From positions 1-64,000 of the forward strand of contig JAPSGI010000016.1 of assembly GCA_031177685.1 (NCBI GenBank): a stretch of DNA of 64,000 nucleotides. Reading direction: 5' to 3'. Each line of letters begins with the position of its first letter. The first letter of the stretch is position 1. The DNA comes from Solirubrobacteraceae bacterium. GTDB taxonomy: Bacteria > Actinomycetota > Thermoleophilia > Solirubrobacterales > Solirubrobacteraceae. The position numbers and the translations under genes are program-made. Positions 1-64,000 of this stretch are shown piece by piece. Below the pieces are notes generated by a model. That model was not told where the DNA came from, did not search any database, and worked only from the letters and a program-made list of their open reading frames with translations.

Positions 1-506
1 CGCCCGACACGCTGGGCGGGGGCGTGATCGTCGACCCGCACGCGCGCCGTCACGGTCCGTCGCGCGACGGGCTCGCGCGCCTGGAGCGTCTGGCGCGCGG
101 CGAGCCCGCCGAGCCGGCGCGCCCGGAGCCCCCGCCGCCCCGGCCGTCCGCCGCCGCCCCGCCGCTGTCCCCAGCGGCGCGCGAGCTGGCGCAGCGCCTG
201 CGCGCGGCCGGCCATGCCCCGCCGCCGGCCGCCGAGCTGGGCGATGCCGCGCGGCATCTGCCCGCGCTGACGGCGGCGGGCGCCGCCGTGCGCGTGGGCC
301 GCGACCTGCACTTCCACCCCGACGCGCTCGAGGAGGTGCGCGCACGCGTCGTCGAGCTGTGCCGGCGCCACGGGTTCGTGACGATCGCGCAGCTGCGCGA
401 CGAGCTCGGGAGCAGCCGCCGCTACGCGCAGGCACTGCTCGAGCACTTCGACGGGCGCCGTGTGACCCGCCGCGAGGGCGACGCGCACGTCCTCCGGCGC
501 CCGTAG
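1..506 (+). CDS. selB: SelB, selenocysteine-specific elongation factor, C-terminal part (partial)
   Basis: The reading frame is open from base 3 and has no start inside the window, so this is the 3' end of a longer gene. Its first residues (PDTLGGGVIVDP) resemble the end of the SelB translation-factor domains. An Ala/Pro-rich linker follows, then winged-helix modules. The last about 50 residues (FVTIAQLRDELGSSRRYAQALLEHFD, then RRVGD-like residues and the end) fit the final SelB winged helix. That helix binds the SECIS hairpin and delivers Sec-tRNA to UGA codons. The family role is established; the assignment rests on the C-terminal pattern only. SelB presence implies that the organism makes selenoproteins; selA, selD and tRNA-Sec would lie outside the window. 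The next gene starts 13 bases after the stop. Confidence 0.8.
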   Translation, partial: PDTLGGGVIVDPHARRHGPSRDGLARLERLARGEPAEPARPEPPPPRPSAAAPPLSPAARELAQRLRAAGHAPPPAAELGDAARHLPALTAAGAAVRVGRDLHFHPDALEEVRARVVELCRRHGFVTIAQLRDELGSSRRYAQALLEHFDGRRVTRREGDAHVLRRP

Positions 507-519
507 GAAGCGGGCTATT

Positions 520-1695
520 GTGCCGCGCGTGACGCGCGGGCCCGGAGCGGTGATCCTCGGCGGCTACCAGGCGGGCCTCGCCGTCGTCGACGGGCTCGCG
601 GCCGGCGGCGTGCCGGCGGTCGTCGTGATCCATTCGCCCAACGAGTTCGCGCGCAGCTCGCGGCGCATCGAGCGCTGGACGGCGCTGCCGCACCCGGAGC
701 GCGAACCCGCGGCCTACCTCGAGCGCCTCGAGGCGCTGGCGACCGGCGGCGAGCGCCCGCTGCTCGTGCCCACCACGGACGAGACGCTGGGTCTGGTGGC
801 CCGCCACCGCGACCGGCTGGGGCGGCGCTACGCGATCAGCTGCATGGACGCCGCGCGGGTGGAGACCGTGCTCGACAAGGAGCGGACGTACGAGGTGGCG
901 GCGGCCGCGGGCATCCCGGTGCCGCGGACGTTCTCGCCGTCCTCGGAGGCCGAGCTCGACGCGGCCCGCGCCGCGCTCGGGTTCCCGCTGCTGGTCAAGC
1001 CGCGCGAGAGTCACCGCTACTACGCCCGCTTCGGACGCAAGATGGTCAAGGCCCACGACGACGCACAGCTGCGCGACGCGTGGCGGGAGGCGCGCGAGGC
1101 GGACGTGGGCGTGCTCGTGCAGGAGTTCATCCAGGGCCCGGACGCCCACGGCGCGAACTACAACTCCTACGCGGACGCCGGCGCGCCGATCGCGGAGTTC
1201 ACCGCCGCCAAGCGCCGCATCTACCCGCGCGAGATCGGCTTCCCGGCCATCGTGGTGAGCGCGCGGCTGGCGCCGGTGGCGGAGCTGGGGCGCCGCCTGC
1301 TGTCGGCGTTCGCCATCTCCGGCTTCTCGTGCACCGAGTTCAAGCTGGACGCCCGCGACGGCCGCTGGAAGCTGATGGAGGTCAACGCGCGCCACAACCT
1401 CTCCGGGCGCCTGGCGATCCGCTGCGGCGTCAACTTCCCGCTGATCGATCACGCGGTGGCGACGGGCGGCCCCCTGCCGAGGCGTGACGCCACCCGCGAC
1501 GGCGTCTACTGGGTCAACCTGACTCCCGACCTCGTCAAGTCGCTCCCCCGGCCCGGAGCCTGGCGCGAGTACGCCCGCGCACTCACGCGTCCGCACGTCT
1601 TCGACGTGCTCGACCGGCGCGACCCGCGGCCGTTCTTCACCCGCGTGCGCTCGCGCGGCTCCGACGGCGCGGGCGAATACCTCGAAGGGGCCTAG
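520..1695 (+). CDS. ATP-grasp carboxylate-amine ligase-like protein
   Basis: The 391-residue protein starts at GTG. The N-terminal part is Rossmann-like (GGYQAGLAVVDGL, residues about 8-20). The ATP-grasp fold follows, with LLVKPRESHRYY near residue 157, EFIQGPD near 202 and the metal-binding MEVNARHNLSGR near 286. ATP-grasp enzymes join a carboxylate to an amine or thiol through an acyl phosphate. The closest group I recognise is the predicted ATP-grasp enzymes found beside polysaccharide genes and D-aspartate-ligase-like enzymes. The substrate is not visible. It is followed after 4 bases by a CelD/FemAB-like GNAT gene, which suggests a shared job such as attaching an amino-acid or acyl group to a surface glycan (inference). 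Confidence 0.75.
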   Translation: MPRVTRGPGAVILGGYQAGLAVVDGLAAGGVPAVVVIHSPNEFARSSRRIERWTALPHPEREPAAYLERLEALATGGERPLLVPTTDETLGLVARHRDRLGRRYAISCMDAARVETVLDKERTYEVAAAAGIPVPRTFSPSSEAELDAARAALGFPLLVKPRESHRYYARFGRKMVKAHDDAQLRDAWREAREADVGVLVQEFIQGPDAHGANYNSYADAGAPIAEFTAAKRRIYPREIGFPAIVVSARLAPVAELGRRLLSAFAISGFSCTEFKLDARDGRWKLMEVNARHNLSGRLAIRCGVNFPLIDHAVATGGPLPRRDATRDGVYWVNLTPDLVKSLPRPGAWREYARALTRPHVFDVLDRRDPRPFFTRVRSRGSDGAGEYLEGA

Positions 1696-1699
1696 GCGC

Positions 1700-2983
1700 G
1701 TGTCCGCGCAGACGCCAGTCGTCGAGACGCTCGACCGCGAGGACGACTTCGCCGCGCTCGCCGACCAGTGGGACGGGCTGGTGGAGGCGATGCCGCGGCC
1801 CAGCCCGTTCCTGCTGCACGGCTGGCTGCGCGCGTGGTGGCGCCACGAGAGGGGCGGGGCGCGTCCCGAGGTCCATGTCGTGCGGCGCGGCGACCGGCTG
1901 GTCGGCGCGCTGCCGCTGGTCCTCAGTACGCGCGCCGGCGTGCGCCGCACGGAGTTCCTGGGCGGGATGCACTCGGCGCTGGGCGACGTCCTCCTGGCCG
2001 CGGACGCGGACGCCGAGGTGGGACGGCGCCTCGTGGCCCGGGCGCTGGAGTCGCCCACCGACGTCCTCGACCTCTTCGGGCTCCCGCACGAGAGCCGGCT
2101 CGCCGCGGTGAGCGACCTGCGGCTGCGGCTGGTGGAGCGCGTGGAGGCGCCCGTGCTCGACATGCCCGAGGGCTGGGAGGCGGCCTACCGGGCCAAGACG
2201 GTCTCCAAGAAGCGCAACCAGCACAAGCGCCGCCGGCGCCAGCTCTCGGAGCTGGGGAACCTCGAGGTGCAGGTGGCGCGCACGTGGGAGGAGCTCGAGC
2301 CCGCCCTGGAGGACGCCTTCCGCCTGCACCGGCTGCGCTGGGAGGGACGGCCCGACGCATCGGACTTCGGCACGGCTCAGGGGCGGCGCTTCCACCGTGC
2401 GGCGATCGAGGCGCTGTCCGCACGCGGCGTCCCCCGGCTGGTGATGCTGCGCCTGGACGGGCGTGCGATCGCGTTCCACTACTACCTCGCGCTCGCCGGC
2501 GCGATGTACGTCCACCGCCTGGCCTTCGACCCGGAGCTGTCCCGCTTCTCGCCCGGGCTGGTCAACACCCTGGACGCGCTGCAGGCGGCGTCCGACGAGG
2601 GCCTGACCCGCGTCGAGTTCCTGGGCGCCGACGAGCGCTACAAGGTCGAGCTGTCCGACCGCATGGAGCCGCTCTTTCAGGGCCTGGTCGCGGTGACCCC
2701 CGTGCGCGGGCGCGCCGCGGTCTCGGTGCGCCTGGGTGCGATCCGGGCGCGCCGGCGCCTCAAGCGCTCCGAGCTCGTGCGCCGCGCGTGGTTCGAGGGG
2801 CTGGCGCCGGCGCGGCGCGCGCTGCAGGCGGCGCGCCGGCGCGACGAGGCGCGGCGCCGGCGCGCCGCCACGGCCAGCCTCGCCACCCGCGCCCCGATCC
2901 CCGCCGCCGCCCGGCCCAGCGGCCCGCGGCCCGCCACGAACGCCTCCGTGTCGTGCTCGACGTCCGCGAACCGGCTCTTGTAG
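1700..2983 (+). CDS. CelD/FemAB-like GNAT acyltransferase
   Basis: The 427-residue protein starts at GTG, 4 bases after the ATP-grasp gene. It has the layout of the Acetyltransf_6 (CelD/BcsL) family: FLLHGWLRAWWRH near residue 35, the basic segment KTVSKKRNQHKRRRRQL near 170, and the C-terminal GNAT core DGRAIAFHYYLALAGAMYVHRLAF near 255. RVEFLGADERYKVELSD follows near 310. Family members acylate or aminoacylate extracellular polysaccharides or lipid-linked sugars. Recognisable sequence ends near base 2870. The last about 40 residues (ATRAPIPAAARPSG and onward) are the antisense of the neighbouring convergent gene and do not look like a domain, so the native stop seems to have been lost or the ends fused. 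Confidence 0.75.
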   Translation: MSAQTPVVETLDREDDFAALADQWDGLVEAMPRPSPFLLHGWLRAWWRHERGGARPEVHVVRRGDRLVGALPLVLSTRAGVRRTEFLGGMHSALGDVLLAADADAEVGRRLVARALESPTDVLDLFGLPHESRLAAVSDLRLRLVERVEAPVLDMPEGWEAAYRAKTVSKKRNQHKRRRRQLSELGNLEVQVARTWEELEPALEDAFRLHRLRWEGRPDASDFGTAQGRRFHRAAIEALSARGVPRLVMLRLDGRAIAFHYYLALAGAMYVHRLAFDPELSRFSPGLVNTLDALQAASDEGLTRVEFLGADERYKVELSDRMEPLFQGLVAVTPVRGRAAVSVRLGAIRARRRLKRSELVRRAWFEGLAPARRALQAARRRDEARRRRAATASLATRAPIPAAARPSGPRPATNASVSCSTSANRLL

Positions 2984-3945
2984 TCCTCGTCGCCGCGCAG
3001 CAGGTTGTACTCGCGCACGCCGTCCGCGAAGGCCGCCTGCATGGAGTGGCACAGCAGCACGAAGCCGGGCGCCGCGCCGTCCCAGCCCGGGTCGCGGCCC
3101 GACTGGTAGTACCACTCGACGTCGCCGTAGCGCAGACCGTAGAGCGCCGCCACCGGTTCCCCGTCGACCTCCATCGTCCACAGCCGCAGCCAGCCGCGCC
3201 GCAGCGCGGTCGCGGCGAAGTCGCGGTGGAAGTCCAGTACCGCGCCGCGCAGCGCCCCGGACGCGGCGCCCCAGCGCGACCCGTGCAGGCGCGCGAGGTC
3301 GTCGAGGTCGGCGTCCAGGCGCTCGGGGTCCGTGCTGAGCCGGTACTCCACACGGTGCTCGCGGGCGAGCTTGCGGGGCTTGCGCCGCGCCTGCTGGCGG
3401 AAGTTCTGGCTGCGGTCGGCCAGGTACTCGTCCCAGCTGCGTCCGCGGACCGCGACGGACGGGCAGACCCCGCGCGAGATGCGGGTTGCGCCGAGGGCCT
3501 GCGCGTAGCCCAGCTGCGCGGGGAGCTGCTCGCCGAGCAGGACGCGGCATCCGGCGGCGGCCAGGGCGGGGGCGAGGGCCTGCGCGGCGGCCGGCGCGTC
3601 GGCGGGATCGCACACCGGTCCCAGCAGGTCGGCCGGCCCGTGACCGGCGAAGCGCGCGACTCGGACGCCCGCCCGGCGCTCGACCGCGAGGGGGAGGATC
3701 GCGAAGGTCTCCCCGTCCCCCTGGCGGCACGCGAACGTCGCCGGTTCGCGCCCGGCGCCCAGGTGTCGCCACCACGCTTCCACCCATTCGGGCGTGGCGA
3801 AGGGGTGGCCCGCGCGCTCCGCGAGGCGATCCCAATCCTGACGCGCTGCTTTGAGGTCGGAGAGCGGCTCGAGAACCATCGGGGTCGGCGCGGCCGCCGC
3901 GGCTCGTGCCACGTCGCCATCGTATTGGACTAACCCCCATGCCAT
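2677..3945 (-). CDS. CelD/FemAB-like GNAT acyltransferase (second copy, convergent)
   Basis: The 422-residue protein is a paralogue of the gene it faces. It shows FATPEWVEAWWRHLG near residue 50, SQNFRQQARRKPRKLAREH near 190, EVDGEPVAALYGLRYGDVEWYYQSGRDP near 268 and EYNLLRGDEDYKSRFAD near 320. These are the usual Acetyltransf_6 landmarks, including the conserved YK of the last strand. An alternative start is the ATG at 3879 (MVLEPLSDLKAAR), where family similarity begins. From about residue 360 the tail becomes Arg/Ala-rich and is the complement of the convergent gene; the two frames share 2677-2983. The probable role is acyl or aminoacyl transfer to a glycan; the substrate is unknown. Confidence 0.75.
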   Translation of the reverse strand: MAWGLVQYDGDVARAAAAAPTPMVLEPLSDLKAARQDWDRLAERAGHPFATPEWVEAWWRHLGAGREPATFACRQGDGETFAILPLAVERRAGVRVARFAGHGPADLLGPVCDPADAPAAAQALAPALAAAGCRVLLGEQLPAQLGYAQALGATRISRGVCPSVAVRGRSWDEYLADRSQNFRQQARRKPRKLAREHRVEYRLSTDPERLDADLDDLARLHGSRWGAASGALRGAVLDFHRDFAATALRRGWLRLWTMEVDGEPVAALYGLRYGDVEWYYQSGRDPGWDGAAPGFVLLCHSMQAAFADGVREYNLLRGDEDYKSRFADVEHDTEAFVAGRGPLGRAAAGIGARVARLAVAARRRRASSRRRAACSARRAGASPSNHARRTSSERLRRRRARIAPRRTETAARPRTGVTATRP

Positions 3946-4073
3946 CTGCTACCTTCGCAGGGCGTCGAGGCTCCTCCGTGCGGCAGGAACCGGAGTTTCC
4001 GGGACACTGGAATGGAAAGTAAGGGCCCAACTGGCCAGGGATCACGGACGATCGAAAGGAGACCGTTCCCGAA
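3946..4073. promoter_or_regulatory. Divergent control region between the second GNAT gene and the LPFTG gene
   Basis: This 128-base non-coding stretch separates two outward-reading genes. It contains a small perfect hairpin (CCGGA-GTT-TCCGG) near 4003 and the ribosome-binding site at 4055-4061. I could not find a convincing promoter hexamer pair or a known riboswitch pattern. Confidence 0.4.
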
Positions 4074-4394
4074 ATGAAGATCTACGCACTTCGCACCCTT
4101 TTGGTCGCATTTGTGATCTCTCTGTCGCTTGCGCCGGCCGCCATGGCCGGGACCGCGACGGGTGAGGGCTATCGCGACACCGCGGGCAACCTGCAGCAGG
4201 AGGTCGCTCCCGCGGAGAGGTCCAACCCGGGCGGACCGTCAGGCGACCCGGCGACGACGACCCGTTCGGTCGACGAGGGCACCTTGCCGTTCACCGGCAT
4301 GGAGCTGGCCTTCATCGGCATGGCGGGGATCGCGCTGGTCGGCCTCGGCCTCGGTCTGCGCGTGCTGGTGCGCCGTCAGCCCACCGCGTCGTAG
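4074..4394 (+). CDS. Small exported protein with LPFTG cell-wall sorting signal
   Basis: The 106-residue protein has a signal peptide (residues 1 to about 25, LLVAFVISLSLAPAAMAG). A short polar Thr/Ser/Pro-rich segment follows. The C-terminal sorting signal is LPFTG at about residue 73, then the hydrophobic stretch MELAFIGMAGIALVGLGLGL and basic residues RVLVRRQ. This is the classical architecture of a sortase substrate, though the mature part is only about 50 residues. The ribosome-binding site AAAGGAG lies at 4055-4061. No sortase gene is in the window. A small LPFTG protein next to an exopolysaccharide operon could be a wall-linked anchor or tether. That job is inference; the sorting signal is seen directly. 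Confidence 0.8.
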   Translation: MKIYALRTLLVAFVISLSLAPAAMAGTATGEGYRDTAGNLQQEVAPAERSNPGGPSGDPATTTRSVDEGTLPFTGMELAFIGMAGIALVGLGLGLRVLVRRQPTAS

Positions 4395-4446
4395 CGCCGG
4401 GCCACGCGACACGCGCCGGAAAACCAACGCCCTAGGCTCAAGTACA

Positions 4447-4464
4447 GTCGGCGGAGCTGCCGAC
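4447..4464 (+). other. Inverted repeat in the leader of the first sugar transferase gene
   Basis: GTCGGC-GGAGCT-GCCGAC is a perfect 6-bp stem with a 6-base loop, 12 bases upstream of the ATG at 4476. No T-run follows, so it is not an ordinary terminator. It could be an operator or a leader hairpin close to the ribosome-binding site. Its function is not shown by the sequence. Confidence 0.35.
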
Positions 4465-4475
4465 AAGAGTCGAGA

Positions 4476-5990
4476 ATGTCTCTCGGCCGTCCGAACAAGC
4501 AGCTCCTCGGCAATCGCGCGCGCCGCTACGAGGCTCCGCTCGGCCGGATGTCCTCGTCGCTGCTGCAGTGGTTCGGCGCCGCGCTCGCCGGCATCGTCGC
4601 GCTGACGCTGTACGGCGCCTGGGATCTGAGCTCGCGGACCAGCTCGGCGGACGTCGTGCTGGTCCTGGCTCTGCTGTTCGCCGTCACCACGGCGCGCGAG
4701 ATCTCCGCGTGGCTGGCCAGCTCGGTCTCGCGGGCGATCCTCGTCGTCGCCGTGCCGGCGCTGGGACTCGGCGCCGTGGCATGGGTCGAGTCGGTCGCGG
4801 GCGCATCGTCCGTACACCTGCCGCCGGTCGCCTTCGCCACCGCCGTGGCGTCCGCGGTCCTCCTGCTTTCCTCGCTGCTCTCGCGGCTGTCCATCCGCGG
4901 CCTCGCGCCGGTCCGCATCGCGGTCATCGGCTCCGAGCGCTCCGCCGAGAGCCTGCGCCGCGAGCTCGCGCTCGCCGGCGTGCGCGGCTACGTCGTCGCG
5001 GGCTGGGTGTCGCCTCAGCGCGGTCTGGACTCGCCGAACGTCGCGGTGGGCGACGAGCTGGGGCCGCTGGACGCGCTCGCCGCGATCGTGCGCCAGCACC
5101 GCATCGACCTGCTGCTGATGAGCGGCGAGGCCTCGCGCCAGGAGGTCTTCGACGAGATCGCCGCGTCCTGCCTGCACCTGCCCGTCCGGTTCTGCGAGCT
5201 GTCCAGCTTCCACGAGGAGCTGTTCGGGCACGTGACGGTGACCGACATCAACACCGCGTGGTTCCAGTACATCATGCACCCGCGCTACCGGTCCGGGATC
5301 CCGGCTTCCAAGCGGGCGATCGACGTGGTCGGATCGCTGCTGATCGCGCTCGCGTTCCTACCCCTGCTGGCCGTGCTCGCCGTCCTGGTCAAGCTCGACG
5401 GCGGCCCGCTGTTCTACGGGCAGACGCGGATCGGGGAGAGCGGACGTCCGTTCACCCTGTGGAAGCTGCGCACCATGCGCCAGCTGTCGATGGAGGCGCG
5501 CTGGACGAGCGAGAACGACGACCGCATCACGTGGATCGGCCGCTTTTTGCGACGCACGCACATCGACGAGCTGCCGCAGCTGCTCAACGTGCTGCGCGGC
5601 GAGATGAGCCTGGTGGGCCCGCGCCCCGAGCAGCCGCAGTTCGTGGAGCGACTGGAGCGAGCGGTTCCGTTCTACACGCGCCGCCACCTGATCAAGCCGG
5701 GCATCACCGGCTGGGCGCAGGTGCGCTGCGGCTACGAGGGCTCCGACGAGGGCTCCCTGTGGAAGGTCTCCCACGACCTCTACTACCTCAAGCACCGCTC
5801 GCTGGCGCTGGACCTCGCGATCGTGTGGGAGACGGTGCTGACGCTCCTGCGTCCCAACCCGCACAACGTGGACCGCGAGACCGTGGGCTGGCTCTTCGAC
5901 GAGCCCGGGGCCCAGGCCCCGGCCGAACTGGCCGGCGCCGAGCCCGCGCGCGAGCTGGCCGTCGCGGGCGCCGAAGCCTCCGCTTCCTAG
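4476..5990 (+). CDS. Polyprenyl-phosphate sugar phosphotransferase (initiating glycosyltransferase, WbaP/CpsE type)
   Basis: The 504-residue membrane protein starts glycan assembly by moving a sugar-1-phosphate from a UDP-sugar onto undecaprenyl phosphate. Several N-terminal membrane segments lie in residues about 25-130, then a CoA-binding-like Rossmann region ([19 protein letters not shown]). The catalytic bacterial sugar transferase domain runs from about residue 268 to 470. Its landmarks are [57 protein letters not shown] (about 364-385) and [10 protein letters not shown]. The C-terminal tail is Ala/Glu-rich and probably disordered. Its stop shares the four bases CTAG (5987-5990) with the stop of the convergent gene. 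A second copy lies at 28375, so two glycans may be started independently. Confidence 0.9.
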
Positions 5991-8005
5991 GCAGCGGCCG
6001 GCGGCAATCGCCGCCGGCGTACCCAGTCCGCCGCCACCGACGGGCGATCCAGCGCGCCGCCCAGCTTCGCCCCGAACTCACGCTCCCCGTCGCGCCACAG
6101 GATCATCGTGCGCCTCAGCTCGTGCAGCGACCCGCCGCCGGGGTTGACTCCCGCCCGGCACGTCACCCCGGCGCGAAAGCCCGCCTCGCGCACGAGCTCC
6201 ACCTCCCGCTCGGTGTAGAGGTCGGCCGGGTAGGCGAAGGTCGTGACGGGAGCGCCCACCCGCCGCTCGAGGTCCGCTTTGGAGCCGGCGATCTCGGCGG
6301 CGGCCTCCTCGCGGTCGAGCGCGGGCAGGGGCGGGTGCGTGCGGGAGTGTGCCTGTGCCGACCACAGCCCCGTGGCGACCAGCTCGCGGACCTGGTCCCA
6401 CGTCATCGCCGCGGGCGGGTCGTCGTACCACGAGTAGGCCACGCGCCGGTCCAGGACCGCCGTCGGCACGAAGACGGTGGCCGGGAACCCGAAGTCGGCC
6501 AGGATCGGCGCCGCCTGCTCGGCCACGTCGGCGAACGCGTCGTCGAAGGTGATGCAGGCATGGCGCCCCTCGACCGGCCGCGCGAGCAGGTCCAGCGCCT
6601 CCTCCAGCGCGACGACCGCGACGCCGGACTCGGCAAGGATTCGCATGTGGCGGCGGAAGTCGGCAGGCGAGATCGACAGCACGTCGTCGTGGTCGTCGCT
6701 GATGCGGTGGTAGCCGAAGATCCGCACGCCGCTCCACTCCTGCGCGTGGGGCGCCATCGCGAGCCGGGCGCGCTGGTGTGCGCGCACCGCGAGGTACCAG
6801 GGACGCGGCTTGAGCGGCGGGACCGACGGCAGGACCGGCGTCCTGCGGTCGCGGACGCGGCGCTCGGAGCCGTCGGCTGGCGCCGCTTCGTGCTGCCGGC
6901 GCTGGCGGCGGCGCCGCTCCGCCGGGTCGCGGGTCTCGCCCGCCACCGCCAGCAGCAGCTCCTCCAGGCGGTCGTAGAGCCGGTCGGGGTCGAACTCCTC
7001 CCGCACGAGCCGGCGGCCCGCCTCGCCGCGGCGCGCGGCCTCCTCGAGGTCGCTGCCGGCCGCCACCAGCGCCGCCGCCAGCCGGTCGGGGTCCTCGGGC
7101 GGCACAAGCCAGCCCGTCTCGCCGTCGCGGACGGCGCTCGGCGTCCCGCCGACCGCCGTGGCCACCATCGGCCGGCCCACCGCCAGCGTCTCCAGCGCCA
7201 CCACGGGCAGCCCTTCGCGGCGCGACGGCAGGACCCCCACGTCGGCGCCCGCGATGTAGGGCAGGGCGTTCGGGATGCGGCCGGTGAAGCGAATGCGCTC
7301 GGCGATCCCCAGCTCGCCGGCCAGCGCGCGGTACGCCGGCGAGGCGGAGCCGTCTCCCACCAGCGTCAGCCCGGCCTCGGGGAGCTGCGCGTGGACCTGC
7401 GCGAAGGCGCGTACGAGCACGTCCACGCCCTTCACGGGCTCGTGGCGGGCCACGCAGCAGAAGTGCGGGTGTCCGGGCGCCGGCGGGACGGGGTCCTGCG
7501 CGAAGCGCTCGAGCTCCGCGACGTCCACCCCGGCGGGCAGGACCTCGATCGGCGGGTGGGGGAAGTAGCGCCCGACGCTGTGCGCGGCGCGCTCGGACAC
7601 GGCGGTCAGCGTGCCGCGGGTGAGCGCCAGCGCGATCGCCGCCAGTCTCTCGTGCTTGGCCTGCTCGAGCCCGTGCAGGGTGATCAGGAGCGGCAGGCGG
7701 GGAGCTCCCATGCGCGCCGCGACCGCGGCGGTCACGGACTGCGCGTGGATGACGGTGGGCCGGAACTCCGGCACCAGCCGGCGCAGCGCCCGGTCCCACT
7801 GCGGCACGGTCCGCGGGGTCAGCGGCCGGCGCGAGACCAGCACGCAGCGCACGCCGGCGCGCTCCAGGCGCTCGACGTACTGATCCACCCAGGCATAGGC
7901 GACGATCGCCTGGTGGCCACGCGCCCGCATCTGGGTCGCGTAGCGATAGGTGAGCGTCTCGCTGCCGCCGATGCCGAGCGTGGGCGAGAGGAAGAGGATC
8001 CGCAT
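5987..8005 (-). CDS. Fusion: GT4 glycosyltransferase plus NodB-type polysaccharide deacetylase
   Basis: The 672-residue protein has two enzymes in one chain. Residues 1 to about 365 form a GT-B glycosyltransferase of family 4. It starts MRILFLSPTLGIGGSETLTY and has the nucleotide-sugar site SRREGLPVVALETLAVGRPMVATAVGG near 262-290. A basic linker rich in Arg, Gln and Ala covers residues about 370-430. Residues about 435-672 form a polysaccharide deacetylase: FGYHRISDDHDD, the metal/active-site motif ITFDDAFADV near 490, HSRTHPPLPAL, and FAYPADLYTEREVELVREAGF. The deacetylase domain is closely similar to the separate protein at 10556. The sequence suggests addition and de-N-acetylation of a HexNAc residue by one polypeptide (inference). 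No signal peptide is seen, so it acts on the cytoplasmic side. Confidence 0.85.
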   Translation of the reverse strand: MRILFLSPTLGIGGSETLTYRYATQMRARGHQAIVAYAWVDQYVERLERAGVRCVLVSRRPLTPRTVPQWDRALRRLVPEFRPTVIHAQSVTAAVAARMGAPRLPLLITLHGLEQAKHERLAAIALALTRGTLTAVSERAAHSVGRYFPHPPIEVLPAGVDVAELERFAQDPVPPAPGHPHFCCVARHEPVKGVDVLVRAFAQVHAQLPEAGLTLVGDGSASPAYRALAGELGIAERIRFTGRIPNALPYIAGADVGVLPSRREGLPVVALETLAVGRPMVATAVGGTPSAVRDGETGWLVPPEDPDRLAAALVAAGSDLEEAARRGEAGRRLVREEFDPDRLYDRLEELLLAVAGETRDPAERRRRQRRQHEAAPADGSERRVRDRRTPVLPSVPPLKPRPWYLAVRAHQRARLAMAPHAQEWSGVRIFGYHRISDDHDDVLSISPADFRRHMRILAESGVAVVALEEALDLLARPVEGRHACITFDDAFADVAEQAAPILADFGFPATVFVPTAVLDRRVAYSWYDDPPAAMTWDQVRELVATGLWSAQAHSRTHPPLPALDREEAAAEIAGSKADLERRVGAPVTTFAYPADLYTEREVELVREAGFRAGVTCRAGVNPGGGSLHELRRTMILWRDGEREFGAKLGGALDRPSVAADWVRRRRLPPAAA

Positions 8006-8051
8006 CGGCCGGGCGATGGTATCGCCCGGCCGCGCGGTTCCTCCCGTCGCC

Positions 8052-9656
8052 CTACTGCTGCACGTTCCCCTCGACGGTGTAGGTGCCGGTCGTCGGCTTG
8101 AGGTTCATGTAGGTCCCGGACTGCTTGGACAGCGTGTTGCCGACGATCACGAAGCTCTCCTTCGTCGCGCCCGCGGAGTCCGACTCCGACACGTAGATGC
8201 AGGCGGCCGTGGTGCCCGAGATGTTGTTGGCGTTCCAGTAGCTGGTGCCCGCGACGCTGTCGTTCTGGAACCAGGCGATGCCGATCGGGCCGCCCGCGAT
8301 CACGTTGCCCTCGACGCGGCTGTTGCGGTAGCGCACGGAGACGCCGTTGGCCTGGAAGTTGCGGATCGTGTTGGCCACGACCCGGCTGTCCGCGGCCTTC
8401 AGGTAGATGCCGTGCTTGCCGTAGCTGATCGAGGTGTCGGTCCCCGTGTTGAGGATGCTGTTGGCCGACACCACGTGGCCCTTGCCCTGCAGGATGATCC
8501 CGGAATCGCCCGTCCCGTCGATCGTGCTGGCCTGGATCGTCCAGTTGTCGTTGGCCGAGCTGGCCGAGTTCACGCCGATCCCGACGCTGGCGATCGCCAC
8601 GTTCTGCACGACCACCTCGTCCACGCCCGTGCCGCCGGCCGAGGCGACGATGCCCTGGGCGGGGCCGGTGATCGCCAGGTCCTTGAACCCGAGCCACGCC
8701 TGGCTGGACATCCACACGCCCTTGGTCAGGGTCGCGCGGCCGGTCCCGTAGGAGCCGAAGACGATCCGCGCCGAGCCGCTGCCCGAGGTCGGGGGCATCA
8801 GCGTGGCGTCGGAGAACGTCGCGCCGGCCTGGAAGAGCACGCCGTCGCCCGGCTGCAGCGACGCGTTGTTGACCTTGTTGACCGTCCGCCACGGCGCGGT
8901 CGGGCTCGTGCCGGCGCTGGCGTCGGAGCCGGAGGGGCTGACGTAGTAGGTCTTGCCGGTGATGGACAGGGAGACCAGCGGCGGGACCTCGACGGTGCTC
9001 TCGCTCGGCTGGGGCGCCGGAGCGGTCTCCGTCGTGGGCGCCGGAGCCGGCTCGGTGGTCGGGGCCGGAGCCGGCTCGGGGGCCGGAGCCGGTGCCGGGT
9101 CGGGCGTGTTGTCGACGGTCACGAGGACCGACGTGGAGGCGGAGTTGCCGGCGAAGTCGTAGGCGGTCGCCTTCACGGTGTGGACGCCGTCGCCGCTGCC
9201 GGCCGTGTTCCACGCGCACGTGTACGGCGCCTTGCCGTCGCTGGCGATCGTGGTGCCGTCCACCGAGATCTTGACGCGCTTGACGCCGACGTTGTCGTTC
9301 GCCGTGGCCTGGCAGTCGGAGCCGCTGAGCGAGCCCGACACGGTGCCGCCGGCCGCCGGCGCGGCGACGGAGACGCTGGGGGCGATGCGGTCGCGCGACG
9401 TGGCGCGGGCACGGGCCCGTGCGCGGCGCAGCCGAGCCTGGCGCTTGCGCGCGAGGCGGGCGCAGCGCTGCCGCGAGAAACGGGCGCGGCAGGCGCGCTG
9501 GGCCTTGCGGCTGAGCTTGCCGGACTTCTTCGCGCTCGAGGTCACGGCCTTGGCGCGGGCGGCGTCGGCCTTCGGAGCGGCGGTGGCCAGGCCGGCGAGA
9601 AGCGCCGCCAGGAGCATGGCGACGATCGTCCAAGCGGGGAGCGCTCGAGTTGTCAC
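8052..9656 (-). CDS. Exported right-handed parallel beta-helix protein with Ig-like domain (copy 1)
   Basis: The 534-residue protein starts at GTG, with AGGGAGG just upstream. The signal peptide covers residues 1 to about 33. A very basic segment of about 55 residues follows (KLSRKAQRACRARFSRQR and similar), then an Ig-like domain with PSVSVAAPAAGGTVSG and HTVKATAYDFAGNSAS. A Pro/Ala/Thr linker precedes the beta-helix from about residue 235 (GKTYYVSPSGSDASAGTSPTAPWRTV) to the end. The helix carries GKHGIYLKAADSRVV, GVSVRYRNSRVEGN and GGPIGIAWFQND, a pectate-lyase-like fold with predicted carbohydrate binding or cleavage. A class I cyclic-di-GMP riboswitch-like leader lies 32 bases upstream. 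Paralogues are at 17761 and 21663. Catalytic residues cannot be assigned by eye. Confidence 0.85.
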   Translation of the reverse strand: MTTRALPAWTIVAMLLAALLAGLATAAPKADAARAKAVTSSAKKSGKLSRKAQRACRARFSRQRCARLARKRQARLRRARARARATSRDRIAPSVSVAAPAAGGTVSGSLSGSDCQATANDNVGVKRVKISVDGTTIASDGKAPYTCAWNTAGSGDGVHTVKATAYDFAGNSASTSVLVTVDNTPDPAPAPAPEPAPAPTTEPAPAPTTETAPAPQPSESTVEVPPLVSLSITGKTYYVSPSGSDASAGTSPTAPWRTVNKVNNASLQPGDGVLFQAGATFSDATLMPPTSGSGSARIVFGSYGTGRATLTKGVWMSSQAWLGFKDLAITGPAQGIVASAGGTGVDEVVVQNVAIASVGIGVNSASSANDNWTIQASTIDGTGDSGIILQGKGHVVSANSILNTGTDTSISYGKHGIYLKAADSRVVANTIRNFQANGVSVRYRNSRVEGNVIAGGPIGIAWFQNDSVAGTSYWNANNISGTTAACIYVSESDSAGATKESFVIVGNTLSKQSGTYMNLKPTTGTYTVEGNVQQ

Positions 9657-9687
9657 AGGTTCCTCCCTGAGTCATGGCCCCCGCCCG

Positions 9688-9775
9688 GATCTCTTTCGGT
9701 AGCCCGGCTGGCTCTGAGAGCCCCGTGGCTTTGCGGACCCGCCTCGCGACGGGGGTGCCTTTCTCGGGAGGTGCC
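9688..9775 (-). promoter_or_regulatory. Class I cyclic-di-GMP riboswitch (GEMM-I)-like leader RNA, copy 1
   Basis: On the minus strand the leader has GAGAAAGGCACCCC, a hairpin with a GCGA tetraloop, the hallmark CCGCAAAGCCACGGGGC (GCAAAGCC at 9734-9727), and a second arm AGCCGGGCTACCGAAAGAG. This order (purine-rich entry, GNRA-capped P2, CGCAAAGCC junction, tetraloop-receptor arm ending in ACCGA) is the GEMM-I consensus as I know it from the Vc2 RNA. The 3' end is about 32 bases from the GTG of the beta-helix gene. No terminator with a T-run intervenes, so control at translation initiation is plausible. In my hand alignment the base matching Vc2 G20 is G, which favours c-di-GMP over cGAMP. 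Confidence 0.85.
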
Positions 9776-9881
9776 TGGGTGTCTTTCTCGTCTATGGGTC
9801 CTTCGGCGCCGTTTCCCGCGGCCTTGACGGAAGTGGACGCGTCTGGACGTTTCGCCTGATTGCCCCTCTAGAGTCCCGCCG

Positions 9882-10559
9882 GTGAGCATCGGCTGGTGGA
9901 TCTCGCGCGCGTTGGGCCCGTACCGGTCGCTGCGCGGGCGCGTCGTCCGCGCCCGCGAGGCGCGGTCCGGCGTGGTGACCTCGGGCGACGTGGCGCTGGA
10001 CCAGCTCGGCATCGCCGCCGAGGGGCGCAACGCGTACGCGCCGTCGGCGGCGCGCAAGATCCGGCGTGCCCTCGCGCTGGCCGGGGTGACGCCCGAGGAC
10101 GTCTTCGCCGACTTCGGCTCGGGCAAGGGCCGCGTGGTGCTGGAGGCGGCGCGCTACCCGTTCCGGCGGGTCATCGGGGTGGAGCTCTCCGACGAGCTCA
10201 GCCGGATCGCACGGGCCAACCTCGAGGTGGAGCGCCCGCGCCTGGCCTGCCGCGACGTGGAGCTGGTGACCGCCGACCTGCTCGAGTGGCCGGTGCCCGA
10301 CGACCTGACGGTCGCGTACTTCTACAACCCGGTCACCGGGGAGGTCTTCTGGCGCGTGCTGGAGAACCTCTTCGCCTCGATGGACCGCCGCCCGCGCAAC
10401 CTGCGCATCGTGTACGCGAACCCCGAGGAGCACGACCTCGTGATGTCCACCGGCCGCGTGCGCCTGGCGCGCCGCGCGCGCGGCTGGCGTCCCGGGCGGG
10501 AGTGGTCGCGCATGTCGACGATCCACCTGTACGAGGTGACGCCGCGCGAGGGGGCGTGA
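9882..10559 (+). CDS. Class I SAM-dependent methyltransferase-like protein
   Basis: The 225-residue protein starts at GTG. The SAM-binding motif I is VFADFGSGKGRVVLEAA (residues about 78-95), preceded by AYAPSAARKIRRAL. The acidic ribose-binding residue is in VIGVELSDELS, and VELVTADLLEWPVPDDLTVAYFYNPV contains motif IV. This arrangement is found in small methyltransferases of glycan clusters. The target (a sugar hydroxyl or another acceptor) is not visible. Its stop overlaps the GTG of the deacetylase gene (GTGA, 10556-10559), so the two are translationally coupled. Confidence 0.75.
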   Translation: MSIGWWISRALGPYRSLRGRVVRAREARSGVVTSGDVALDQLGIAAEGRNAYAPSAARKIRRALALAGVTPEDVFADFGSGKGRVVLEAARYPFRRVIGVELSDELSRIARANLEVERPRLACRDVELVTADLLEWPVPDDLTVAYFYNPVTGEVFWRVLENLFASMDRRPRNLRIVYANPEEHDLVMSTGRVRLARRARGWRPGREWSRMSTIHLYEVTPREGA

Positions 10560-11380
10560 GTCCCAGCGCCACCCAGCTCGCGATGCGGGCGTACGACCGC
10601 GGCCGGATGCTGCGGGCGCGCCTGTCGCGCGACGCCTGGCGCTGGGAGGGCGTGCGGATCCTCGGCTATCACCGCATCGCGCAGGACGGGAACGACCTCT
10701 CCGTGCGCCCGGCCGCCTTCCGCGAGCAGATGGAGCGCGCGCTGGAGGCGGGGCTGCGTCCGATCCGCCTGGACGCCGCGCTGGACCTGCTCGAGCGCCC
10801 CGTGGAGGGGCGCTGGCTGTGCGTCACCTTCGACGACGGCTACCGCGACAACCTCGAGGAGGCGGTACCGGTGCTCGCGGAGCTGGAGATCCCCGCCACG
10901 ATCTTCGTCGTGACCGCCGTCCTGGACGGGACGGAGCGCTTCCACTGGTACGAGGACTCGCCGCCTGCCCTGACCTGGGAGCAGGCGACGGCACTGGCGG
11001 CCGGCGGGCTCGTCGACGTGCAGGCGCACACCCGCACGCACCCGCGGCTGCCCCACGTGGACGAGGCGCGGGCGCGCGAGGAGATCGCGGGCGCCAAGCG
11101 CGACATCGAGCGCCACGTGCCCTACCGGGTGACGAGCTTCTGCTACCCCGCCGGGCTGTACGGCGATCGCGACGTGCGCTTGGTGCGCGAGGCGGGCTAC
11201 CGCGCCGGCGTCACCACGGACCCGGGCGTCAACTCGGGCGGGGCCGGCCTCGAGCGGCTGCGGCGCACGCTCGTGTACTGGAACGACGGGCCGGAGAAGT
11301 TCGCGGCCAAGCTGGCCGGGCTGCTCGACCGCCCGCCCGCGCTGCGGGCGCTGCTGTACCGCCGCCTGGCCCGGGGATGA
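10556..11380 (+). CDS. NodB-type polysaccharide deacetylase
   Basis: The protein has 274 residues when started at the GTG that overlaps the previous stop; ATG at 10583 is an alternative. The NodB landmarks are ILGYHRIAQDGND, CVTFDDGYRDNLEEAVPVL (the DD metal-binding motif near residue 92), QAHTRTHPRLPHV (His ligands near 158) and CYPAGLYGDRDVRLVREAGY. It is expected to remove N-acetyl (or O-acetyl) groups from a glycan or a lipid-linked sugar. No signal peptide is seen, so a cytoplasmic lipid-linked substrate is likely, as for the fused paralogue at 5987. The gene is followed by a flippase with an ATGA overlap. Confidence 0.88.
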   Translation: MSPSATQLAMRAYDRGRMLRARLSRDAWRWEGVRILGYHRIAQDGNDLSVRPAAFREQMERALEAGLRPIRLDAALDLLERPVEGRWLCVTFDDGYRDNLEEAVPVLAELEIPATIFVVTAVLDGTERFHWYEDSPPALTWEQATALAAGGLVDVQAHTRTHPRLPHVDEARAREEIAGAKRDIERHVPYRVTSFCYPAGLYGDRDVRLVREAGYRAGVTTDPGVNSGGAGLERLRRTLVYWNDGPEKFAAKLAGLLDRPPALRALLYRRLARG

Positions 11381-12738
11381 GCGCGCCCGGGACATCGGAC
11401 GCGACCGACCAGCCCAACCTGCTGGCCCGCTCGGTCGCGCTGAACGTGGGCGGTCAGGCGGCGAGCCTGGCGATCGGCTTCGGCGCCTCGGTCGTCCTGG
11501 CCCGCGTCCTGGGCCCGGCGGACCGCGGCCTGCTGGCGATCATGCTCGCGCTCGGCGCGTTCGCGCTCGTGCTGGTGGGCCTCGGGCTGCCGCTGGCGGT
11601 GCAGTACTTCGCCAGCCGCCGCGACGTGCGCCCCCCCGCCCTGCTCGGCAACACGCTGCTCTACGCGGCCGGCATCGCCGCGGTGCTGGTCCCGGCCACG
11701 TGGCTGCTGCACGAGCCGATCGCGGACCTGGCCAGCCGCGGGCGCGGCGGCGAGATCTGGATCCTCGCCGCCGCCCTGGTCCCCGTCACGTTCCTGGACT
11801 GGACCACCACCAACCAGCTCGTGGGCGCGCTGCGCTTCGTCCGCTACAACGCGCTGATCGTCGTCTCGCGCATCGCCTACCTGGCGGCGATCGTGGGGCT
11901 CGTGGGCTTCTTGGGCCTGGGCGTGGGGGCGGCCCTGGCGGCGACGGCGCTGACCTCCGTGGTGGTGATCGCCGGCTCGCTGCGGCCGATCCTGCACTTC
12001 GGCCGCCCGCGCCTGGACGGCCCGCTGTTCGGGCGGATGGTCCGCTACGGGACGCGCGTGCAGTTCGGCGCGATCTTCCAGATGGCCAACGCGCGGCTGG
12101 ACGTGCTCATCCTGCAGGCCTTCCGGCCGCTCAAGGAGGTCGGCTACTACGTCGTCGCCCAGACGATCGCGGAGCTGGTCACGACGCTCGCGCTGGCCTT
12201 TCGGACCACCGTGCTGCCGCTCGTCTCGCGCCTGGAGGGCGACGCGCGCCAGGAGGACACGACCGTCGCGTCGGTGCGCCACTACGGGATCCTGGCCGCC
12301 GGCGCGGTGGTGCTCAACGCGGGCTTCGGCACCCTGGTGATCCTGTACGGGTTCGGGCCCGAGTTCCACGATGCGATCGTCCCCATGCTGATCCTGCTCC
12401 CGGGCATCTGGTTCCTGGGCCTGGGGACGATGATCGCCGGGCACCTCGGGGGCCGCGGGCGTCCGGGCACCTCCTCGTTGCTGGCCGGGCTGGCCGCGGC
12501 GGTGACCGTCGGGCTCGACCTGCTGCTGATTCCGCCGCTCGGCGTGACGGGCGCCGCGCTGGCCTCCGTGGCGGCGTACACCGTCTACGGCGTCGCGTCG
12601 GTCGTGGCGCTGTCCCGGCTGACCGGGCTCTCCGCCCGCCGCCTCGTCGTCCCCGAGCGCAGCGACTTCGCCGTCTATCCGCTCGCGGTGCGGGGCGGCC
12701 TGGCGCGCCTGCGCGAGCGCCGCTCAGCGCAGTCCTGA
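11377..12738 (+). CDS. Wzx-type lipid-linked glycan flippase (MOP superfamily)
   Basis: The 453-residue protein has about 12-14 hydrophobic segments and starts with the typical RSVALNVGGQAASLAIGFGASVVLARVLGPADRGLLA of MOP flippases. It would carry undecaprenyl-linked repeat units across the inner membrane. The ATG overlaps the stop of the deacetylase gene (11377-11380). It runs in the same direction as the methyltransferase and deacetylase genes and ends 15 bases inside the convergent glycosyltransferase gene (12724-12738 shared). A second flippase lies at 56687. Confidence 0.88.
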   Translation: MSAPGTSDATDQPNLLARSVALNVGGQAASLAIGFGASVVLARVLGPADRGLLAIMLALGAFALVLVGLGLPLAVQYFASRRDVRPPALLGNTLLYAAGIAAVLVPATWLLHEPIADLASRGRGGEIWILAAALVPVTFLDWTTTNQLVGALRFVRYNALIVVSRIAYLAAIVGLVGFLGLGVGAALAATALTSVVVIAGSLRPILHFGRPRLDGPLFGRMVRYGTRVQFGAIFQMANARLDVLILQAFRPLKEVGYYVVAQTIAELVTTLALAFRTTVLPLVSRLEGDARQEDTTVASVRHYGILAAGAVVLNAGFGTLVILYGFGPEFHDAIVPMLILLPGIWFLGLGTMIAGHLGGRGRPGTSSLLAGLAAAVTVGLDLLLIPPLGVTGAALASVAAYTVYGVASVVALSRLTGLSARRLVVPERSDFAVYPLAVRGGLARLRERRSAQS

Positions 12739-13785
12739 CAGGAACTCCAGGCGCGCGCGCTCCTTGACGCGGGCGTCGATCAGCCCCGCCACCTCCGCGC
12801 GCGGGACGCGCCGGCCGCGCACCCGCTCCACGAAGGCGCGCACCGCCTCCGCGCCGTCGCGCGCGTTGGACTCGACGTTGGGCAGGCGCAGGACGTACCA
12901 CGGGTCCAGCCCGACCAGGTCGGTCTCCTCGTAGCCGAGGATCACCGGCAGCCCGCAGGCCAGGTACTCGGGAACCTTGAGCGTCGAGACCTCGTGCTGG
13001 CGCTTGCGATGCAGCGCGAGCACGCCGACGCCGACGTCGGCCGCGGCGAGGATGGGCAGGTAGCGCTCGCGCGTCATCGGCTCGTGCAGGACGGCGTTGC
13101 GCGGCGCCTGGGGCGCCCAGCGGTCGCGCTCGACGCCCACCACGACGAACCGCAGCTCGGGCAGCGCGGCGGCCAGCGCGAGCAGCTTGTCGATGCCGTG
13201 CCAGGGGACGTCGGTGCCGGCGAGGAACACCAGCGTGGGCGGCGCGTCGCGCGGCGCCGGCGCCGGCTCCGGCCACTCGTCCAGCCGCAGACCGCTCGTC
13301 ACGACCGTCACCGGCTTGCCCAGCGGCGCGACGCGGCGCGCCAGCTCGTGGCTGACCGCCACGAACCCGCTGACCGCGCCGCGCAGGAGCCGATCGTTGA
13401 CCATCCCGTAGAGGCGCTGGGGCAGCGGGGCCAGGCGCATCTCGCGCCGGTTGTCGGAGTTGACCTCCATCGCCGAGGGCAGCCGGCGCAGCAGGCGGAC
13501 CGGCGGCGGGAGGAAGGAGTCGTCGCGCAGGTAGACCACGTCGGGCGCGAACGCGTCGACGGCGCCGAACAGCCGGACGGTGGCCCGCGCGCGCTGCAGC
13601 GGCCCGGCGAAGGGGAACAGCCGGCCGGCGACGTGCGCCGGCGCGCCCGGCGGTCCGTCCGGGGTCAGGCAGAAGACCTCGGCCTCGTGGCCCAGCTCCC
13701 GCCAGGTCGTCGCTTGCGTGGTGACCTTCGCGGCGACGCCGGCCGGGCGGTAGGCGTTCCAGTAGCAGGCGTAGGCGATCCTCAT
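12724..13785 (-). CDS. GT4 family glycosyltransferase
   Basis: The 353-residue protein starts at ATG (MRIAYACYWNAYRPAGVAAKV). The GT-B architecture is clear: the N-terminal domain has VYLRDDSFLPP and FVAVSHELARRVAPLGKPVTVVTSGL. The C-terminal domain has FLAGTDVPWHGIDKLL, RYLPILAAADVGVGVLAL and STLKVPEYLACGLPVIL. The usual E-x7-E signature is less clear than in its neighbours, in the HEVSTLKVPEYLACG region. Its ATG overlaps the stop of the O-antigen-ligase-like gene by four bases. It is the last gene of the minus-strand operon that begins with the riboswitch-led beta-helix gene. Confidence 0.82.
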   Translation of the reverse strand: MRIAYACYWNAYRPAGVAAKVTTQATTWRELGHEAEVFCLTPDGPPGAPAHVAGRLFPFAGPLQRARATVRLFGAVDAFAPDVVYLRDDSFLPPPVRLLRRLPSAMEVNSDNRREMRLAPLPQRLYGMVNDRLLRGAVSGFVAVSHELARRVAPLGKPVTVVTSGLRLDEWPEPAPAPRDAPPTLVFLAGTDVPWHGIDKLLALAAALPELRFVVVGVERDRWAPQAPRNAVLHEPMTRERYLPILAAADVGVGVLALHRKRQHEVSTLKVPEYLACGLPVILGYEETDLVGLDPWYVLRLPNVESNARDGAEAVRAFVERVRGRRVPRAEVAGLIDARVKERARLEFLSGLR

Positions 13786-15113
13786 TCGCGGGCTCGGTCG
13801 GCCCGGACCGCCGCCGCCAAGCCGAGCGCGACGCCCGCCCACAGCCACAACGAGCGGTTGTTCTGGATCGCCCCCGAGAACATCGCGTTGACCAGCGCCG
13901 CGGAGAACAGCCCGGCGACCGCCGCGAGCATCAGCCGGTCCTCGCTGCGACCGGCGCGCCATCCCCGCGCGAGCCGGCGGACGATCGAGGCCAGGAAGGC
14001 CAGCAGCAGCAGCAGGCCCACCAGCCCCAGCTCGGCCCACGTCTCCAGCAGGAGGTTGTGGGGGTACAGCAGCACGGGCTCCAGCCGCGCGAACCCGCCG
14101 GTGCCCAGCCCCGCGAGCGGGCGGTCGGCCAGCGCGTCGTAGGCGCGCTCCCACAGCTCCAGCCGGCCGTTGGCCGTCACGGCGGTCCCGCTGTCGGTGA
14201 CGACCTCGAACGAGCGGCTGATCGTCGACTCGGGCAGGAACTGCGGCACGACCACGACCGCGGTGGCCGCGGCGACCGCGAGCAGCAGCAGGCGCCGGCG
14301 CATCGTGCGGTCCGAGCTGCTCAGCGCCAGGAAGATCACGAGGCCCACCGCGAGGCCGACCACCGGCCCGCGCGAGCCTCCCGCGATCAGCGCGACGGCC
14401 AGCGCGGGCAGCGCCGCGGCGCCGAACAGGCGCACGGACGTCCAGCGCGCGGCGAGCACGAAGTAGGCCGCGATCAGCAGCCCGTACGCGCTTTCGCGGC
14501 TCAGCCCGATCGGGTCGTCCTCCGGGGAGACGGAGTAGCGGTCCGGCAGCACCGTCTCCGCCGAGCCTGTCGCGAGATCGACCAGCAGCACCAGCGCGCC
14601 GGCCAGCGCCACGGCCATCGTCACGCCCAGGAAGACGTTGATCCACGCACGCCGCCAGCCCACGAAGACGCCGGCCACGAGGAACATCAGGTTGCCCGCG
14701 ACGAACAGCTGCACCTTCTGGCCGCCGAAGTCGCTGGCCAGCGGGCTCCCGAGGCGGAGGGCCATCCACGCCAGCAGCGCGATCGTCGCGACGACCGGCA
14801 GCGCGACGGCGACCCGCAGGGGCGGCGCGTCCACGCCGCGCACGACGGCCAGGAACAGCGCCAGCGCGATCCACAGCGAGAACGTCGCGGTCACCGCGCC
14901 GGGGGCGAAGGGGTTGCCGCCGGTCAGCGCGAACACCACGGACGGCAGCCCCACGAGGGCCAGCGGCAGGGCCGGCGAGTACCAGGCGCCGACCAGCGCC
15001 ACCGCGACCCCGCCGAGGACCAGCCCCGCCACCGGCCGCTGGATGAAGGGGAAGAGCAGGAGCGGCGCGAGCGCGGCCGCGCCGTACCAGAGCGGGGAGC
15101 GGCGGAGGGTCAG
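13782..15113 (-). CDS. O-antigen ligase / Wzy-like polymerase membrane protein
   Basis: The protein has about 443 residues and about 12 hydrophobic segments. The Wzy_C signature region is WERAYDALADRPLAGLGTGGF, then LYPHNLLLETWAELGLVGLLLLL (the periplasmic PHN motif near residue 345). GGSRGPVVGLAVGLV is typical of the fifth to seventh membrane helices. It would polymerise or ligate lipid-linked glycan outside the membrane. The start is uncertain: similarity begins near a CTG at 15113 that overlaps the stop of the Wzc-like gene. The first standard start is GTG at 15032, which would remove most of the first membrane helix. Its end overlaps the next ATG. Confidence 0.83.
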   Translation of the reverse strand: MTLRRSPLWYGAAALAPLLLFPFIQRPVAGLVLGGVAVALVGAWYSPALPLALVGLPSVVFALTGGNPFAPGAVTATFSLWIALALFLAVVRGVDAPPLRVAVALPVVATIALLAWMALRLGSPLASDFGGQKVQLFVAGNLMFLVAGVFVGWRRAWINVFLGVTMAVALAGALVLLVDLATGSAETVLPDRYSVSPEDDPIGLSRESAYGLLIAAYFVLAARWTSVRLFGAAALPALAVALIAGGSRGPVVGLAVGLVIFLALSSSDRTMRRRLLLLAVAAATAVVVVPQFLPESTISRSFEVVTDSGTAVTANGRLELWERAYDALADRPLAGLGTGGFARLEPVLLYPHNLLLETWAELGLVGLLLLLAFLASIVRRLARGWRAGRSEDRLMLAAVAGLFSAALVNAMFSGAIQNNRSLWLWAGVALGLAAAVRADRARE

Positions 15114-16621
15114 CGTGAGATGGCGGGGTCGTTCTCCAGCGACGGGCGCTGCGCCATCGCCGGGTAGTAGGTCCGGTCGATCTGCCGCGGCTCGTAGACG
15201 ACCAGCCCGATGACGGGCGTGTCGGTCTGCTCGAGCCGCAGCGCCGCGCTGCGCAGCTGCTCGGGGTTGGTCACGCCGGTGCGGGCCACCAGCACCACGC
15301 CGTCGGACAGCGAGGCGAGGATCAGCGCGTCCGCGAGATGCTCGATCGGCGGCGAGTCGATCACGATCATGTCGTAGCGCGACTGCAGGTTGCGAACCAG
15401 GCTGCGCATCTCGTCGCTGTAGAGCAGGCTGGGCGGGTTCGAGGCCGGCGTGCGCGCGGGCAGCAGCGAGAGGCCCGGGGCGAGCGAGACGATCGCCTCC
15501 TCGGGCGTGGCCTCGCCCCGGACGATGCCGTTGAGGCCGGGGCCGTCGGTGTGGCCGAGGCGCCTGGAGAGCGCCCCGACGCGCAGGTCGCCGTCCACGA
15601 TCAGGACGTTCGCGCCGCCGCGCACGGCGGCGTAGGCGAAGCCCTCGACGGCGGAGGTCTTGCCGACCGCGGGGTTGTAGCTGGCGAACGTGATCACGCG
15701 CAGGCCGTCGTCGCGCGCGCGGAAGACCAGGTTGGCGCGCAGCACCTCGTAGGCCTCGCTCAGCACGGGATCGCCGGGCATCGGCTTGCGCCGCAGCGGG
15801 ATCGACGCGAAGACCGGAATCTGCAGCATCTCGCCCGCGTCCTCGGAGGAGTGCAGCGCCGGGCTCAGGCGCTGGCGCAGCCACACCAGCCCGACGCCGG
15901 TGAGCAGGCCGAGCAAAACGCCCGCGATGACGTTCAGGACGGGGCGCGGGCGCACCGGCGCGGAGGAGGCCGAGGGGCGCGCGGTCAGGGTCGCGCTGGC
16001 GCCGCGGGCCACGCCGTTGGCGACCAGGGTCGCGCTCTGGCGGGTGAGCGCGTCGCGCGCCGCGCGCAGCGAGGCGACCTCCTCGGTCACGGCGGGCGAG
16101 CCTGCGTTCGGCCCGTTCTCCAGGCGCTCGATGCGCCGTGAGAAGTCGCCGATGATCCGCTGGATCTCCTCCTGCTGGGCCGTGCTCTGCTGGAGCGCGT
16201 CGCGCTGGAGCGTGACCAGGAAGGCGTTGGCCACCTGGGAGGCCAGGCGCTGCGCCTGGCCGGGCGAGTCGCCGCGCGTCTTGAGCTCGACCAGGCCCGT
16301 CTCCTGGATCGGGTTGGCGTCGAGCTTGGACTCCAGGTCCGCCGCGTCGAAGCGGCCGCCCTCCACCAGGGGGCGGATGCGCTGCAGGAAGGAGCGCGAG
16401 GTCAGGACCGTGGCGTAGTTCTGGGCCAGCCCCTGGTTGTCGAGCTCGGAGACCTGGGCCTCCTGGGCCGCGCGCGCGTTGACCTGGAAGATCGCGGTGG
16501 CCTCGTAGACCTTGTCGGAGAGCCGCGTCGCGAGGACGGCCAGCGCGATGCCCACGACGACGGAGACGAGCACGACGTACTTGCCTCGCCAAAGGATGGT
16601 GCCGATTCTCTGGTCTTCCAT
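15110..16621 (-). CDS. Wzc-like chain-length regulator fused to CpsD-type tyrosine kinase
   Basis: The 503-residue protein starts at ATG with GGAGGGA just upstream. The N-terminal Wzz domain has a first membrane helix (residues about 16-34, VVLVSVVVGIALAVLATRL) and a coiled periplasmic region. A second membrane helix lies near 228-248 (VLNVIAGVLLGLLTGVGLVWL). The C-terminal P-loop kinase has Walker A NPAVGKTS near 314-320, Walker A' VLIVDGDLRVG near 338 and Walker B MIVIDSPP near 418. It controls glycan chain length and export. Two features deviate from the BY-kinases I know: Walker A lacks the common PGEGKS, and the C-terminal tail has only one Tyr pair (RTYYPAMAQ) instead of a long Tyr cluster. 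Confidence 0.87.
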   Translation of the reverse strand: MEDQRIGTILWRGKYVVLVSVVVGIALAVLATRLSDKVYEATAIFQVNARAAQEAQVSELDNQGLAQNYATVLTSRSFLQRIRPLVEGGRFDAADLESKLDANPIQETGLVELKTRGDSPGQAQRLASQVANAFLVTLQRDALQQSTAQQEEIQRIIGDFSRRIERLENGPNAGSPAVTEEVASLRAARDALTRQSATLVANGVARGASATLTARPSASSAPVRPRPVLNVIAGVLLGLLTGVGLVWLRQRLSPALHSSEDAGEMLQIPVFASIPLRRKPMPGDPVLSEAYEVLRANLVFRARDDGLRVITFASYNPAVGKTSAVEGFAYAAVRGGANVLIVDGDLRVGALSRRLGHTDGPGLNGIVRGEATPEEAIVSLAPGLSLLPARTPASNPPSLLYSDEMRSLVRNLQSRYDMIVIDSPPIEHLADALILASLSDGVVLVARTGVTNPEQLRSAALRLEQTDTPVIGLVVYEPRQIDRTYYPAMAQRPSLENDPAISR

Positions 16622-16660
16622 GGCCTTTCTCCCTCCGGTGGAGCCGGCAAGGATGACAGG

Positions 16661-17734
16661 TCAGCCCGTCGCCAGCTCGCGCTCGTAGAGCGCCAGGTGG
16701 GCCGCGTGGAAGGCCGGCAGGTCGAAGCGCTCCCGCGCGCGCCGGTGCCCTGCCGCGCCCATCCGCGCGCGTTCGGAGGGGTCCTCCACCAGCCGGGCCA
16801 GCGCCCGGCCCATCGCCTCGGCATCGCCGGGGGGCACGAGGTGGCCGGTCTCGCCGTCCACGACGACCTCCGGCAGGCCGCCGACCGCCGTCGCGACCAC
16901 CGGAAGGCCGGCCGCCATCGCCTCCAGCACGGAGATCGGCATGCACTCCGAGCGGCTGGAGAGGACGAAGGCGGCCGCGTCGCGCAGCAGATCCGGCACG
17001 TCGGCGCGCTCGCCCGCCAGCTCGACCGCGCCGTCCAGGGCGCCCGCGTGCAGCTCGCGCTCGACGGCCGGGCGGTCGGGCCCATCGCCCACGATGCGCG
17101 CGCGGAACGCGTCGCGCGGCAGCGCGCGCAGCGCCCGGGCCAGCGTCACGAAGTCCTTGGGCTCGTGCAGGCGCCCGACGCTCACGATCGTGGGGACGCC
17201 GGCGTCCGGCCGCGCCGGCGGCGCGGCGGCCACGTCGACCGCGTTGGGGATCACCACGCTGCGGTCGGCGCGGCACGTGCCCGCCTCGATCCCCATGCGG
17301 CGGACCTGCTCGACCGGGCAGACGGTCACGGTGCCGAAGGGGCGCGCCGCGCGCTCGGCGAGACGGTAGGCGGCGGCGGCCCGGCCGTGGTGCGCGGCGA
17401 ACGCCCACCCGTGGACGGTGAAGATCCGCACCGGCACGCGCGCCAGCCAGGCGGCCAGGCGTCCGAGCAGCCCGACCTTGGAGGAGTTCAGGTGCACCGC
17501 GACCGCCCGCTCGCGGCGAAACAGCCGCACCAGCTCGACCAGTCCCAGCGCGTCGCGCCAGCCCACGGCGCGGTGGACCCAGCGCAGCGGGACGTAGCGG
17601 GCGCCGGCGGCCTCCACCGCCGCGCGCAGCGGACCCTCGCCGTGCGCGGCCACCACGACGTCGTAGCGGGTCGTCAGCGCGGGCACGAGGGCGGCCACGT
17701 AGGCCTGCGCTCCTCCCACGCCCGGGAGGGTCAC
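16661..17734 (-). CDS. GT4 family glycosyltransferase
   Basis: The protein has 357 residues from GTG. It shows the GT-B pattern LPGVGGAQAYVAALVPAL at the N-terminus, IFTVHGWAFAAHHGRAA, VSVGRLHEPKDFVTL and the donor-site region SRSECMPISVLEAMAAGLPVVATAVGGLPE (residues about 262-290). In-frame codons upstream encode RIVVAV, the usual first strand of this family, but no ATG, GTG or TTG precedes them before a stop. The true start may therefore be non-standard. It lies 26 bases downstream of the beta-helix gene and 39 bases upstream of the Wzc-like gene, in the same operon. Confidence 0.85.
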   Translation of the reverse strand: MTLPGVGGAQAYVAALVPALTTRYDVVVAAHGEGPLRAAVEAAGARYVPLRWVHRAVGWRDALGLVELVRLFRRERAVAVHLNSSKVGLLGRLAAWLARVPVRIFTVHGWAFAAHHGRAAAAYRLAERAARPFGTVTVCPVEQVRRMGIEAGTCRADRSVVIPNAVDVAAAPPARPDAGVPTIVSVGRLHEPKDFVTLARALRALPRDAFRARIVGDGPDRPAVERELHAGALDGAVELAGERADVPDLLRDAAAFVLSSRSECMPISVLEAMAAGLPVVATAVGGLPEVVVDGETGHLVPPGDAEAMGRALARLVEDPSERARMGAAGHRRARERFDLPAFHAAHLALYERELATG

Positions 17735-17760
17735 CGCGACGACGATCCGAGGCCGGGAGC

Positions 17761-19134
17761 TCAGGCCTCCAAGTTACCCGAGACGTCGTAGGTGCCCTGG
17801 ATCGCGGGGAGGTCCAGATGGCGCCCGCCGGCGGGGGCGATGCGGTTGCCGGCGATCACGAAGCTCTCGCGCGTGGGGCCCGCCCGGTCCTCGCGCGACA
17901 CGTAGATCCCGGCGGCCGTCGTGCCCGAGATGTCGTTGCCGCGCCACGTGCTCGTGCCGGCGACCGCGTCGTACTGGAACCAGGCGATGCCGATCGGCCC
18001 GCCCGAGATCGTGTTGCGCTCGATGCGGCTGTTGCGGTAGCGCACGCTGACGCCGTTGTCGGAGAAGCCGCGGATCGTGTTCTCGACCACTACGGCGTCC
18101 ACCACCTTGAGGTAGATGCCGTGCTTTCCGTAGGGGATCGACGCGTCGTGGCCCGAGTTCGTGATCAGGTTGCCGCGGACCGTGTGCCGCGCCCCGACGA
18201 GGATCATGCCGGAGTCGCCTGCGCCGTCGACCGTGTTGGCCTCGACGGTCCAGTCGTCGCCCTCGGCGTGGATGCCGATCGAGTTGCCGGCGACCTCCAG
18301 GCCCTGCGCCGTGACGCGGTGGCCGTGCCCCTGCAGTCCCTGGGTGGCGCCCGGCAGGGCGAGGTTCTGGAACGCCAGGTCGTCGAGACCGCGGAACCAC
18401 ACGCCCTTGGGCAGGCGGGCGCGGCCCGCGCCGAAGGAGCCGTAGACGACCGGGCGGCCCTGCGCGCCTCCGCGCGCCGGGATCAGCGCGTCGTCGGCGA
18501 ACGTGGCGCCGGCCTCGAACAGGACGCCGTCGCCGGGGGCCAGCACCGCGCGGTTGGCCTGGCGCACCGTCCGCCACGCGGTCTGGGGGCTGCGTCCGTC
18601 GTCCGAATCGGAGCCGGTCGAGCTGACGTAGTACGCGGTCCCGGTGATGGGGACCGGCGTGAACGTGCCCACCCCGCCCGACGACCCGACGGCCAGCGCG
18701 CTGGCGTTCTGCGCCGGCTGGGGCGGCTGGGCCGCTGGCTTGGCGTTGCGCACGACGAAGCTGACGACGCGGGACCGGTGGTTGCCGGCGCCATCGTAGG
18801 CGGTGGCCCGCAGCAGGTGGCGCCCGTTGCGCAGCCGGCGCGTGTCCAGGCGCGCGACGTAGGGGGCGCGGCGGCGGACGGCCAGGCGGCGGCCGTTGAC
18901 GCGGAAGACGACGCGGCGCACGCGCCGGTTGTCGCGCACCCGCGTGCGGGCCCGTACGACGCCCGAGACGACCGTGCGCTTGCGGGGAGCCGTGACCGCG
19001 ATGCGCGGCGCGGAGGCGTCCGCGCGCTGCTTCGTGGCCGCCTGCACGGGAGCGGGCAGGGTCGCCGCCAGCGCCGCCACGAGGACGGACAGGCAAACGA
19101 GCGTCGTGAGGAGAAAGCGGGGCGCCAGGACCAT
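17761..19134 (-). CDS. Exported right-handed parallel beta-helix protein with Ig-like domain (copy 2)
   Basis: The 457-residue protein starts at ATG. The signal peptide covers residues 1 to about 32. A basic Ig-like domain follows (IAVTAPRKRTVVSGVVRART to HLLRATAYDGAGNHRSRVVS). The beta-helix runs from about residue 165 to the end with TAYYVSSTGSDSDDGRSP, YGKHGIYLKVVDAVVVENTI, GVSVRYRNSRIERNTISGG and PIGIAWFQYDAVAGTS. Shared blocks show it is a paralogue of the proteins at 8052 and 21663. A riboswitch-like leader lies 42 bases upstream. It heads the operon with a GT4, the Wzc-like regulator, an O-antigen-ligase-like protein and another GT4, so it is probably made together with the exported polymer. 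Polymer cleavage, epimerisation or binding are all possible roles. Confidence 0.87.
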   Translation of the reverse strand: MVLAPRFLLTTLVCLSVLVAALAATLPAPVQAATKQRADASAPRIAVTAPRKRTVVSGVVRARTRVRDNRRVRRVVFRVNGRRLAVRRRAPYVARLDTRRLRNGRHLLRATAYDGAGNHRSRVVSFVVRNAKPAAQPPQPAQNASALAVGSSGGVGTFTPVPITGTAYYVSSTGSDSDDGRSPQTAWRTVRQANRAVLAPGDGVLFEAGATFADDALIPARGGAQGRPVVYGSFGAGRARLPKGVWFRGLDDLAFQNLALPGATQGLQGHGHRVTAQGLEVAGNSIGIHAEGDDWTVEANTVDGAGDSGMILVGARHTVRGNLITNSGHDASIPYGKHGIYLKVVDAVVVENTIRGFSDNGVSVRYRNSRIERNTISGGPIGIAWFQYDAVAGTSTWRGNDISGTTAAGIYVSREDRAGPTRESFVIAGNRIAPAGGRHLDLPAIQGTYDVSGNLEA

Positions 19135-19176
19135 GCGAGGAGGGACCTCTCTGTTCCGGCCTGGCTCGTCCAGAGC

Positions 19177-19263
19177 AGCTCTTTCGGCAGCTCGGCTGAC
19201 TCAGTGAGCCCCGTGGCTTTGCGGACCCGCCTCGCGGCGGGGGTGCCTTTCTCGGGAGTCGCC
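19177..19263 (-). promoter_or_regulatory. Class I cyclic-di-GMP riboswitch (GEMM-I)-like leader RNA, copy 2
   Basis: The core is almost identical to the copy at 9688-9775: a stretch of about 52 bases differs at one position, in the P2 hairpin. It has the same landmarks: GAGAAAGGCACC, a GCGA-capped hairpin, CCGCAAAGCCACGGGGC (GCAAAGCC at 19222-19215) and AGCCGAGCTGCCGAAAGAG. The receptor arm differs from copy 1 by compensated or tolerated changes (GGGCTACC versus GAGCTGCC). It precedes the ATG of the beta-helix gene by about 42 bases. It could set expression of the whole operon down to 12724, but translational control would affect mainly the first gene. Confidence 0.85.
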
Positions 19264-19354
19264 TCGGACCGGAGACTTCGTGTGCCCATGGCTTCGACCG
19301 GGCCGCGTGCCCGCTTGAACCCATGCGTCCGTGCCTGGACGCCGGCTGGACGCC

Positions 19355-21364
19355 TCAGCGGATCCGGGCGGCGCGCTCGCGGATGCGCCGGTTGAGCGCC
19401 TCCACGTCGATCGGGCGCCCCGCGCGGACGCGGGCGAGCGTGGCGCGCGTGAGGTCGTCGCGGGGGTTGAGCTCCACCGCGCGCTCCAGCAGGCGCAGCG
19501 CCTCGGCGCGGCGTCCCAGCTGGGCCGCGATCGCGCCCAGCTCCAGCGTGGCGTAGCTGCTGCGCCGGTTGCGGTCCAGCGCGTCGCGGAACTCCGCCTC
19601 GGCGCCTGGGAGGTCGCGCCGGCGCAGGGCGATCGTGCCCGCGACGAGGTGGGCCCGCTCGCTGAGCGGGTTCAGCGCCGCCGCCTGGTCCAGGCGGTCG
19701 CGCGCCAGCTGCAGGTCGTCCGGCCAGCCGTGGGCGGCCCGGCGGGTCTGGGTCTGGGCGATCCAGGGCAGCGCCAGCGAGACGGCCGCCACCAGCGCGA
19801 AGGCGCCCGCGGCCAGCGCCTGGGGACGCAGGCGCCCGGGCGCTCGCGGCTCCTCGGCGGGCGCCGGGGCGCGCGGCGCCAGCGCGCAGGCGAGGCCGAT
19901 CATGGCGAAGGCGGGGGCGCCCAGGCCGGCGAACTCCCACAGCCAGTCGGCGGAGCCGTGGACCAGCCAGTAGACGAAGGGGATGGTCGCGGCGACGGCC
20001 ACGCCGGCCGCCAGGCCGTCGGGCCGGCGCGCGGCGCGCAGGGCGGCCCACAGCGCGCAGACGATCGCGCCGAGCAGCAGCCAGGCGCCGACCAGTCCCG
20101 TCTGGGAGAGCGTGCGCATCTCCAGCGAGTGGGGATAGCGGGGCGTCTCGGGGCTGCGGCGCTGCGCGAGGTAGTCCTGCGCGAAGTTGTCCGCGCCGGC
20201 TCCCAGCACCGGGTGGTCGCGAAAGACGTTCAGCGAGACGCGGTAGAAGTCGTAGCGGTTGCTGCCCAGCCCGGCGCTGAACAGGCGCCCGCGCTCCTCG
20301 TCGCCGTAGCCCTGCTTGAAGGAGTCCCAGCCGTCGCGGGCCGCTTCGGCGGGCCCGCCCGTCACCGACCAGCCGGTGCCCACGGCGCCCAGCGCGACGG
20401 CGATGCCGACCGCGCCCAGGACGCGCTGCCCGGTGCGCCGCGCACGCTCGGAACGCACGCGCGGCTCCAGCAGGGCGATCGCCGCGACGGCGGCGGCGAC
20501 GCCGAGCGCGGCCAGCAGGATCGTGGGCGCGAGGGGCGCCACCGCCTCGGTGGCCGGCTCGCGGTCCAGCAGGCGGTCCGACGAGCGCAGCACGGCGGGC
20601 GCGATCACCGCGAGGCCGGCGGCCAGCGGGAGCAGGGCGGCGAAGTTGCGCACGCGGTGGGGGAAGGCGGCGAACAGGACGATCAGCACGATCGGAACCG
20701 CGTACACCGACCCGCGGCTCTGGCCCATCAGCGCGACCCCGGCCAGGATCGTCGCGCAGCCGGCCAGCGGCGCGCGCAGCCACCAGGGGACCTCGCGCCA
20801 GCCGGACAGCAGGATCGCCGCCCAGGCCGGCATCAGGAACAGCGCGGCCGTCGCGTTGACGTAGCTGGCGGGCTCGGCGAGGCGCTCGGCGAGGTAGAAG
20901 TCCAGCGGGAACTCGGCGGAGGAGACGCGGACCACGGTGACCGCCGCCACGATCGTCACCCCGGCGATCCAGGCCACCGCGGGCAGCAGCGCCGCGGCGC
21001 CGCGCTGGGGCCACAGCGCGAACAGCGCGAAGACGACCAGGTACAGGAGCGTGCGGTTGGCGCCGTCCCACGCCTCGCCGCGGTCGTCGGCCCACAGCAG
21101 CGAGAGGAAGCTCCAGGCGGTGAAGGCCGCGAGGAACCCCAGCGCGAGCAGCACCGGGCGCGGCACGTCGGACAGGCGCACGGGGACGGCGCCGGCCGTG
21201 ACCGCCAGCAGCACGACCAGGAACAGGGCGCCCGGGTACCAATCCTGCGTCAGGTAGCCGGCCTCGCTGGTGCTCCAGACGCCGAACAGGACCGCCGCCA
21301 GGAGGGCGGGGACCGCCGCGGGCGCCGCGGCGAGCATGGTGGTCGCCCTCGTCACGCGAGCCAC
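19355..21364 (-). CDS. O-antigen ligase-like membrane protein with C-terminal TPR region
   Basis: The 669-residue protein starts at GTG; ATG at 21338 is an alternative. About 12-14 membrane helices fill residues 10-520. The Wzy_C signature is FYRVSLNVFRDHPVLGAGADNF near 368-390, then RYPHSLEMRTLSQTGLVGAWLLL. The last about 150 residues are TPR-like (LQLARDRLDQAAALNPLSERAHL, AEFRDALDRNRRSSYATLELG, ALRLLERAVELNPRDD). Wzy_C proteins with TPR tails are known; the tail probably binds partners. It is transcribed away from the 88-residue gene at 21392. The 220-base gap below it holds the riboswitch leader of the beta-helix gene. Confidence 0.85.
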   Translation of the reverse strand: MARVTRATTMLAAAPAAVPALLAAVLFGVWSTSEAGYLTQDWYPGALFLVVLLAVTAGAVPVRLSDVPRPVLLALGFLAAFTAWSFLSLLWADDRGEAWDGANRTLLYLVVFALFALWPQRGAAALLPAVAWIAGVTIVAAVTVVRVSSAEFPLDFYLAERLAEPASYVNATAALFLMPAWAAILLSGWREVPWWLRAPLAGCATILAGVALMGQSRGSVYAVPIVLIVLFAAFPHRVRNFAALLPLAAGLAVIAPAVLRSSDRLLDREPATEAVAPLAPTILLAALGVAAAVAAIALLEPRVRSERARRTGQRVLGAVGIAVALGAVGTGWSVTGGPAEAARDGWDSFKQGYGDEERGRLFSAGLGSNRYDFYRVSLNVFRDHPVLGAGADNFAQDYLAQRRSPETPRYPHSLEMRTLSQTGLVGAWLLLGAIVCALWAALRAARRPDGLAAGVAVAATIPFVYWLVHGSADWLWEFAGLGAPAFAMIGLACALAPRAPAPAEEPRAPGRLRPQALAAGAFALVAAVSLALPWIAQTQTRRAAHGWPDDLQLARDRLDQAAALNPLSERAHLVAGTIALRRRDLPGAEAEFRDALDRNRRSSYATLELGAIAAQLGRRAEALRLLERAVELNPRDDLTRATLARVRAGRPIDVEALNRRIRERAARIR

Positions 21365-21391
21365 TTATACACTCACGCGCGGCCCACGCCG

Positions 21392-21658
21392 ATGCCCGAG
21401 TTCAACGTCGTCCCGCTCAACAAGACGCTCCTGGTCGAAGGCACTGGGCGCAAGGAGTCGTTCCGCGGACTCGTGATCGCCATCGGCTGGTTCGAGGAGG
21501 AGGGCGGTCGGCGCCGCGCGATCGGCGCCCCGGCGCCGCCGGACGTCCACTACCTGGTCAGCGACGAGAGCAAGCCGGCGCCGATCTGGGCGGAGGCGCG
21601 CCACATCACGTCGCAGCAGTGGTTCCCGGCGGCGGGCCGGGGCGGCTCGCCGTCCTGA
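21392..21658 (+). CDS. Small conserved-looking protein of unknown function
   Basis: The 88-residue protein starts at ATG (MPEFNVVPLNKTLLVEGTGRKESF). It is soluble and has no signal peptide, and its ordered amphipathic pattern (RGLVIAIGWFEEEGGRRRAI, VHYLVSDESKPAPIWAEARHI) looks like a real folded protein. I do not recognise a family. It is the only plus-strand gene between two minus-strand blocks. Its start is 28 bases from the divergent ligase-like gene, and its stop is 4 bases from the convergent stop of the third beta-helix gene. The amino-acid composition is balanced compared with the antisense frames, which supports it being coding. Confidence 0.6.
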   Translation: MPEFNVVPLNKTLLVEGTGRKESFRGLVIAIGWFEEEGGRRRAIGAPAPPDVHYLVSDESKPAPIWAEARHITSQQWFPAAGRGGSPS

Positions 21659-21662
21659 CGGC

Positions 21663-22844
21663 TCACTCGCCCTCGTTGCCCGCGACGACGTAGGAGCCGA
21701 CCGTACGGTGCAGGTTGAGGAGCTGGCCGGCGCGCGGGCGCAGGCGGTTCCCGGTGATCACGAAGCTCTCGCGGGTCGTGCCCGCGGCGTCGGCGGGCGA
21801 CACGTAGATCGCCGCGGCCGTGGTGCCGCTGATCTCGTTGGCGATCCACGAGCTGATCCCGGCGCGGTGGTCGTTCTGGAACCAGGCGATGCCGATCGGC
21901 CCGCCCGCGATGCGGTTGTGCTCGATCACGCTGTTGCGGTAGCGGACGCTGATGCCGTTGTCTGCGAAGCGGCGGATCGTGTTGCCGACGACGTGCGCGG
22001 CGGCGACGCGCAGGTAGATGCCGTGCTTGCCCCAGGGAATGTTGCGGTCGCGCCCCGTGCGTTCGATCCGGTTGCCGGCGACCGTCATGCGCTCGCCGAT
22101 CAGGATCAGACCGGAGTCGCCGGTGCGGTGGACCTTGTTCGCCGCGATCCACCAGTCGCTCCCGTTCGCGTAGAGGCCCATGCGCGCGCGGCCGATCGCC
22201 GAGCGGGTGAGGGCGATGCGGTCGCCGTGGCCGACGAAGGACGCGTGCGGGAGCGCGAGCCGATCGAACTTCAGGTCGTGCAGTCCGCGGAACCAGACGC
22301 CGCGCGGCAGCCGCGGGCGGGTGCGCCCGTAGCTGCCGAACGCGATCGGCGCGTTCGGCCGCCCGCTGCGCGGTGGCATCAGCGCGTGGCGGAACGTGGC
22401 GCCGCCGCGCAGGAGCACCACGTCCCCGGGCGCGAGCCGCGCCCGGTTCACGCGCGCCACCGTGCGCCACGGCCGCACCGGCGAAGTCCCCGCCGCCCGG
22501 TCTGAGCCGTGGGGGGAGACGTAGAACGTCCGGGCGCTCGCCGGACCGGCGCCGGCGGCGACCAGTACCGCGCAGCCCAGGACGGCGGCGCAGAGCGCGA
22601 TGCCGCGGCGCTTGACCGCACGGGCCGCTTCGTGCGCGAACGCGCGAGTCTTCGCCTCACGGACTGCGCCATGCGCGACCGCGCGGGCCTTCGCCGTACG
22701 GGCGGTGCTGGCTCCCGGCACGAGTGCGCACCTCTTCGCCGCGTGGGCCGTGCGTCCTGCCGGCGTGAGCGCGCGCGTCTTCGCCGTGTGGGCGGTGCGT
22801 CCTGCCGGGCGATACCAGGTCGTCGGGCCGTCCTTCCCGGGCAC
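21663..22844 (-). CDS. Exported right-handed parallel beta-helix protein (copy 3) with repeat-bearing N-terminus
   Basis: The protein has about 393 residues from the GTG at 22844, which follows GGGAG and lies 11 bases after the stop of the coiled-coil gene. The first about 75 residues are degenerate 13-15-residue repeats. A signal-like hydrophobic segment follows (RRGIALCAAVLGCAVLVAAGAGPASA), then the beta-helix (TFYVSPHGSDRAAGTSPVRPW, WGKHGIYLRVAAAHVVGNTI, NGISVRYRNSVIEHNRIAGG, PIGIAWFQNDHRAGIS). Copies 1 and 2 have an Ig-like domain that this one lacks. A later start nearer the signal segment is possible, but I see no standard codon just before it. The frame stays open upstream only because it is antisense to the coiled-coil gene. 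Confidence 0.78.
   Translation of the reverse strand: MPGKDGPTTWYRPAGRTAHTAKTRALTPAGRTAHAAKRCALVPGASTARTAKARAVAHGAVREAKTRAFAHEAARAVKRRGIALCAAVLGCAVLVAAGAGPASARTFYVSPHGSDRAAGTSPVRPWRTVARVNRARLAPGDVVLLRGGATFRHALMPPRSGRPNAPIAFGSYGRTRPRLPRGVWFRGLHDLKFDRLALPHASFVGHGDRIALTRSAIGRARMGLYANGSDWWIAANKVHRTGDSGLILIGERMTVAGNRIERTGRDRNIPWGKHGIYLRVAAAHVVGNTIRRFADNGISVRYRNSVIEHNRIAGGPIGIAWFQNDHRAGISSWIANEISGTTAAAIYVSPADAAGTTRESFVITGNRLRPRAGQLLNLHRTVGSYVVAGNEGE
22615..22830 (-). repeat. Degenerate 39-45-bp tandem repeat in the N-terminus of beta-helix copy 3
   Basis: Four to five imperfect units encode RTAHTAKTRALTPAG, RTAHAAKRCALVPGAS, TARTAKARAVAHG, AVREAKTRAFAHE and AARAVKRRG. On the plus strand each unit contains a version of CGCGCGTCTTCGCC followed by GTGCGTCCTGCCGG. 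The repeat lies between the proposed start and the signal peptide. If translated it makes a basic cytoplasmic tail. Confidence 0.65.
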
Positions 22845-22854
22845 GGCTCCCAGG

Positions 22855-25800
22855 TTAGCCAGCCCGGTTTCGGAGCTCCGCCAATTCGGCGCGCGCGGCC
22901 ACCGCGGCGGCCTCCGCGAGTTCGAGCATCTCGGACTGGCCCTCGGCGATGGAGGCGAGCTGCACGAGCCGCGCGGCATCGCCGACGCTGCTGGCGCTCG
23001 CGGTCCGCGCGGCCTCCTCCTGCGCTTGGCGCAGCGCCGCCTCGCCTTCGCGCACCCGACCCTGGAGCCGCGCAACCTCCTCGCGCATTGCGTCCCGCTC
23101 GGCCGCGAGGTCGGCCAGCCGCTTGCGCAGCTGGTTGACGCGCTGCTGCGCCTCGGCGATCGCCTGCCGCAGCGGCGACGCGGCCGCCCCTTCCGCCTCG
23201 GCGCGCTCATGCGCTGCCTGCGCCTCCGCCTCCGCCCGCTCACGCGCGGCGACGGCCTCGTCGCGCTCCAACACCGCGCCGTCGCGTGCGGCGACGGCCT
23301 CGTCGCGCTCGACCTCGGCCCGCGACCGCCCCGCGACCGCCTCGTCGCGCTCGACCTCCATCGACTCACGCTCCTTGCGCAGGCGCTCCAGCTCATGCCC
23401 GGCCTCGCCGAGCCGCGCCTGGAGGTCCGCGCGCTCCAGCGCGGTCTCGTCCAGCCGCGCCTGCAGCTGCTCGCGCTCCCGCGCACCCACTCGCAACCGC
23501 GCCTCCAGGCCGTCGCGCTCCTGCACGCCCGCCTGCAGGCGCACCTCGAGCTCCTCGCGCACCCGCGCGCTCTCGTCCAGCCGCATTTCGAGTTCCTGCG
23601 CGCGCTCGTCCAAGCGCACCTGAAGCTCTTCACGCTCGCGAGCCCCCTCGCCGAGGCGCGTCCGAAGCTCTTCGCGCTCGCGAGCACCGTGGTCCAGGCG
23701 CGTCTGAAGGTCTTCCCGCTCGCGAGCGCCCTCGTCGAGGCGCGTCTGAAGCTCTTCGCGTTCGCGAGCACCGTGATCGAGACGCGTCTGAAGCTCTTCG
23801 CGTTCGCGCGCGCTCTCGTCGAAGCGCGTCTGGAGCTCTTCGCGTACGCGAGCGCCCTCGTCCAACCGCGTCCGGAGCTCTTCGCGTTCGCGAGCCCCCT
23901 CGTCGAGGCGCGTTTGGAGGTCTTCGCGCTCGCGAGCGCCGTGGTCCACCCGCGTCTGAAGCGCATCCCGCTGCTGTTCGACCTCGTCGAGGCGTGCCTG
24001 GAGCTGTTCCCGCTCCCGATCGCCCTGGTCGAGGCGCGTCTCGAGCTCTTCGCGCTCCCGAGCGCCCTCCATCACCCGCGCGCCGAGCGCGTCGCGCTCC
24101 CCGCCGAGCTCCTCCACACGCGCTTGGAGCTCTTCGCGTTCCCGAGCGATCTCGCCCAGCCGCGCCTGAAAGTGCTCCCGCTGCCCGACGGCCTCCTCCA
24201 GCCGGGTCTCGAGCTGTTCCCGCTGCTCGAGGGCCTCCTCCAGCCGGGTCTCGAGCTGTTCCCGCTGCCCGAGGGCCTCCTCCAGCCGCGCCTCGAGCTG
24301 CTCCCGCTGCCCGAGGCCCTCCTCCAACCGCGCCTCGAGCTGCTGGCGCTGTCCGAGGGCCTCCTCCAGCCGGGTCTCGAGCTGTTCGCGCTGCCCGAGG
24401 GCCTCCTCCAGCCGGGTCTCGAGCTGCTCCCGCTGCCCGACGGCCTCCTCCAGCCGCGCCTCGAGCTGCTGGCGCTGTTGGGCGCTCTCGCCCAGCTGCG
24501 CCTGAAGCTGTTCGCGCTCGCGCGCGCCTTCGTGAAGCCGGGCCTCGAGCTGCTGGCGGTGTTGCGCGCTCTCGCCCAGACGCGACCTCAGCGCCTCGCG
24601 CTCGCGGACGCTCTCATCGAGCCGTGACGCGAGCTCTTCATGCTCGCGTGCGTTCTCGTGCAGTCGGGCCTCGAGCTGCTCACGGCCCCGGACGGCCTGT
24701 TCCAGCCGCGACTGGAGTTCTGCGCGCTCCCCCTCGGCCTCGTCCAGCCGCGCCTCGAGACCTTCGCGATCCGTCGCCGCCTGGCTCAAACCTATCTGCA
24801 GCGCCTCGCGTTCCTGCGCGCCGTCGACGAGTCGGGCCTGGAGTGCCTCGCGTTCTCGCACCGCCTGTTCGAGTGCGGCCTGGAGCTGTTCGCGTTCACC
24901 CGTTTCCTCGCTCAGCCGCGCCCCGAGGGCTTCGCGTTCCCGGGCGGCCGCATCTAGCCGCGCCTGCACTTCATCCGCGTGTCGGGCGGCGTCGCTCAGC
25001 TGTGCTTCCAGCTCCGCGCGCTGGCGGGCGGCGTCGCTCAGTTGCGCTTCCAGCTCTGTGCGCCGGCGGGCGGTGTCGCTCAGCTGCGCCTCAAGCTCTT
25101 CGCGCTGACGCGCGCTCTCGCCGGACACGGCCGTGACGCGCTCCGCGAGCCCGTCGCGTTCGGACGAGACGTCCGCCACGCGCTGCGACAGCACGTCTCT
25201 TTCGGCCACGACGGTTTCGAGCCGTTCGGCCACCGCGTCGCGCTCGGTGCGCAGCTGGGAGGCCAGATCGGCAAGGGTGCCGCGCTCGGCCGCGACGGCG
25301 TCGAGCTGCGCGGCCAAGCCGTCCCGCTCTGCCTCCATCTCCAAGAGCTGCGCGGCGAGCCGGTCGGTTTCGGCGGTGCTTTCGGACGCCTGTTCGGCGA
25401 GCCGGTCGCGTTCGGCCGCGATTTCGGAGATCCGCGCAGCGAGCCGGTCGGTTTCGGCCGTGCTTTCGGACGCTTGCTCGGTGAGGCGGTCGCGTTCGGC
25501 CGCGACGGTGTCCAGCCGCTCGGTCAGATCGTCGCGCTCGCGCTCGGCGGTTGCTGCGCGCTCTGTCAGCACGGCGCGCTCGCGCTCGGCGGTCGCGGCG
25601 CGCTCGGTCAGATCGTCGCGGTCGCGCTCGGCGGCCGCGAGGCGGGCCGTTTGATCGTCGCGCTCGCGTTCGACTGCGGCGATCTTGTGGGTCCGGTCGT
25701 CGCGCTCGCGCTGGACGACCGCGATGCGCTGCTCGAGCGCGTCGCGCTCGGCCTCGAGCTCCGCGATTCGCTCGGCGACGCTGCCGCGGTCGCGCTCCAG

Positions 25801-27321
25801 CTCGGCCGCTCGGGCGGACGCCTCCTCGCCTGCCTGCTGCGCTTCGGCTAGGTGGGCGGAGAGCGCCTCCGTCTCCTCCGCATGCCGGGAGGCGAGCTGA
25901 TCGCGGTCGCGCTCGAGCTGCGCGACCTGCTCGGCGAGCGCTTCGCGCTCGTCGCCGATCTGCGAGAGCCGTGTGGCGAGGCCGTCTCGCTCCGCGGCGA
26001 CCTCCTCCAGGCGCGTCCTCGAAGTCTCGTCCCGCGCGGCGGCGGCAGCGCGCTGGGACTCCAGCTGCGCGATGCGCGCGTCCGCGGCGCGCGCCCACTC
26101 GGCCGCCGCCGTGAGCTCGGTCGCGAGTGCTTCACCGCGCGCCGCCTCGGCGGCGACTTCCGACTGCAGGCGCTCGGCGCGCTCGGCCGCCTCAGCGACT
26201 CCCGCCTCCGCGGTCTCCGCGCGCGCGGTCGCCTCGGCGAGCTGCACCTCGAGCGCCTCGCGCCCGTCCGCGGCCTCGGCGAGCTGCGCCTCCAGCGCCG
26301 CGCCCCCGTCGGCGGTCTCCGCTAGCTGCGCCTCGAGGGCCTCACGTCCCCGGGCCGCCTCGGCGAGCTGCGCCTCGAGGGCCTCACGTCCCCGGGCCGC
26401 CTCGGCGAGCTGCGCCGCGAGCGCCTCGCCCCCGTCCGAGGCCTCGGCGAGCTGCGCCTCGATGGTCTCGCGACGTTCGGCGGCCTCGGCGAGCTGCGCT
26501 TCCAAAGTCTCGCGCCGCTCGGCGGCCTCGGCGAGCCGGTCTTCCAGGGCGCGGCGCCCGTCGGCCGCCTCGGCGAGCTGTCGCTCGAGGGCTGCGCGCT
26601 GCTCGACCGTCTCGGCGAGAGTCGACTCGGCGGCCGCCAGCCGCGCGCGCGTCTCGGAGAGCTCGCTGCCGAGCGGCTCGACTTTGTCCTCCGCCTCGGC
26701 CGCCCGGGCTTCGAGCGCGTGGATGTGGCCCACCCGGTCGGCGAGGGCCGCCTCGAGCTTGCCGATGCGCTCCGTCGCGGCCGCCGCCCGGGCCTCGGCG
26801 GCCTCCGCGCGCTCCGTCAGGTCCTCCACCCGCGCCTCCAGCCGCGCGACCTCCACGCGAAACGCGCGCAGCTCGGCGTGCGAGCGCTGCCGCCGCCGGT
26901 CGCCCGCGCGGCGGCGGTCCTCTCCGGCCGGCGGGCCTTCGTCGTCCTCGCGGCGCCGGTCCGGGGTGGCACGCCGTTCCCGCAGTCCCAAGTCGCCGGG
27001 GGCGGGCTCGGCCGGCGCGGGGAGCGGAACCGGGCCGCCCGGGCCCTCGAGCGAGAACGTCGTCTCCGGATCCTCTAGCAGCGCCGTAGGCGCGGCGTAG
27101 GAGGCGGACCAGTCCTCGCCGCCGGAGCGGATGCCGGCCTCCCGCGGATCCAGCGGTGGCAGCCGGTGCCGCTGCGGTCCCTCGGCGACGACCAGCGTGG
27201 GGGCGGCATGCGCGCCCTCGGGCAGCGTCCACCGTCCCCGTACCCGCAACAGCGCGTGCATCGGCGTGGCGGGTATCAGCTCGAAGCGCTCGAGCTCGAA
27301 GCTGGGCTGGTCTTGAATCAT
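22855..27321 (-). CDS. Giant coiled-coil protein with exact 14-residue repeats
   Basis: The 1,488-residue protein starts at ATG (MIQDQPSFELERFELIPATP). Residues 1 to about 115 look like a small beta-rich domain (HALLRVRGRWTLPEGAHAAPTLVV). A basic, acidic and Pro-rich hinge follows (about 120-185, DRRREDDEGPPAGEDRRRAG). From there to the end it is almost entirely coiled coil. Long stretches repeat every 14 residues, for example QLETRLEEALGQRE and ELQTRLDEGARERE. Leu or aliphatic residues at positions 2 and 6 and Ala at 9 fit two heptads per unit. There is no signal peptide, membrane helix or enzyme motif, so it is probably a cytoplasmic filament, scaffold or ruler. It is transcribed divergently from the UDP-xylose-synthase-like gene, and the third beta-helix gene follows 10 bases later. 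Confidence 0.85.
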   Translation of the reverse strand: MIQDQPSFELERFELIPATPMHALLRVRGRWTLPEGAHAAPTLVVAEGPQRHRLPPLDPREAGIRSGGEDWSASYAAPTALLEDPETTFSLEGPGGPVPLPAPAEPAPGDLGLRERRATPDRRREDDEGPPAGEDRRRAGDRRRQRSHAELRAFRVEVARLEARVEDLTERAEAAEARAAAATERIGKLEAALADRVGHIHALEARAAEAEDKVEPLGSELSETRARLAAAESTLAETVEQRAALERQLAEAADGRRALEDRLAEAAERRETLEAQLAEAAERRETIEAQLAEASDGGEALAAQLAEAARGREALEAQLAEAARGREALEAQLAETADGGAALEAQLAEAADGREALEVQLAEATARAETAEAGVAEAAERAERLQSEVAAEAARGEALATELTAAAEWARAADARIAQLESQRAAAAARDETSRTRLEEVAAERDGLATRLSQIGDEREALAEQVAQLERDRDQLASRHAEETEALSAHLAEAQQAGEEASARAAELERDRGSVAERIAELEAERDALEQRIAVVQRERDDRTHKIAAVERERDDQTARLAAAERDRDDLTERAATAERERAVLTERAATAERERDDLTERLDTVAAERDRLTEQASESTAETDRLAARISEIAAERDRLAEQASESTAETDRLAAQLLEMEAERDGLAAQLDAVAAERGTLADLASQLRTERDAVAERLETVVAERDVLSQRVADVSSERDGLAERVTAVSGESARQREELEAQLSDTARRRTELEAQLSDAARQRAELEAQLSDAARHADEVQARLDAAAREREALGARLSEETGEREQLQAALEQAVREREALQARLVDGAQEREALQIGLSQAATDREGLEARLDEAEGERAELQSRLEQAVRGREQLEARLHENAREHEELASRLDESVREREALRSRLGESAQHRQQLEARLHEGAREREQLQAQLGESAQQRQQLEARLEEAVGQREQLETRLEEALGQREQLETRLEEALGQRQQLEARLEEGLGQREQLEARLEEALGQREQLETRLEEALEQREQLETRLEEAVGQREHFQARLGEIAREREELQARVEELGGERDALGARVMEGAREREELETRLDQGDREREQLQARLDEVEQQRDALQTRVDHGAREREDLQTRLDEGAREREELRTRLDEGARVREELQTRFDESAREREELQTRLDHGAREREELQTRLDEGAREREDLQTRLDHGAREREELRTRLGEGAREREELQVRLDERAQELEMRLDESARVREELEVRLQAGVQERDGLEARLRVGAREREQLQARLDETALERADLQARLGEAGHELERLRKERESMEVERDEAVAGRSRAEVERDEAVAARDGAVLERDEAVAARERAEAEAQAAHERAEAEGAAASPLRQAIAEAQQRVNQLRKRLADLAAERDAMREEVARLQGRVREGEAALRQAQEEAARTASASSVGDAARLVQLASIAEGQSEMLELAEAAAVAARAELAELRNRAG
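23576..24645 (-). repeat. 42-bp coding tandem repeat array (about 25 units)
   Basis: This is the DNA form of the 14-residue coiled-coil repeat. The most uniform block is about 24190-24475, with seven units built on CCAGCCGGGTCTCGAGCTG plus a variable half. Unit length stays 42 bases without indels over the array. The two halves differ in style: above about 24180 units encode LGQRE, below it GARERE. This suggests two separate expansions. Confidence 0.85.
26230..26600 (-). repeat. Second 42-bp coding repeat block, including one exact duplication
   Basis: About eight units encode variants of GREALEAQLAEAAR. Two neighbouring units at about 26329-26412 are identical at the DNA level, which points to a recent duplication. 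An 84-bp repeat pair (ERDRLAEQASESTAETDRLAA) lies separately at about 25310-25480. Confidence 0.75.
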
Positions 27322-27364
27322 CGCGCCCGGATTTTCCGGTGCCTGACGATATCCTCCCAGGCGC

Positions 27365-28312
27365 ATGCCGACCTGCCTGGTCACGGGCGGCGCGGGCTTC
27401 CTCGGGTCCCACCTCTGCGAGGAACTGCTGCGCCGCGGCAACCGCGTCATCTGCGTCGACAACCTGGAAACGGGTTCTTTGGCGAACATCGAGCACCTTC
27501 GGGACCCCACTTTCGTCCACCTGAACCTCGACATCATCGAGCCGTACTTCGTGGAGGACGATGTGGACTTCGTGTACCACCTGGCCTCACCGGCCTCCCC
27601 GATCGACTACCTCCGGCTCCCGCTGCACACGCTGAAGGTGGGCTCGCACGGCACGCATCACACGGTCGGGCTGGCCAAGCACAAGCGGGCGCGCTTCCTC
27701 CTGGCCTCCACGAGCGAGGTCTACGGGGACCCGCAGGTCCATCCCCAGCCGGAGTCCTACTGGGGCCACGTGAACCCGATCGGCCCGCGCGGGGTCTACG
27801 ACGAGGCCAAGCGCTACGCCGAGGCGCTGACCATGGCCTACCACCGCCAGCAGGGCGTGGACACCGCGATCGTGCGGATCTTCAACACCTACGGCCCGCG
27901 CATGCGCCCCCACGACGGCCGCGCGATCCCCACCTTCCTGCGCCAGGCCCTGCAGGACCGCCCGCTGACCGTGTTCGGAGACGGGTCCCAGACGCGCTCC
28001 TTCTGCTACGTCGACGATCTGGTCCGGGGACTCATCCTGCTGGCCGAGTCCGGCTACCACGCCCCGGTGAACATCGGAAATCCCAAGGAATTCACGCTCC
28101 TCGAGCTGGCCAACGAGGTCATCGAGGTGACGGGCTCGCGCTCGGAGATCGTCTTCGAGGCGCTCCCGCGCGACGACCCGCAAGTCCGCCAGCCGGACAT
28201 CTCGCTGGCCCGCGAGGTGCTGGGCTGGGAACCCGAGATCGACCTCCGCGAGGGCCTGCGCCGTACGATTGAGGCGTCGGGCATCGAGGAGCTGGTCGGA
28301 GCGGGGCCGTAG
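27365..28312 (+). CDS. UDP-glucuronate decarboxylase (UDP-xylose synthase)-type NAD-dependent SDR
   Basis: The 315-residue protein starts at ATG. The NAD-binding [10 protein letters not shown] lies at residues 8-17. The catalytic Thr/Ser-Tyr-Lys set is in [11 protein letters not shown] near 117 and YDEAKRYAE near 145. Signature blocks of the UXS branch are present: [44 protein letters not shown] and [11 protein letters not shown]. It would convert UDP-glucuronate to UDP-xylose, a donor for one of the many glycosyltransferases here. Reaction specificity is inferred from these blocks. It starts 43 bases from the divergent coiled-coil gene. Confidence 0.85.
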
Positions 28313-28374
28313 AGGGTTCGCGCACGCGGCCTTCGCGGCGGGGATCCCGGGGTGGAAAACCGCTACTTAGCAGC

Positions 28375-29919
28375 GTGGACGACCGTTTCAGCAAAGCCAT
28401 GGCCGACGGAGGGGTGACAGTGGAGGACCAGGCGACCGCGCATCCGCGGGCGCCCGCGCGCACCGTTCGGCTCCCCGAACGCGACGTGCGCCGCAAGCGC
28501 CCGCCGGCCTTCTCCTTCCTGCTGCGGATGGAGACTGCCCGGCGCCTGGCGCGCATCGCGTCGCTGCTGGTCATCGACTTCGTCGGCGTCTACGCGGCGA
28601 TCCTGACCGCGCTGGTGATCAAGGCCGCCGTACGCGACGAGCTGGACTGGGGCACGGTCCTGCACGAGACGCGCCGGACGGTCGCCTTCGCCTACCTGGT
28701 GACCGTGCTGCTGTTCGCGCGCTCGAGCCTGTACGCCAACCGCGCCGAGCGCCCCGGCCTCTCCCGGATCGTCGCCTCGCTGTTCCAGGTGATGCTCGCC
28801 GCGGTCGTGTTCGCGGTGGCCAGCGGCCAGCGCTTCAACAGCTACTACATCTTCTACGGCTCGCTGTTCTTCGCGACCGTCTACGTCGGCTCGCTGCGCT
28901 TCGGCTACGAGAAGGTCACTGGCGTGCTGCTGCGCGCGGCCGGCTATCACCGCCGCGCCGTCCTCGTGGGCACGGGCAAGCACATCGAGGCGGTCGCGCA
29001 TGCGCTGACGGACTCCCATCAGCGCCTGGAGCTGGTCGGCTACATCTCGCTGAACCCACGGCCGGACAACGGGCTGACGTCCCTGGGGCCGCTGGACGAG
29101 CTGCCCGAGATCCTGGAGCGTCACCGCGTCGACGAGGTGATCATCGCCGACCCCGACTTCCCCCAGGAGCAGGCCGTGTCGCTGGTCGACGAGTCCCACC
29201 AGCGCGGCGTGACCGTGCGCGTCGCCCCCTCGACCATGGAGATCCTCACGCACCGCGCGGAGCTGGTCCCCGGCCAGTCCGTGCCGCTGTTCGAGCTGCG
29301 CCCGCCGGTCTTCGAGGGCATCGACTACGCCGTCAAGCGGACGTTCGACGTGGTCTGCGCCTCGCTCGCCCTGCTGGTGCTCAGTCCCCTGCTGATCGTC
29401 ATCGCCGCCGCGGTCAAGCTGACCTCGCGCGGTCCGCTGATCTTCCGCTCGCGCCGGCCCGGGATCGGCGGGCGGCCGTTCGACTGCCTGAAGTTCCGCA
29501 CGATGCGCACGGGCGCCGACGCCATGCAGGACGAGCTGGAGGAGATGAACGAGGCCGACGGGCCCCTGTTCAAGATCCGCCGCGATCCGCGCCTGACCGC
29601 CGTCGGAAGCATCCTGCGGCGCTTCTCCCTCGACGAGCTGCCCCAGCTGATCAACGTGCTGCGCGGGGAGATGTCGATCGTGGGCCCGCGGCCGCTGCCC
29701 CAGCGCGACTTCGACCGCCTCGCGGACTGGCACAAGAAGCGCTACCTCGTGCTGCCGGGGATCACGGGGCTGTGGCAGGTCTCCGGGCGCTCGGAGCTGG
29801 ACTTCGACGACCTCGTGCGCCTGGACTTCCTCTACCTGGAGCGCTGGTCGGTCTTCCTGGACCTGACGATCATCCTCAAGACGATCCCCGCCGTGCTCAA
29901 GGGCGAGGGCGCGTTCTAG
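28375..29919 (+). CDS. Polyprenyl-phosphate sugar phosphotransferase (initiating glycosyltransferase), second copy
   Basis: The protein has 514 residues from GTG at 28375. A better-placed start is GTG at 28420 (499 residues), with GGAGGGG at 28408-28414 five bases ahead. Four to five membrane helices fill residues 55-175 and a CoA-binding-like Rossmann region follows (RAVLVGTGKHIEAVAHAL). The catalytic domain lies near 322-505: [54 protein letters not shown] and LPGITGLWQVSGRSEL. It is closer to the galactose/glucose-1-phosphate transferase type (WbaP/CpsE) than the copy at 4476 is. It begins the block that contains the ABC exporter genes. Confidence 0.9.
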   Translation: MDDRFSKAMADGGVTVEDQATAHPRAPARTVRLPERDVRRKRPPAFSFLLRMETARRLARIASLLVIDFVGVYAAILTALVIKAAVRDELDWGTVLHETRRTVAFAYLVTVLLFARSSLYANRAERPGLSRIVASLFQVMLAAVVFAVASGQRFNSYYIFYGSLFFATVYVGSLRFGYEKVTGVLLRAAGYHRRAVLVGTGKHIEAVAHALTDSHQRLELVGYISLNPRPDNGLTSLGPLDELPEILERHRVDEVIIADPDFPQEQAVSLVDESHQRGVTVRVAPSTMEILTHRAELVPGQSVPLFELRPPVFEGIDYAVKRTFDVVCASLALLVLSPLLIVIAAAVKLTSRGPLIFRSRRPGIGGRPFDCLKFRTMRTGADAMQDELEEMNEADGPLFKIRRDPRLTAVGSILRRFSLDELPQLINVLRGEMSIVGPRPLPQRDFDRLADWHKKRYLVLPGITGLWQVSGRSELDFDDLVRLDFLYLERWSVFLDLTIILKTIPAVLKGEGAF

Positions 29920-29957
29920 ACGAGTACCTGGGGCAGCTCGCCGCGCGCCTGGCCTCG

Positions 29958-30620
29958 GTGCTGGGCGACGAGCTGCTGGGCGTCACGCTGACGGGCTCGC
30001 TGGCGCTGGACGCCTACGAGCCCGGACGCAGCGACATCGACGTGATCGCGGTGGTGTCGGCGCCGCTGGAGCGTGAGCGCGCCGAGGCGATCGTGCAGGC
30101 GACCTCCCACCGCACGCTGCCGTGCCCCGCGAAGCTGCTGGAGCTCGTGGTGCTGCGCCGCGGTGGCCCGCCGTTCGAGCTGAACCTCAATATCGGGGCG
30201 GGGATCCCCGACCACGTCGGTCTGCACCCGTACGCCGAACCGCTGTTCTGGTTTCCGATCGACGTGGCGATCGCGCGCGCCCGTGGGCGCGCGCTGCTCG
30301 GGCCGCCGCCGCGCGAGCTGCTCGACGAGCCCCCGCGCGAGACGGTGCGCCAGGCGCTGCTGGAGTCGCTGGACTGGCACGCCGAGCACGAGCCGACCGA
30401 CCCGAATGCGATCCTCAACGCCTGCCGCGGCTGGCGCTGGGCGCGCACCGGCCGGTGGACGTCGAAGCGCCGGGCCGGGGAATGGGCGCGCACGCGCATG
30501 GCCGACCCCGCCGCGGTCGACGCGGCGCTCGCGGCCCGCGACGCCGGCCGCCAGCTCGATCGCGACGTGGTCGCCGAGTTCCTGGCGGCCGCCCGCGCGG
30601 CGATCGCCGCGGCCCGGTAG
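29958..30620 (+). CDS. AadA-like nucleotidyltransferase (aminoglycoside adenylyltransferase family)
   Basis: The protein has 220 residues from the first standard start, GTG at 29958. Upstream in-frame codons encode LDEYLGQLAARLAS, which matches the usual family N-terminus, so the real start is probably earlier and non-standard. The catalytic pattern GSLALDAYEPGRSDIDVIAVV (G-S, then D-x-D) is that of NTP_transf_2. The helical C-terminal half (PRETVRQALLESLDWHAEHE, ILNACRGWRWARTGRWTSKRRAGEWA) resembles the AadA C-terminal domain. AadA enzymes adenylylate streptomycin or spectinomycin. In this glycan operon a housekeeping or sugar-related acceptor is equally possible. It overlaps nothing and is followed after 49 bases by the exporter permease. 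Confidence 0.7.
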   Translation: MLGDELLGVTLTGSLALDAYEPGRSDIDVIAVVSAPLERERAEAIVQATSHRTLPCPAKLLELVVLRRGGPPFELNLNIGAGIPDHVGLHPYAEPLFWFPIDVAIARARGRALLGPPPRELLDEPPRETVRQALLESLDWHAEHEPTDPNAILNACRGWRWARTGRWTSKRRAGEWARTRMADPAAVDAALAARDAGRQLDRDVVAEFLAAARAAIAAAR

Positions 30621-30669
30621 ATCCCGCCCAGCGGTCCTCGCGGGACGGTTCCCCTGGGATCATCCCGGC

Positions 30670-31443
30670 GTGCGCTACCGCTACCTGTTCGAGCAGATGG
30701 TGCGCCGGGAGCTGCGCCAGAAGTACAAGGGGTCGGCCCTGGGCGTGGTCTGGTACGTCGTCAACCCGCTGGTGCTGATGGGCGCCTACGCCCTGATGTT
30801 CGGCGTGCTGCTGGACGCGGTGGACGTGGAGGACTACCCGCTGTTCTTGATCGTCGGGCTGATCGTGTGGGTGTTCTTCTCGCAGTCGCTGCTGACGGCG
30901 GCCACGTCGCTGCCCGAGCAGGCGTCGCTGGTCGGCAAGGTGCGGTTCCCGCGCGAGACCGTCCCGGCGTCCGTGGTGGCGGTCCAGCTCGTGACGTTCC
31001 TGGTGCTGCTCCTGCTCGTGACGCCCGTGATGGTCGCCGTGCGCGGGACGCTGGAGCCCGAGCTGCTGCTGCTCGTGCCGCTGGTCGTGTGCCTGTTCGC
31101 CTTCACGCTGGGCCTCGCACTGGCGGTCTCCGTCCTGCACGCCTACTACCGCGATGTGCAGCCCATCCTCGCCGCCGCGCTGCTGCCGTGGTTCTTCCTC
31201 ACGCCGATCTTCTTCCGCGTCCAGGAGCTGCCCGGGATCGACGGCCGCGAGTGGGCGGAGATCCTGCTGCGCTGGGTGAACCCGGTCGCGCCGTTCGTGG
31301 AGGCGGTGCGCGAGGTGCTCTACGCCGGAGCGCTGCCGGACGCGGGGATCCTGCTCTACGTGTTCGTCGCCTCGGTCGCGGCGCTGCTGGCCGGGTGGAC
31401 GCTGTTCCGGCGCCTGGAGCGCGAGCTGGCGGTGGTCCTGTGA
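30670..31443 (+). CDS. wzm: ABC-2 polysaccharide exporter, membrane subunit (Wzm-like)
   Basis: The 257-residue protein starts at GTG (VRYRYLFEQMVRRELRQKYKGSALGVVWYVVNPL), the hallmark N-terminus of Wzm/TagG permeases. Six hydrophobic helices follow, and PWFFLTPIFFRVQELPG with VNPVAPFVEAVREVLY are typical of the family. With the ATPase encoded next it would export a finished lipid-linked glycan. Its TGA overlaps the GTG of the ATPase gene by four bases. Confidence 0.9.
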   Translation: MRYRYLFEQMVRRELRQKYKGSALGVVWYVVNPLVLMGAYALMFGVLLDAVDVEDYPLFLIVGLIVWVFFSQSLLTAATSLPEQASLVGKVRFPRETVPASVVAVQLVTFLVLLLLVTPVMVAVRGTLEPELLLLVPLVVCLFAFTLGLALAVSVLHAYYRDVQPILAAALLPWFFLTPIFFRVQELPGIDGREWAEILLRWVNPVAPFVEAVREVLYAGALPDAGILLYVFVASVAALLAGWTLFRRLERELAVVL

Positions 31444-32561
31444 GCGCGGTCCCCGGCGAGGTCCGCCTGGAGCACGCGTCGCGCTCCTTCAGCGTGCGCG
31501 CCGACCGCGGCACGACACTGAAGGAGCTCGTGCTGCGCCGCCGGGGGCGCGGCGCGCCGCCGGTGCGCGCGCTGGACGACGTGTCGCTGCACGTCGCGCC
31601 CGGCGAGACGTTGGGCATCGTGGGGCGCAACGGCGCCGGGAAGTCCTCCACGCTGCGCGTGCTGGCCGGGATCGTGCCGCTGCACTCCGGGCGCGCGGAG
31701 GTGGGCGGGCGCATCGTGTCGCTGCTGGAGCTGGGCGCCGGCTTCGGCAGGGAGTTCAGCGGCCGCGAGAACGTCGAGCTCAACGGCGCCCTGCACGGCC
31801 TGAGCCGCGAGCAGGTCGCCGCGCGGATGGACGACGTGCTGGCATTTTCGGAGCTGGGCGAGTTCGTGGACGCCCCGGTCAAGACGTATTCCGCCGGGAT
31901 GCTCGTGCGCCTGGGCTTCGCGATCGCCGCCTACCTGGACGCCGACGTGCTGCTCATAGACGAGGTGCTGGCGGTGGGGGACGAGGGCTTCCAGCGCAAG
32001 TGCCTGCGCCGGATCTCCGAGCGCATCGCGGCCGGGACGACGCTCGTCCTGGTCTCCCACGACCCGGGCGCCATCGAGCGCGTCTGCGAGCGCGTCGTCG
32101 TGCTGGACGAGGGGCGCAAGGTGTTCGACGGGCCGGTGTCCGAGGGGCTGCTCGCCTACCACCGGCTGCTGGGGACCGAGCACGGCCGCGGCGAGTCCGT
32201 GCGCGCCGGTCCGACCGCGGTGACCGACGTGGAGCTGCTCGACGAGACCGGGCGCGCGCGCAACGTGTTCCGACCGGGAGAGCCGCTGCGCGTCGCCCTG
32301 CGGCTGGCCCGGCCCGCGCCCGAGCGCCTCACCCTGGAGGTCCGCGACGCCGGCGAGCGCCCGGTCTTCCGCACCGAGACGGCGCCGCCGGGCGAGGCCG
32401 TGGTGTTCGAGGTCGAGCGGCTGGCCCTGCTGGGCGGCGACTACGACCTGGTGGTGGGCGACCGCGTGGTGCGCTTCAGCGTGGCCGACGAGCCCGGCGG
32501 CGAGGGCGTGGTGGACCTGCGCGGGACGTGGCGTGCGGCGGAGCGCGCCGAGGTGGGATGA
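31440..32561 (+). CDS. wzt: ABC-2 polysaccharide exporter, ATPase subunit (Wzt-like) with C-terminal binding domain
   Basis: The 373-residue protein has Walker A GRNGAGKSS near residue 62, the Q-loop region LLELGAGFGREFSGREN, signature KTYSAGMLVRLGFAIA near 147 and Walker B DVLLIDEVLAVGDEGF near 166, then the H-loop VSHD. Unlike TagH-like short ATPases it has a C-terminal beta domain (about residues 260-373, TAVTDVELLDETGRARNVF and onward). This resembles the Wzt domain that reads the end group of the exported glycan. It suggests that chain termination by a capping group is needed for export (inference). It is coupled by ATGA to the small gene that follows. Confidence 0.9.
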   Translation: MSAVPGEVRLEHASRSFSVRADRGTTLKELVLRRRGRGAPPVRALDDVSLHVAPGETLGIVGRNGAGKSSTLRVLAGIVPLHSGRAEVGGRIVSLLELGAGFGREFSGRENVELNGALHGLSREQVAARMDDVLAFSELGEFVDAPVKTYSAGMLVRLGFAIAAYLDADVLLIDEVLAVGDEGFQRKCLRRISERIAAGTTLVLVSHDPGAIERVCERVVVLDEGRKVFDGPVSEGLLAYHRLLGTEHGRGESVRAGPTAVTDVELLDETGRARNVFRPGEPLRVALRLARPAPERLTLEVRDAGERPVFRTETAPPGEAVVFEVERLALLGGDYDLVVGDRVVRFSVADEPGGEGVVDLRGTWRAAERAEVG

Positions 32562-32917
32562 CCGCGGAGCCGCGCACTCCGGAGGAGGCTGCCGCCGAGG
32601 CGCGCCGGCGGGCCGCCGAGCGCGAGTACCCCGTCGATCCCGCGCGCCTCGAGGCGCTGGGCGCCGACGAGCGCGGCGGCCTGTCGCGCCTGCAGGAGTG
32701 GGCGGCGATCGAGGTCTCGCCTGACGTCGTGCGCTCCACGCGGCGGGCGGGCGCGCCCATCACGCGCCTCAAGCGCTTCCTGGCGCGGATGCTGCTGCAG
32801 TACCACAACGAGGAGCACGCCCAGATCACCCGCTTCAACGTGCACCTGCTGGGCTACGTCGCCGCCCTGGAGGAGCGCGTGGCCGAACTCGAGCAGCGCC
32901 TGGAGCGCCGGGAGTGA
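32558..32917 (+). CDS. Small helical/coiled-coil protein resembling a detached methyltransferase/glycosyltransferase linker
   Basis: The 119-residue protein starts at the ATG overlapping the ATPase stop and ends with GTGA overlapping the next glycosyltransferase. Residues about 55-119 (VRSTRRAGAPITRLKRFLARMLLQYHNEEHAQITRFNVHLLGYVAALEERVAELEQRLERRE read in parts) follow a known pattern. In many surface-glycan methyltransferases and transferases a membrane-proximal amphipathic helix is followed by a coiled coil with a QxxFN-type block. Here it stands alone with no catalytic domain. The tight coupling on both sides suggests it works with the exporter or with the GT4. Its function is unknown. Confidence 0.65.
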   Translation: MTAEPRTPEEAAAEARRRAAEREYPVDPARLEALGADERGGLSRLQEWAAIEVSPDVVRSTRRAGAPITRLKRFLARMLLQYHNEEHAQITRFNVHLLGYVAALEERVAELEQRLERRE

Positions 32918-33966
32918 CGCCCCGGGTCGTCCAGCTCCTCTCGGGAGCCGGGCCCTACGACGCCATCACGAACCAGGCGCTGGCCTGGCAGCGCATGCTC
33001 GCGTCCGACGGAATCGAGGGGGAGGTGATGGCCGCGCAGCTGGACCCGGTGCTCGACGGCGCGGTCCGCCGGATCGACGCCCTGGCGGCCCGCGCGCGTC
33101 CCGACGACCTGCTGGTCATCCACTACTCCGCCCACGCGCCGGCGCTGGAGCGCGCGCTCGAGCTGCCGGGCCGCAAGCTGCTCGTCTACCACAACATCAC
33201 GCCGCCCCAGTACCTGTGGGAGCACGAGCCCTACGTGGCGATGATGTGCGCGCTGGGGCGCGAGCGGCTGGCCGGCTTCGCGGGCCGCGTGGACGCCGCC
33301 GTGGCGCCCTCGCAGTTCAGCGCGCGCGACCTGGAGGCGGCGGGGTTCCACGGCGTGCGCGTGGACCGGCGGCTGTACGAGTTCGACCGCGCGCGACTGG
33401 TTCCGGGCGCCGACCGCCCCGACCGGCACTCCGGACCCACGGTCGTTTTCGTGGGCCGCCTGTCGCACAACAAGCGCCAGGACCGCCTCGTGAAGGCGTT
33501 CGCGCTCTACCAGGCCGCCCACGAGCCGGACGCGCGGCTGGTCCTGCCGGGCAGCCCGGGCAGCGGCACGTACGGCGCGTACCTGGTTCGGCTGGCCGAG
33601 GAGGCGGGGGCGCGCAACGTCGAGCTGCCGGGCGCCCTGCCCCAGGAGCGCCTGAACGCGATCTACGCGGGCGCGGACGCCTTCGTGTGCCTGTCCGAGC
33701 ACGAGGGCTTCTGCATCCCGCTGCTGGAGGCGCTGCACTTCGGCCTGCCGGTGATCGCGCGCAGGGCCGCCGCGGTGCCGGAGGTACTCGGCGACGCGGG
33801 CGTCCTGCTGGACGATCCGGATTTGGGCACCGTGGCGGAGGCCATGGACCTGTGTGTGCGCGGCCCGGTCTTGCGGACCGAGCTGCGCGAGCGGGGAGAG
33901 CGGCGCTTGGCCGAGTTCACGCCGGAGCGCACGCATGAAGCGGTGCGGGCGCTCGTGCGTGCGTAA
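32914..33966 (+). CDS. GT4 family glycosyltransferase
   Basis: The 350-residue protein starts at GTG. It has the GT-B fold landmarks LLVYHNITPPQYLWEHEP, VAPSQFSARDLEAAGF, VFVGRLSHNKRQDRLVKAF and the donor-site region LSEHEGFCIPLLEALHFGLPVIARRAAAVPEVLG (residues about 258-290). The acceptor and donor are not evident. This is the last gene of the exporter operon; a perfect 13-bp hairpin terminator starts at its stop codon. Confidence 0.87.
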   Translation: MTPRVVQLLSGAGPYDAITNQALAWQRMLASDGIEGEVMAAQLDPVLDGAVRRIDALAARARPDDLLVIHYSAHAPALERALELPGRKLLVYHNITPPQYLWEHEPYVAMMCALGRERLAGFAGRVDAAVAPSQFSARDLEAAGFHGVRVDRRLYEFDRARLVPGADRPDRHSGPTVVFVGRLSHNKRQDRLVKAFALYQAAHEPDARLVLPGSPGSGTYGAYLVRLAEEAGARNVELPGALPQERLNAIYAGADAFVCLSEHEGFCIPLLEALHFGLPVIARRAAAVPEVLGDAGVLLDDPDLGTVAEAMDLCVRGPVLRTELRERGERRLAEFTPERTHEAVRALVRA

Positions 33967-33994
33967 CGAAAGCGTCCTCTCAGGACGCTTTCGT
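33966..33994. terminator. Bidirectional hairpin terminator between convergent operons
   Basis: A perfect 13-bp inverted repeat (ACGAAAGCGTCCT / AGGACGCTTTCGT) has a 3-base CTC loop. It starts at the last base of the GT4 stop codon and ends 6 bases before the stop of the convergent membrane-protein gene. No long T-run follows on either strand, which is usual for high-GC actinobacteria. It is the clearest terminator in the window. Confidence 0.85.
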
Positions 33995-33999
33995 GCAGG

Positions 34000-35922
34000 T
34001 CAGACGATGTTGACCTCGGTTATGGAGTCGATCATGCGGCGGGAGCACACGTCGGGGCCGGGCGCGGGGCGCAGGCGCCAGAGCGTGAACTGCGAGCTCG
34101 TGCGCACGGGGGGACCGGTCGCGTCTCGGGGGCGGCGGCCCGCGAACGCGATCGCGTAGTCGGCGCGGCGGCTCTGCGGGGGGTAGGGGAAGAAGCCGAT
34201 CAGCGGGCTCGAGGCGCACACGCGGCGGTCGGAGAGCATGTACCAGGACCACAGCTGGTGGCCGCCGGGCGGGAGGTCGGTGCGCACGGTGGCGCCCGCG
34301 GGCAAGGCGCGGGACCAGTCGCGCAGCGCGAGCACGTCGCGCGACGCGTAGACGTGCGTGTCCAGGAGCTCGCGCCGCGTGTTGACCGCCAATCCGATCG
34401 CGAAGGCGGCCAGCGCCACCGCCCCGGGCACCGCCAGACCGCGCGCCCGGCGCCGGATCAGCTCGAGCAGGCCGAGCACGACCAGCATCGTCCCCAGCGG
34501 CCCGACGAACCCCATCGTCTTGAAGTAGAAGAGCTCGGCCTGCGTGCGGTGGCGGAAGTAGATCCCGAAGGCGAGGCCCGCGGCCACGGTGACGGCGAGC
34601 GGCACGCCCACGTCGCGCGGCGCCCGTGACAGCGCGTACGCGGCCGCCGCCCCCGCGGCGAGCAGCATGAGCACGACCAGCGCCGTCCCGCCCGGCGCCG
34701 GCAGCCCGAACGCCCGGTGGAACGGGACGTGCAGCAGCGCGCTGCCGCTCCAGGCCGACAGGTCGCCCCAGGGCGACAGCGCGACCGCGGCCGAGGCGCT
34801 CTTCTCCACGATCCCGCGGACCAGCACGGCCAGCAGCGCCAGGCCGGTCAGGGCGCCGAGCGCCACGCCGCGCGACGGGCGGCGCCATGGGAGCCGGTGG
34901 CGCTCGCGCCACGCCCCCACCGCGAGGAAGAGCAGCGGGAACGGCAGCATCAGCGGATAGGCGAAGGCGCCGATCGCCCCGAACAGGGCGAGCAGCCCCA
35001 GCGAGCGGCGGTCCGGCCGGCGCAGGAAGACGATCCCCGCCACCAGCACGAAGGGCAGCGCGAACAGCGCCCACAGCTGGTTGTAGAAGGGATGGTCGGC
35101 GACGTGGACGGGCAGGCGCGAGAGCCCGACCGCCGCCATCGCGCCCAGCGCGGCGGCGGGCGGCGCGCGCATCCCGACCCGCGCGAGCAGGAAGAAGCCC
35201 AGGGCAGCCAGCGCCAGCATCGCCGCCGCCACGAAGGGGAAGGTCGCGACCGCGTCCAGCCCGCTGAGCTCCGACACCGCGGCCAGCGGATAGAAGATCG
35301 GGTACTTCGAGCGCCACACCAGCGGGATGCGGTCCACCGGCAGCTCGGCCCGCACGGCCCCCGGCGGCGCCTCCTTGACCAGCTCCGCGCTGCCCACCGC
35401 GAGCACCACGTCCCCGTTCTGGCCCACCACCGTGCCGAACCCCGTGCGCCAGACCGGAGACAGAGCGACGACCGCGACCACGACCGCGACGAACAGCGGC
35501 CAGCCGAAACGCGCGCCGAGATCCCCCGACCGGCCGGGACCCCCACCCCTGAATGCCCAGCCGGAAGCGTTGGACCCGGCACGCCGCACGACAGCGACCC
35601 CGGCCACGGCCCCCGCCGCCAGCACCAACACCAGCCCCACCGTGAAGGGCACGTGAGCGATCCCCAGCGCGGCCAGCGCGATCGCCGACACGGCGGCCCC
35701 CACCGGCAAGGCCAAAACCGGCGCCCACGGGCGCAGCTCCGCCGGCGCGAGCAGGCGCGCCGGCGCGAATCCGGCCACGAAGTACAGGAAGACCAGCGCC
35801 GCACCCGCCCGCAGCGCGTCGCCCACCGCGCGCGAGAGCCCGGCGGAGAACTCCCAGTGCTCCCATGCCGCCAGCGCCAGCGCGCCCGCGGCGGCCAGCA
35901 GCAGCGACCGCCGGCGCGTCAC
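34000..35922 (-). CDS. Large multi-span membrane protein, probable GT-C-like glycosyltransferase or glycan-processing protein
   Basis: The 640-residue protein starts at GTG, overlapping the stop of the WecG-like gene. About 13 hydrophobic segments fill residues 5-500. The soluble C-terminal part (about 525-640) includes DTHVYASRDVLALRDWSRALPAGATVRTDLPPGGHQLWSWYMLSDRRV. The first periplasmic loop has NGDVVLAVGSAELVKEAPPGAVRAELPVDRIPLVWRSKYPIFYPLA. The organisation (multi-TM core plus extracytoplasmic tail, acidic residues in the first loop) fits membrane GT-C enzymes that use polyprenyl-phosphate sugars. I cannot name a family. Its pairing with a WecG/TagA enzyme supports a glycan role. Confidence 0.7.
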   Translation of the reverse strand: MTRRRSLLLAAAGALALAAWEHWEFSAGLSRAVGDALRAGAALVFLYFVAGFAPARLLAPAELRPWAPVLALPVGAAVSAIALAALGIAHVPFTVGLVLVLAAGAVAGVAVVRRAGSNASGWAFRGGGPGRSGDLGARFGWPLFVAVVVAVVALSPVWRTGFGTVVGQNGDVVLAVGSAELVKEAPPGAVRAELPVDRIPLVWRSKYPIFYPLAAVSELSGLDAVATFPFVAAAMLALAALGFFLLARVGMRAPPAAALGAMAAVGLSRLPVHVADHPFYNQLWALFALPFVLVAGIVFLRRPDRRSLGLLALFGAIGAFAYPLMLPFPLLFLAVGAWRERHRLPWRRPSRGVALGALTGLALLAVLVRGIVEKSASAAVALSPWGDLSAWSGSALLHVPFHRAFGLPAPGGTALVVLMLLAAGAAAAYALSRAPRDVGVPLAVTVAAGLAFGIYFRHRTQAELFYFKTMGFVGPLGTMLVVLGLLELIRRRARGLAVPGAVALAAFAIGLAVNTRRELLDTHVYASRDVLALRDWSRALPAGATVRTDLPPGGHQLWSWYMLSDRRVCASSPLIGFFPYPPQSRRADYAIAFAGRRPRDATGPPVRTSSQFTLWRLRPAPGPDVCSRRMIDSITEVNIV

Positions 35923-36773
35923 CCGTCGTGGCCGTGCGCGTGCTGGCGCTCGGTCATGACCCGCGACAGGAACTTCGGGTTGCCCAGCAGGTAGCGGCGC
36001 CACATGCGATGCGGCTCGATGGCCAGGCGCCAGATCCACTCCAGCCCGTTGTCCGCCAGCCAGCGCGGGGCGCGCGGGACCCGCCCGGCGATGTAGTCGA
36101 GCAGCGCGCCCACCGTCCACAGCACGTCGGTGTCCAGGCGGTCCGCGTAGCGCTGGATCCACAGCTCCTGCTTCGGGGTGCCCATGCCGACCAGCACGAT
36201 GTCCGGGCGCCGCGCGTTGATGTCCTCGATCACGCGCTCGTTGTGCGGCGACTCCAGGTCGAAGTAGCCGTGGTGGGTGCCGGCGATGTTCAGGTCGGGA
36301 TACCAGCGGCGCAGCCGCTCGGCGGCGTCGCGGGCCACCGGCGGGTCGGAGCCCAGCAGGTACAGCGAGCTGCCCGCCACCTCGCACATCGCGGCCAGCC
36401 CCCACACCCAGTCGGCGCCCGTCATCCGGTGGGGGACCGGGACCTCCAGCACCCGCGCGGCCAGGCGCACGCCGTAGCCGTCGCAGTAGACGAGGTCGGC
36501 CCCCTCCAGCGCCCGGCGCAGCTCGGGGAGCGCGCGCGACTCGTTGACCACGTGCGCGTTGACATACATCACGCGATGCGGCGACCCGCTGCCCACCCAG
36601 GAGGCGATCGTGCGCAGCATGTCGGCGGGCTGCGCCAGCTCGATCGGGATGTCGAAGATGCGCGAGGCCACGCGCCCGTTCCCGTCCAGCGCGGTCAGCG
36701 CCGGGCGGCCGGCTCCAGGCGTCGCCGAGGCGACGGCGTGCTGGGACGAGCGAGCCATTCCGGTACAGATCAT
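35919..36773 (-). CDS. WecG/TagA/CpsF family glycosyltransferase (GT26)
   Basis: The protein has 284 residues from ATG at 36773; ATG at 36758 is an alternative. The family blocks are clear: VMYVNAHVVNESRALPELRRAL, ADLVYCDGYGVRLAARVL, HRMTGADWVWGL, YLLGSDPPVARDAAERLRRWYP, HHGYFDL, RRPDIVLVGMGTPKQELWI and GALLDYIAGRVPRAPRWLADNGLEWIWRL. GT26 enzymes add ManNAc, ManNAcA or glucose to a polyprenyl-linked sugar early in assembly. It is a likely second-step enzyme after one of the initiating transferases. It is divergent from the GT4 at 36787 (13 bases apart) and coupled to the membrane protein gene downstream. Confidence 0.9.
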   Translation of the reverse strand: MICTGMARSSQHAVASATPGAGRPALTALDGNGRVASRIFDIPIELAQPADMLRTIASWVGSGSPHRVMYVNAHVVNESRALPELRRALEGADLVYCDGYGVRLAARVLEVPVPHRMTGADWVWGLAAMCEVAGSSLYLLGSDPPVARDAAERLRRWYPDLNIAGTHHGYFDLESPHNERVIEDINARRPDIVLVGMGTPKQELWIQRYADRLDTDVLWTVGALLDYIAGRVPRAPRWLADNGLEWIWRLAIEPHRMWRRYLLGNPKFLSRVMTERQHAHGHDG

Positions 36774-36786
36774 AGGCTCCCTCTCC

Positions 36787-37785
36787 GTGCCCCTCGTCGC
36801 CTTCGACGCCCGCGACGCCCACGTGGCGATGCCGCACGGCTCCGGGATCTACGCCCGCCGGCTGTCCGAGGCGCTGCGGGCGCGCGCCGCCTTCGAGTAC
36901 TGGTGGGTGGAGCGCGGCGGGGCCGGCCCGGAGCTGTGGTTCGAGCAGTTCGCGCTCCCGCGGCTGCTGCGCAGCCGGGGCGCGCGGCTCGTCCACACGC
37001 CCAACTGCTTCCTGCCGCTGCGCCGGCCGTGCCCGGGGATCGTGACCGTGCACGACCTCGCCTTCCACGACCACCCGCGCGACTTCACGCGGCGCACCGG
37101 ATGGAAGTACCGGACGTTCACCCCCCGCGCCGTGAACTCGGCCCAGCGCGTGATCTGCGTCTCGGAGTTCACCCGGCGCGACGTGTGCGAGCGCTACGGC
37201 GCGGACGAGGCGCGCACGCGCGTGATCCCGCTCGCTCCCGCGCTGCCGGAGGGCGGCCTGCCGCCGCCTGCGGGTCCCTACCTGCTGTCGGTGGGGGACC
37301 TGCGGCCGAAGAAGAACCTGCGCGTGCTGGTCCGCGCCTGGCGGTCGCTGCGCGCCGAGGGCCTGCCGCACCGGCTGGTCCTGGCGGGGCGCGACTTCGG
37401 CGAGGGGCCGGCGCTGCGCGCGCTGGCGGGCGGCGAGCCGCTGGAGCTGCCGGGTTTCGTGGACGACGCGCACGTCGACGCCCTCCTGCGCGGCGCGGAC
37501 CTGCTGGTGCACCCGGGCCTGTACGAGGGCTTCGGCCTGATCGTCGTGGAGGCGATGGCGCGCGGCTGCCCGGTCGCGCTGGCGCGGGCCGGGGCGCTGC
37601 CGCAGACCGGCGGCGAGGCGGCCGAGTACTTCGCGCCGGGCGACCCCGAAGCCGCCGCCGCGGCGATCGGGCGGGCGCTGGAGCGGCGCGCCGAGCTGGC
37701 CGCCGCCGGGCAGGCCCGGGCAGCCATGCTCTCGTGGGACGAGACGGCACGCATGACCGAGGAGGTGTACGCAGAGCTGCTGTGA
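36787..37785 (+). CDS. GT4 family glycosyltransferase
   Basis: The 332-residue protein starts at GTG (VPLVAFDARDAHVAMPHGSGIYARRL), the compact GT4 type that starts from a DAR motif. Further landmarks are VTVHDLAFHDHP, VICVSEFTRRDV, LLSVGDLRPKKNLRVLV and HPGLYEGFGLIVVEAMARGCPVALARAGALPQ (E-x7-E near residue 245). It starts a plus-strand run GT4-GT2-UDP-galactopyranose mutase. Its stop overlaps the GTG of the GT2 gene. Confidence 0.87.
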   Translation: MPLVAFDARDAHVAMPHGSGIYARRLSEALRARAAFEYWWVERGGAGPELWFEQFALPRLLRSRGARLVHTPNCFLPLRRPCPGIVTVHDLAFHDHPRDFTRRTGWKYRTFTPRAVNSAQRVICVSEFTRRDVCERYGADEARTRVIPLAPALPEGGLPPPAGPYLLSVGDLRPKKNLRVLVRAWRSLRAEGLPHRLVLAGRDFGEGPALRALAGGEPLELPGFVDDAHVDALLRGADLLVHPGLYEGFGLIVVEAMARGCPVALARAGALPQTGGEAAEYFAPGDPEAAAAAIGRALERRAELAAAGQARAAMLSWDETARMTEEVYAELL

Positions 37786-38732
37786 GGGTCTCCTTCTTCA
37801 TCCTCTCCACCGACGAGGGCGCCCTGCTGCGCCACTCGCTGGCCGCCGCGGCGGCGGAGGAGCCCGACGAGCTGGTGCTGGTCGACAACGCCTCGCGCGA
37901 CGAGACCGGCGACCTGGGGCGCGCGCACGCCACCCGCGTGGTCCGCCTGGAGCGCCGCGCCTCCTACTGCGACGCGATGAACGCGGGGATCGCCGCCTGC
38001 TCGGGCGACGCGATCGCGCTGCTGCAGGCCGACACGTTCGTGGCGCCCGGCTACCGCGACGCGGCGCTGCGCGCGCTGGAGGACCGCGGCGGCGGGGCGG
38101 TGGCCCCGCGGCTGGTCCGGGCCACCGGCCCGGGCCGGCCCACGGACGAGCTCGACACGGCGGGGATGGTGGTCGACCGCCGGCGCAAGAACGGCCTGGT
38201 GGGCCACGGCACGCCGGCGGACGCCTGGACCGCGCGGACCGAGGTGTTCGGCGCGGACGGCGCCGCCGCTCTGTACCGGCGCGGGGCGCTGCTCGACGGC
38301 GCCGTCGGGACCGAGGTCTTCGACCCTGCGCTGGAGCGCTGGGCGTCGGACGCCGACGTCGCCTGGCGCGCGCGGGTGATGGGGTGGCGGGCCGTCTACG
38401 AGCCCGACGCGCTCGTGCACCACATCCGCACGTACTCCCCCTCCACGCGGGACACGATGAGCGCCGAGTCGCGCCGCATGCAGTTCCGCAACCGCTACCT
38501 GATGATGGCCAAGAACGACTCGTGGCGCGAGATCCGCCGTGACCTGCATCGGATCGCGCTCTACGAGATCCTCGCGCTGGGCCACGCGCTGCTGCGCGAG
38601 CGCGACCTGCTGCCCGCGTACGGCGAGGCGCGGCGGCTCCTGCCCGGCGCCCGCGCGCGGCGCCGCCACGTGCAGGCGCGCCGGCGCGTGGACCGGGTCC
38701 CCTTCGGGCTGGCCGCCCGGCCCGTATCCTGA
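37782..38732 (+). CDS. GT2 family glycosyltransferase
   Basis: The 316-residue protein starts at GTG (VRVSFFILSTDEGALLRHSL). The GT-A fold is shown by ELVLVDNASRDETGDL near residue 30, the metal-binding Asp region IALLQADTFVAPGY near 82, and the acceptor region ERWASDADVAWRARVMGWRAVYEPDALVHH near 182. The C-terminal part has FRNRYLMMAKNDSWREIRRDL, a membrane-associated block common in rhamnosyl and galactofuranosyl transferases. The next gene makes UDP-galactofuranose, so galactofuranosyl transfer is an attractive guess. Confidence 0.86.
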   Translation: MRVSFFILSTDEGALLRHSLAAAAAEEPDELVLVDNASRDETGDLGRAHATRVVRLERRASYCDAMNAGIAACSGDAIALLQADTFVAPGYRDAALRALEDRGGGAVAPRLVRATGPGRPTDELDTAGMVVDRRRKNGLVGHGTPADAWTARTEVFGADGAAALYRRGALLDGAVGTEVFDPALERWASDADVAWRARVMGWRAVYEPDALVHHIRTYSPSTRDTMSAESRRMQFRNRYLMMAKNDSWREIRRDLHRIALYEILALGHALLRERDLLPAYGEARRLLPGARARRRHVQARRRVDRVPFGLAARPVS

Positions 38733-38737
38733 ACCCG

Positions 38738-39916
38738 GTGAACCCGGCACGATCGGACGCCTACGACGTGCTGGTCGTGGGAGCGGGCTTCGCGGGCGCG
38801 ATCATGGCCGAGCGCGCCGCCTCCCAGCTCGGCCGGCGCGTCCTCGTGGTGGATCGCCGCCCCTACGTGGGCGGCAACGCGCATGATCGCCTCGACGAGG
38901 CGGGCATCCGCGTGCACGACCACGGCCCGCACCTGTTCCACACCAACGCGCAGCACGTCGTCGAGTATCTGTCGCGGTTCACGGACTGGCGGCCCTACGA
39001 GCATCGCGTCCTGGCCGCGGTGGACGGCAAGCTCGTGCCGATCCCCATCAACCTCGACACGGTCAACCGGCTCTACGGCCTCGACCTCGACGCGCAGGGG
39101 ATGGAGGCGTGGCTGGCGCAGCGGGCCGAGCCGGTGGCCGAGACGCGCACCAGTGAGGACGTCGTGGTCGGCCGGGTGGGGCGCGAGCTGTACGAGAAGT
39201 TCTTCCGCGGCTACACGCGCAAGCTGTGGGCGCGCGACCCGTCCGAGCTCGCCGCGTCGGTGGCCGGGCGCATCCCCACCCGCACGAACCGCGACGACCG
39301 CTACTTCACCGACTCCCACCAGGCCCTGCCCGCTGACGGCTACACCCCGATGTTCGAGCGCATGCTCGACCACCCGCTGATCGACGTGGCGCTGTCCACG
39401 CACTTCGACGACGTGCGCGGCGCGCTGCGCTGGGGCCACCTCGTCTGGACGGGGCCGATCGACGACTTCTACGACCGCCGCTACGGCCCGCTGCCCTACC
39501 GCTCGCTGCGCTTCGAGTGGGAGACCGTCCCCACGCCGGGCGGCGCGCTGCTGCAGCCGGTCGCGCAGGTGAACGTCCCCGACGAGTCGATCCCCTACAC
39601 GCGCACCGTGGAGTACCGCCACATCTCCGGCCAGGACGCCGAGGTCTCCACGATCACCCGCGAGTATCCGAGCGACGAGGGCGACCCCTTCTATCCCGTG
39701 CCGGCGCCGGAGAACCGCGAGCTCTACCACCGCTACGCCGCGCTGGCCGAGGCCGACCCCGACGTGACGTTCGTGGGCCGTTTGGCCCGCTACCAGTACC
39801 TGAACATGGACCAGGTGACCGCCCAGGCGCTGGTCACCTTCGAGCGCGTGCGCGCGCGCCTGGCGCAGGCTCACGCGGGCGCGGCCGGGCCTTTCCACCC
39901 GACGGCGCGCTCGTAG
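38738..39916 (+). CDS. glf: UDP-galactopyranose mutase
   Basis: The 392-residue protein starts at GTG. FAD binding is shown by VLVVGAGFAGAIMAERAA near residue 12 and VVDRRPYVGGNAHDRLDE near 36. HDHGPHLFHTN, YTRKLWARDPSELAASVAGRIPTR, RYFTDSHQALPADGYTPMFERML and WTGPIDDFYDRRYGPLPYRSLRFEWET are typical of Glf. The enzyme interconverts UDP-galactopyranose and UDP-galactofuranose using reduced FAD, so at least one glycan here should contain galactofuranose. The 3' end overlaps the convergent GT4 gene by 46 bases (39871-39916). Confidence 0.93.
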   Translation: MNPARSDAYDVLVVGAGFAGAIMAERAASQLGRRVLVVDRRPYVGGNAHDRLDEAGIRVHDHGPHLFHTNAQHVVEYLSRFTDWRPYEHRVLAAVDGKLVPIPINLDTVNRLYGLDLDAQGMEAWLAQRAEPVAETRTSEDVVVGRVGRELYEKFFRGYTRKLWARDPSELAASVAGRIPTRTNRDDRYFTDSHQALPADGYTPMFERMLDHPLIDVALSTHFDDVRGALRWGHLVWTGPIDDFYDRRYGPLPYRSLRFEWETVPTPGGALLQPVAQVNVPDESIPYTRTVEYRHISGQDAEVSTITREYPSDEGDPFYPVPAPENRELYHRYAALAEADPDVTFVGRLARYQYLNMDQVTAQALVTFERVRARLAQAHAGAAGPFHPTARS

Positions 39917-40812
39917 GTCTCCCAGGTCGCGCGGGCCGCGTCGGCCCAGGTCCACGGCGGCGGCGCCGGCGCCGGCCGCGTCGCGGCCTCGGCCGCCGCC
40001 AGCAGCCCCGCCATGTCGCCCGGCTCGACGAACGTGGCGCGATCGCCCAGGACCTCGCGCACCGCGGGCACGTCCGTGGCGGCCACCGGGGTGCCGCAGG
40101 CCAGCGCCTCCACGGGCGGTAGCCCGAACCCCTCGTCGTCGCTGGGCAGGACGAGCGCGTGGGCGGCGGTGTAGATCGCGGCGAGGTCCGCGTCGGACAC
40201 GTGGCCGGTGAGATGCACGCCGGGCAGCTCGGCCGCCCAGCGCCGGTGGCGCCCGACGAGCACCAGCGGCAGCCGGCGGGGCGCGGCGGCCAGCGCGGCC
40301 ACGCGCTTGCGCGGGTCCGGATGCTCCAGGCCGCCGACCCACAGCAGGTAGTCGTCCGGCAGCTCGAAGCGGGCGCGCACCTCGGCGACCGCCTCCGGGG
40401 ACGCCGGGCGCAGGACGGGCGCCGCCGCCTCGGCGATCACGTCGATGCGCTCGCGCGGGAAGCCGAGCAGCGCCTCGGCGTCCTGCGCCACGACGTTCGT
40501 GGGGACGACCAGCCGCGCGGCGCGGCGCACGGCCAGGTAGAGCATGCGGAACTTCAGGCCGGTGCGCAGGTACTCGCCGCGGCGCTTGAGCGGCACGAGG
40601 TCGTGCAGCGTCACCACCATCGGGCACGGCGAGCGCAGGAGCGCGCCGTCGATCCACGGGGAGTGGAAGACGTCCACCCGCCGCGGGCGATGGGTCTCCA
40701 CGAGCGTGCGGCCCGCGGGGGCCGTCTCCTCGAGGGCCTCGCGCAGGGAGCGCACGTAGCGCCCGATCCCGCGCGCGTCGCGCGCGCCGCGGGCGTCGAA
40801 GCCGACCTTCAT
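39871..40812 (-). CDS. GT4 family glycosyltransferase
   Basis: The 313-residue protein starts at ATG (MKVGFDARGARDARGIGRYVRSLREAL). Landmarks are VVTLHDLVPLKRRGEYL, LVVPTNVVAQDAEALLGF, LLWVGGLEHPDPRKRVAAL and LPSDDEGFGLPPVEALACGTPVAATDVPAVRE (E-x7-E near residue 245). It has the short DAR-type architecture of the proteins at 36787 and 43293. Its ATG overlaps the stop of the GT4 gene upstream (40809-40812). Confidence 0.87.
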   Translation of the reverse strand: MKVGFDARGARDARGIGRYVRSLREALEETAPAGRTLVETHRPRRVDVFHSPWIDGALLRSPCPMVVTLHDLVPLKRRGEYLRTGLKFRMLYLAVRRAARLVVPTNVVAQDAEALLGFPRERIDVIAEAAAPVLRPASPEAVAEVRARFELPDDYLLWVGGLEHPDPRKRVAALAAAPRRLPLVLVGRHRRWAAELPGVHLTGHVSDADLAAIYTAAHALVLPSDDEGFGLPPVEALACGTPVAATDVPAVREVLGDRATFVEPGDMAGLLAAAEAATRPAPAPPPWTWADAARATWETYERAVGWKGPAAPA

Positions 40813-41828
40813 CCCACCAGCTCCTCGAAGCGGTCCGCGTAGGCCGCCGTATGGAAGCGCCTCACCGAGGCGCGGGCGGGGGCGCTCATCTCCGCGCGCG
40901 CCGCCAGGACGGCGAGGATCGCGCCGGCCAGCGCGTCGGGGTCGCCCGGATCGACCAGTCGGCCGGTCACGCCGTCCTCCACCACCTCGGCGAGTCCGCC
41001 CACCCGCGTCGCGACGACCGGCGTGCCGACCGCCATCGCCTCGGCCAGGACGGTCCCGAAGGGCTCCTGGCGCGAGGGCAGCACGAGCACGTCGAGGTGG
41101 CGCATCAGCCCCGGGGCGTTGTCCATCCAGCCGTGGCGCTCCACGCCGGCGGCGCGCGCCGCGTGCTCGACGGCCTCCAGGTAGTCCGGGTCGCCGTCGT
41201 AGGGGTCGTCGCCCACCATCACCACGCGCACGTCGGGCACCCGCGCGCGCAGCGCCGGCACCGCCCGCACCAGGTCCAGCGGCGCCTTGCGCGGCTCGAT
41301 GCGCCCGACGAAGCCCACGACCGGACCGCCCGCCCCCCACGGCGGGTCGGCCGGCGGCGGATCGGGATCCACGGGGGCGTAGACGACGTGCGCGGGCAGC
41401 GGCACGAGGCTGTCGGCGACCGCCTGGGATGCCGCCAGCACCACGTCGGCGCCGCGCCACATCCGCGGGACCCGCGCGACCACATCGTGGACCGAGAGGA
41501 CCTTGCGGGCGCGCAGCCCTCGCAGCGCCGGCAGCGCGCGCCCGCACACGGTGCCGTTCAGCAGCACGACGTCGGCGCGCCGCGACAGCGCACGCGCGCG
41601 CGGCCATGACCGGACCGCGGGAGCGCCGGCTCCGCGGTCCAGGCCGCCGAGGTCGAGCACCTCGGTCGCGTGGCCCTGGGCGGCCGCGGCGTCGAGCACG
41701 CCGCCCGGGCCGCGCGCGGCGACGGTCACCGTCCAGGCTCGGCCGGCCAGCTCCCGCAGCAGGCGCAGCATCGTCGTCTCCGCCCCGCCCGGCTGGGCGA
41801 CTGGGGCGACGGCCAGGATCCGTGCCAT
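40809..41828 (-). CDS. GT4 family glycosyltransferase
   Basis: The 339-residue protein starts at ATG (MARILAVAPVAQPGGAETTMLRLLREL), with the PGGAE signature of GT4 enzymes near residue 13. Further blocks are KVLSVHDVVARVPRMW, VGFVGRIEPRKAPLDLVRAV, VRVVMVGDDPYDGDPDYLE and LPSRQEPFGTVLAEAMAVGTPVVATRVGGLAEVV. It shares a 51-base divergent promoter region with the GT2 gene at 41880. Confidence 0.87.
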   Translation of the reverse strand: MARILAVAPVAQPGGAETTMLRLLRELAGRAWTVTVAARGPGGVLDAAAAQGHATEVLDLGGLDRGAGAPAVRSWPRARALSRRADVVLLNGTVCGRALPALRGLRARKVLSVHDVVARVPRMWRGADVVLAASQAVADSLVPLPAHVVYAPVDPDPPPADPPWGAGGPVVGFVGRIEPRKAPLDLVRAVPALRARVPDVRVVMVGDDPYDGDPDYLEAVEHAARAAGVERHGWMDNAPGLMRHLDVLVLPSRQEPFGTVLAEAMAVGTPVVATRVGGLAEVVEDGVTGRLVDPGDPDALAGAILAVLAARAEMSAPARASVRRFHTAAYADRFEELVG

Positions 41829-41879
41829 GGGGCGCGACGATACCCACGCGGGGCGGTCCGGCCCGGCACACTTGCGCGA

Positions 41880-42671
41880 GTGCAGGCCAGCGTGGTGATC
41901 CGGGCGCGGGACGAGGCGGCGGCGATCGGCCGCACGCTGGACCTGCTGGCCGCGCAGTCGGCGCGGCACGAGGTCCTGGTGGTGGACTCCGGCTCGCGCG
42001 ACGCGACCGCCGTCATCGCGCGCGACCGCGGCGCGCGGGTGCTGGAGCTGGCGCCGGAGCGCTTCACCTTCGGGCGCGCGCTGAACCTTGGCGCCGCGCA
42101 GGCCTCCGCGCCCGTGGTCGTGGCGCTCTCCGCCCACGCTTTCCCACCCGACGCGCAATGGCTCGCCCGGGTGGTGGCGCGCTTCGAGGATCCCGCGGTG
42201 GCGTGCGCGTACGGGGAGACCCGCGGCGAGGACGGCCGGCCCCTGCGCGCCCCGGTGCGCCAGGACGCCGCCATGCTCGCGCGCAACCCGCTGTGGGGGT
42301 ACTCCAACGCCGCCGGCGCCTTCCGGGCCGGCCTGTGGCGCGAGCGGCCCTTCCGCGAGGACCTTCCCGGCACCGAGGACCGCGAGTGGTCGCGCTGGGC
42401 GCTGTCGCGCGGGCACGTCTGCCTGCTCGACCCGGAGCTCGCCGTGGAGCACGACCACAGCCGCGACGGCCTGCGCGACTGCTTCCGCCGCTACGAGCGC
42501 GAGGCGCGCGGGTTCGCGATGTTCCTCGAGGACCTGCCGCCCTACGGGGTCCGCGAGGCGCTCGCGGAGTGGTGGGGCGACCAGGGCTGGCACCGCTCGC
42601 GCGCGCGGGCCCGGCTGGACCCGCGGCGGATGGCCAGGCTCGCCGGGAAGTGGGCCGGGAGGCGGGGATGA
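41880..42671 (+). CDS. GT2 family glycosyltransferase
   Basis: The 263-residue protein starts at GTG (VQASVVIRARDEAAAIGRTLDLLAAQ). Nucleotide binding is in HEVLVVDSGSRDATAVIA near residue 30. ALNLGAAQASAPVVVALSAHAFPPDAQWL replaces the more usual DxD with SAHAFP, as in the rhamnosyltransferase-like branch of GT2. EDREWSRWALSRGHVCLLDPELAVEHDHS is the acceptor-side block. It is coupled by ATGA to the methyltransferase that follows. Confidence 0.83.
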   Translation: MQASVVIRARDEAAAIGRTLDLLAAQSARHEVLVVDSGSRDATAVIARDRGARVLELAPERFTFGRALNLGAAQASAPVVVALSAHAFPPDAQWLARVVARFEDPAVACAYGETRGEDGRPLRAPVRQDAAMLARNPLWGYSNAAGAFRAGLWRERPFREDLPGTEDREWSRWALSRGHVCLLDPELAVEHDHSRDGLRDCFRRYEREARGFAMFLEDLPPYGVREALAEWWGDQGWHRSRARARLDPRRMARLAGKWAGRRG

Positions 42672-43234
42672 GGGAGTGGTACGAGGAGATCTGGCGCGAG
42701 CTGCCGCGCGATCTGGAGCCGGAGGCCGCCGCGCCCCGGCGGGCGTTCCTGATGGAGGGCGTGCGTCCGGGCGACCGCGTGCTCGACGTGGGCTGCGGGG
42801 ACGGGTACTTCACCGCGGTGCTCGCTGAGATCGGCGCGCGCCCGGTCGGGGCGGACGTGGCCGAGGCGGCGCTGGAGCGAGCCCGGGAGCGCCATGCGGA
42901 GGGCGACTACGTCCGCATTCTCCCCCACGGGCCGTGGCCCTTCGGCGACGCGGCGTTCGACGTCGTATGGGCCGGCGAGGTGCTCGAGCACGTCGCGGAC
43001 ACCGAGCGGTGGCTCAACGAGGCCCGGCGGGTATTGCGGCCCGGCGGCACGCTGCTGATCACGACGCCGAACGTGGGCGCGCTGCGCCGCCTGCGCGCCG
43101 CCCCCGATCCACGCGGACAGCATCTGCGCTTCTACACGCGCCGGTCGCTGCGAGAGCTCCTGCACGACATGGGCTTCACCGAAATCGGCGTCCAAGCGAG
43201 CCACGGAACGCTCATGGCGACCGCCACCCGATGA
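42668..43234 (+). CDS. Class I SAM-dependent methyltransferase
   Basis: The 188-residue protein starts at ATG. Motif I is DRVLDVGCGDGYFTAVLAEIG (residues about 36-56), followed by PVGADVAEAALERARER. Motif IV is AFDVVWAGEVLEHVADTERWLNEARRVLRPGGTLLITTPN. It belongs to the Methyltransf_11/UbiE-like group and could methylate a sugar or cap a glycan chain end. A cap would fit the Wzt binding domain encoded at 31440 (inference). Confidence 0.85.
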   Translation: MREWYEEIWRELPRDLEPEAAAPRRAFLMEGVRPGDRVLDVGCGDGYFTAVLAEIGARPVGADVAEAALERARERHAEGDYVRILPHGPWPFGDAAFDVVWAGEVLEHVADTERWLNEARRVLRPGGTLLITTPNVGALRRLRAAPDPRGQHLRFYTRRSLRELLHDMGFTEIGVQASHGTLMATATR

Positions 43235-43242
43235 GAATTGGG

Positions 43243-43291
43243 GACGTGCCGCAAGAAACGACGATAGGTTGGACGGAACTTACGGCACGTC
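43243..43291. promoter_or_regulatory. Long-arm inverted repeat directly upstream of the GT4 gene at 43293
   Basis: Perfect 9-bp arms GACGTGCCG (43243-43251) and CGGCACGTC (43283-43291) are separated by 31 bases, and the right arm touches the ATG at 43293. The intervening sequence is less GC-rich than its surroundings (CAAGAAACGACGATAGG). It may be an operator pair or a leader structure that hides the start codon. No known family is recognised. Confidence 0.5.
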
Positions 43292-43292
43292 G

Positions 43293-44312
43293 ATGAGGGT
43301 GCTCGTCGACACCACGTATGCGCGGCGCGGGCCCACGGGCACCGGCGTGTACCTGGAGCGGCTGGTGTCGGCGCTGCGGGAGCTCGGCGTCGACGTCGTC
43401 GAGGTGGCCAACGAGCGGCGCCGACCGCCCGCGGGCGGCGGGCCGGGCTCGTGGCGCAACGCCGCCGTCGATCGCTGGTGGAGCGGCGTGGAGCTGCCCC
43501 GAAGGGCCCGGGCCGCGAAGGCGGACGTGCTGCACCACGCGCTGCCGGACAGTTCCCCCGGCGCGATCCCGCAGGTCGTGACCGTCCACGACCTGGCCTT
43601 CGAGCGGCTGCCGGAGGCGTTCGACCCCCGCTTCCGCGCGTTCGCACGCCGCGCCCATCGCCGGGCCGCGCGCCGGGCCGCCGCCGTCGTGTGCCCCTCG
43701 CGCACGACGGCGATGGACGTGGCGGCGCTGTGGGGCGTCGCCTGGGAGCGGATCGTCGTCGCGCCGCACGGCCCGGGCCAGGAGCCGGCGCCGCGCCCGG
43801 ACCCGCCGCCCGCCGAGGAGCACTTCCTCTACGTGGGCGACGCGGAGCCGCGCAAGAACCTGGGAATCCTGCTGGCCGCCTACGCGCAATATCGCGCGGA
43901 GGGGGGCGGGATCCCCCTGGTGCTCGCGGGAACCGCGCAGGCCCACGCCGACGGCGTCCGCGCCGAGGGACGGGTCGATTCCGAGCGCCTGGCCGGCCTC
44001 TACGCCCGCGCGCTCGCCCTCGTCCACCCGGCCCTGCACGAGGGCTTCGGCCTGACGCCGCTGGAGGCGATGCACGCCGGGGTGCCGGTGCTCGCGGCCC
44101 GCTCGCCCGGGGTCACGGAGACTTGCGGCGACGCCGCCGCCTACTTCGATCCGCGCGCCGCGGACGCCCTCGCGCAGGAGCTGACGGCCCTCGCCGCGGA
44201 CCCCGGCCGGCGCGCCGACCTGCGCGCGCGAGGGGCCCGGCGCGCGGCGGAACGCTCCTGGGCGGAGTCGGCGCGCCGGCATCTGGAGGCGTATACCGTG
44301 ACTGGGCCATGA
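43293..44312 (+). CDS. GT4 family glycosyltransferase
   Basis: The protein has 339 residues from the ATG at 43293 (MRVLVDTTYARRGPTGTGVYLERLV); the frame is open to 43269. Landmarks are VVTVHDLAFERLPEAFD, VVCPSRTTAMDVAALWGV, FLYVGDAEPRKNLGILLAAY and HPALHEGFGLTPLEAMHAGVPVLAARSPGVTETCG (E-x7-E near residue 243). The start at 43293 is preferred because family similarity begins there. It is coupled by ATGA to the next glycosyltransferase gene. Confidence 0.87.
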   Translation: MRVLVDTTYARRGPTGTGVYLERLVSALRELGVDVVEVANERRRPPAGGGPGSWRNAAVDRWWSGVELPRRARAAKADVLHHALPDSSPGAIPQVVTVHDLAFERLPEAFDPRFRAFARRAHRRAARRAAAVVCPSRTTAMDVAALWGVAWERIVVAPHGPGQEPAPRPDPPPAEEHFLYVGDAEPRKNLGILLAAYAQYRAEGGGIPLVLAGTAQAHADGVRAEGRVDSERLAGLYARALALVHPALHEGFGLTPLEAMHAGVPVLAARSPGVTETCGDAAAYFDPRAADALAQELTALAADPGRRADLRARGARRAAERSWAESARRHLEAYTVTGP

Positions 44313-45490
44313 GGCTCGCGATCCTGGGCACGCGCGGGATCCCCGCGTCCTACAGCGGCTTCGAGACGGCGGCCGAGCAGCTGGCGGCCCGGCTGACCGA
44401 TCGGGGGCACGAGGTGGTCGTCTACTGCCGGCCGCACGTCGTCGACCGCAGCCTCGACGAGTACCGGGGCGCCCGGCTGGTCCACCTGCCCACGGTGCGC
44501 AACAAGTACCTGGACACGTTCGTGCACACGTTTTTGTCCGCCGTGCACGCGGCGCGGCGCCTGAAGCCCGACGCCGCGCTGTTCTTCATCGCCGGCAACA
44601 GCCCGATGTGCCTGATCACGCGCGCCGCCGGGATACCCACGGTCATCAACGTGGACGGCCTGGACTCCGACCGGCGCAAGTGGCCGCGCCTGGCCAAGGC
44701 CTACCTGCGCGCCGCGGAGCGCACCGCGCCGCGCTGGGCCGACGAGGCGATCACCGACTCCCACGCCGTGGCCGAGGTGTTCGCACGCCGCTACCACGAG
44801 ACGATCGGCGTGGTGCCCTACGGCGTGGAGGACCCCGGCTACGACGGCGACGGGACGCTGCGCCGGCTGGGGCTGGAGAAGGACCGCTACATCCTGTTCG
44901 TGGGGCGCCTGGAGCCCGAGAACAACCCGCACCTGCTCGTGGAGGCGTTCGCCAACCTCGACGAGGCCACCGCGCGCGGGATGAAGCTCGTCGTGGTCGG
45001 CGGCGCGCCGTACGCGGACGAGTACATCCGCAGCGTGATGCGGCGCGCCGACCCGCGCGTGATCTTCCCGGGCTACGTCTTCGGACGCGGCTACTGGGAG
45101 CTCCAGCGCCACGCCCACCTCTTCTGCGCGCCCACCGAGGTGGGAGGAACCCATCCGGTGATCCTCGAGGCGCTGGCCGCGGGCAACTGCGTGCTGGTCA
45201 ACGACCACGCCCCCAACGCGGAGACGGTCGGCGACGCCGGCCTGTACTTCTCCGGCCGCGACGGCGTGCCGTCCCTCACCGCCCAGCTCCAGCGCCTGCT
45301 GCAGGACCCCGGCCTCGTCGCCTCCTACCGCGAACGCGCGCGCGAGCGCGCCAAGCGCTACTCCTGGGACGCCGTCGCCGACCAGTACGAGCAGCTCCTG
45401 CTCCAGGTCAGAGACCGCAACGGCCCCGGGCCCCTCCCCCCGGACCTCGTGGACGCGGACGCACAGGCCCACACCCCCGTGGGCGTCTAG
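44309..45490 (+). CDS. DUF1972-type GT4 glycosyltransferase (rhamnosyltransferase-like)
   Basis: The 393-residue protein starts at ATG with MRLAILGTRGIPASYSGFETAAEQLAARL, the DUF1972 N-terminal signature found in Cps/WchF-like rhamnosyltransferases. It continues with NVDGLDSDRRKWPRLAKAYLRAAE, DEAITDSHAVAEVF, YILFVGRLEPENNPHLLVEAF and APTEVGGTHPVILEALAAGNCVLVNDHAPN. The donor is probably dTDP-rhamnose or a related sugar, but no rml genes are in the window. Its TAG stop shares the bases CTAG (45487-45490) with the convergent hydrolase gene. Confidence 0.85.
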   Translation: MRLAILGTRGIPASYSGFETAAEQLAARLTDRGHEVVVYCRPHVVDRSLDEYRGARLVHLPTVRNKYLDTFVHTFLSAVHAARRLKPDAALFFIAGNSPMCLITRAAGIPTVINVDGLDSDRRKWPRLAKAYLRAAERTAPRWADEAITDSHAVAEVFARRYHETIGVVPYGVEDPGYDGDGTLRRLGLEKDRYILFVGRLEPENNPHLLVEAFANLDEATARGMKLVVVGGAPYADEYIRSVMRRADPRVIFPGYVFGRGYWELQRHAHLFCAPTEVGGTHPVILEALAAGNCVLVNDHAPNAETVGDAGLYFSGRDGVPSLTAQLQRLLQDPGLVASYRERARERAKRYSWDAVADQYEQLLLQVRDRNGPGPLPPDLVDADAQAHTPVGV

Positions 45491-47160
45491 CGGGTGATCG
45501 TCACCGGCGCGGGCCGGGACGTCATCAGCCCCGACGGGCCGCGCCAGGCGAGGCGGACGACGCCCGAGCGCGAGATGCGCACGCGGGTGTCGACGTAGTT
45601 GCGCAGGTTGCGCGTGGTGACGGTCTTGATCGTCCGCCAGCGGGCGCGGCGGGCGAAGGAGCGGTACTGGACCCGGACGCGCTGCGCGCTGCCGTTGGGG
45701 GCCGGCCGCGCCGCGCCCCACACCCGGAACGTCCCGGGGCGCTTGCGCCGGGCGCCGGGGATCCAGATCGGCATCCGGTAGGCGCCGAACGCCTGCTTGA
45801 CGTCGCCGCCGCGCTCGACCAGCCCGGTCTGGAACGAGCTCCAGTACTGGTAGGAGTTCGAGGGGTACTGCGTGTAGGGCGGGGCATCCACGAGCAGGAA
45901 CTGGTGGGCCGAGCGCACGCGCGGGTTCACGTACCCCATGTACTCGGCCTGGTTGATGTAGGTGGCCTGCAGGTACTGGGGGAAGCCGAACGGGTCCGGC
46001 GGCTTGCTCTGGTAGCCGAACTCGGTGTTGTAGATCGGCAGGCGGTTGCGCTGGCGGTAGCGCGCGAAGATCCGGCCCAGCGTTCCGGTCAGCCGGCGCA
46101 GGTCGGCCATCCCCACGTCGTCGGGATTCTTCGAACGCAGCCATGGCGGCGTGAGCAGCGAGTACGGGTGGTGGGCGAAGCCCGAGGACTGGAACAGGCC
46201 CGGATGCCGGCGCGGGAACTCCGAGACCTGGTTGGCGGTCGGGCACCCGAGCGCCTCCGCGGTGCGCCCCCGCAGCGGCCGCAGCCGCTTGTCCACGCAG
46301 TACAGCGCCCGGATGAAGCGCAGCGGGCGCATGTTGGCCTCGTCGTCGCGCTCGCCGCCGCCCTTGGGCGCGGTCTCGCCGACCAGGATCGTGTCGGCGC
46401 CGTGCCCCGTCTTGACCAGCGCATCGAAGGCGTTGTCCACCAGCGCGCGGTACTGGCGCGGCGACCACTCGTGCCGGTTGACGTACTGCGGCGACATGAA
46501 CACGCGCTGGTTGGGCTCGTTGTAGATCGACCAGTAGGAGATGCGCGGCAGGACGGGCTCGGGGGCCTCGGCCGCGGTGGCCGGCTCGCTCTGGGAGGGC
46601 TGCAGCCCGCCGGGGCCGACCTCAACCGGCAGGGGGTTGGGGTTGCGCGGCGGGGGCGGCGGCGGGTACTGCTGGCCCGGCGGCGGCGCGTACGTTCCGC
46701 TGTAGCGCGTGGCGACGGCCCAGGTGAACAGGCCGAAGTCGCCCGGGGACGGGTTCACGATCCCGCCCTTGCCGCCCGAGGCCCAGTCCGGCGCGGGACC
46801 CCCGATGTTGAAGTTGATCTGGATGCCGCGGTCGTGGGCGAGCCGGACCAGGTCGTCGTAGCGCTTCCAGTTCTGGCGCGGGTAGGCCGCCGGGTCGGCC
46901 TGGCCGCCGCCGCTGAAGTCGGGCCGGCGCTCGGATTCCGGGTTCGGCGCGATCAGGCGCCAGTAGACCGACACGCGGACGCGGTCGACGCCCAGTCCCT
47001 GCAGCGTGTCGAGCGTGCGCGCGACCTGCGCACGCGGCGGGTAGACCAGCTCGGAGTCGTCCTGGAACATCGCCTCCTGGGTCGTGGAGGCGCCCGCCGG
47101 CGCGGCGGCGAGGAGGATTGCGGCCAGCGCGCCGGCCAGGACGGGGATCATGCGGCTCAC
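45487..47160 (-). CDS. Exported GH-A-clan glycoside hydrolase-like protein
   Basis: The 557-residue protein starts at ATG. The signal peptide covers residues 1-24 (ILLAAAPAGAS). The TIM-barrel core shows RVSVYWRLIAPNPES near residue 63, the probable acid/base in YWSIYNEPNQ near 210, and the probable nucleophile in IYNTEFGYQSKPPD near 378. These two strand-end glutamates are the clan GH-A signature. A Pro-rich loop interrupts the barrel near 155-175. The C-terminal about 90 residues (RVRVQYRSFARRARWRTIKTVTT and onward) look like a beta-sandwich. Secreted hydrolases in glycan loci trim or release the polymer; the substrate is unknown. The ligase-like gene upstream overlaps its start by four bases. 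Confidence 0.82.
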   Translation of the reverse strand: MSRMIPVLAGALAAILLAAAPAGASTTQEAMFQDDSELVYPPRAQVARTLDTLQGLGVDRVRVSVYWRLIAPNPESERRPDFSGGGQADPAAYPRQNWKRYDDLVRLAHDRGIQINFNIGGPAPDWASGGKGGIVNPSPGDFGLFTWAVATRYSGTYAPPPGQQYPPPPPPRNPNPLPVEVGPGGLQPSQSEPATAAEAPEPVLPRISYWSIYNEPNQRVFMSPQYVNRHEWSPRQYRALVDNAFDALVKTGHGADTILVGETAPKGGGERDDEANMRPLRFIRALYCVDKRLRPLRGRTAEALGCPTANQVSEFPRRHPGLFQSSGFAHHPYSLLTPPWLRSKNPDDVGMADLRRLTGTLGRIFARYRQRNRLPIYNTEFGYQSKPPDPFGFPQYLQATYINQAEYMGYVNPRVRSAHQFLLVDAPPYTQYPSNSYQYWSSFQTGLVERGGDVKQAFGAYRMPIWIPGARRKRPGTFRVWGAARPAPNGSAQRVRVQYRSFARRARWRTIKTVTTRNLRNYVDTRVRISRSGVVRLAWRGPSGLMTSRPAPVTITR

Positions 47161-49448
47161 TTACCCAGCTTGGACAACTCATCGAGCACAGGGTTGCGGT
47201 CGCGCCGCGAATTCGGCCGCACCGGGCGCCGCGGCAGCTTGCGGTAGGCGTCGAGGAACAGCGACTGCGCCGCGGGCGACTTGGGGTCGAGGAACAGCGC
47301 GGCCCGGGCCGACTGGAAGGCCACCGTGGGCTGGTTGAGCACGTTGAGCTGATAGGTGGCCAGCTGCGTCCAGCTCTCGGGATTGGCCGGCTGCAGGCGC
47401 ACGGCGTCCTCCAGGGCGCGCTGGGCCTGATCCTTGCGGCCCGCCGCGTCCTCGACGGCCCCGAGGTCGAACAGCGGACGCAGCGCCAGCGGGTTGCGAT
47501 CGCGGGCCGCCTGGGCCTGTACCGCGGCGTCGGCCGGGCGGCCCTCGCCCAGGGCGGCCAGCGCGGCGTCGCTCGCGCGCTCCGCGCGCAGCGGCTGCCA
47601 GACGGCCCACACGCTCGCCAGGGCGGTCGCGCTCAGCAGCGCCGCGGTGGCGAGCCGCGTCTGCAGCGGCCGCCCGCGCGGCGGGCCGGGCACGTCGAGG
47701 CGCCCGCGTCCGGCGACGTAGCCCGCGCACAGCAGCACGGTGGCGCCGACGGCGGGGACCAGCCACGTCCAGTCGATCAGGGAATGCGCCGCGAACGTGA
47801 CGACGATGGCCAGCAGCGTGAGGATGGCCACGCGGTCGCCGTCGACGGGCCGCCGGGGCGCCGCCCGGTCGGCGGCGGCCATGAACGACTTCGGCATCCG
47901 CCGCACGGCGGCGGGCGCCTTCCGCAACCGCCGCCCGGCCGCGCTCAGCCCCGCCGGCAGCCGCCGGGGGTCCAGCGATGCCTCGCGCCGCGACCCCAGC
48001 GTGCGCACCGCCGCGAACCCGAGGGCGAGCGCGAACAGCAGCGAGAGCGCGACGCCGACCAGCCCCAGGTCGGCCGCCGTCTGCGGGACGTAGCCGTGCG
48101 CGCGCTGCACCTCGAGGGGGTCGTCGCGGTAGCGCTTGCGCGCGATCGCGTAGCCGCCGGCGCCCACGCCGAGGACCGGATGCGCCTCCCAGACCTGCGC
48201 CGCGTCGTCCCAGTAGGAGCCGCGCCGCGTCCCGATCGACTTCAGCCGCTCGGGCCCGTAGGTGGTCGAGGCCTTGGTGCGCGAGAAGAAGTTGTCCCAT
48301 GCGCGGTCGATGCGCGCGCCCGGACCGCCCCCCGTCGCCGACAGCGCCACGGCCGCCACGACCAGCGCGGCCACCCCCGCGCCGAGCAGGCCCAGGCCGG
48401 CCTGCCGGCGGCGGCGCTCGGCCAGCGGCTTGCGGTCGCCGTAGCGGGCGATCGCCAGCCCGGCCGCGAACAGCACCACGACCATCAGGATGCAGAACAT
48501 CGCGAGGTCCGAGCCCGCGTCCACGCGCTCGGCCAGCGGGGCGCGGTCCTTCGAGAGCGCGTCCTGCCCGAAGGCCCACAGCGAGACGGCGACGCCGCCC
48601 GCGGTACCCACCAGCGCGACGACGGCTCCGCGCAGCCTCAGCGGGACGAAGGCGAACCAGAACGCCACGCCCACCACCAGCGCGACCAGCGCGCCGCGCG
48701 AGTACGACAGCGCGACGACCACCGCGGCGAGGCCGATCAGCGGGTAGGCCAGCGCGCGCAGCGACGGCGCGCCTTCACGGCGGGCGCCGAGCCACAGGCT
48801 CGCCGGGATGGCGAACGCGGCGAGCAGCCCCAACGCGTTCCAGTAGTCGAGCGGGTCGCGCATCCGCGCCAGTTCCTCGGTGGAGTTGAACGTGACGGGA
48901 TAGGCCTTGAGCACGAGCGCGACGACGCAGATCGCGGTGGCGGCGATCAGCACGCCGGCGACCAGGGCCCCCGCGCGGCGCGGCCACAGGCGCGCGACCC
49001 CGACGCCGCCGGCGAACACCGCGAGGTAGGCGATGGCGCGGTTGGCCTCCGCCCAGGAACGGTCGGGCGCCACCGACCACACGACCGACAGCGCGATCCA
49101 GGCCGTCAGGGCCGCGAGCGCGAGGAGCGGCACGAGGCCCCAGCGCCGGGCGGGCGTCGGCGAGGTCAGCAGGGCCGCCGCGGCCAGGGCTCCGCCGGTC
49201 AGGGTCAGCAGGACGTACACAAGCGTGCTCGCGCCCAGCGACGCGCCGCCCTTGGCGATCAGCGCGGCGAACACGAGTGCGGCGGCCACGCCGAGGGCGA
49301 GCTTCGCTCCCGTACCGGGACGCGGCAGGAGCGGCCTTGCGGCCCCCGGACGGGCGGGGCTCAGCGCGTCCGTCGCCGCCGCGGCGTCGTCGCCGGCGCG
49401 CGTGCGATCGGCGACGGGCGGTGGCTCAAGCCCGACGGGGGAAGACAC
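47157..49448 (-). CDS. O-antigen ligase-like membrane protein with C-terminal TPR region (second)
   Basis: The 763-residue protein starts at GTG inside the end of the upstream gene (23-base overlap). A soluble Pro/Ala-rich N-terminus of about 45 residues precedes about 12 membrane helices. The Wzy_C signature is DDAAQVWEAHPVLGVGAGGYAIARKRY near residue 420, with the downstream block QRAHGYVPQTAADLGLVGVALSLLF. A TPR-like tail covers about 610-745 (ASDAALAALGEGRPADAAVQAQAARDRNPLALRPLF, ALEDAVRLQPANPESWTQLATYQL). It is the same architecture as the protein at 19355 but longer. It probably polymerises or attaches glycan outside the membrane. Confidence 0.85.
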   Translation of the reverse strand: MSSPVGLEPPPVADRTRAGDDAAAATDALSPARPGAARPLLPRPGTGAKLALGVAAALVFAALIAKGGASLGASTLVYVLLTLTGGALAAAALLTSPTPARRWGLVPLLALAALTAWIALSVVWSVAPDRSWAEANRAIAYLAVFAGGVGVARLWPRRAGALVAGVLIAATAICVVALVLKAYPVTFNSTEELARMRDPLDYWNALGLLAAFAIPASLWLGARREGAPSLRALAYPLIGLAAVVVALSYSRGALVALVVGVAFWFAFVPLRLRGAVVALVGTAGGVAVSLWAFGQDALSKDRAPLAERVDAGSDLAMFCILMVVVLFAAGLAIARYGDRKPLAERRRRQAGLGLLGAGVAALVVAAVALSATGGGPGARIDRAWDNFFSRTKASTTYGPERLKSIGTRRGSYWDDAAQVWEAHPVLGVGAGGYAIARKRYRDDPLEVQRAHGYVPQTAADLGLVGVALSLLFALALGFAAVRTLGSRREASLDPRRLPAGLSAAGRRLRKAPAAVRRMPKSFMAAADRAAPRRPVDGDRVAILTLLAIVVTFAAHSLIDWTWLVPAVGATVLLCAGYVAGRGRLDVPGPPRGRPLQTRLATAALLSATALASVWAVWQPLRAERASDAALAALGEGRPADAAVQAQAARDRNPLALRPLFDLGAVEDAAGRKDQAQRALEDAVRLQPANPESWTQLATYQLNVLNQPTVAFQSARAALFLDPKSPAAQSLFLDAYRKLPRRPVRPNSRRDRNPVLDELSKLGK

Positions 49449-50013
49449 GGTCGAAGACGCGGAGGACAGCGGCGGGCGCGTGCAGCCCGCGGCTGCGCGC
49501 CCCCGAGATCGTCGTGGCCAGGGCGCCGAGGCCGAACAGGATCACGACCACGAGCAGCGGCGCCGGGAGCGCGTGGCGGAAGGCGGCCTCGGCGATGCCG
49601 GAGCCACCGGGCGTGATCGGCTCGCCGGCCACGGTGACCGGAGCCCCGCCGGTCCGGGGCACGGCCGCGATGGCGCCGGCCTCGGCGGGGTTGGCGGGGA
49701 CGTTTAGCGCGGGCGGCGGGCTGGTCCCGCCGAAGCCTCCGGCGACTCCTCCGCCGCCGGAGGTCTCGCCTCCGCCGCGGTTGCGCGAGCTGCTGGCGTC
49801 GCGGCTGGCCTTCTCGATGATCCGGCGGCACTCCGTGTACTCGTCGACGTCGCTGGGCAGGCGCCGCAGCGCACCCTTGTAGTCGTCCTGCGAGTGCTGC
49901 GAGTCGATGCGGCCGTTGTCCGTACAGTCGCGGATCACGTCGCGGGGGGCCGCGGACGCGCTCGCGGGCACGAGCAGGCAGACGAGGACGGTGAAGAGAA
50001 GGACCCTGCGCAT
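49426..50013 (-). CDS. Exported and membrane-anchored small protein with a Cys-pair motif domain
   Basis: The 195-residue protein starts at ATG. The signal peptide covers residues 1-22 (VLLFTVLVCLLVPASASA). A compact domain of about 50 residues follows (PRDVIRDCTDNGRIDSQHS, DDYKGALRRLPSDVDEY, TECRRIIEKASRD) with one Cys near each end that could form a disulfide. A Gly/Ser/Pro low-complexity stretch of about 75 residues precedes a membrane helix near 158-178 (LPAPLLVVVILFGLGALAT) and a short basic tail. The shape is a wall-spanning protein held in the membrane. I recognise no named family. Its 3' end overlaps the ligase-like gene, so the two are probably translated together. Confidence 0.7.
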   Translation of the reverse strand: MRRVLLFTVLVCLLVPASASAAPRDVIRDCTDNGRIDSQHSQDDYKGALRRLPSDVDEYTECRRIIEKASRDASSSRNRGGGETSGGGGVAGGFGGTSPPPALNVPANPAEAGAIAAVPRTGGAPVTVAGEPITPGGSGIAEAAFRHALPAPLLVVVILFGLGALATTISGARSRGLHAPAAVLRVFDRVFPRRA

Positions 50014-50063
50014 GAGACGGTGCGGGGATCGCTTTCCCCGGACGGTGCGGGCGATCAACGGTA
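50014..50063 (-). promoter_or_regulatory. Short spacer with hairpin and direct repeat between two minus-strand genes
   Basis: The 50-base gap between the GT4 gene and the exported small protein contains a perfect 5-bp hairpin (CGGGG 50023-50027, CCCCG 50036-50040). It also contains a direct repeat of GACGGTGCGGG (about 50017 and 50040). It could be a transcript-processing or regulatory site; nothing more is visible. Confidence 0.35.
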
Positions 50064-51140
50064 TCAACCCCCCTGCGGGCGCGAGCCGGCCGCGGCGAGC
50101 GCCCGCGTCATGCCCTGCGCCCAGGCCTCGTGGGTGTAGGAGGCGACGTCCGCGCGGGCCGCCGCGCCGAGGCGCTCGCGCTCGCGCGGATCGTCGTGCA
50201 GGCGGCGCAGCGCGCCGGCCAGCGCCGCCGCGTCCCCGGCCGGCACGACCAGGCCGTTGCGCCCGTCGCGGACCAGGCCGCCGGCGGCGGCTCCCACGGC
50301 GTCGGTGGCGACGATCGGAAGTCCCTGGTGCATGGCTTCGTTGACCACTAGGCCCCACGGCTCCCGGAAGGTGCGCGTGGGAATCGACGGTACGACCACA
50401 ACGTCCGAGCCGGCGTAGAAGTTGCGCAGCTCCGGGGCGCCGAGCTCGCCGACGAAGACGATCCCGGGGGCCGCGGCCCGTGCTCGCTCCGGACCGCGGC
50501 CCGCCAGGACCAGCGCGGCGTGTGACGCTTCGAAGCCTGTCATCCGCCAGGCACAGAGAAGCGTTCGGACACCCTTTTCCCGCTCGAGGCGTCCGACAAA
50601 CGCACATTGGAACGGGGCGCGGCGCTGGGCCGCGGCCGCGGCGGGCTCGACGGCGCCCCCCCAGAACGCGCCGTCGACCGCCTGCGGCGCCTCGTGGACG
50701 TTGCGCGCCCCGCGGCGGCGGACGTAGTCGGAGACGTGCGGGCCGTACGTGGCGACCGCGTCCGCGTGGGCGTAGATCCAGCGCACGAGCGGGTAGCCCG
50801 CCAGTCCGGCGGGGCCGCGCGGCTGGGCCCACAGGGACGCCCACAGAACGAAGGGCACCCGGGCGCGCCGGGCTCCCATGTACGCGGCGGGCAGTGCGGT
50901 GCGACCCACGGTGCCGGCCACGACGGCGCCGTAGCGCCCGCTGGCCGCGAGCCTTCCCGCCTCGCGCTGGGTGACGTGCTGGACGGGGAGCGGGAGCTCC
51001 GGCGTCCGCGCGCCGACCGCGCCGTGCCGCGTCCGGCCGCCGAACAGCGCCAGCTCGACCTCGATCCGCTCGGACAGCGCCGCGAACGCGCCCACCCGGG
51101 CGGGCGGCACGTAGTTCGTGACGAACAGGACCGGCTTCAC
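50064..51140 (-). CDS. GT4 family glycosyltransferase
   Basis: The 358-residue protein starts at the GTG overlapping the previous stop (51137-51140). Landmarks are VLFVTNYVPPARVGAFAAL, VAGTVGRTALPAAYMGARRARVPFVLWASLW, CAFVGRLEREKGVRTLLCAW and PSIPTRTFREPWGLVVNEAMHQGLPIVATDAVGAA (E-x7-E near residue 283). The PFVLWASLWAQPRGP block is typical of a subgroup of GT4 proteins in capsule clusters. It is the third gene of the minus-strand chain GT2-GT4-GT4 joined by GTGA overlaps. Confidence 0.85.
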   Translation of the reverse strand: MKPVLFVTNYVPPARVGAFAALSERIEVELALFGGRTRHGAVGARTPELPLPVQHVTQREAGRLAASGRYGAVVAGTVGRTALPAAYMGARRARVPFVLWASLWAQPRGPAGLAGYPLVRWIYAHADAVATYGPHVSDYVRRRGARNVHEAPQAVDGAFWGGAVEPAAAAAQRRAPFQCAFVGRLEREKGVRTLLCAWRMTGFEASHAALVLAGRGPERARAAAPGIVFVGELGAPELRNFYAGSDVVVVPSIPTRTFREPWGLVVNEAMHQGLPIVATDAVGAAAGGLVRDGRNGLVVPAGDAAALAGALRRLHDDPRERERLGAAARADVASYTHEAWAQGMTRALAAAGSRPQGG

Positions 51141-52318
51141 GGCCCCGCGGCGAGGGCGCGCTCGTATGCGGCCACGGTCTCGCGCCCGCAGCGCTCCCAC
51201 GTGAAGGACTCCGCGACCGTGGCCCGCGCGGCGCGGCCGAGCTCGCGCGCCCAGTCGCCGTCCGCGAGCAGCCGGTCGATCTCGGCCGCCAGCGCCGTCA
51301 CGTCGCCGGGCGAGACCAGCCGGATCCCGTCGCCGGCGGCGGCGATCTCCTCGGGACCGCCTTCGCCCCGCGATCCGATCGCCGGGACCCCGCCGGCCAT
51401 CGCCTCGACGTAGGCGACGCCGAAGGCCTCGTCGACGCTGGGCAGGACGAACGCGGCGGCACCCCACGCCGCGGCACGCGCGTGCGCGGGCGCGAGCTGA
51501 CCGCGCAGCTCCACGCGCTCGGCCACGCCGAGCGACTCGGCGAGCGCGCGAATCCGCTCGCGCTCGGGGCCGTCGCCCACGACGACGTAGCGCAGGTCCG
51601 GATGGCGGTCGGACAGCAATGCCAGCGCGCGCACGACGTCCCCGTGGCGCTTGCGGGCGACCAGATGCCCCACGGTGACGATCGCCGGCGGCTCGCCGTC
51701 GCGCGCGGGCGGCGACTCGGGGAGATCCGTCCCCAGGTGCACGACGGTCGTCGTGCGGGCGCCGTGCTGCTCGGCGAGGCGGGCGGTGCGGGCGCTGTTG
51801 GCCAGGACGAGGCGGGCGTGGGCGAGCGCGCGCTCCACGGCGGCGCGCGCGCGGGCGCCGCGGCGGACCACGGAGAGCACGTCGCCCCCGTGCACCGAGA
51901 CGACGAGCGGCGCGGCGGGCAGCGCGCGGCGCACGGCGTCGCCCGCGGGGGCGGCGTAGTGGGCGTGGACGAGGTCGAAGCCCCAGCTCGCCTGCAGCCG
52001 CCCCAGCTCGCGGCGCAGGGCGGGTGCGGCCCACGTCCCCCAGGACCTGTAGGCGGGCCCGCGCGGCGGCGAGAGGTAGCGGACGTAGCGCACCGGGATC
52101 CCGTCCAGCTGCGCGCGGGCCGGCTGGCGCAGCGGGGCGAAGGCCTTGGCCGCGTCGCGCTCGCGCAGCGCGGCGGCCGGGGGCACCGGGCGGTGCAGGA
52201 CGAGCACGCGCACGTCGGCGCCGGCGTCGCGGGCCGCCAGCGCCTGCCGATGCGCCCACACGCCGAGGACGGGGTCCTCCGCGCGCGGGTAGTACTCGGC
52301 GACGACCGCGACCTTCAC
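51137..52318 (-). CDS. GT4 family glycosyltransferase
   Basis: The 393-residue protein starts at GTG (VKVAVVAEYYPRAEDPVLGVWAHRQALAARDAG). GT-B landmarks are DLVHAHYAAPAGDAVRRAL, VVSVHGGDVLSVVRRGA, VLANSARTARLAEQHG, IVTVGHLVARKRHGDVVRAL and LPSVDEAFGVAYVEAMAGGVPAIGSRGEGGPEEI. It overlaps its neighbours by four bases at both ends. Donor and acceptor are unknown. Confidence 0.87.
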   Translation of the reverse strand: MKVAVVAEYYPRAEDPVLGVWAHRQALAARDAGADVRVLVLHRPVPPAAALRERDAAKAFAPLRQPARAQLDGIPVRYVRYLSPPRGPAYRSWGTWAAPALRRELGRLQASWGFDLVHAHYAAPAGDAVRRALPAAPLVVSVHGGDVLSVVRRGARARAAVERALAHARLVLANSARTARLAEQHGARTTTVVHLGTDLPESPPARDGEPPAIVTVGHLVARKRHGDVVRALALLSDRHPDLRYVVVGDGPERERIRALAESLGVAERVELRGQLAPAHARAAAWGAAAFVLPSVDEAFGVAYVEAMAGGVPAIGSRGEGGPEEIAAAGDGIRLVSPGDVTALAAEIDRLLADGDWARELGRAARATVAESFTWERCGRETVAAYERALAAGP

Positions 52319-53976
52319 CACGTGTCGTGCGCGGCGAGCGTCCGGTCGGCTGCCGCGCGCGGGAGGTAGGGCCGCTCGGCGAGGAAGGCGGCCGCCTCGG
52401 CGACCGCCTGGCGCCGGTCGTAGGCGGCCGCCGCCGGGGACTGCGCGTGCGCGATCGGGGTCGCGTCCACCACGCCGATGCGCCAACCGCGCTCGCGCGC
52501 GACCGCCGCCCAGTGCACGTCCAGGCCCCAGCCCATCTGCAGGTCGGGAAACGGCAGCAGCACCTCCACGGCGTCGGCGTGGAATGCGGTGACCGGGCCG
52601 ATCTCCACGAACGCGGTCTCGCGCACGACGCTGCGCGCGCGGCGGCGCGTCACGTCCCAGGCCGCGTGCGAGCGCCGGCGGTGCGCCGGCTGGGCGAGGC
52701 GCAGCTCGAAGCGCTCGGCGCAGAACAGGAAGGCGTCGAGGAAGCCGCGCGGCAGCACGACGTCGTCGTCGATCACGAGCAGCCAGTCGTGCTCGCGCGG
52801 GGGCTGGGAGGCGAGCAGCACGTTGAGGTTCTGGAACTTGCCGTGCTCGCCGGCGCCGGGCGCGATGGCGAATTCGACGTCGTGGCGCGAGCGGGCCAGC
52901 TCGGCTCGCGCCGCTCCCATCGACCCGTTGCGCTCGGGCCGGTCCACGCCGGCCACGAGCACCCGCCGCCGCGGCGGCGCCGCCCGCGCCGCCCGCGCGA
53001 GCCGCCACCGCCGCCCGCTCGCCACGTCGACGGCGTCGTCCAGAGCGTCGAGCGCGCCGAGGAGCACCGCCCGGCGTCCGCCCACGGTCCCGCTGTGGCC
53101 CGAGAGGAAGTCCGGGCCATCGTCGCGCGGCGCATCTGTGCCGGCCAGCGCCGCCTCCAGGCGGCCGTACGTGTGCGCGGCCATCACGATTCCGTTGCCG
53201 CAGCGCCGGCGCAGCGTGTGCCACAGGCAGCCGGCGAGGACGCGCAGCTCGGCGCTCAGCGGCGGGGCCTCGCCGCGGCGGGCGTCGTAGCGCCGGGAGC
53301 TGCGCCCGCGGGCGCGCGCGGCGCGCGCCAGCGCGGCCAGCGTGGCGTCGGGACGGGCGCGCCGGTGGTCCAGCCCGGCCCCCGCGACGTAGCGCACGCG
53401 CCCGCCCGCGGCGCGCACGCGCTCCTGCCACTCCTCCTCGTCGCCGTAGAGCTCCAGCGAGGCGTCGAACGGGCCGGCCCGCTCGACCGCGGCGCGCCGG
53501 ACCGCCAGGTTCGCTCCCCACACGCGCTCGACGTCGCGATCGTTCGGCCCGTGGTCCAGCGCGGTGATCGGCGGCGCCTCGCGGCCGCACATCGGCACTC
53601 GGCAGCCCTCGAGCCGCGCGCGGATCGGTCCGCCGAGCACGCCGGCGCCGGGATCGGCGTCCGCGGCCTCGGCCAGCGCGCGCAGCCAGCCTTCGGGCGC
53701 CTCCACGTCGTCGTCCACGAACGCGACGAGGTCCGCCTCGGTCCGCTCGATCCCGGTGTTGCGGGCGGCGTTCAGCCCGCGCGGGACGGCGTGCGCCTCC
53801 AGCCGCGCCCCGTGGCGCGCCGCCACCGCCGCCGTCGCGGCCGGGTCCGCGCTGCCGTCGTCCACCACGAGCAGCTCGGCGTCCAGCGCGCGGGCCTGCG
53901 GCGCCACGGACCCCAGCGCCACGTCGAGATATCCGGCGCGGTCGCGGGTGGGGACGACGACGGCAAGGCTCGCCAT
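52315..53976 (-). CDS. Two-domain GT2 glycosyltransferase (two GT-A modules)
   Basis: The 553-residue protein starts at ATG (MASLAVVVPTRDRAGYLDVALGSVAPQ). Module 1 (residues about 1-270) is a typical GT2 domain with ELLVVDDGSADPAATAAVAARHG, ADLVAFVDDDVEAPEGWL (metal-binding Asp cluster near 88) and ELYGDEEEWQERVRAAGGRVRYV. Module 2 (about 300-553) has its own acidic motif HDWLLVIDDDVVLPRGFLDAFLFCAE near 395, preceded by GEHGKFQNLNVLLASQP. It ends with MGWGLDVHWAAVARERGWRIGVVDATPIAH. It could add two different sugars in turn. It is divergent from the metallophosphatase gene (60 bases). Confidence 0.82.
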   Translation of the reverse strand: MASLAVVVPTRDRAGYLDVALGSVAPQARALDAELLVVDDGSADPAATAAVAARHGARLEAHAVPRGLNAARNTGIERTEADLVAFVDDDVEAPEGWLRALAEAADADPGAGVLGGPIRARLEGCRVPMCGREAPPITALDHGPNDRDVERVWGANLAVRRAAVERAGPFDASLELYGDEEEWQERVRAAGGRVRYVAGAGLDHRRARPDATLAALARAARARGRSSRRYDARRGEAPPLSAELRVLAGCLWHTLRRRCGNGIVMAAHTYGRLEAALAGTDAPRDDGPDFLSGHSGTVGGRRAVLLGALDALDDAVDVASGRRWRLARAARAAPPRRRVLVAGVDRPERNGSMGAARAELARSRHDVEFAIAPGAGEHGKFQNLNVLLASQPPREHDWLLVIDDDVVLPRGFLDAFLFCAERFELRLAQPAHRRRSHAAWDVTRRRARSVVRETAFVEIGPVTAFHADAVEVLLPFPDLQMGWGLDVHWAAVARERGWRIGVVDATPIAHAQSPAAAAYDRRQAVAEAAAFLAERPYLPRAAADRTLAAHDTW

Positions 53977-54036
53977 TCGTCGCAGCTTACGGCGAAAGTC
54001 GCCCCGCACCGCGGCCGTCCTGCCAAGCTCCGGAAT

Positions 54037-55551
54037 GTGCTGCGTCGCCCGCTCCACGCCCTGCCCGCGCTCACGTTGCTCGCCGCCTTCGGGGTCGCCA
54101 CCCCCGCGCTCGGAGCCGCCGTGACGCTCCAGCCCTCGCAGGCCGCCCCGGGCGCGACCGTGACGCTGCGCGGCGCCGGATTCCCCGCGCGCGCCTCGGT
54201 CTCGCTCCACGTCGCGGGGAGGCGCCTCCCGGTGCTGCGCACCGGGCGCGCCGGCGCCTTCGCGACCCGCGTCGCGGTCCCCGCCGGCCGCCCGCGGACG
54301 GCGCCGGTGGTCTCGCGCGTGGGGGCCGTGCGCACCGTCAACCTCCTGACGGTCCGCCCGCGCGGCACCGGCGGTCTCGGCGCCCAGGTGGCGACGTCGC
54401 GGGGATCGCGCGTGCGCGTCGTCTCGACCGAGACGGCGGCGCAGGGGCCCGTGACGCTGCGCGTCCGCCGCGGCCCGCGCACGGCCGCCCCGGCGGCCTG
54501 GTTTCCCGGCGGCCGGCCCGTCGCGCTGACCGCCCGGATCGCCACGCTCGCCGCGCCCGCAGCGCCCCGTCGCGCGCGGCTCGCGCTCCGCGTCGACGGG
54601 ACCACCGCGTACGTGTGGATCGCGATCGCGTCGCGGCCCGCACCCACGCCGCCCGCTCCCGCCCCGCCGCAGCCGCTGGCGGCGGTGCCCCCACCGGCCG
54701 CCGACGCCGGCCCGCCGGCGCCCCCGCGGCTCGTGGCGGTCGGCGACGTCGCGTGCCAGCCCGGCGCCACCACGACGGCGACGGCGTGCCGGCACGCGCA
54801 GGTGGCGGCGCTCGTGGGAACGCTCGCCCCGGACGCCGTCGCCGTGCTGGGCGACGTGCAGTACGAGGAAGGGACACTCGCCGAGTTCCAGGGTTCCTTC
54901 CATCCGACGTGGGGGACGCCGCTGGGCTCGCTGCTGCGACCGGTTCCCGGAAACCACGAGTACCAGGACGGCAACGGGGCCGCCGGCTACTTCGGATACT
55001 TCGGCGCGACGGCGGGCGACCCCGCGAAGGGCTACTACGCCTTCGACCTCGGCGGCTGGCGCGTGCTGGCGCTCAACACCAACTCGAACTGCACCACGCT
55101 GGCCTGCGGCGCCGGGTCCGCGCAGGAGCAGTGGCTGCGCGCGGAGCTCGCCGCGAGCGCCGCGCGCTGCACCGCCGCCTACTGGCACCACCCGCGGTTC
55201 TCCTCCACGCCGCTCATCGGCCGCAGCAACGCGGCGATGGACGGCCTCTGGGACGCCGCGCACGACGGGGGCGCGGACGTCGTCCTGGCCGGCCACGCCC
55301 ACAACTACGAGCGCTTCGCCCCGCTGGACGCGAACGGCGCGGTGGCGGCCGGGGGGCTGCGCGAGTTCGTCGTCGGCAGCGGCGGCAAGAGCCTGCATCC
55401 CTTCGACGCGACGACCGTCACGGGCAGCGAGGTGCGCATCGACGACGCCTTTGGGGTCCTGGAGCTGACGCTGCGCGACGGCGCGTACGACTGGCGCTTC
55501 GTCGCCGAGGACGGCTCGGTGCGCGACGCCGGCACGCAGTCCTGCCGCTGA
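54037..55551 (+). CDS. Exported metallophosphatase with N-terminal beta domain
   Basis: The 504-residue protein starts at GTG. The signal peptide is LPALTLLAAFGVATPALGA (residues about 8-28). Beta-sandwich-like sequence follows (VTLQPSQAAPGATVTLRGAGFPARASV, an IPT/Ig-like opening), then a Pro/Ala linker. The calcineurin-like phosphoesterase domain runs from about residue 235, with metal ligands in VAVGDVACQ, VLGDVQYEEG, PGNHEYQ, YWHHPRFSS and AGHAHNYERF. The order D, GD, GNHE, H, GHxH is complete, so it should be active outside the cell. It is closely related to the lipoprotein at 58200. A phosphate ester or pyrophosphate on the glycan or polyprenyl carrier is a possible substrate. Confidence 0.86.
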   Translation: MLRRPLHALPALTLLAAFGVATPALGAAVTLQPSQAAPGATVTLRGAGFPARASVSLHVAGRRLPVLRTGRAGAFATRVAVPAGRPRTAPVVSRVGAVRTVNLLTVRPRGTGGLGAQVATSRGSRVRVVSTETAAQGPVTLRVRRGPRTAAPAAWFPGGRPVALTARIATLAAPAAPRRARLALRVDGTTAYVWIAIASRPAPTPPAPAPPQPLAAVPPPAADAGPPAPPRLVAVGDVACQPGATTTATACRHAQVAALVGTLAPDAVAVLGDVQYEEGTLAEFQGSFHPTWGTPLGSLLRPVPGNHEYQDGNGAAGYFGYFGATAGDPAKGYYAFDLGGWRVLALNTNSNCTTLACGAGSAQEQWLRAELAASAARCTAAYWHHPRFSSTPLIGRSNAAMDGLWDAAHDGGADVVLAGHAHNYERFAPLDANGAVAAGGLREFVVGSGGKSLHPFDATTVTGSEVRIDDAFGVLELTLRDGAYDWRFVAEDGSVRDAGTQSCR

Positions 55552-55584
55552 GGCGGCGGACGCAGCCACTAGCGTCCACCGCCG

Positions 55585-56694
55585 ATGATCCTCCTGCTGC
55601 ACAACCGCTACCGCACGATCGGCGGCGAGGAGCGCGCGGTCGCGGATCTGCGGTGGCTGATCGCCGAGCACCTGGGCGAGGACGCGGAGGTGCTCGAGCG
55701 CGACTCCGCGCACCTGTCGCCGGCGCGCGCCGCGGCCGGAATGCTGCGCGGCGGACTGGACCCCGGCGACGTCCGCGACGCCGTCCGGCGCACGGGCGCG
55801 CGCGTGGTGCACGCGCACAACGTCAACCCGGCGTTCGGGCGCCGCGCGCTGCAGGCGGCGCGCGCCGAGGGCGCCCGCGTGGTGCTGCACCTCCACAACT
55901 ACCGCCTGGTCTGCGCGCCCGGGACCTGCTTCACGCGCGGCGAGGACTGCACCCGCTGCCACGGGCGCAACACCTGGCCCGGCGTGCGGCTGAACTGCCG
56001 CGGCTCGCGCGCCGAGTCGCTCGTCTACGGCGCCGGGCTGGCGCTGCACCAGCGCGGCGTCACGGAGGCCTGCGACGCGTTCGTGGTCCCCAGCGAGTTC
56101 GCGCTGGCCCGCCTGCGGGAGCTGGGCGCCCCGCTGGGGGATCGCGCGCGGGCGATCGCGTCCGTGCAGCGCGAGTTCGCGGCAGGCTCGCGGGCCGGCG
56201 CGGGCGCGTACGCGCTGTACGCCGGGCGCCTGTCGCGGGAGAAGGGCGTGGACGTGGCGATCCGGGCCTGCGCGCGCGCCGGCGTCCCGCTCGTCGTGGC
56301 GGGCAGCGGGCCGGCGCAGGACGAGCTGCGCGCGCTGGCCGGCGACGGTGACGTGCGCTTCGCCGGCCAGCTCTCGCCCGGGCGGCTGGGCGAGCTGCGC
56401 GCCGGGGCCGGGCTGGCGCTCGTCCCGTCGCGCTACGCCGAGATCTTCCCGCTGGCGGCGGCCGAGGCGATGGCGGCCGGCCTGCCGACGGTCGCCTTCG
56501 CCACCGGCGGCCTGCAGGACTTCGTCCCCGCGGACTGCCTGGCGGCGCTCGGCGACGAGGCGGCGCTCGCCGACCTCGTGGCGGCCCGGTTCCGCGACGC
56601 CCAGGCCGGGGAGCGCGCGCTGGCCGCGGCGCGCGAGCGCTGCGCCCCCGACGTGGTCGCCGCCGCCCTGCGCGAGGTCTACGACGGTGGCTGA
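55585..56694 (+). CDS. GT4 family glycosyltransferase with Cys-rich insert
   Basis: The 369-residue protein starts at ATG (MILLLHNRYRTIGGEERAVADLRWL). The N-terminal domain carries LHLHNYRLVCAPGTCF, then an insert in which Cys recurs (GEDCTRCHG, RLNCRGS, residues about 108-142). This is characteristic of one GT4 subgroup. VVPSEFALARLREL, LYAGRLSREKGVDVAIRAC and VPSRYAEIFPLAAAEAMAAGLPTVAFATGG complete the fold. The Cys set may bind a metal or stabilise the acceptor domain. Its stop overlaps the flippase gene by eight bases. Confidence 0.86.
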   Translation: MILLLHNRYRTIGGEERAVADLRWLIAEHLGEDAEVLERDSAHLSPARAAAGMLRGGLDPGDVRDAVRRTGARVVHAHNVNPAFGRRALQAARAEGARVVLHLHNYRLVCAPGTCFTRGEDCTRCHGRNTWPGVRLNCRGSRAESLVYGAGLALHQRGVTEACDAFVVPSEFALARLRELGAPLGDRARAIASVQREFAAGSRAGAGAYALYAGRLSREKGVDVAIRACARAGVPLVVAGSGPAQDELRALAGDGDVRFAGQLSPGRLGELRAGAGLALVPSRYAEIFPLAAAEAMAAGLPTVAFATGGLQDFVPADCLAALGDEAALADLVAARFRDAQAGERALAAARERCAPDVVAAALREVYDGG

Positions 56695-58189
56695 AGACGC
56701 CGCGCGCGAGCTGGACGCGGCGGGCGCGACCGCGGAGGTCGTCCCGGCGGACGTGCTCGATGCCGGCGAGGTCCGCCGGCGGGCGGCCGGAGGGGCCGCC
56801 GCCCTGGGCGTCCGCAACGCGATCCTGCTCGCCGCGGGCGTCGTGGCGAACCTCGTCCTGGCGCGGCTGCTCACCCCGGCGGACTTCGGCCTGGTAGCGC
56901 TGGGCCAGACGCTGGTCCTGGTCGGCGGCTACCTCTCCAGCGGCGGGATCGGCATCGCGCTGGTGGGCCGCCGCGAGGCGCCCGCCCGGCGCGAGCTGGA
57001 AGCCGTCCTCGGGATCCAGCTCGCCGCCGCGAGCGCGCTGGCCGTGCTCTTCGCGCTCGCCACGATCCCCTTCGGCCGCGACGGCGCGGTCGTGGCGCTG
57101 ATGCTGGCGACCCTGCCGCTCTCCACGTTGCGGCTGCCCCAGGGTATCGCGCTCGAGCGCGAGCTCTCCTTCCGCACGATCGCGACCGTCGACGTGGTCG
57201 AGCTGCTGGCCCAGTACACCTGGGCGCTGGCCACCGTCGCGGCGGGCGCCGGCGTGTGGGGACTGGCCTCCGCCGTGGTGGTGCGCGGCGTCGCGGGCGC
57301 GATCGCGATGGTGCGGCTGAGCGAAATCGGGTGGGTGCGCCCGCGCCTCGCCTGGGCCGAGGTCCGCCCGCTGCTGGGCTTCGGCGCGCGCTTCCAGGCC
57401 GTCGCGGGCGTCGGGGTGGCGCGCGACCAGGCGCTCAACGCCGGGATCGCGGCGATTGCCGGGATCTCCACGCTCGGCGTGTGGGCGCTCGCCTTTCGCG
57501 TGATGCAGGTGCCGCTGCTGCTGTTCACCACGCTGTACCGCGTCTCCTACCCGGCGATGGCCAGGCTGCTGGCCGCAGGGCGCGACCCGGGTCCCGCGAT
57601 CGAGCGCGGCATCGCGCTGACGGGCGTGGCCATCGCCGCGCTGGTCGTGGGGATCGCGGCCGGCGCGCCGGCCCTCGTCCCGGCGCTGCTCGGCGACCGC
57701 TGGGACGAGGTGCCGCCGATCCTCGGCCTCGGCGCGATCGCGCTGATGATCACCTGCCCCATCTCGGCGGCCACCGTCGGCTGGCTGTACGCCGCCGGGG
57801 ATCCCGGCACGGTGCTGCGGGCCTTCGCGGTGCACGCGGTCCTGTGGCTCGGCGTGGCGCTCGCGCTGCTGGAACCGGTCGGCCCCGCGGCCATCGGGAT
57901 CGGCTGGATCGCGGGCGCCGTCGGGGACGCCACCGTGCTCGGCCTGGCCGCCGCGCGCCGCGCCGGAGCGCGCGTGGGCCGGCGCCTCGCGTTCCCGCTG
58001 GCCGCCGCGCTGGCCGCCGGCGGCGCCGGCTGGGCGGTGTCCAGCACGGCGGAGACCGTCCCGGCCGGGCTGGCCGGCCTGGCGCTGGGCGAGGGCGTGC
58101 TGCTCGCGGTCCTGCTCGTCGGGGCGAACCACGTCGTGCGCGACGCGATCGCGCTGGCGCGGGAGGGGGTCCGGGAGGCGGGTGCCTAA
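56687..58189 (+). CDS. Wzx-type flippase (MOP superfamily), second copy
   Basis: The 500-residue protein starts at the GTG overlapping the GT4 gene. A hydrophilic N-terminus of about 38 residues precedes about 12-14 membrane segments. The opening LGVRNAILLAAGVVANLVLARLLTPADFGLVALGQTLV is the polysaccharide-synthesis flippase pattern (WzxC/RfbX type). LDNAxxG-like features are replaced by RDQALNAGIAAIAGISTLGVWAL. It would flip the repeat unit made by the surrounding transferases. It is followed directly by the lipoprotein phosphatase gene. Confidence 0.87.
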   Translation: MAEDAARELDAAGATAEVVPADVLDAGEVRRRAAGGAAALGVRNAILLAAGVVANLVLARLLTPADFGLVALGQTLVLVGGYLSSGGIGIALVGRREAPARRELEAVLGIQLAAASALAVLFALATIPFGRDGAVVALMLATLPLSTLRLPQGIALERELSFRTIATVDVVELLAQYTWALATVAAGAGVWGLASAVVVRGVAGAIAMVRLSEIGWVRPRLAWAEVRPLLGFGARFQAVAGVGVARDQALNAGIAAIAGISTLGVWALAFRVMQVPLLLFTTLYRVSYPAMARLLAAGRDPGPAIERGIALTGVAIAALVVGIAAGAPALVPALLGDRWDEVPPILGLGAIALMITCPISAATVGWLYAAGDPGTVLRAFAVHAVLWLGVALALLEPVGPAAIGIGWIAGAVGDATVLGLAAARRAGARVGRRLAFPLAAALAAGGAGWAVSSTAETVPAGLAGLALGEGVLLAVLLVGANHVVRDAIALAREGVREAGA

Positions 58190-58199
58190 GCTGTCGCAC

Positions 58200-59132
58200 A
58201 TGCGCCGCCTGCTCGCGCCGGTCTCGCTCGCCTTCGCGCTGGCCGCCTGCGGCGGCGGCGCGACGCAGGGCAGCACCCCCGCGGCCGCCGCCCCGCCGCG
58301 GGCCGCCGGCGTCACCGGCCCGACGCTCGTGGCGGCCGGCGACATCGCGTGCGCGCCCGGACTGCAGCGCACCGCCACGAGCTGCCGCCACGCCGAGACG
58401 GCGGACGTGATCGGCCGGCTGGACCCCGACGTGGTCGCTCCGCTGGGCGACCTGCAGTACGAGAAGGGCGAGCTGGCGAACTTCCGCCGGTCCTACGGTC
58501 CCACGTGGGGGCGCTTCAAGTCGCGCACCCGGCCGGCGGTGGGCAACCACGAGTGGGTCACGCCCGGGGCCCCCGGCTACTTCGACTACTTCGGCCGCCG
58601 CGCCGGTCCGCGCGGGCGCGGGTGGTACTCGTACGACCTCGGCGCCTGGCACGTCGTGGTCCTGAACTCCAACTGCTCGAAGGTCGGCTGCGGCCCCCGC
58701 TCGGCGCAGGGGCGCTGGCTGCGGGCCGACCTCGCGCGCCACCCCGCGCCCTGCACTCTGGCCTACATGCACCACCCGCGCTTCTCCTCGGGGCTGCACG
58801 GCGACGACCCCACGATCGCGCCGCTGTGGCGGACGCTGGAGCGCGCGGGCGCCGACGTGATCCTGGGCGGCCACGACCACTCCTACGAGCGCTTCGGCCG
58901 CCAGACGGCGAGCGGCCGGGCGTCCAGCCGCGCCGGGATGGTGCAGTTCGTCGTCGGGACCGGCGGCGTCAACAACTACCCGATCGTCCGCCGCAAGCCC
59001 AACAGCCGCGTCCGGCGCTCGTTCGTCTTCGGCGTGCTGGAGCTGACGCTCGGCCCGCGTGCCTACGGGTGGCGCTTCGTGAGCGTCCCCGGTCTCACCT
59101 TCACCGATCGCGGCAGCGCGCGCTGCCGCTAG
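58200..59132 (+). CDS. Lipoprotein metallophosphatase
   Basis: The protein has 310 residues from ATG at 58200; GTG at 58182 would add six. The lipoprotein signal is RRLLAPVSLAFALAAC followed by GGG, so the mature protein is lipid-anchored at Cys20 or nearby. The calcineurin-like motifs are LVAAGDIACA, PLGDLQYEKG, VGNHEWV, YMHHPRFSSG and GGHDHSYERF. Catalytic-domain sequence and order match the secreted protein at 54037, so the two are paralogues with different anchoring. It follows the flippase with no gap, which suggests a job in recycling or trimming of the exported glycan carrier (inference). Confidence 0.85.
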   Translation: MRRLLAPVSLAFALAACGGGATQGSTPAAAAPPRAAGVTGPTLVAAGDIACAPGLQRTATSCRHAETADVIGRLDPDVVAPLGDLQYEKGELANFRRSYGPTWGRFKSRTRPAVGNHEWVTPGAPGYFDYFGRRAGPRGRGWYSYDLGAWHVVVLNSNCSKVGCGPRSAQGRWLRADLARHPAPCTLAYMHHPRFSSGLHGDDPTIAPLWRTLERAGADVILGGHDHSYERFGRQTASGRASSRAGMVQFVVGTGGVNNYPIVRRKPNSRVRRSFVFGVLELTLGPRAYGWRFVSVPGLTFTDRGSARCR

Positions 59133-59136
59133 GCCG

Positions 59137-59622
59137 TCAGCGCGTGCGTCCCTCCAAAGTCGCCTGGGCCAGGGCCTCGGTCAGCAGCTTGCGGTAGCGC
59201 AGGGCGGCCACGAGCGCGAGCGCCCGGCGCTCGCCCTGGGCCTCGGGCGTTGCCTCGTAGGCGAACGTCATGGTGCTGCGGCGCAGGCCGCGATCGGTCT
59301 CTGAGAGCGTCATGCGAGCCAAGCCGGTGCCGTCGGCGGCCGTGATCGCGAGGTGGTCGGCGTCGTCGGCCGGCTCCAGCGTCCCCGCGGCGGCGCCGGA
59401 GGCGTCCTGGAGGCCGAGGGTGGCGCGCTGCGAGCGCGGCGTCGCCGAATAGCGGGTGACGCGCACCCAGCCCAGCACCCGCGCGTCCGGCCAGCTGGCG
59501 GCGACGTAGGCGTCGGTGCCCATCGCGCGCGCCCGCCCGGCCGCGGGTGCCCAAGCGAACGGCGCTCGCAGCACCACCTCAGCGCGTTTCCGAGCACGGG
59601 GGCGCACGCCCACCTGCTCCAA
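59137..59622 (-). CDS. Unknown protein, possibly a truncated LURP-one/scramblase-like domain
   Basis: The protein has up to 161 residues; ATG at 59523 gives a shorter form. The segments ATLGLQDASGAAAGTLEPADD, LAITAADGTGLARMTLSETDRG and ERRALALVAALRYRKLL alternate strands ending in DxxG turns. They close with a helix, a pattern that resembles the second half of LURP-one-related or phospholipid-scramblase-like proteins. The N-terminal about 35 residues are Arg/Ala-rich and not family-like, so the gene may be 5'-truncated. It lies at the border between the glycan locus and the catabolic module, tail to tail with the phosphatase gene. Confidence 0.4.
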   Translation of the reverse strand: MEQVGVRPRARKRAEVVLRAPFAWAPAAGRARAMGTDAYVAASWPDARVLGWVRVTRYSATPRSQRATLGLQDASGAAAGTLEPADDADHLAITAADGTGLARMTLSETDRGLRRSTMTFAYEATPEAQGERRALALVAALRYRKLLTEALAQATLEGRTR

Positions 59623-59669
59623 CGCGCGGGTGGCACGTCGGAAGTACGGCGCCGATCGAGAGGAGAGCC

Positions 59670-60413
59670 CTACGACGCGGAAGCGGTCGTCATCGAGCGT
59701 CGGGGGAGCAACTTGCGGCGTTGCTTGGCGACTTCCTCCAGGAGCAGAACGAAGAGCTGGTAGGACTCGAGCACGTGGCGACGCACGAGCTCGCGAACTG
59801 CTGCGTCTCCGTTGCTGAACGCCTTGCGAATCTCGGCGTGCTGCACGAGGTTGGAAGCGAAAAGCGCGTCGATCTCCGGCGTCGACGGCCAGACGGGTTG
59901 GCCGTGGAATACCCGTCGGATGCTGCTCGCCATGCGTGTGAGCAACGGGGACGCCGCTGCTTCGAGGATCACGTCGTGAAATTCCGCGTTCGCGCGCGAC
60001 CAGTCGGCGGTCAGCCGTTGGAGCTCCAGCGCGTCATACGCCTCTCCGCTTCGCAGCGCATGCGTCAGCTCCGCGAACCGCTTCTCGGCCTTGTGCATGC
60101 GCCGCAGCTGGTCCTTGGTGATGCGTGACACGGCGAGCTGCGCGGCTAGGCCCTCGAGCTCGGCACGGATGAGCCAGGCGTCGTGAAACTCCTCCGTGGA
60201 GGGAAGGCGGACGCGCGCCCCGCGTTTGGGCTCGAATGAGAGCAACCCCAGCGCGGCCACTTGCCGCAGGGCCTCGCGCACGGGCGTGCGGCTGACACCG
60301 AGCTCCTCGGAGAGCTGCTCCTGTCGGAGCACCGTTCCGGGTGCCAGGTCGCCCGAGAGGATCGCGTCCTCGATGACCAGCGCGATCTCGTCGGCCTTGG
60401 TGGTGTTCGCCAT
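59670..60413 (-). CDS. GntR-family transcriptional regulator, FCD subfamily
   Basis: The 247-residue protein starts at ATG. The winged helix-turn-helix lies at residues about 5-72 (ALVIEDAILSGDLAPGTVLRQEQLSEELGVSRTPVREAL, LGLLSFEPKRGARV). The all-helical FCD effector domain is at about 78-220 with WSRANAEFHDVILEAA and the His ligand region HAEIRKAFSNGDAAVRELVRRHV. FCD regulators sense small organic acids through a metal and usually repress neighbouring catabolic genes. It is divergent from the DUF2520/oxidase/hydrolase operon. The intergenic region has two palindromic boxes that could be its operators. Confidence 0.9.
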   Translation of the reverse strand: MANTTKADEIALVIEDAILSGDLAPGTVLRQEQLSEELGVSRTPVREALRQVAALGLLSFEPKRGARVRLPSTEEFHDAWLIRAELEGLAAQLAVSRITKDQLRRMHKAEKRFAELTHALRSGEAYDALELQRLTADWSRANAEFHDVILEAAASPLLTRMASSIRRVFHGQPVWPSTPEIDALFASNLVQHAEIRKAFSNGDAAVRELVRRHVLESYQLFVLLLEEVAKQRRKLLPRRSMTTASAS

Positions 60414-60472
60414 GGCGATGCGAGTCTACTTCGTCGTTGGGCGAGGCCCGCTCCAAGTCTCGCGTCCGGGGC

Positions 60473-60502
60473 TTGACGATTCGGCGACTTCTGTTCTACC
60501 TT
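60473..60502 (+). promoter_or_regulatory. Sigma-70-like promoter of the catabolic operon
   Basis: The -35 candidate TTGACG (60473-60478) and -10 candidate TACCTT (60497-60502) are separated by 18 bases, in a local dip in GC content. Transcription would start near 60509, inside the first TGGATCCA box. This argues against any start codon upstream of it for the next gene. Confidence 0.55.
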
Positions 60503-60505
60503 GCC

Positions 60506-60537
60506 TGGATCCAAAAATACCGTGAACCTAGGATCCA
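60506..60537. promoter_or_regulatory. Candidate GntR/FCD operator pair
   Basis: TGGATCCA (60506-60513) is a perfect palindrome, and AGGATCCA (60530-60537) matches it at seven of eight positions. Their centres are 24 bases apart, about two helical turns. FCD-type GntR proteins bind short TNG-N-CNA-like palindromes. The position over the presumed transcription start fits repression by the divergent regulator. Confidence 0.5.
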
Positions 60538-60562
60538 AGAAGCCCGCACCGCCGGCGTCGTC

Positions 60563-61411
60563 GTGCTCGGTCGCGGACGCCTGGGATCGTCGCTGACCGC
60601 TGCCCTCGAGGCGTCCGGCCTGGAGGTCCTCAACGTCTCCGCGCGCGATCGCGTAGCGGTGTCCGAATGCGTGCCGGGAGCGCGGCTCGTCGTTCTCAGC
60701 GTGCCCGACGAGGCAATCGAGCGGAGCGCGTCTGAGCTGTCTCAGAGCGTGGCCGGCACGACGACGGCCTTCGTCCATACGAGTGGCGCCTTGGGGCTCG
60801 AGCAGCTCGCCGCGCTTGCGGCCCGGGGGAATCCCGTGGGGTCCTTTCACCCCTTTCAACCTTTTCCGACCGCGCGTCCGCCGTCGGCGTTTCGCGGATG
60901 CACGATCGCCGTCGAAGCCAGCGATCCGGCGTTGCGCCGGCTGCTGATGAACATGGCGAAGTGGATCGGCGCGCGGGCGAAGGTCGTCGCTGACGAAGAT
61001 CGGGCCCTTTACCACGCCGCGGCCGTAACGTCCTCTACGTATGTGGTGACGCTCGTCGCCCAGGCGCAGGCCATGCTCCAGGCGATCGGCTGGCCTGCTG
61101 ACGACGCGTTCGAGGCGCTGCTTCCGCTTGTTTCGGGAACGCTCGAGAACCTCGCGGCGAAGGGAATTCCCGAGGCGCTCAGCGGGCCGCTTCGCCGCGG
61201 CGACGTCGACACCATCGCCCGACACGTCGCGGCGCTCGATCGGCTGGAGTCCGGCAGCGAGCTTCGCGTCGGCACGACGTATCGCGAACTCGCGATCGCC
61301 GCGATGCAGCTCGCGCTTCGAATCGGCCTCGATCCCGCCGCGGCGACGCGCGTCGAAGGCCTGCTCGCGAGCCAGACCCCAAGGCCAGTGCATTCCGGCG
61401 GAGACAGGTGA
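60563..61411 (+). CDS. Rossmann-fold/DUF2520 NAD(P)-dependent oxidoreductase-like protein
   Basis: The protein has 282 residues from GTG at 60563; the frame is open from TTG at 60437. The nucleotide-binding strand is VVVLGRGRLGSSLTAALEASG. If GTG 60563 is used, part of the first strand (GVV) is lost. If TTG 60437 is used, the start lies before the proposed promoter. Other blocks are ARLVVLSVPDEAIE, FVHTSGALGLEQLAAL, VGSFHPFQPF and LYHAAAVTSSTYVVTLVAQAQAML, which belong to the Rossmann-like/DUF2520 family of about 280-300 residues. Family members resemble ketopantoate or imine reductases; the substrate is unknown. It is coupled by GTGA to the oxidase gene. Confidence 0.78.
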   Translation: MLGRGRLGSSLTAALEASGLEVLNVSARDRVAVSECVPGARLVVLSVPDEAIERSASELSQSVAGTTTAFVHTSGALGLEQLAALAARGNPVGSFHPFQPFPTARPPSAFRGCTIAVEASDPALRRLLMNMAKWIGARAKVVADEDRALYHAAAVTSSTYVVTLVAQAQAMLQAIGWPADDAFEALLPLVSGTLENLAAKGIPEALSGPLRRGDVDTIARHVAALDRLESGSELRVGTTYRELAIAAMQLALRIGLDPAAATRVEGLLASQTPRPVHSGGDR

Positions 61412-62694
61412 ACGAACTCGGCCAGCTGCTCGTCGAACAGCTCGTGCGCGACCTGTCGGCGCTGCCGTCCGCGTTGCGTCCCGCTGCTCGTCGTCGCCGC
61501 CGGCTCCAACGGTGCCTGGACATCCACGATCTGCGCGCGCTGGCGAAGCGAGCCGTCCCCCGTGCGATGTTCGACTTCGTCGATGGAGCCGCGGGAAATG
61601 AGGTAACGGCGAGGCGCAATAATCAGGATTTTGGCAAGCTCGTCCTACGCCCGCGTGCGCTCACCGACGTGTCGACGATCGACTTGCGGACGACGGTCCT
61701 GGGGCATCCGGTGGGCGTCCCGATCCTGGGCGCGCCGACCGGGCTCACCGGCCTCGTGCATCCACTGGGCGAGGTTGGCATCGCGGCCGGCGTCCAGCGA
61801 TCGGGCGGCGTGTACGTGTTGTCCGCGATGGCGTCGTGCACGATCGAAGAAGTCGCGCAAGCGGCGCCCGGACCCACGTGGCTGCAGGTGTATCTCTGGC
61901 GCGACCGCGGTCTCGTGCGCGAGCTGATCGGGCGGGCACGCGCTGCGGGCTTTCTGGCGCTTGTGCTCACGGTTGACGTGCCGCGGGCGGGACCGAGGTA
62001 CCGCGACGTGCGCAATGGCTTCGGGATCCCACCGCGAGTGACGCTGGCGTCTCTGCTCGGAGGACTGCGGCGCCCAGGCTGGAGCGCGGGATTCGTCCGT
62101 CGCCCGCGGATGACGATCGGCAATGCGGCGGACCGCGGTGGGGGGCCGAGCGACCCGGTCAGCTTGACCCGCTACATCGACGAGCAGTTCGATCCCAGCC
62201 TGAGCTGGAAGGACCTGCAATGGCTGCGCGAGCTGTGGGACGGACCGCTGGCTGTGAAGGGGATCTTGCGCTCCGAAGATGCCGAGCGCGCCGTGCAGAT
62301 CGGAGCGGATGCCGTGATCGTCTCCAACCATGGCGGCCGGCAGCTCGACCACGTCGCATCGGCGATCAGCGCACTGCCGGGGGTGGTCGACGCGGTCGGC
62401 GCCGGCGCCGAGGTGTACCTCGACGGCGGCGTGCGACGTGGCACCGACGTCGCGAAGGCGGTGGCGCTCGGTGCTCGCGCGTGTCTCGTCGGCCGCCCGC
62501 TCGTGTACGGGCTTGGAGCGGCGGGCGAGGCGGGCGCGCAGCGTGCCATGCAGATTCTGATCGACGAGCTGCGCCTCACGCTGACGCTGCTCGGATGCCG
62601 ACGGGCGGCAGACCTCGACGGCGACTGGGTCGCCTCGGTTGGCCCCGAGTCCCACCCGTCGCCCGCGGCCCGCGATGGAGCGCCCGGGCTGTGA
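61408..62694 (+). CDS. FMN-dependent alpha-hydroxy-acid oxidase/dehydrogenase
   Basis: The 428-residue protein starts at GTG. The family blocks are VPRAMFDFVDGAAGNEVTARRN near residue 48, GVPILGAPTGLTGLVHPLGE, LQVYLWRDRGLV, LVLTVDVPRAGPRYRDVRNGF, the flavin-contacting Lys in PLAVKGI near 282, and the catalytic SNHGGRQLDH (His about 307, Arg about 310). YLDGGVRRGTDVAKAVALGA binds the FMN phosphate. It oxidises an L-2-hydroxy acid (lactate, glycolate or mandelate type); the exact substrate cannot be read from sequence. The neighbouring FCD regulator fits hydroxy-acid-controlled expression. It is coupled to the serine hydrolase gene by GTGA. Confidence 0.9.
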   Translation: MNELGQLLVEQLVRDLSALPSALRPAARRRRRLQRCLDIHDLRALAKRAVPRAMFDFVDGAAGNEVTARRNNQDFGKLVLRPRALTDVSTIDLRTTVLGHPVGVPILGAPTGLTGLVHPLGEVGIAAGVQRSGGVYVLSAMASCTIEEVAQAAPGPTWLQVYLWRDRGLVRELIGRARAAGFLALVLTVDVPRAGPRYRDVRNGFGIPPRVTLASLLGGLRRPGWSAGFVRRPRMTIGNAADRGGGPSDPVSLTRYIDEQFDPSLSWKDLQWLRELWDGPLAVKGILRSEDAERAVQIGADAVIVSNHGGRQLDHVASAISALPGVVDAVGAGAEVYLDGGVRRGTDVAKAVALGARACLVGRPLVYGLGAAGEAGAQRAMQILIDELRLTLTLLGCRRAADLDGDWVASVGPESHPSPAARDGAPGL

Positions 62695-63854
62695 ACGCGA
62701 ACGGCTGGGTCACGGCCGGGTATGAGAGCGTCGCCGAGGCGTTCCAGGCCAACTTCGACGTGCGAGGAGAGGCGGGCGCAGCATTCGCTGTGACCGTGGA
62801 TGGGCGGCTCGTGGTCGACCTCTGGGGCGGAACCGCCGACGTCGCGGTGGGTCGGAGTTGGCTTGAGAACACGATCGTGCCGGTGTTTTCGGGGACGAAG
62901 GGGCTGACGGCGCTGTGCCTGCTGATGCTCGTCGATCGAGGCCAGCTCGCGCTCGACGAGCCGGTGAGCAAGTACTGGCCCGAGTTCGCCGCCAACGGCA
63001 AGGAGCGGATCACCGTGGCGCAGCTCGTGTCCCACCGGGCGCGACTCCCGGTCGTGGACGCAGAGCTGAGCGAATCGGACGTGCTCGAGCCTGAGCGCAT
63101 GGCGACGCTGCTCGCTGCGCAGGCCCCCGAGCGAGATCCGCGCGCGGCGCTGATCTACCACTCCCTGACGTATGGCTGGCTGTGTGGAGAGCTGATAAGC
63201 CGGATCGACGGGCGCCGTATCGGCGATTTCTTTGCCGAGGAGGTTGCGGCGCCCCTGCAGCTCGAGCTCTGGATCGGGCTGCCCGACGCGCAGGCGCCGC
63301 GGGTAGCCACACTGCATTACGGGCCAGACTGGGGGAAAGGAACGATCAGCGACGCCGAGCCGGCGGCCGGCGACGAGCTGCAGCGCAAGATGTGGTTCAA
63401 CCCGCCGCTGTTCCCACCGGAGCGCATGCTGTGGAACGAGCGAGCGTGGCGGAGGGCAGAGCTCGCGGGCTCCAGTGCGATTGGGACGGCACGGTCGATG
63501 GCGCGCCTCTACGGGTGCCTGGCGCGTGGCGGTGAACTCGATGGTGTCCGTCTGCTCTCCAGCGACATGATCGCGCTCGGCCGCACTAGGCTTTCCGAAG
63601 GCACCGACCCGCTGACCGGCGAGCCGCTGGCGTTCGGGGTCGGCTTCGCGCTGCAGACTCCGGCTCGGCCGTTCGGTCCGCCCGCGCTGGCCTTCGGCCA
63701 CGGCGGGGCGGGCGGATCTATCCACGGCGCATGGCCCGAGCACGCCGTCGGGTTCTCCTACGCCATGAACGAGCTCCGCGACGAACCGGGCAGCGATGGC
63801 CGCGCAGCCCCGCTGCTCGACGCCCTTCGCCGGGCAGTCGTGGCAGCCGCGTGA
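62691..63854 (+). CDS. Class C beta-lactamase-like serine hydrolase (family VIII esterase type)
   Basis: The 387-residue protein starts at GTG. The catalytic S-x-x-K is SGTK (Ser about 67, Lys about 70) and the Tyr of the second motif lies in IYHSLTYGW near residue 156. A third motif-like element is FGHGGAGGSIHGAWPEH near 345. There is no signal peptide, which favours a cytoplasmic esterase/EstB-like enzyme over a periplasmic beta-lactamase. It is the last gene of the module and could hydrolyse an ester or lactone to free the hydroxy acid used by the oxidase (inference). Confidence 0.85.
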   Translation: MNANGWVTAGYESVAEAFQANFDVRGEAGAAFAVTVDGRLVVDLWGGTADVAVGRSWLENTIVPVFSGTKGLTALCLLMLVDRGQLALDEPVSKYWPEFAANGKERITVAQLVSHRARLPVVDAELSESDVLEPERMATLLAAQAPERDPRAALIYHSLTYGWLCGELISRIDGRRIGDFFAEEVAAPLQLELWIGLPDAQAPRVATLHYGPDWGKGTISDAEPAAGDELQRKMWFNPPLFPPERMLWNERAWRRAELAGSSAIGTARSMARLYGCLARGGELDGVRLLSSDMIALGRTRLSEGTDPLTGEPLAFGVGFALQTPARPFGPPALAFGHGGAGGSIHGAWPEHAVGFSYAMNELRDEPGSDGRAAPLLDALRRAVVAAA

Positions 63855-64000
63855 GGTGGCGGCTGTCTTGACGTGGCCCAGCTACACGAGACGCTCAGGA
63901 GCCACTTGACGTAGCTGGGAGTTGGCGACTACAATGATTAGATCACTCAATCAGAGAGGAGTACGACCGGGTCGGGGCCAGCACTGACAAGGAGGAGATA
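63855..64000 (+). promoter_or_regulatory. Promoter, possible operator and ribosome-binding site of a gene beyond the window
   Basis: TTGACG (63906-63911) and TACAAT (63930-63935) are 18 bases apart, the best sigma-70-like promoter in the window. TGATT (63935-63939) and AATCA (63949-63953) form an inverted repeat with a 9-base gap over the expected transcription start. Two purine-rich ribosome-binding sites follow: GAGAGGAG near 63955 and AAGGAGGAG near 63990. A start codon should lie a few bases after 64000. Confidence 0.6.

Follow-up and report, generated by a model that had tools for sequence, protein, structure and literature searches.

Among the closest described counterparts of the element reported here is Vc1 of Vibrio cholerae (RF01051), which lies upstream of gbpA, the gene of a secreted, surface-acting protein; Vc1-dependent gbpA expression is reduced when c-di-GMP is lowered (PMC4744006). 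In Vc2 the ligand is contacted by G20, A47 and C92 (PMC4744006), and A48 and the C44-G83 contact are likewise conserved (PMC3764141). Polysaccharide degradation was listed among the functions of the GEMM regulon in a comparative study (PMC3766115). We analysed a stretch of 64,000 nucleotides from a Solirubrobacteraceae genome, referred to as the window, whose minus strand carries from 9768 to 9694 what is, judged by its sequence, a genuine and ordinary class I c-di-GMP (GEMM-I) riboswitch, here named copy A. Copy A and Vc1 have the same fold, a GNRA loop and the G20/A47/C92 pocket, and both are located 5' of a gene for a secreted protein acting at the surface. Copy A differs from Vc1 in its short P3, its GC-richness, the beta-helix product and the bacterial lineage. 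The features of the window are the following:

8052..9656, minus strand: beta-helix protein A, 534 aa (Pfam Big_7 7.8e-15, Beta_helix 1.2e-7; AlphaFold model and Foldseek)
9661..9668, minus strand: Shine-Dalgarno sequence AGGGAGGA, 4 nt before GTG 9656
9694..9768, minus strand: class I c-di-GMP riboswitch aptamer, copy A, with P1, P2 with GCGA loop, and P3 (two Rfam models and pocket residues)
9766..9781, minus strand: candidate anti-RBS strand CACCCAGGCACCUCCC, which shares bases with the 5' strand of P1 (proposed from pairing energy and minimum-energy fold)
17761..19134, minus strand: beta-helix protein B, 457 aa, paralogue of A (47% identity, 392 aligned positions)
19182..19256, minus strand: class I c-di-GMP riboswitch aptamer, copy B (RF03167 61.9 bits, RF01051 54.1 bits, same pocket residues)
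21663..22604, minus strand: beta-helix paralogue C, start approximate, no aptamer found upstream (profile and upstream search)

The aptamer of copy A

The whole window was searched with cmscan against all 4227 Rfam families. RF03167 (c-di-GMP-I-GGC) matched at 9768-9694 on the minus strand with 63.8 bits (E 9.6e-13; gathering cut-off 59 bits), in a full-length alignment (1-80) that is not truncated. At the same place RF01051 (c-di-GMP-I), the parent model and the one that the first-pass annotation had proposed for a search of this region, gave 58.0 bits over model positions 1-87 (gathering cut-off 35 bits). A match by chance is not credible. The models of c-di-GMP-II riboswitches gave no match in the window. 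All parts of the GEMM-I order that had been read from the letters are present, namely the GAGAAAGGCA entry, P2 capped by the GCGA (GNRA) loop at 9747-9744, the CCGCAAAGCC junction and the AGCCGGGCUACCG 3' arm. In the Rfam alignment, with our own transfer of the Vc2 numbering to the Rfam columns, the equivalents of G20, A47 and C92 are G9759, A9732 and C9699, and those of A48 and of the interhelical contact C44-G83 are A9731, C9735 and G9708, all of them canonical. With two Rfam models above their cut-offs and all pocket residues in place, the earlier assignment to class I was borne out; the location given there, 9688-9775, is correct as to place, while its ends overshoot the element by 6-7 nt on each side. 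On these grounds we regard copy A as very probably a functional c-di-GMP riboswitch that controls beta-helix gene A, with binding of the ligand predicted.

The beta-helix proteins and the exopolysaccharide locus

Protein A starts with GTG 9656, 3' of AGGGAGGA. Its N terminus is signal-like and is followed by a Big_7 Ig domain and, after a Pro-rich linker, by a right-handed beta helix, a fold indicated by Pfam Beta_helix and by Foldseek. The mean pLDDT of the AlphaFold model is 69 (moderate confidence). The best matches in sequence and fold are the right-handed beta helices of GH136 lacto-N-biosidase, PL6, PL9 and AlgE, at identities of 12-15% and TM-scores of about 0.24-0.38 with a model of this moderate confidence. 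The neighboring genes encode EPS_sugtrans (polyprenyl glycosylphosphotransferase), a Wzc-like kinase, a Wzy_C ligase and glycosyltransferases. Both the secreted beta-helix gene 3' of the element and the exopolysaccharide locus, as described in the first-pass annotation, were thus recovered, and protein A probably acts on a polysaccharide, putatively the exopolysaccharide.

In total, the genome holds six close beta-helix paralogues, located in the window (contig C11) and at C4:88923-90263, C13:49850-50791 and C1:117926-118798. The best match to the beta-helix protein in 36 relatives reached only 77 bits in an alignment search, and a search for related loci with the same protein gave only two distant matches; by sequence, the six paralogues represent a lineage-specific expansion. 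Directly upstream of paralogue C lies a 1560-aa coiled-coil repeat ORF (window 22855-27537, minus strand).

Leader and expression platform

Copy A ends 37 nt 5' of GTG 9656 on the same strand, and a divergent gene at 9882 leaves only about 113 nt upstream for the transcript start. The minus strand of the leader showed no terminator-like site, which favours translational control, our best guess for the level of regulation. The RBS including the GTG pairs with the strand 9781-9766 at -21.2 kcal/mol (p 0.0017 against dinucleotide shuffles, chosen post hoc), and the same strand forms a competing duplex with the linker (-17.6). In the minimum-energy fold of unbound copy A the RBS is closed. When the pairs of P1 were imposed in silico, the Shine-Dalgarno sequence remained largely paired and the RBS opened only partly. 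The duplex of RBS and flank together with the competing pairing of flank and linker suggests an ON switch. In such a switch, c-di-GMP from the GGDEF enzymes of the cell would bind between P2 and P3 and stabilise P1. In the absence of ligand, the strand 9781-9766 would be available to sequester the Shine-Dalgarno sequence and the GTG by base pairing; formation of P1 and the alternative pairing of strand and linker would release the RBS, so that high c-di-GMP would lead to more beta-helix protein A, alongside a pilin, an ice-binding-like protein and paralogue B.

For the gene of copy A we give the ON direction about even chances, since the opening of the RBS is partial, copy B lacks the anti-RBS pairing (p 0.54) and no enrichment was seen among 80 related leaders, which leaves the direction a guess. 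An anti-RBS platform common to the related leaders was rejected (8 of 80 at p<0.05, mean p 0.46). Possible, although rather doubtful, is that the same aptamer works as an OFF switch, its bound fold near the start codon blocking the ribosome or stabilising the closed form. This would agree with the short distance to the start codon of 36 of the 83 related elements (≤15 nt), at which the folded aptamer could get in the way of the 30S subunit, and with the Shine-Dalgarno sequence that stays mostly paired under forced P1. It is at odds with the unbound minimum-energy fold of copy A, in which the RBS is already closed, and also with the general experience that adhesin, pilus and matrix functions usually increase with c-di-GMP, as well as with the fall of Vc1-dependent gbpA expression at lowered c-di-GMP.

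Copy B and further elements of the genome

Copy B (19256-19182, minus strand), which had not been part of the earlier finding, carries identical pocket residues, with the G20 equivalent at 19247. Whole-genome analysis yielded four class I elements: copies A and B, one on contig C12 and, with a lower score (35.1 bits for RF01051), one on C4. The two outside the window are located 5' of a type IV pilin gene and of a gene for an ice-binding-like surface protein. The element of 35.1 bits (L004:1501-1577) lies 86 nt 5' of the gene of an ice-binding-like (PF11999) secreted protein, and this pairing recurs in a related genome (G008, L105). The genome encodes 16 GGDEF and 6 EAL domains of c-di-GMP enzymes.

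An aptamer was sought before the four other close beta-helix paralogues, one of them within the window, and was not found. Presence in only two of the six paralogues, along with the diverged expression platforms of A and B, would fit a decayed riboswitch copy without regulatory role. We consider this very improbable, as the two copies agree at about 90% of the positions of the aptamer core while the flanks are far less alike, strong likeness of the leaders being confined to the aptamer and about 10 nt 3' of it, and as all pocket residues are kept.

Elements in related genomes

RF03167 matches were found in 35 of 61 genomes, counting the own genome, and RF01051 matches in 84 of the 199 class genomes. 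Genes 3' of the elements were assigned with a simple ORF rule based on GC at the third position, and a few of these assignments are unreliable, including those of G003_C17, G035, G060 and G056_C4. Pilin genes follow 23 of the 83 leaders with a called gene; further products are CAP, subtilase, GHL15, Laminin_G_3, cellulase-like, collagen-like and ice-binding proteins and one flagellin. Going by sequence, most of the products look exported. Beta-helix or pectate-lyase-like products are located 3' of the element in five other genomes, G030 (L044), G127 (L188), G119 (L195), G109 (L201) and G084 (L194), and two of the five contain a Big_7 domain. The product of L044 shares only 26% identity with protein A, so that recruitment of the riboswitch to beta-helix genes looks repeated.

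Regarding the flanks, pilin leaders of the relatives (L043, L053, L059, L062, L069, L071 and others) and the own copy (L001:1578-1501) show GCC[A/G]G on the 5' side and CUGGC downstream. Both motifs together occur in 17 of the 23 pilin leaders as opposed to 1 of 60 others, and compensatory-looking pairs are present in G038 (GCCAAGG/CCUUGGC) and G052 (GUCAG/CUGAC). The two motifs are a candidate for a helix enclosing the aptamer in pilin leaders; in some of these a third strand, CCAG near the Shine-Dalgarno sequence, could compete with it. Tandem units of riboswitch and pilin gene, two in number and ~800-900 nt apart, were seen in L081 (G020), L167 (G077) and L162 (G082). In relatives such as L037, L051 and L091, where the element lies ≤15 nt from the start codon, the Shine-Dalgarno sequence abuts P1, and several start-proximal elements can form UUGCC/GGCAA around it.

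Ligand class

For copy A the highest bit score was obtained with RF03167 (63.8 vs 58.0), yet both copies carry an A at the position of Vc2 A47, where the consensus of this model has a G (CGCGAA). We infer that 'GGC' in the name of the family stands for G20-G47-C92. CGCA is found in essentially all of the 83 related elements, whose rows were inspected by eye. The A at position 47 in the copies of the window, together with CGCA in the relatives, places the elements among the ordinary c-di-GMP riboswitches even though RF03167 scores higher, and filing under c-di-GMP-I-GGC was rejected. Riboswitches for cGAMP (GEMM-Ib) have an A at position 20; filing there was rejected because of the G at this position (9759, and 19247 in copy B). 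That a specificity variant of either kind, cGAMP or c-di-GMP-I-GGC, senses a different signal here is therefore highly improbable; the ranking of the Rfam models speaks for it, and both diagnostic bases and a genome rich in GGDEF and EAL domains speak against it. The best-scoring Rfam model alone does not settle which ligand is sensed; for that, the diagnostic base has to be inspected.

Significance of the riboswitch

The first-pass annotation had called the element known, as it is, and its use with this protein family in a Thermoleophilia-like locus, to the best of its knowledge, undescribed. The latter is weakened by the five other genomes of the class and by the published GEMM control of polysaccharide degradation (PMC3766115). 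The finding is sound but ordinary. None of the papers searched connected these riboswitches with Thermoleophilia, although this does not prove that no such paper exists. Tentatively, much of the control that c-di-GMP exerts on the cell surface in this class may run through a c-di-GMP-I regulon of genes for exported products (pilins, ice-binding-like proteins, CAP, subtilases, GHL15 and beta-helix proteins). The riboswitch would have been recruited to beta-helix genes independently and more than once, and in pilin leaders a lineage-specific helix around the aptamer would serve as expression platform. In the organism studied here, the riboswitch most likely ties the output of a secreted beta-helix protein to the signalling molecule of biofilm formation. 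For a lineage that has been little studied, it provides a direct, testable link between c-di-GMP and beta-helix proteins outside the cell, and the genes located 3' of the elements outline a surface regulon.
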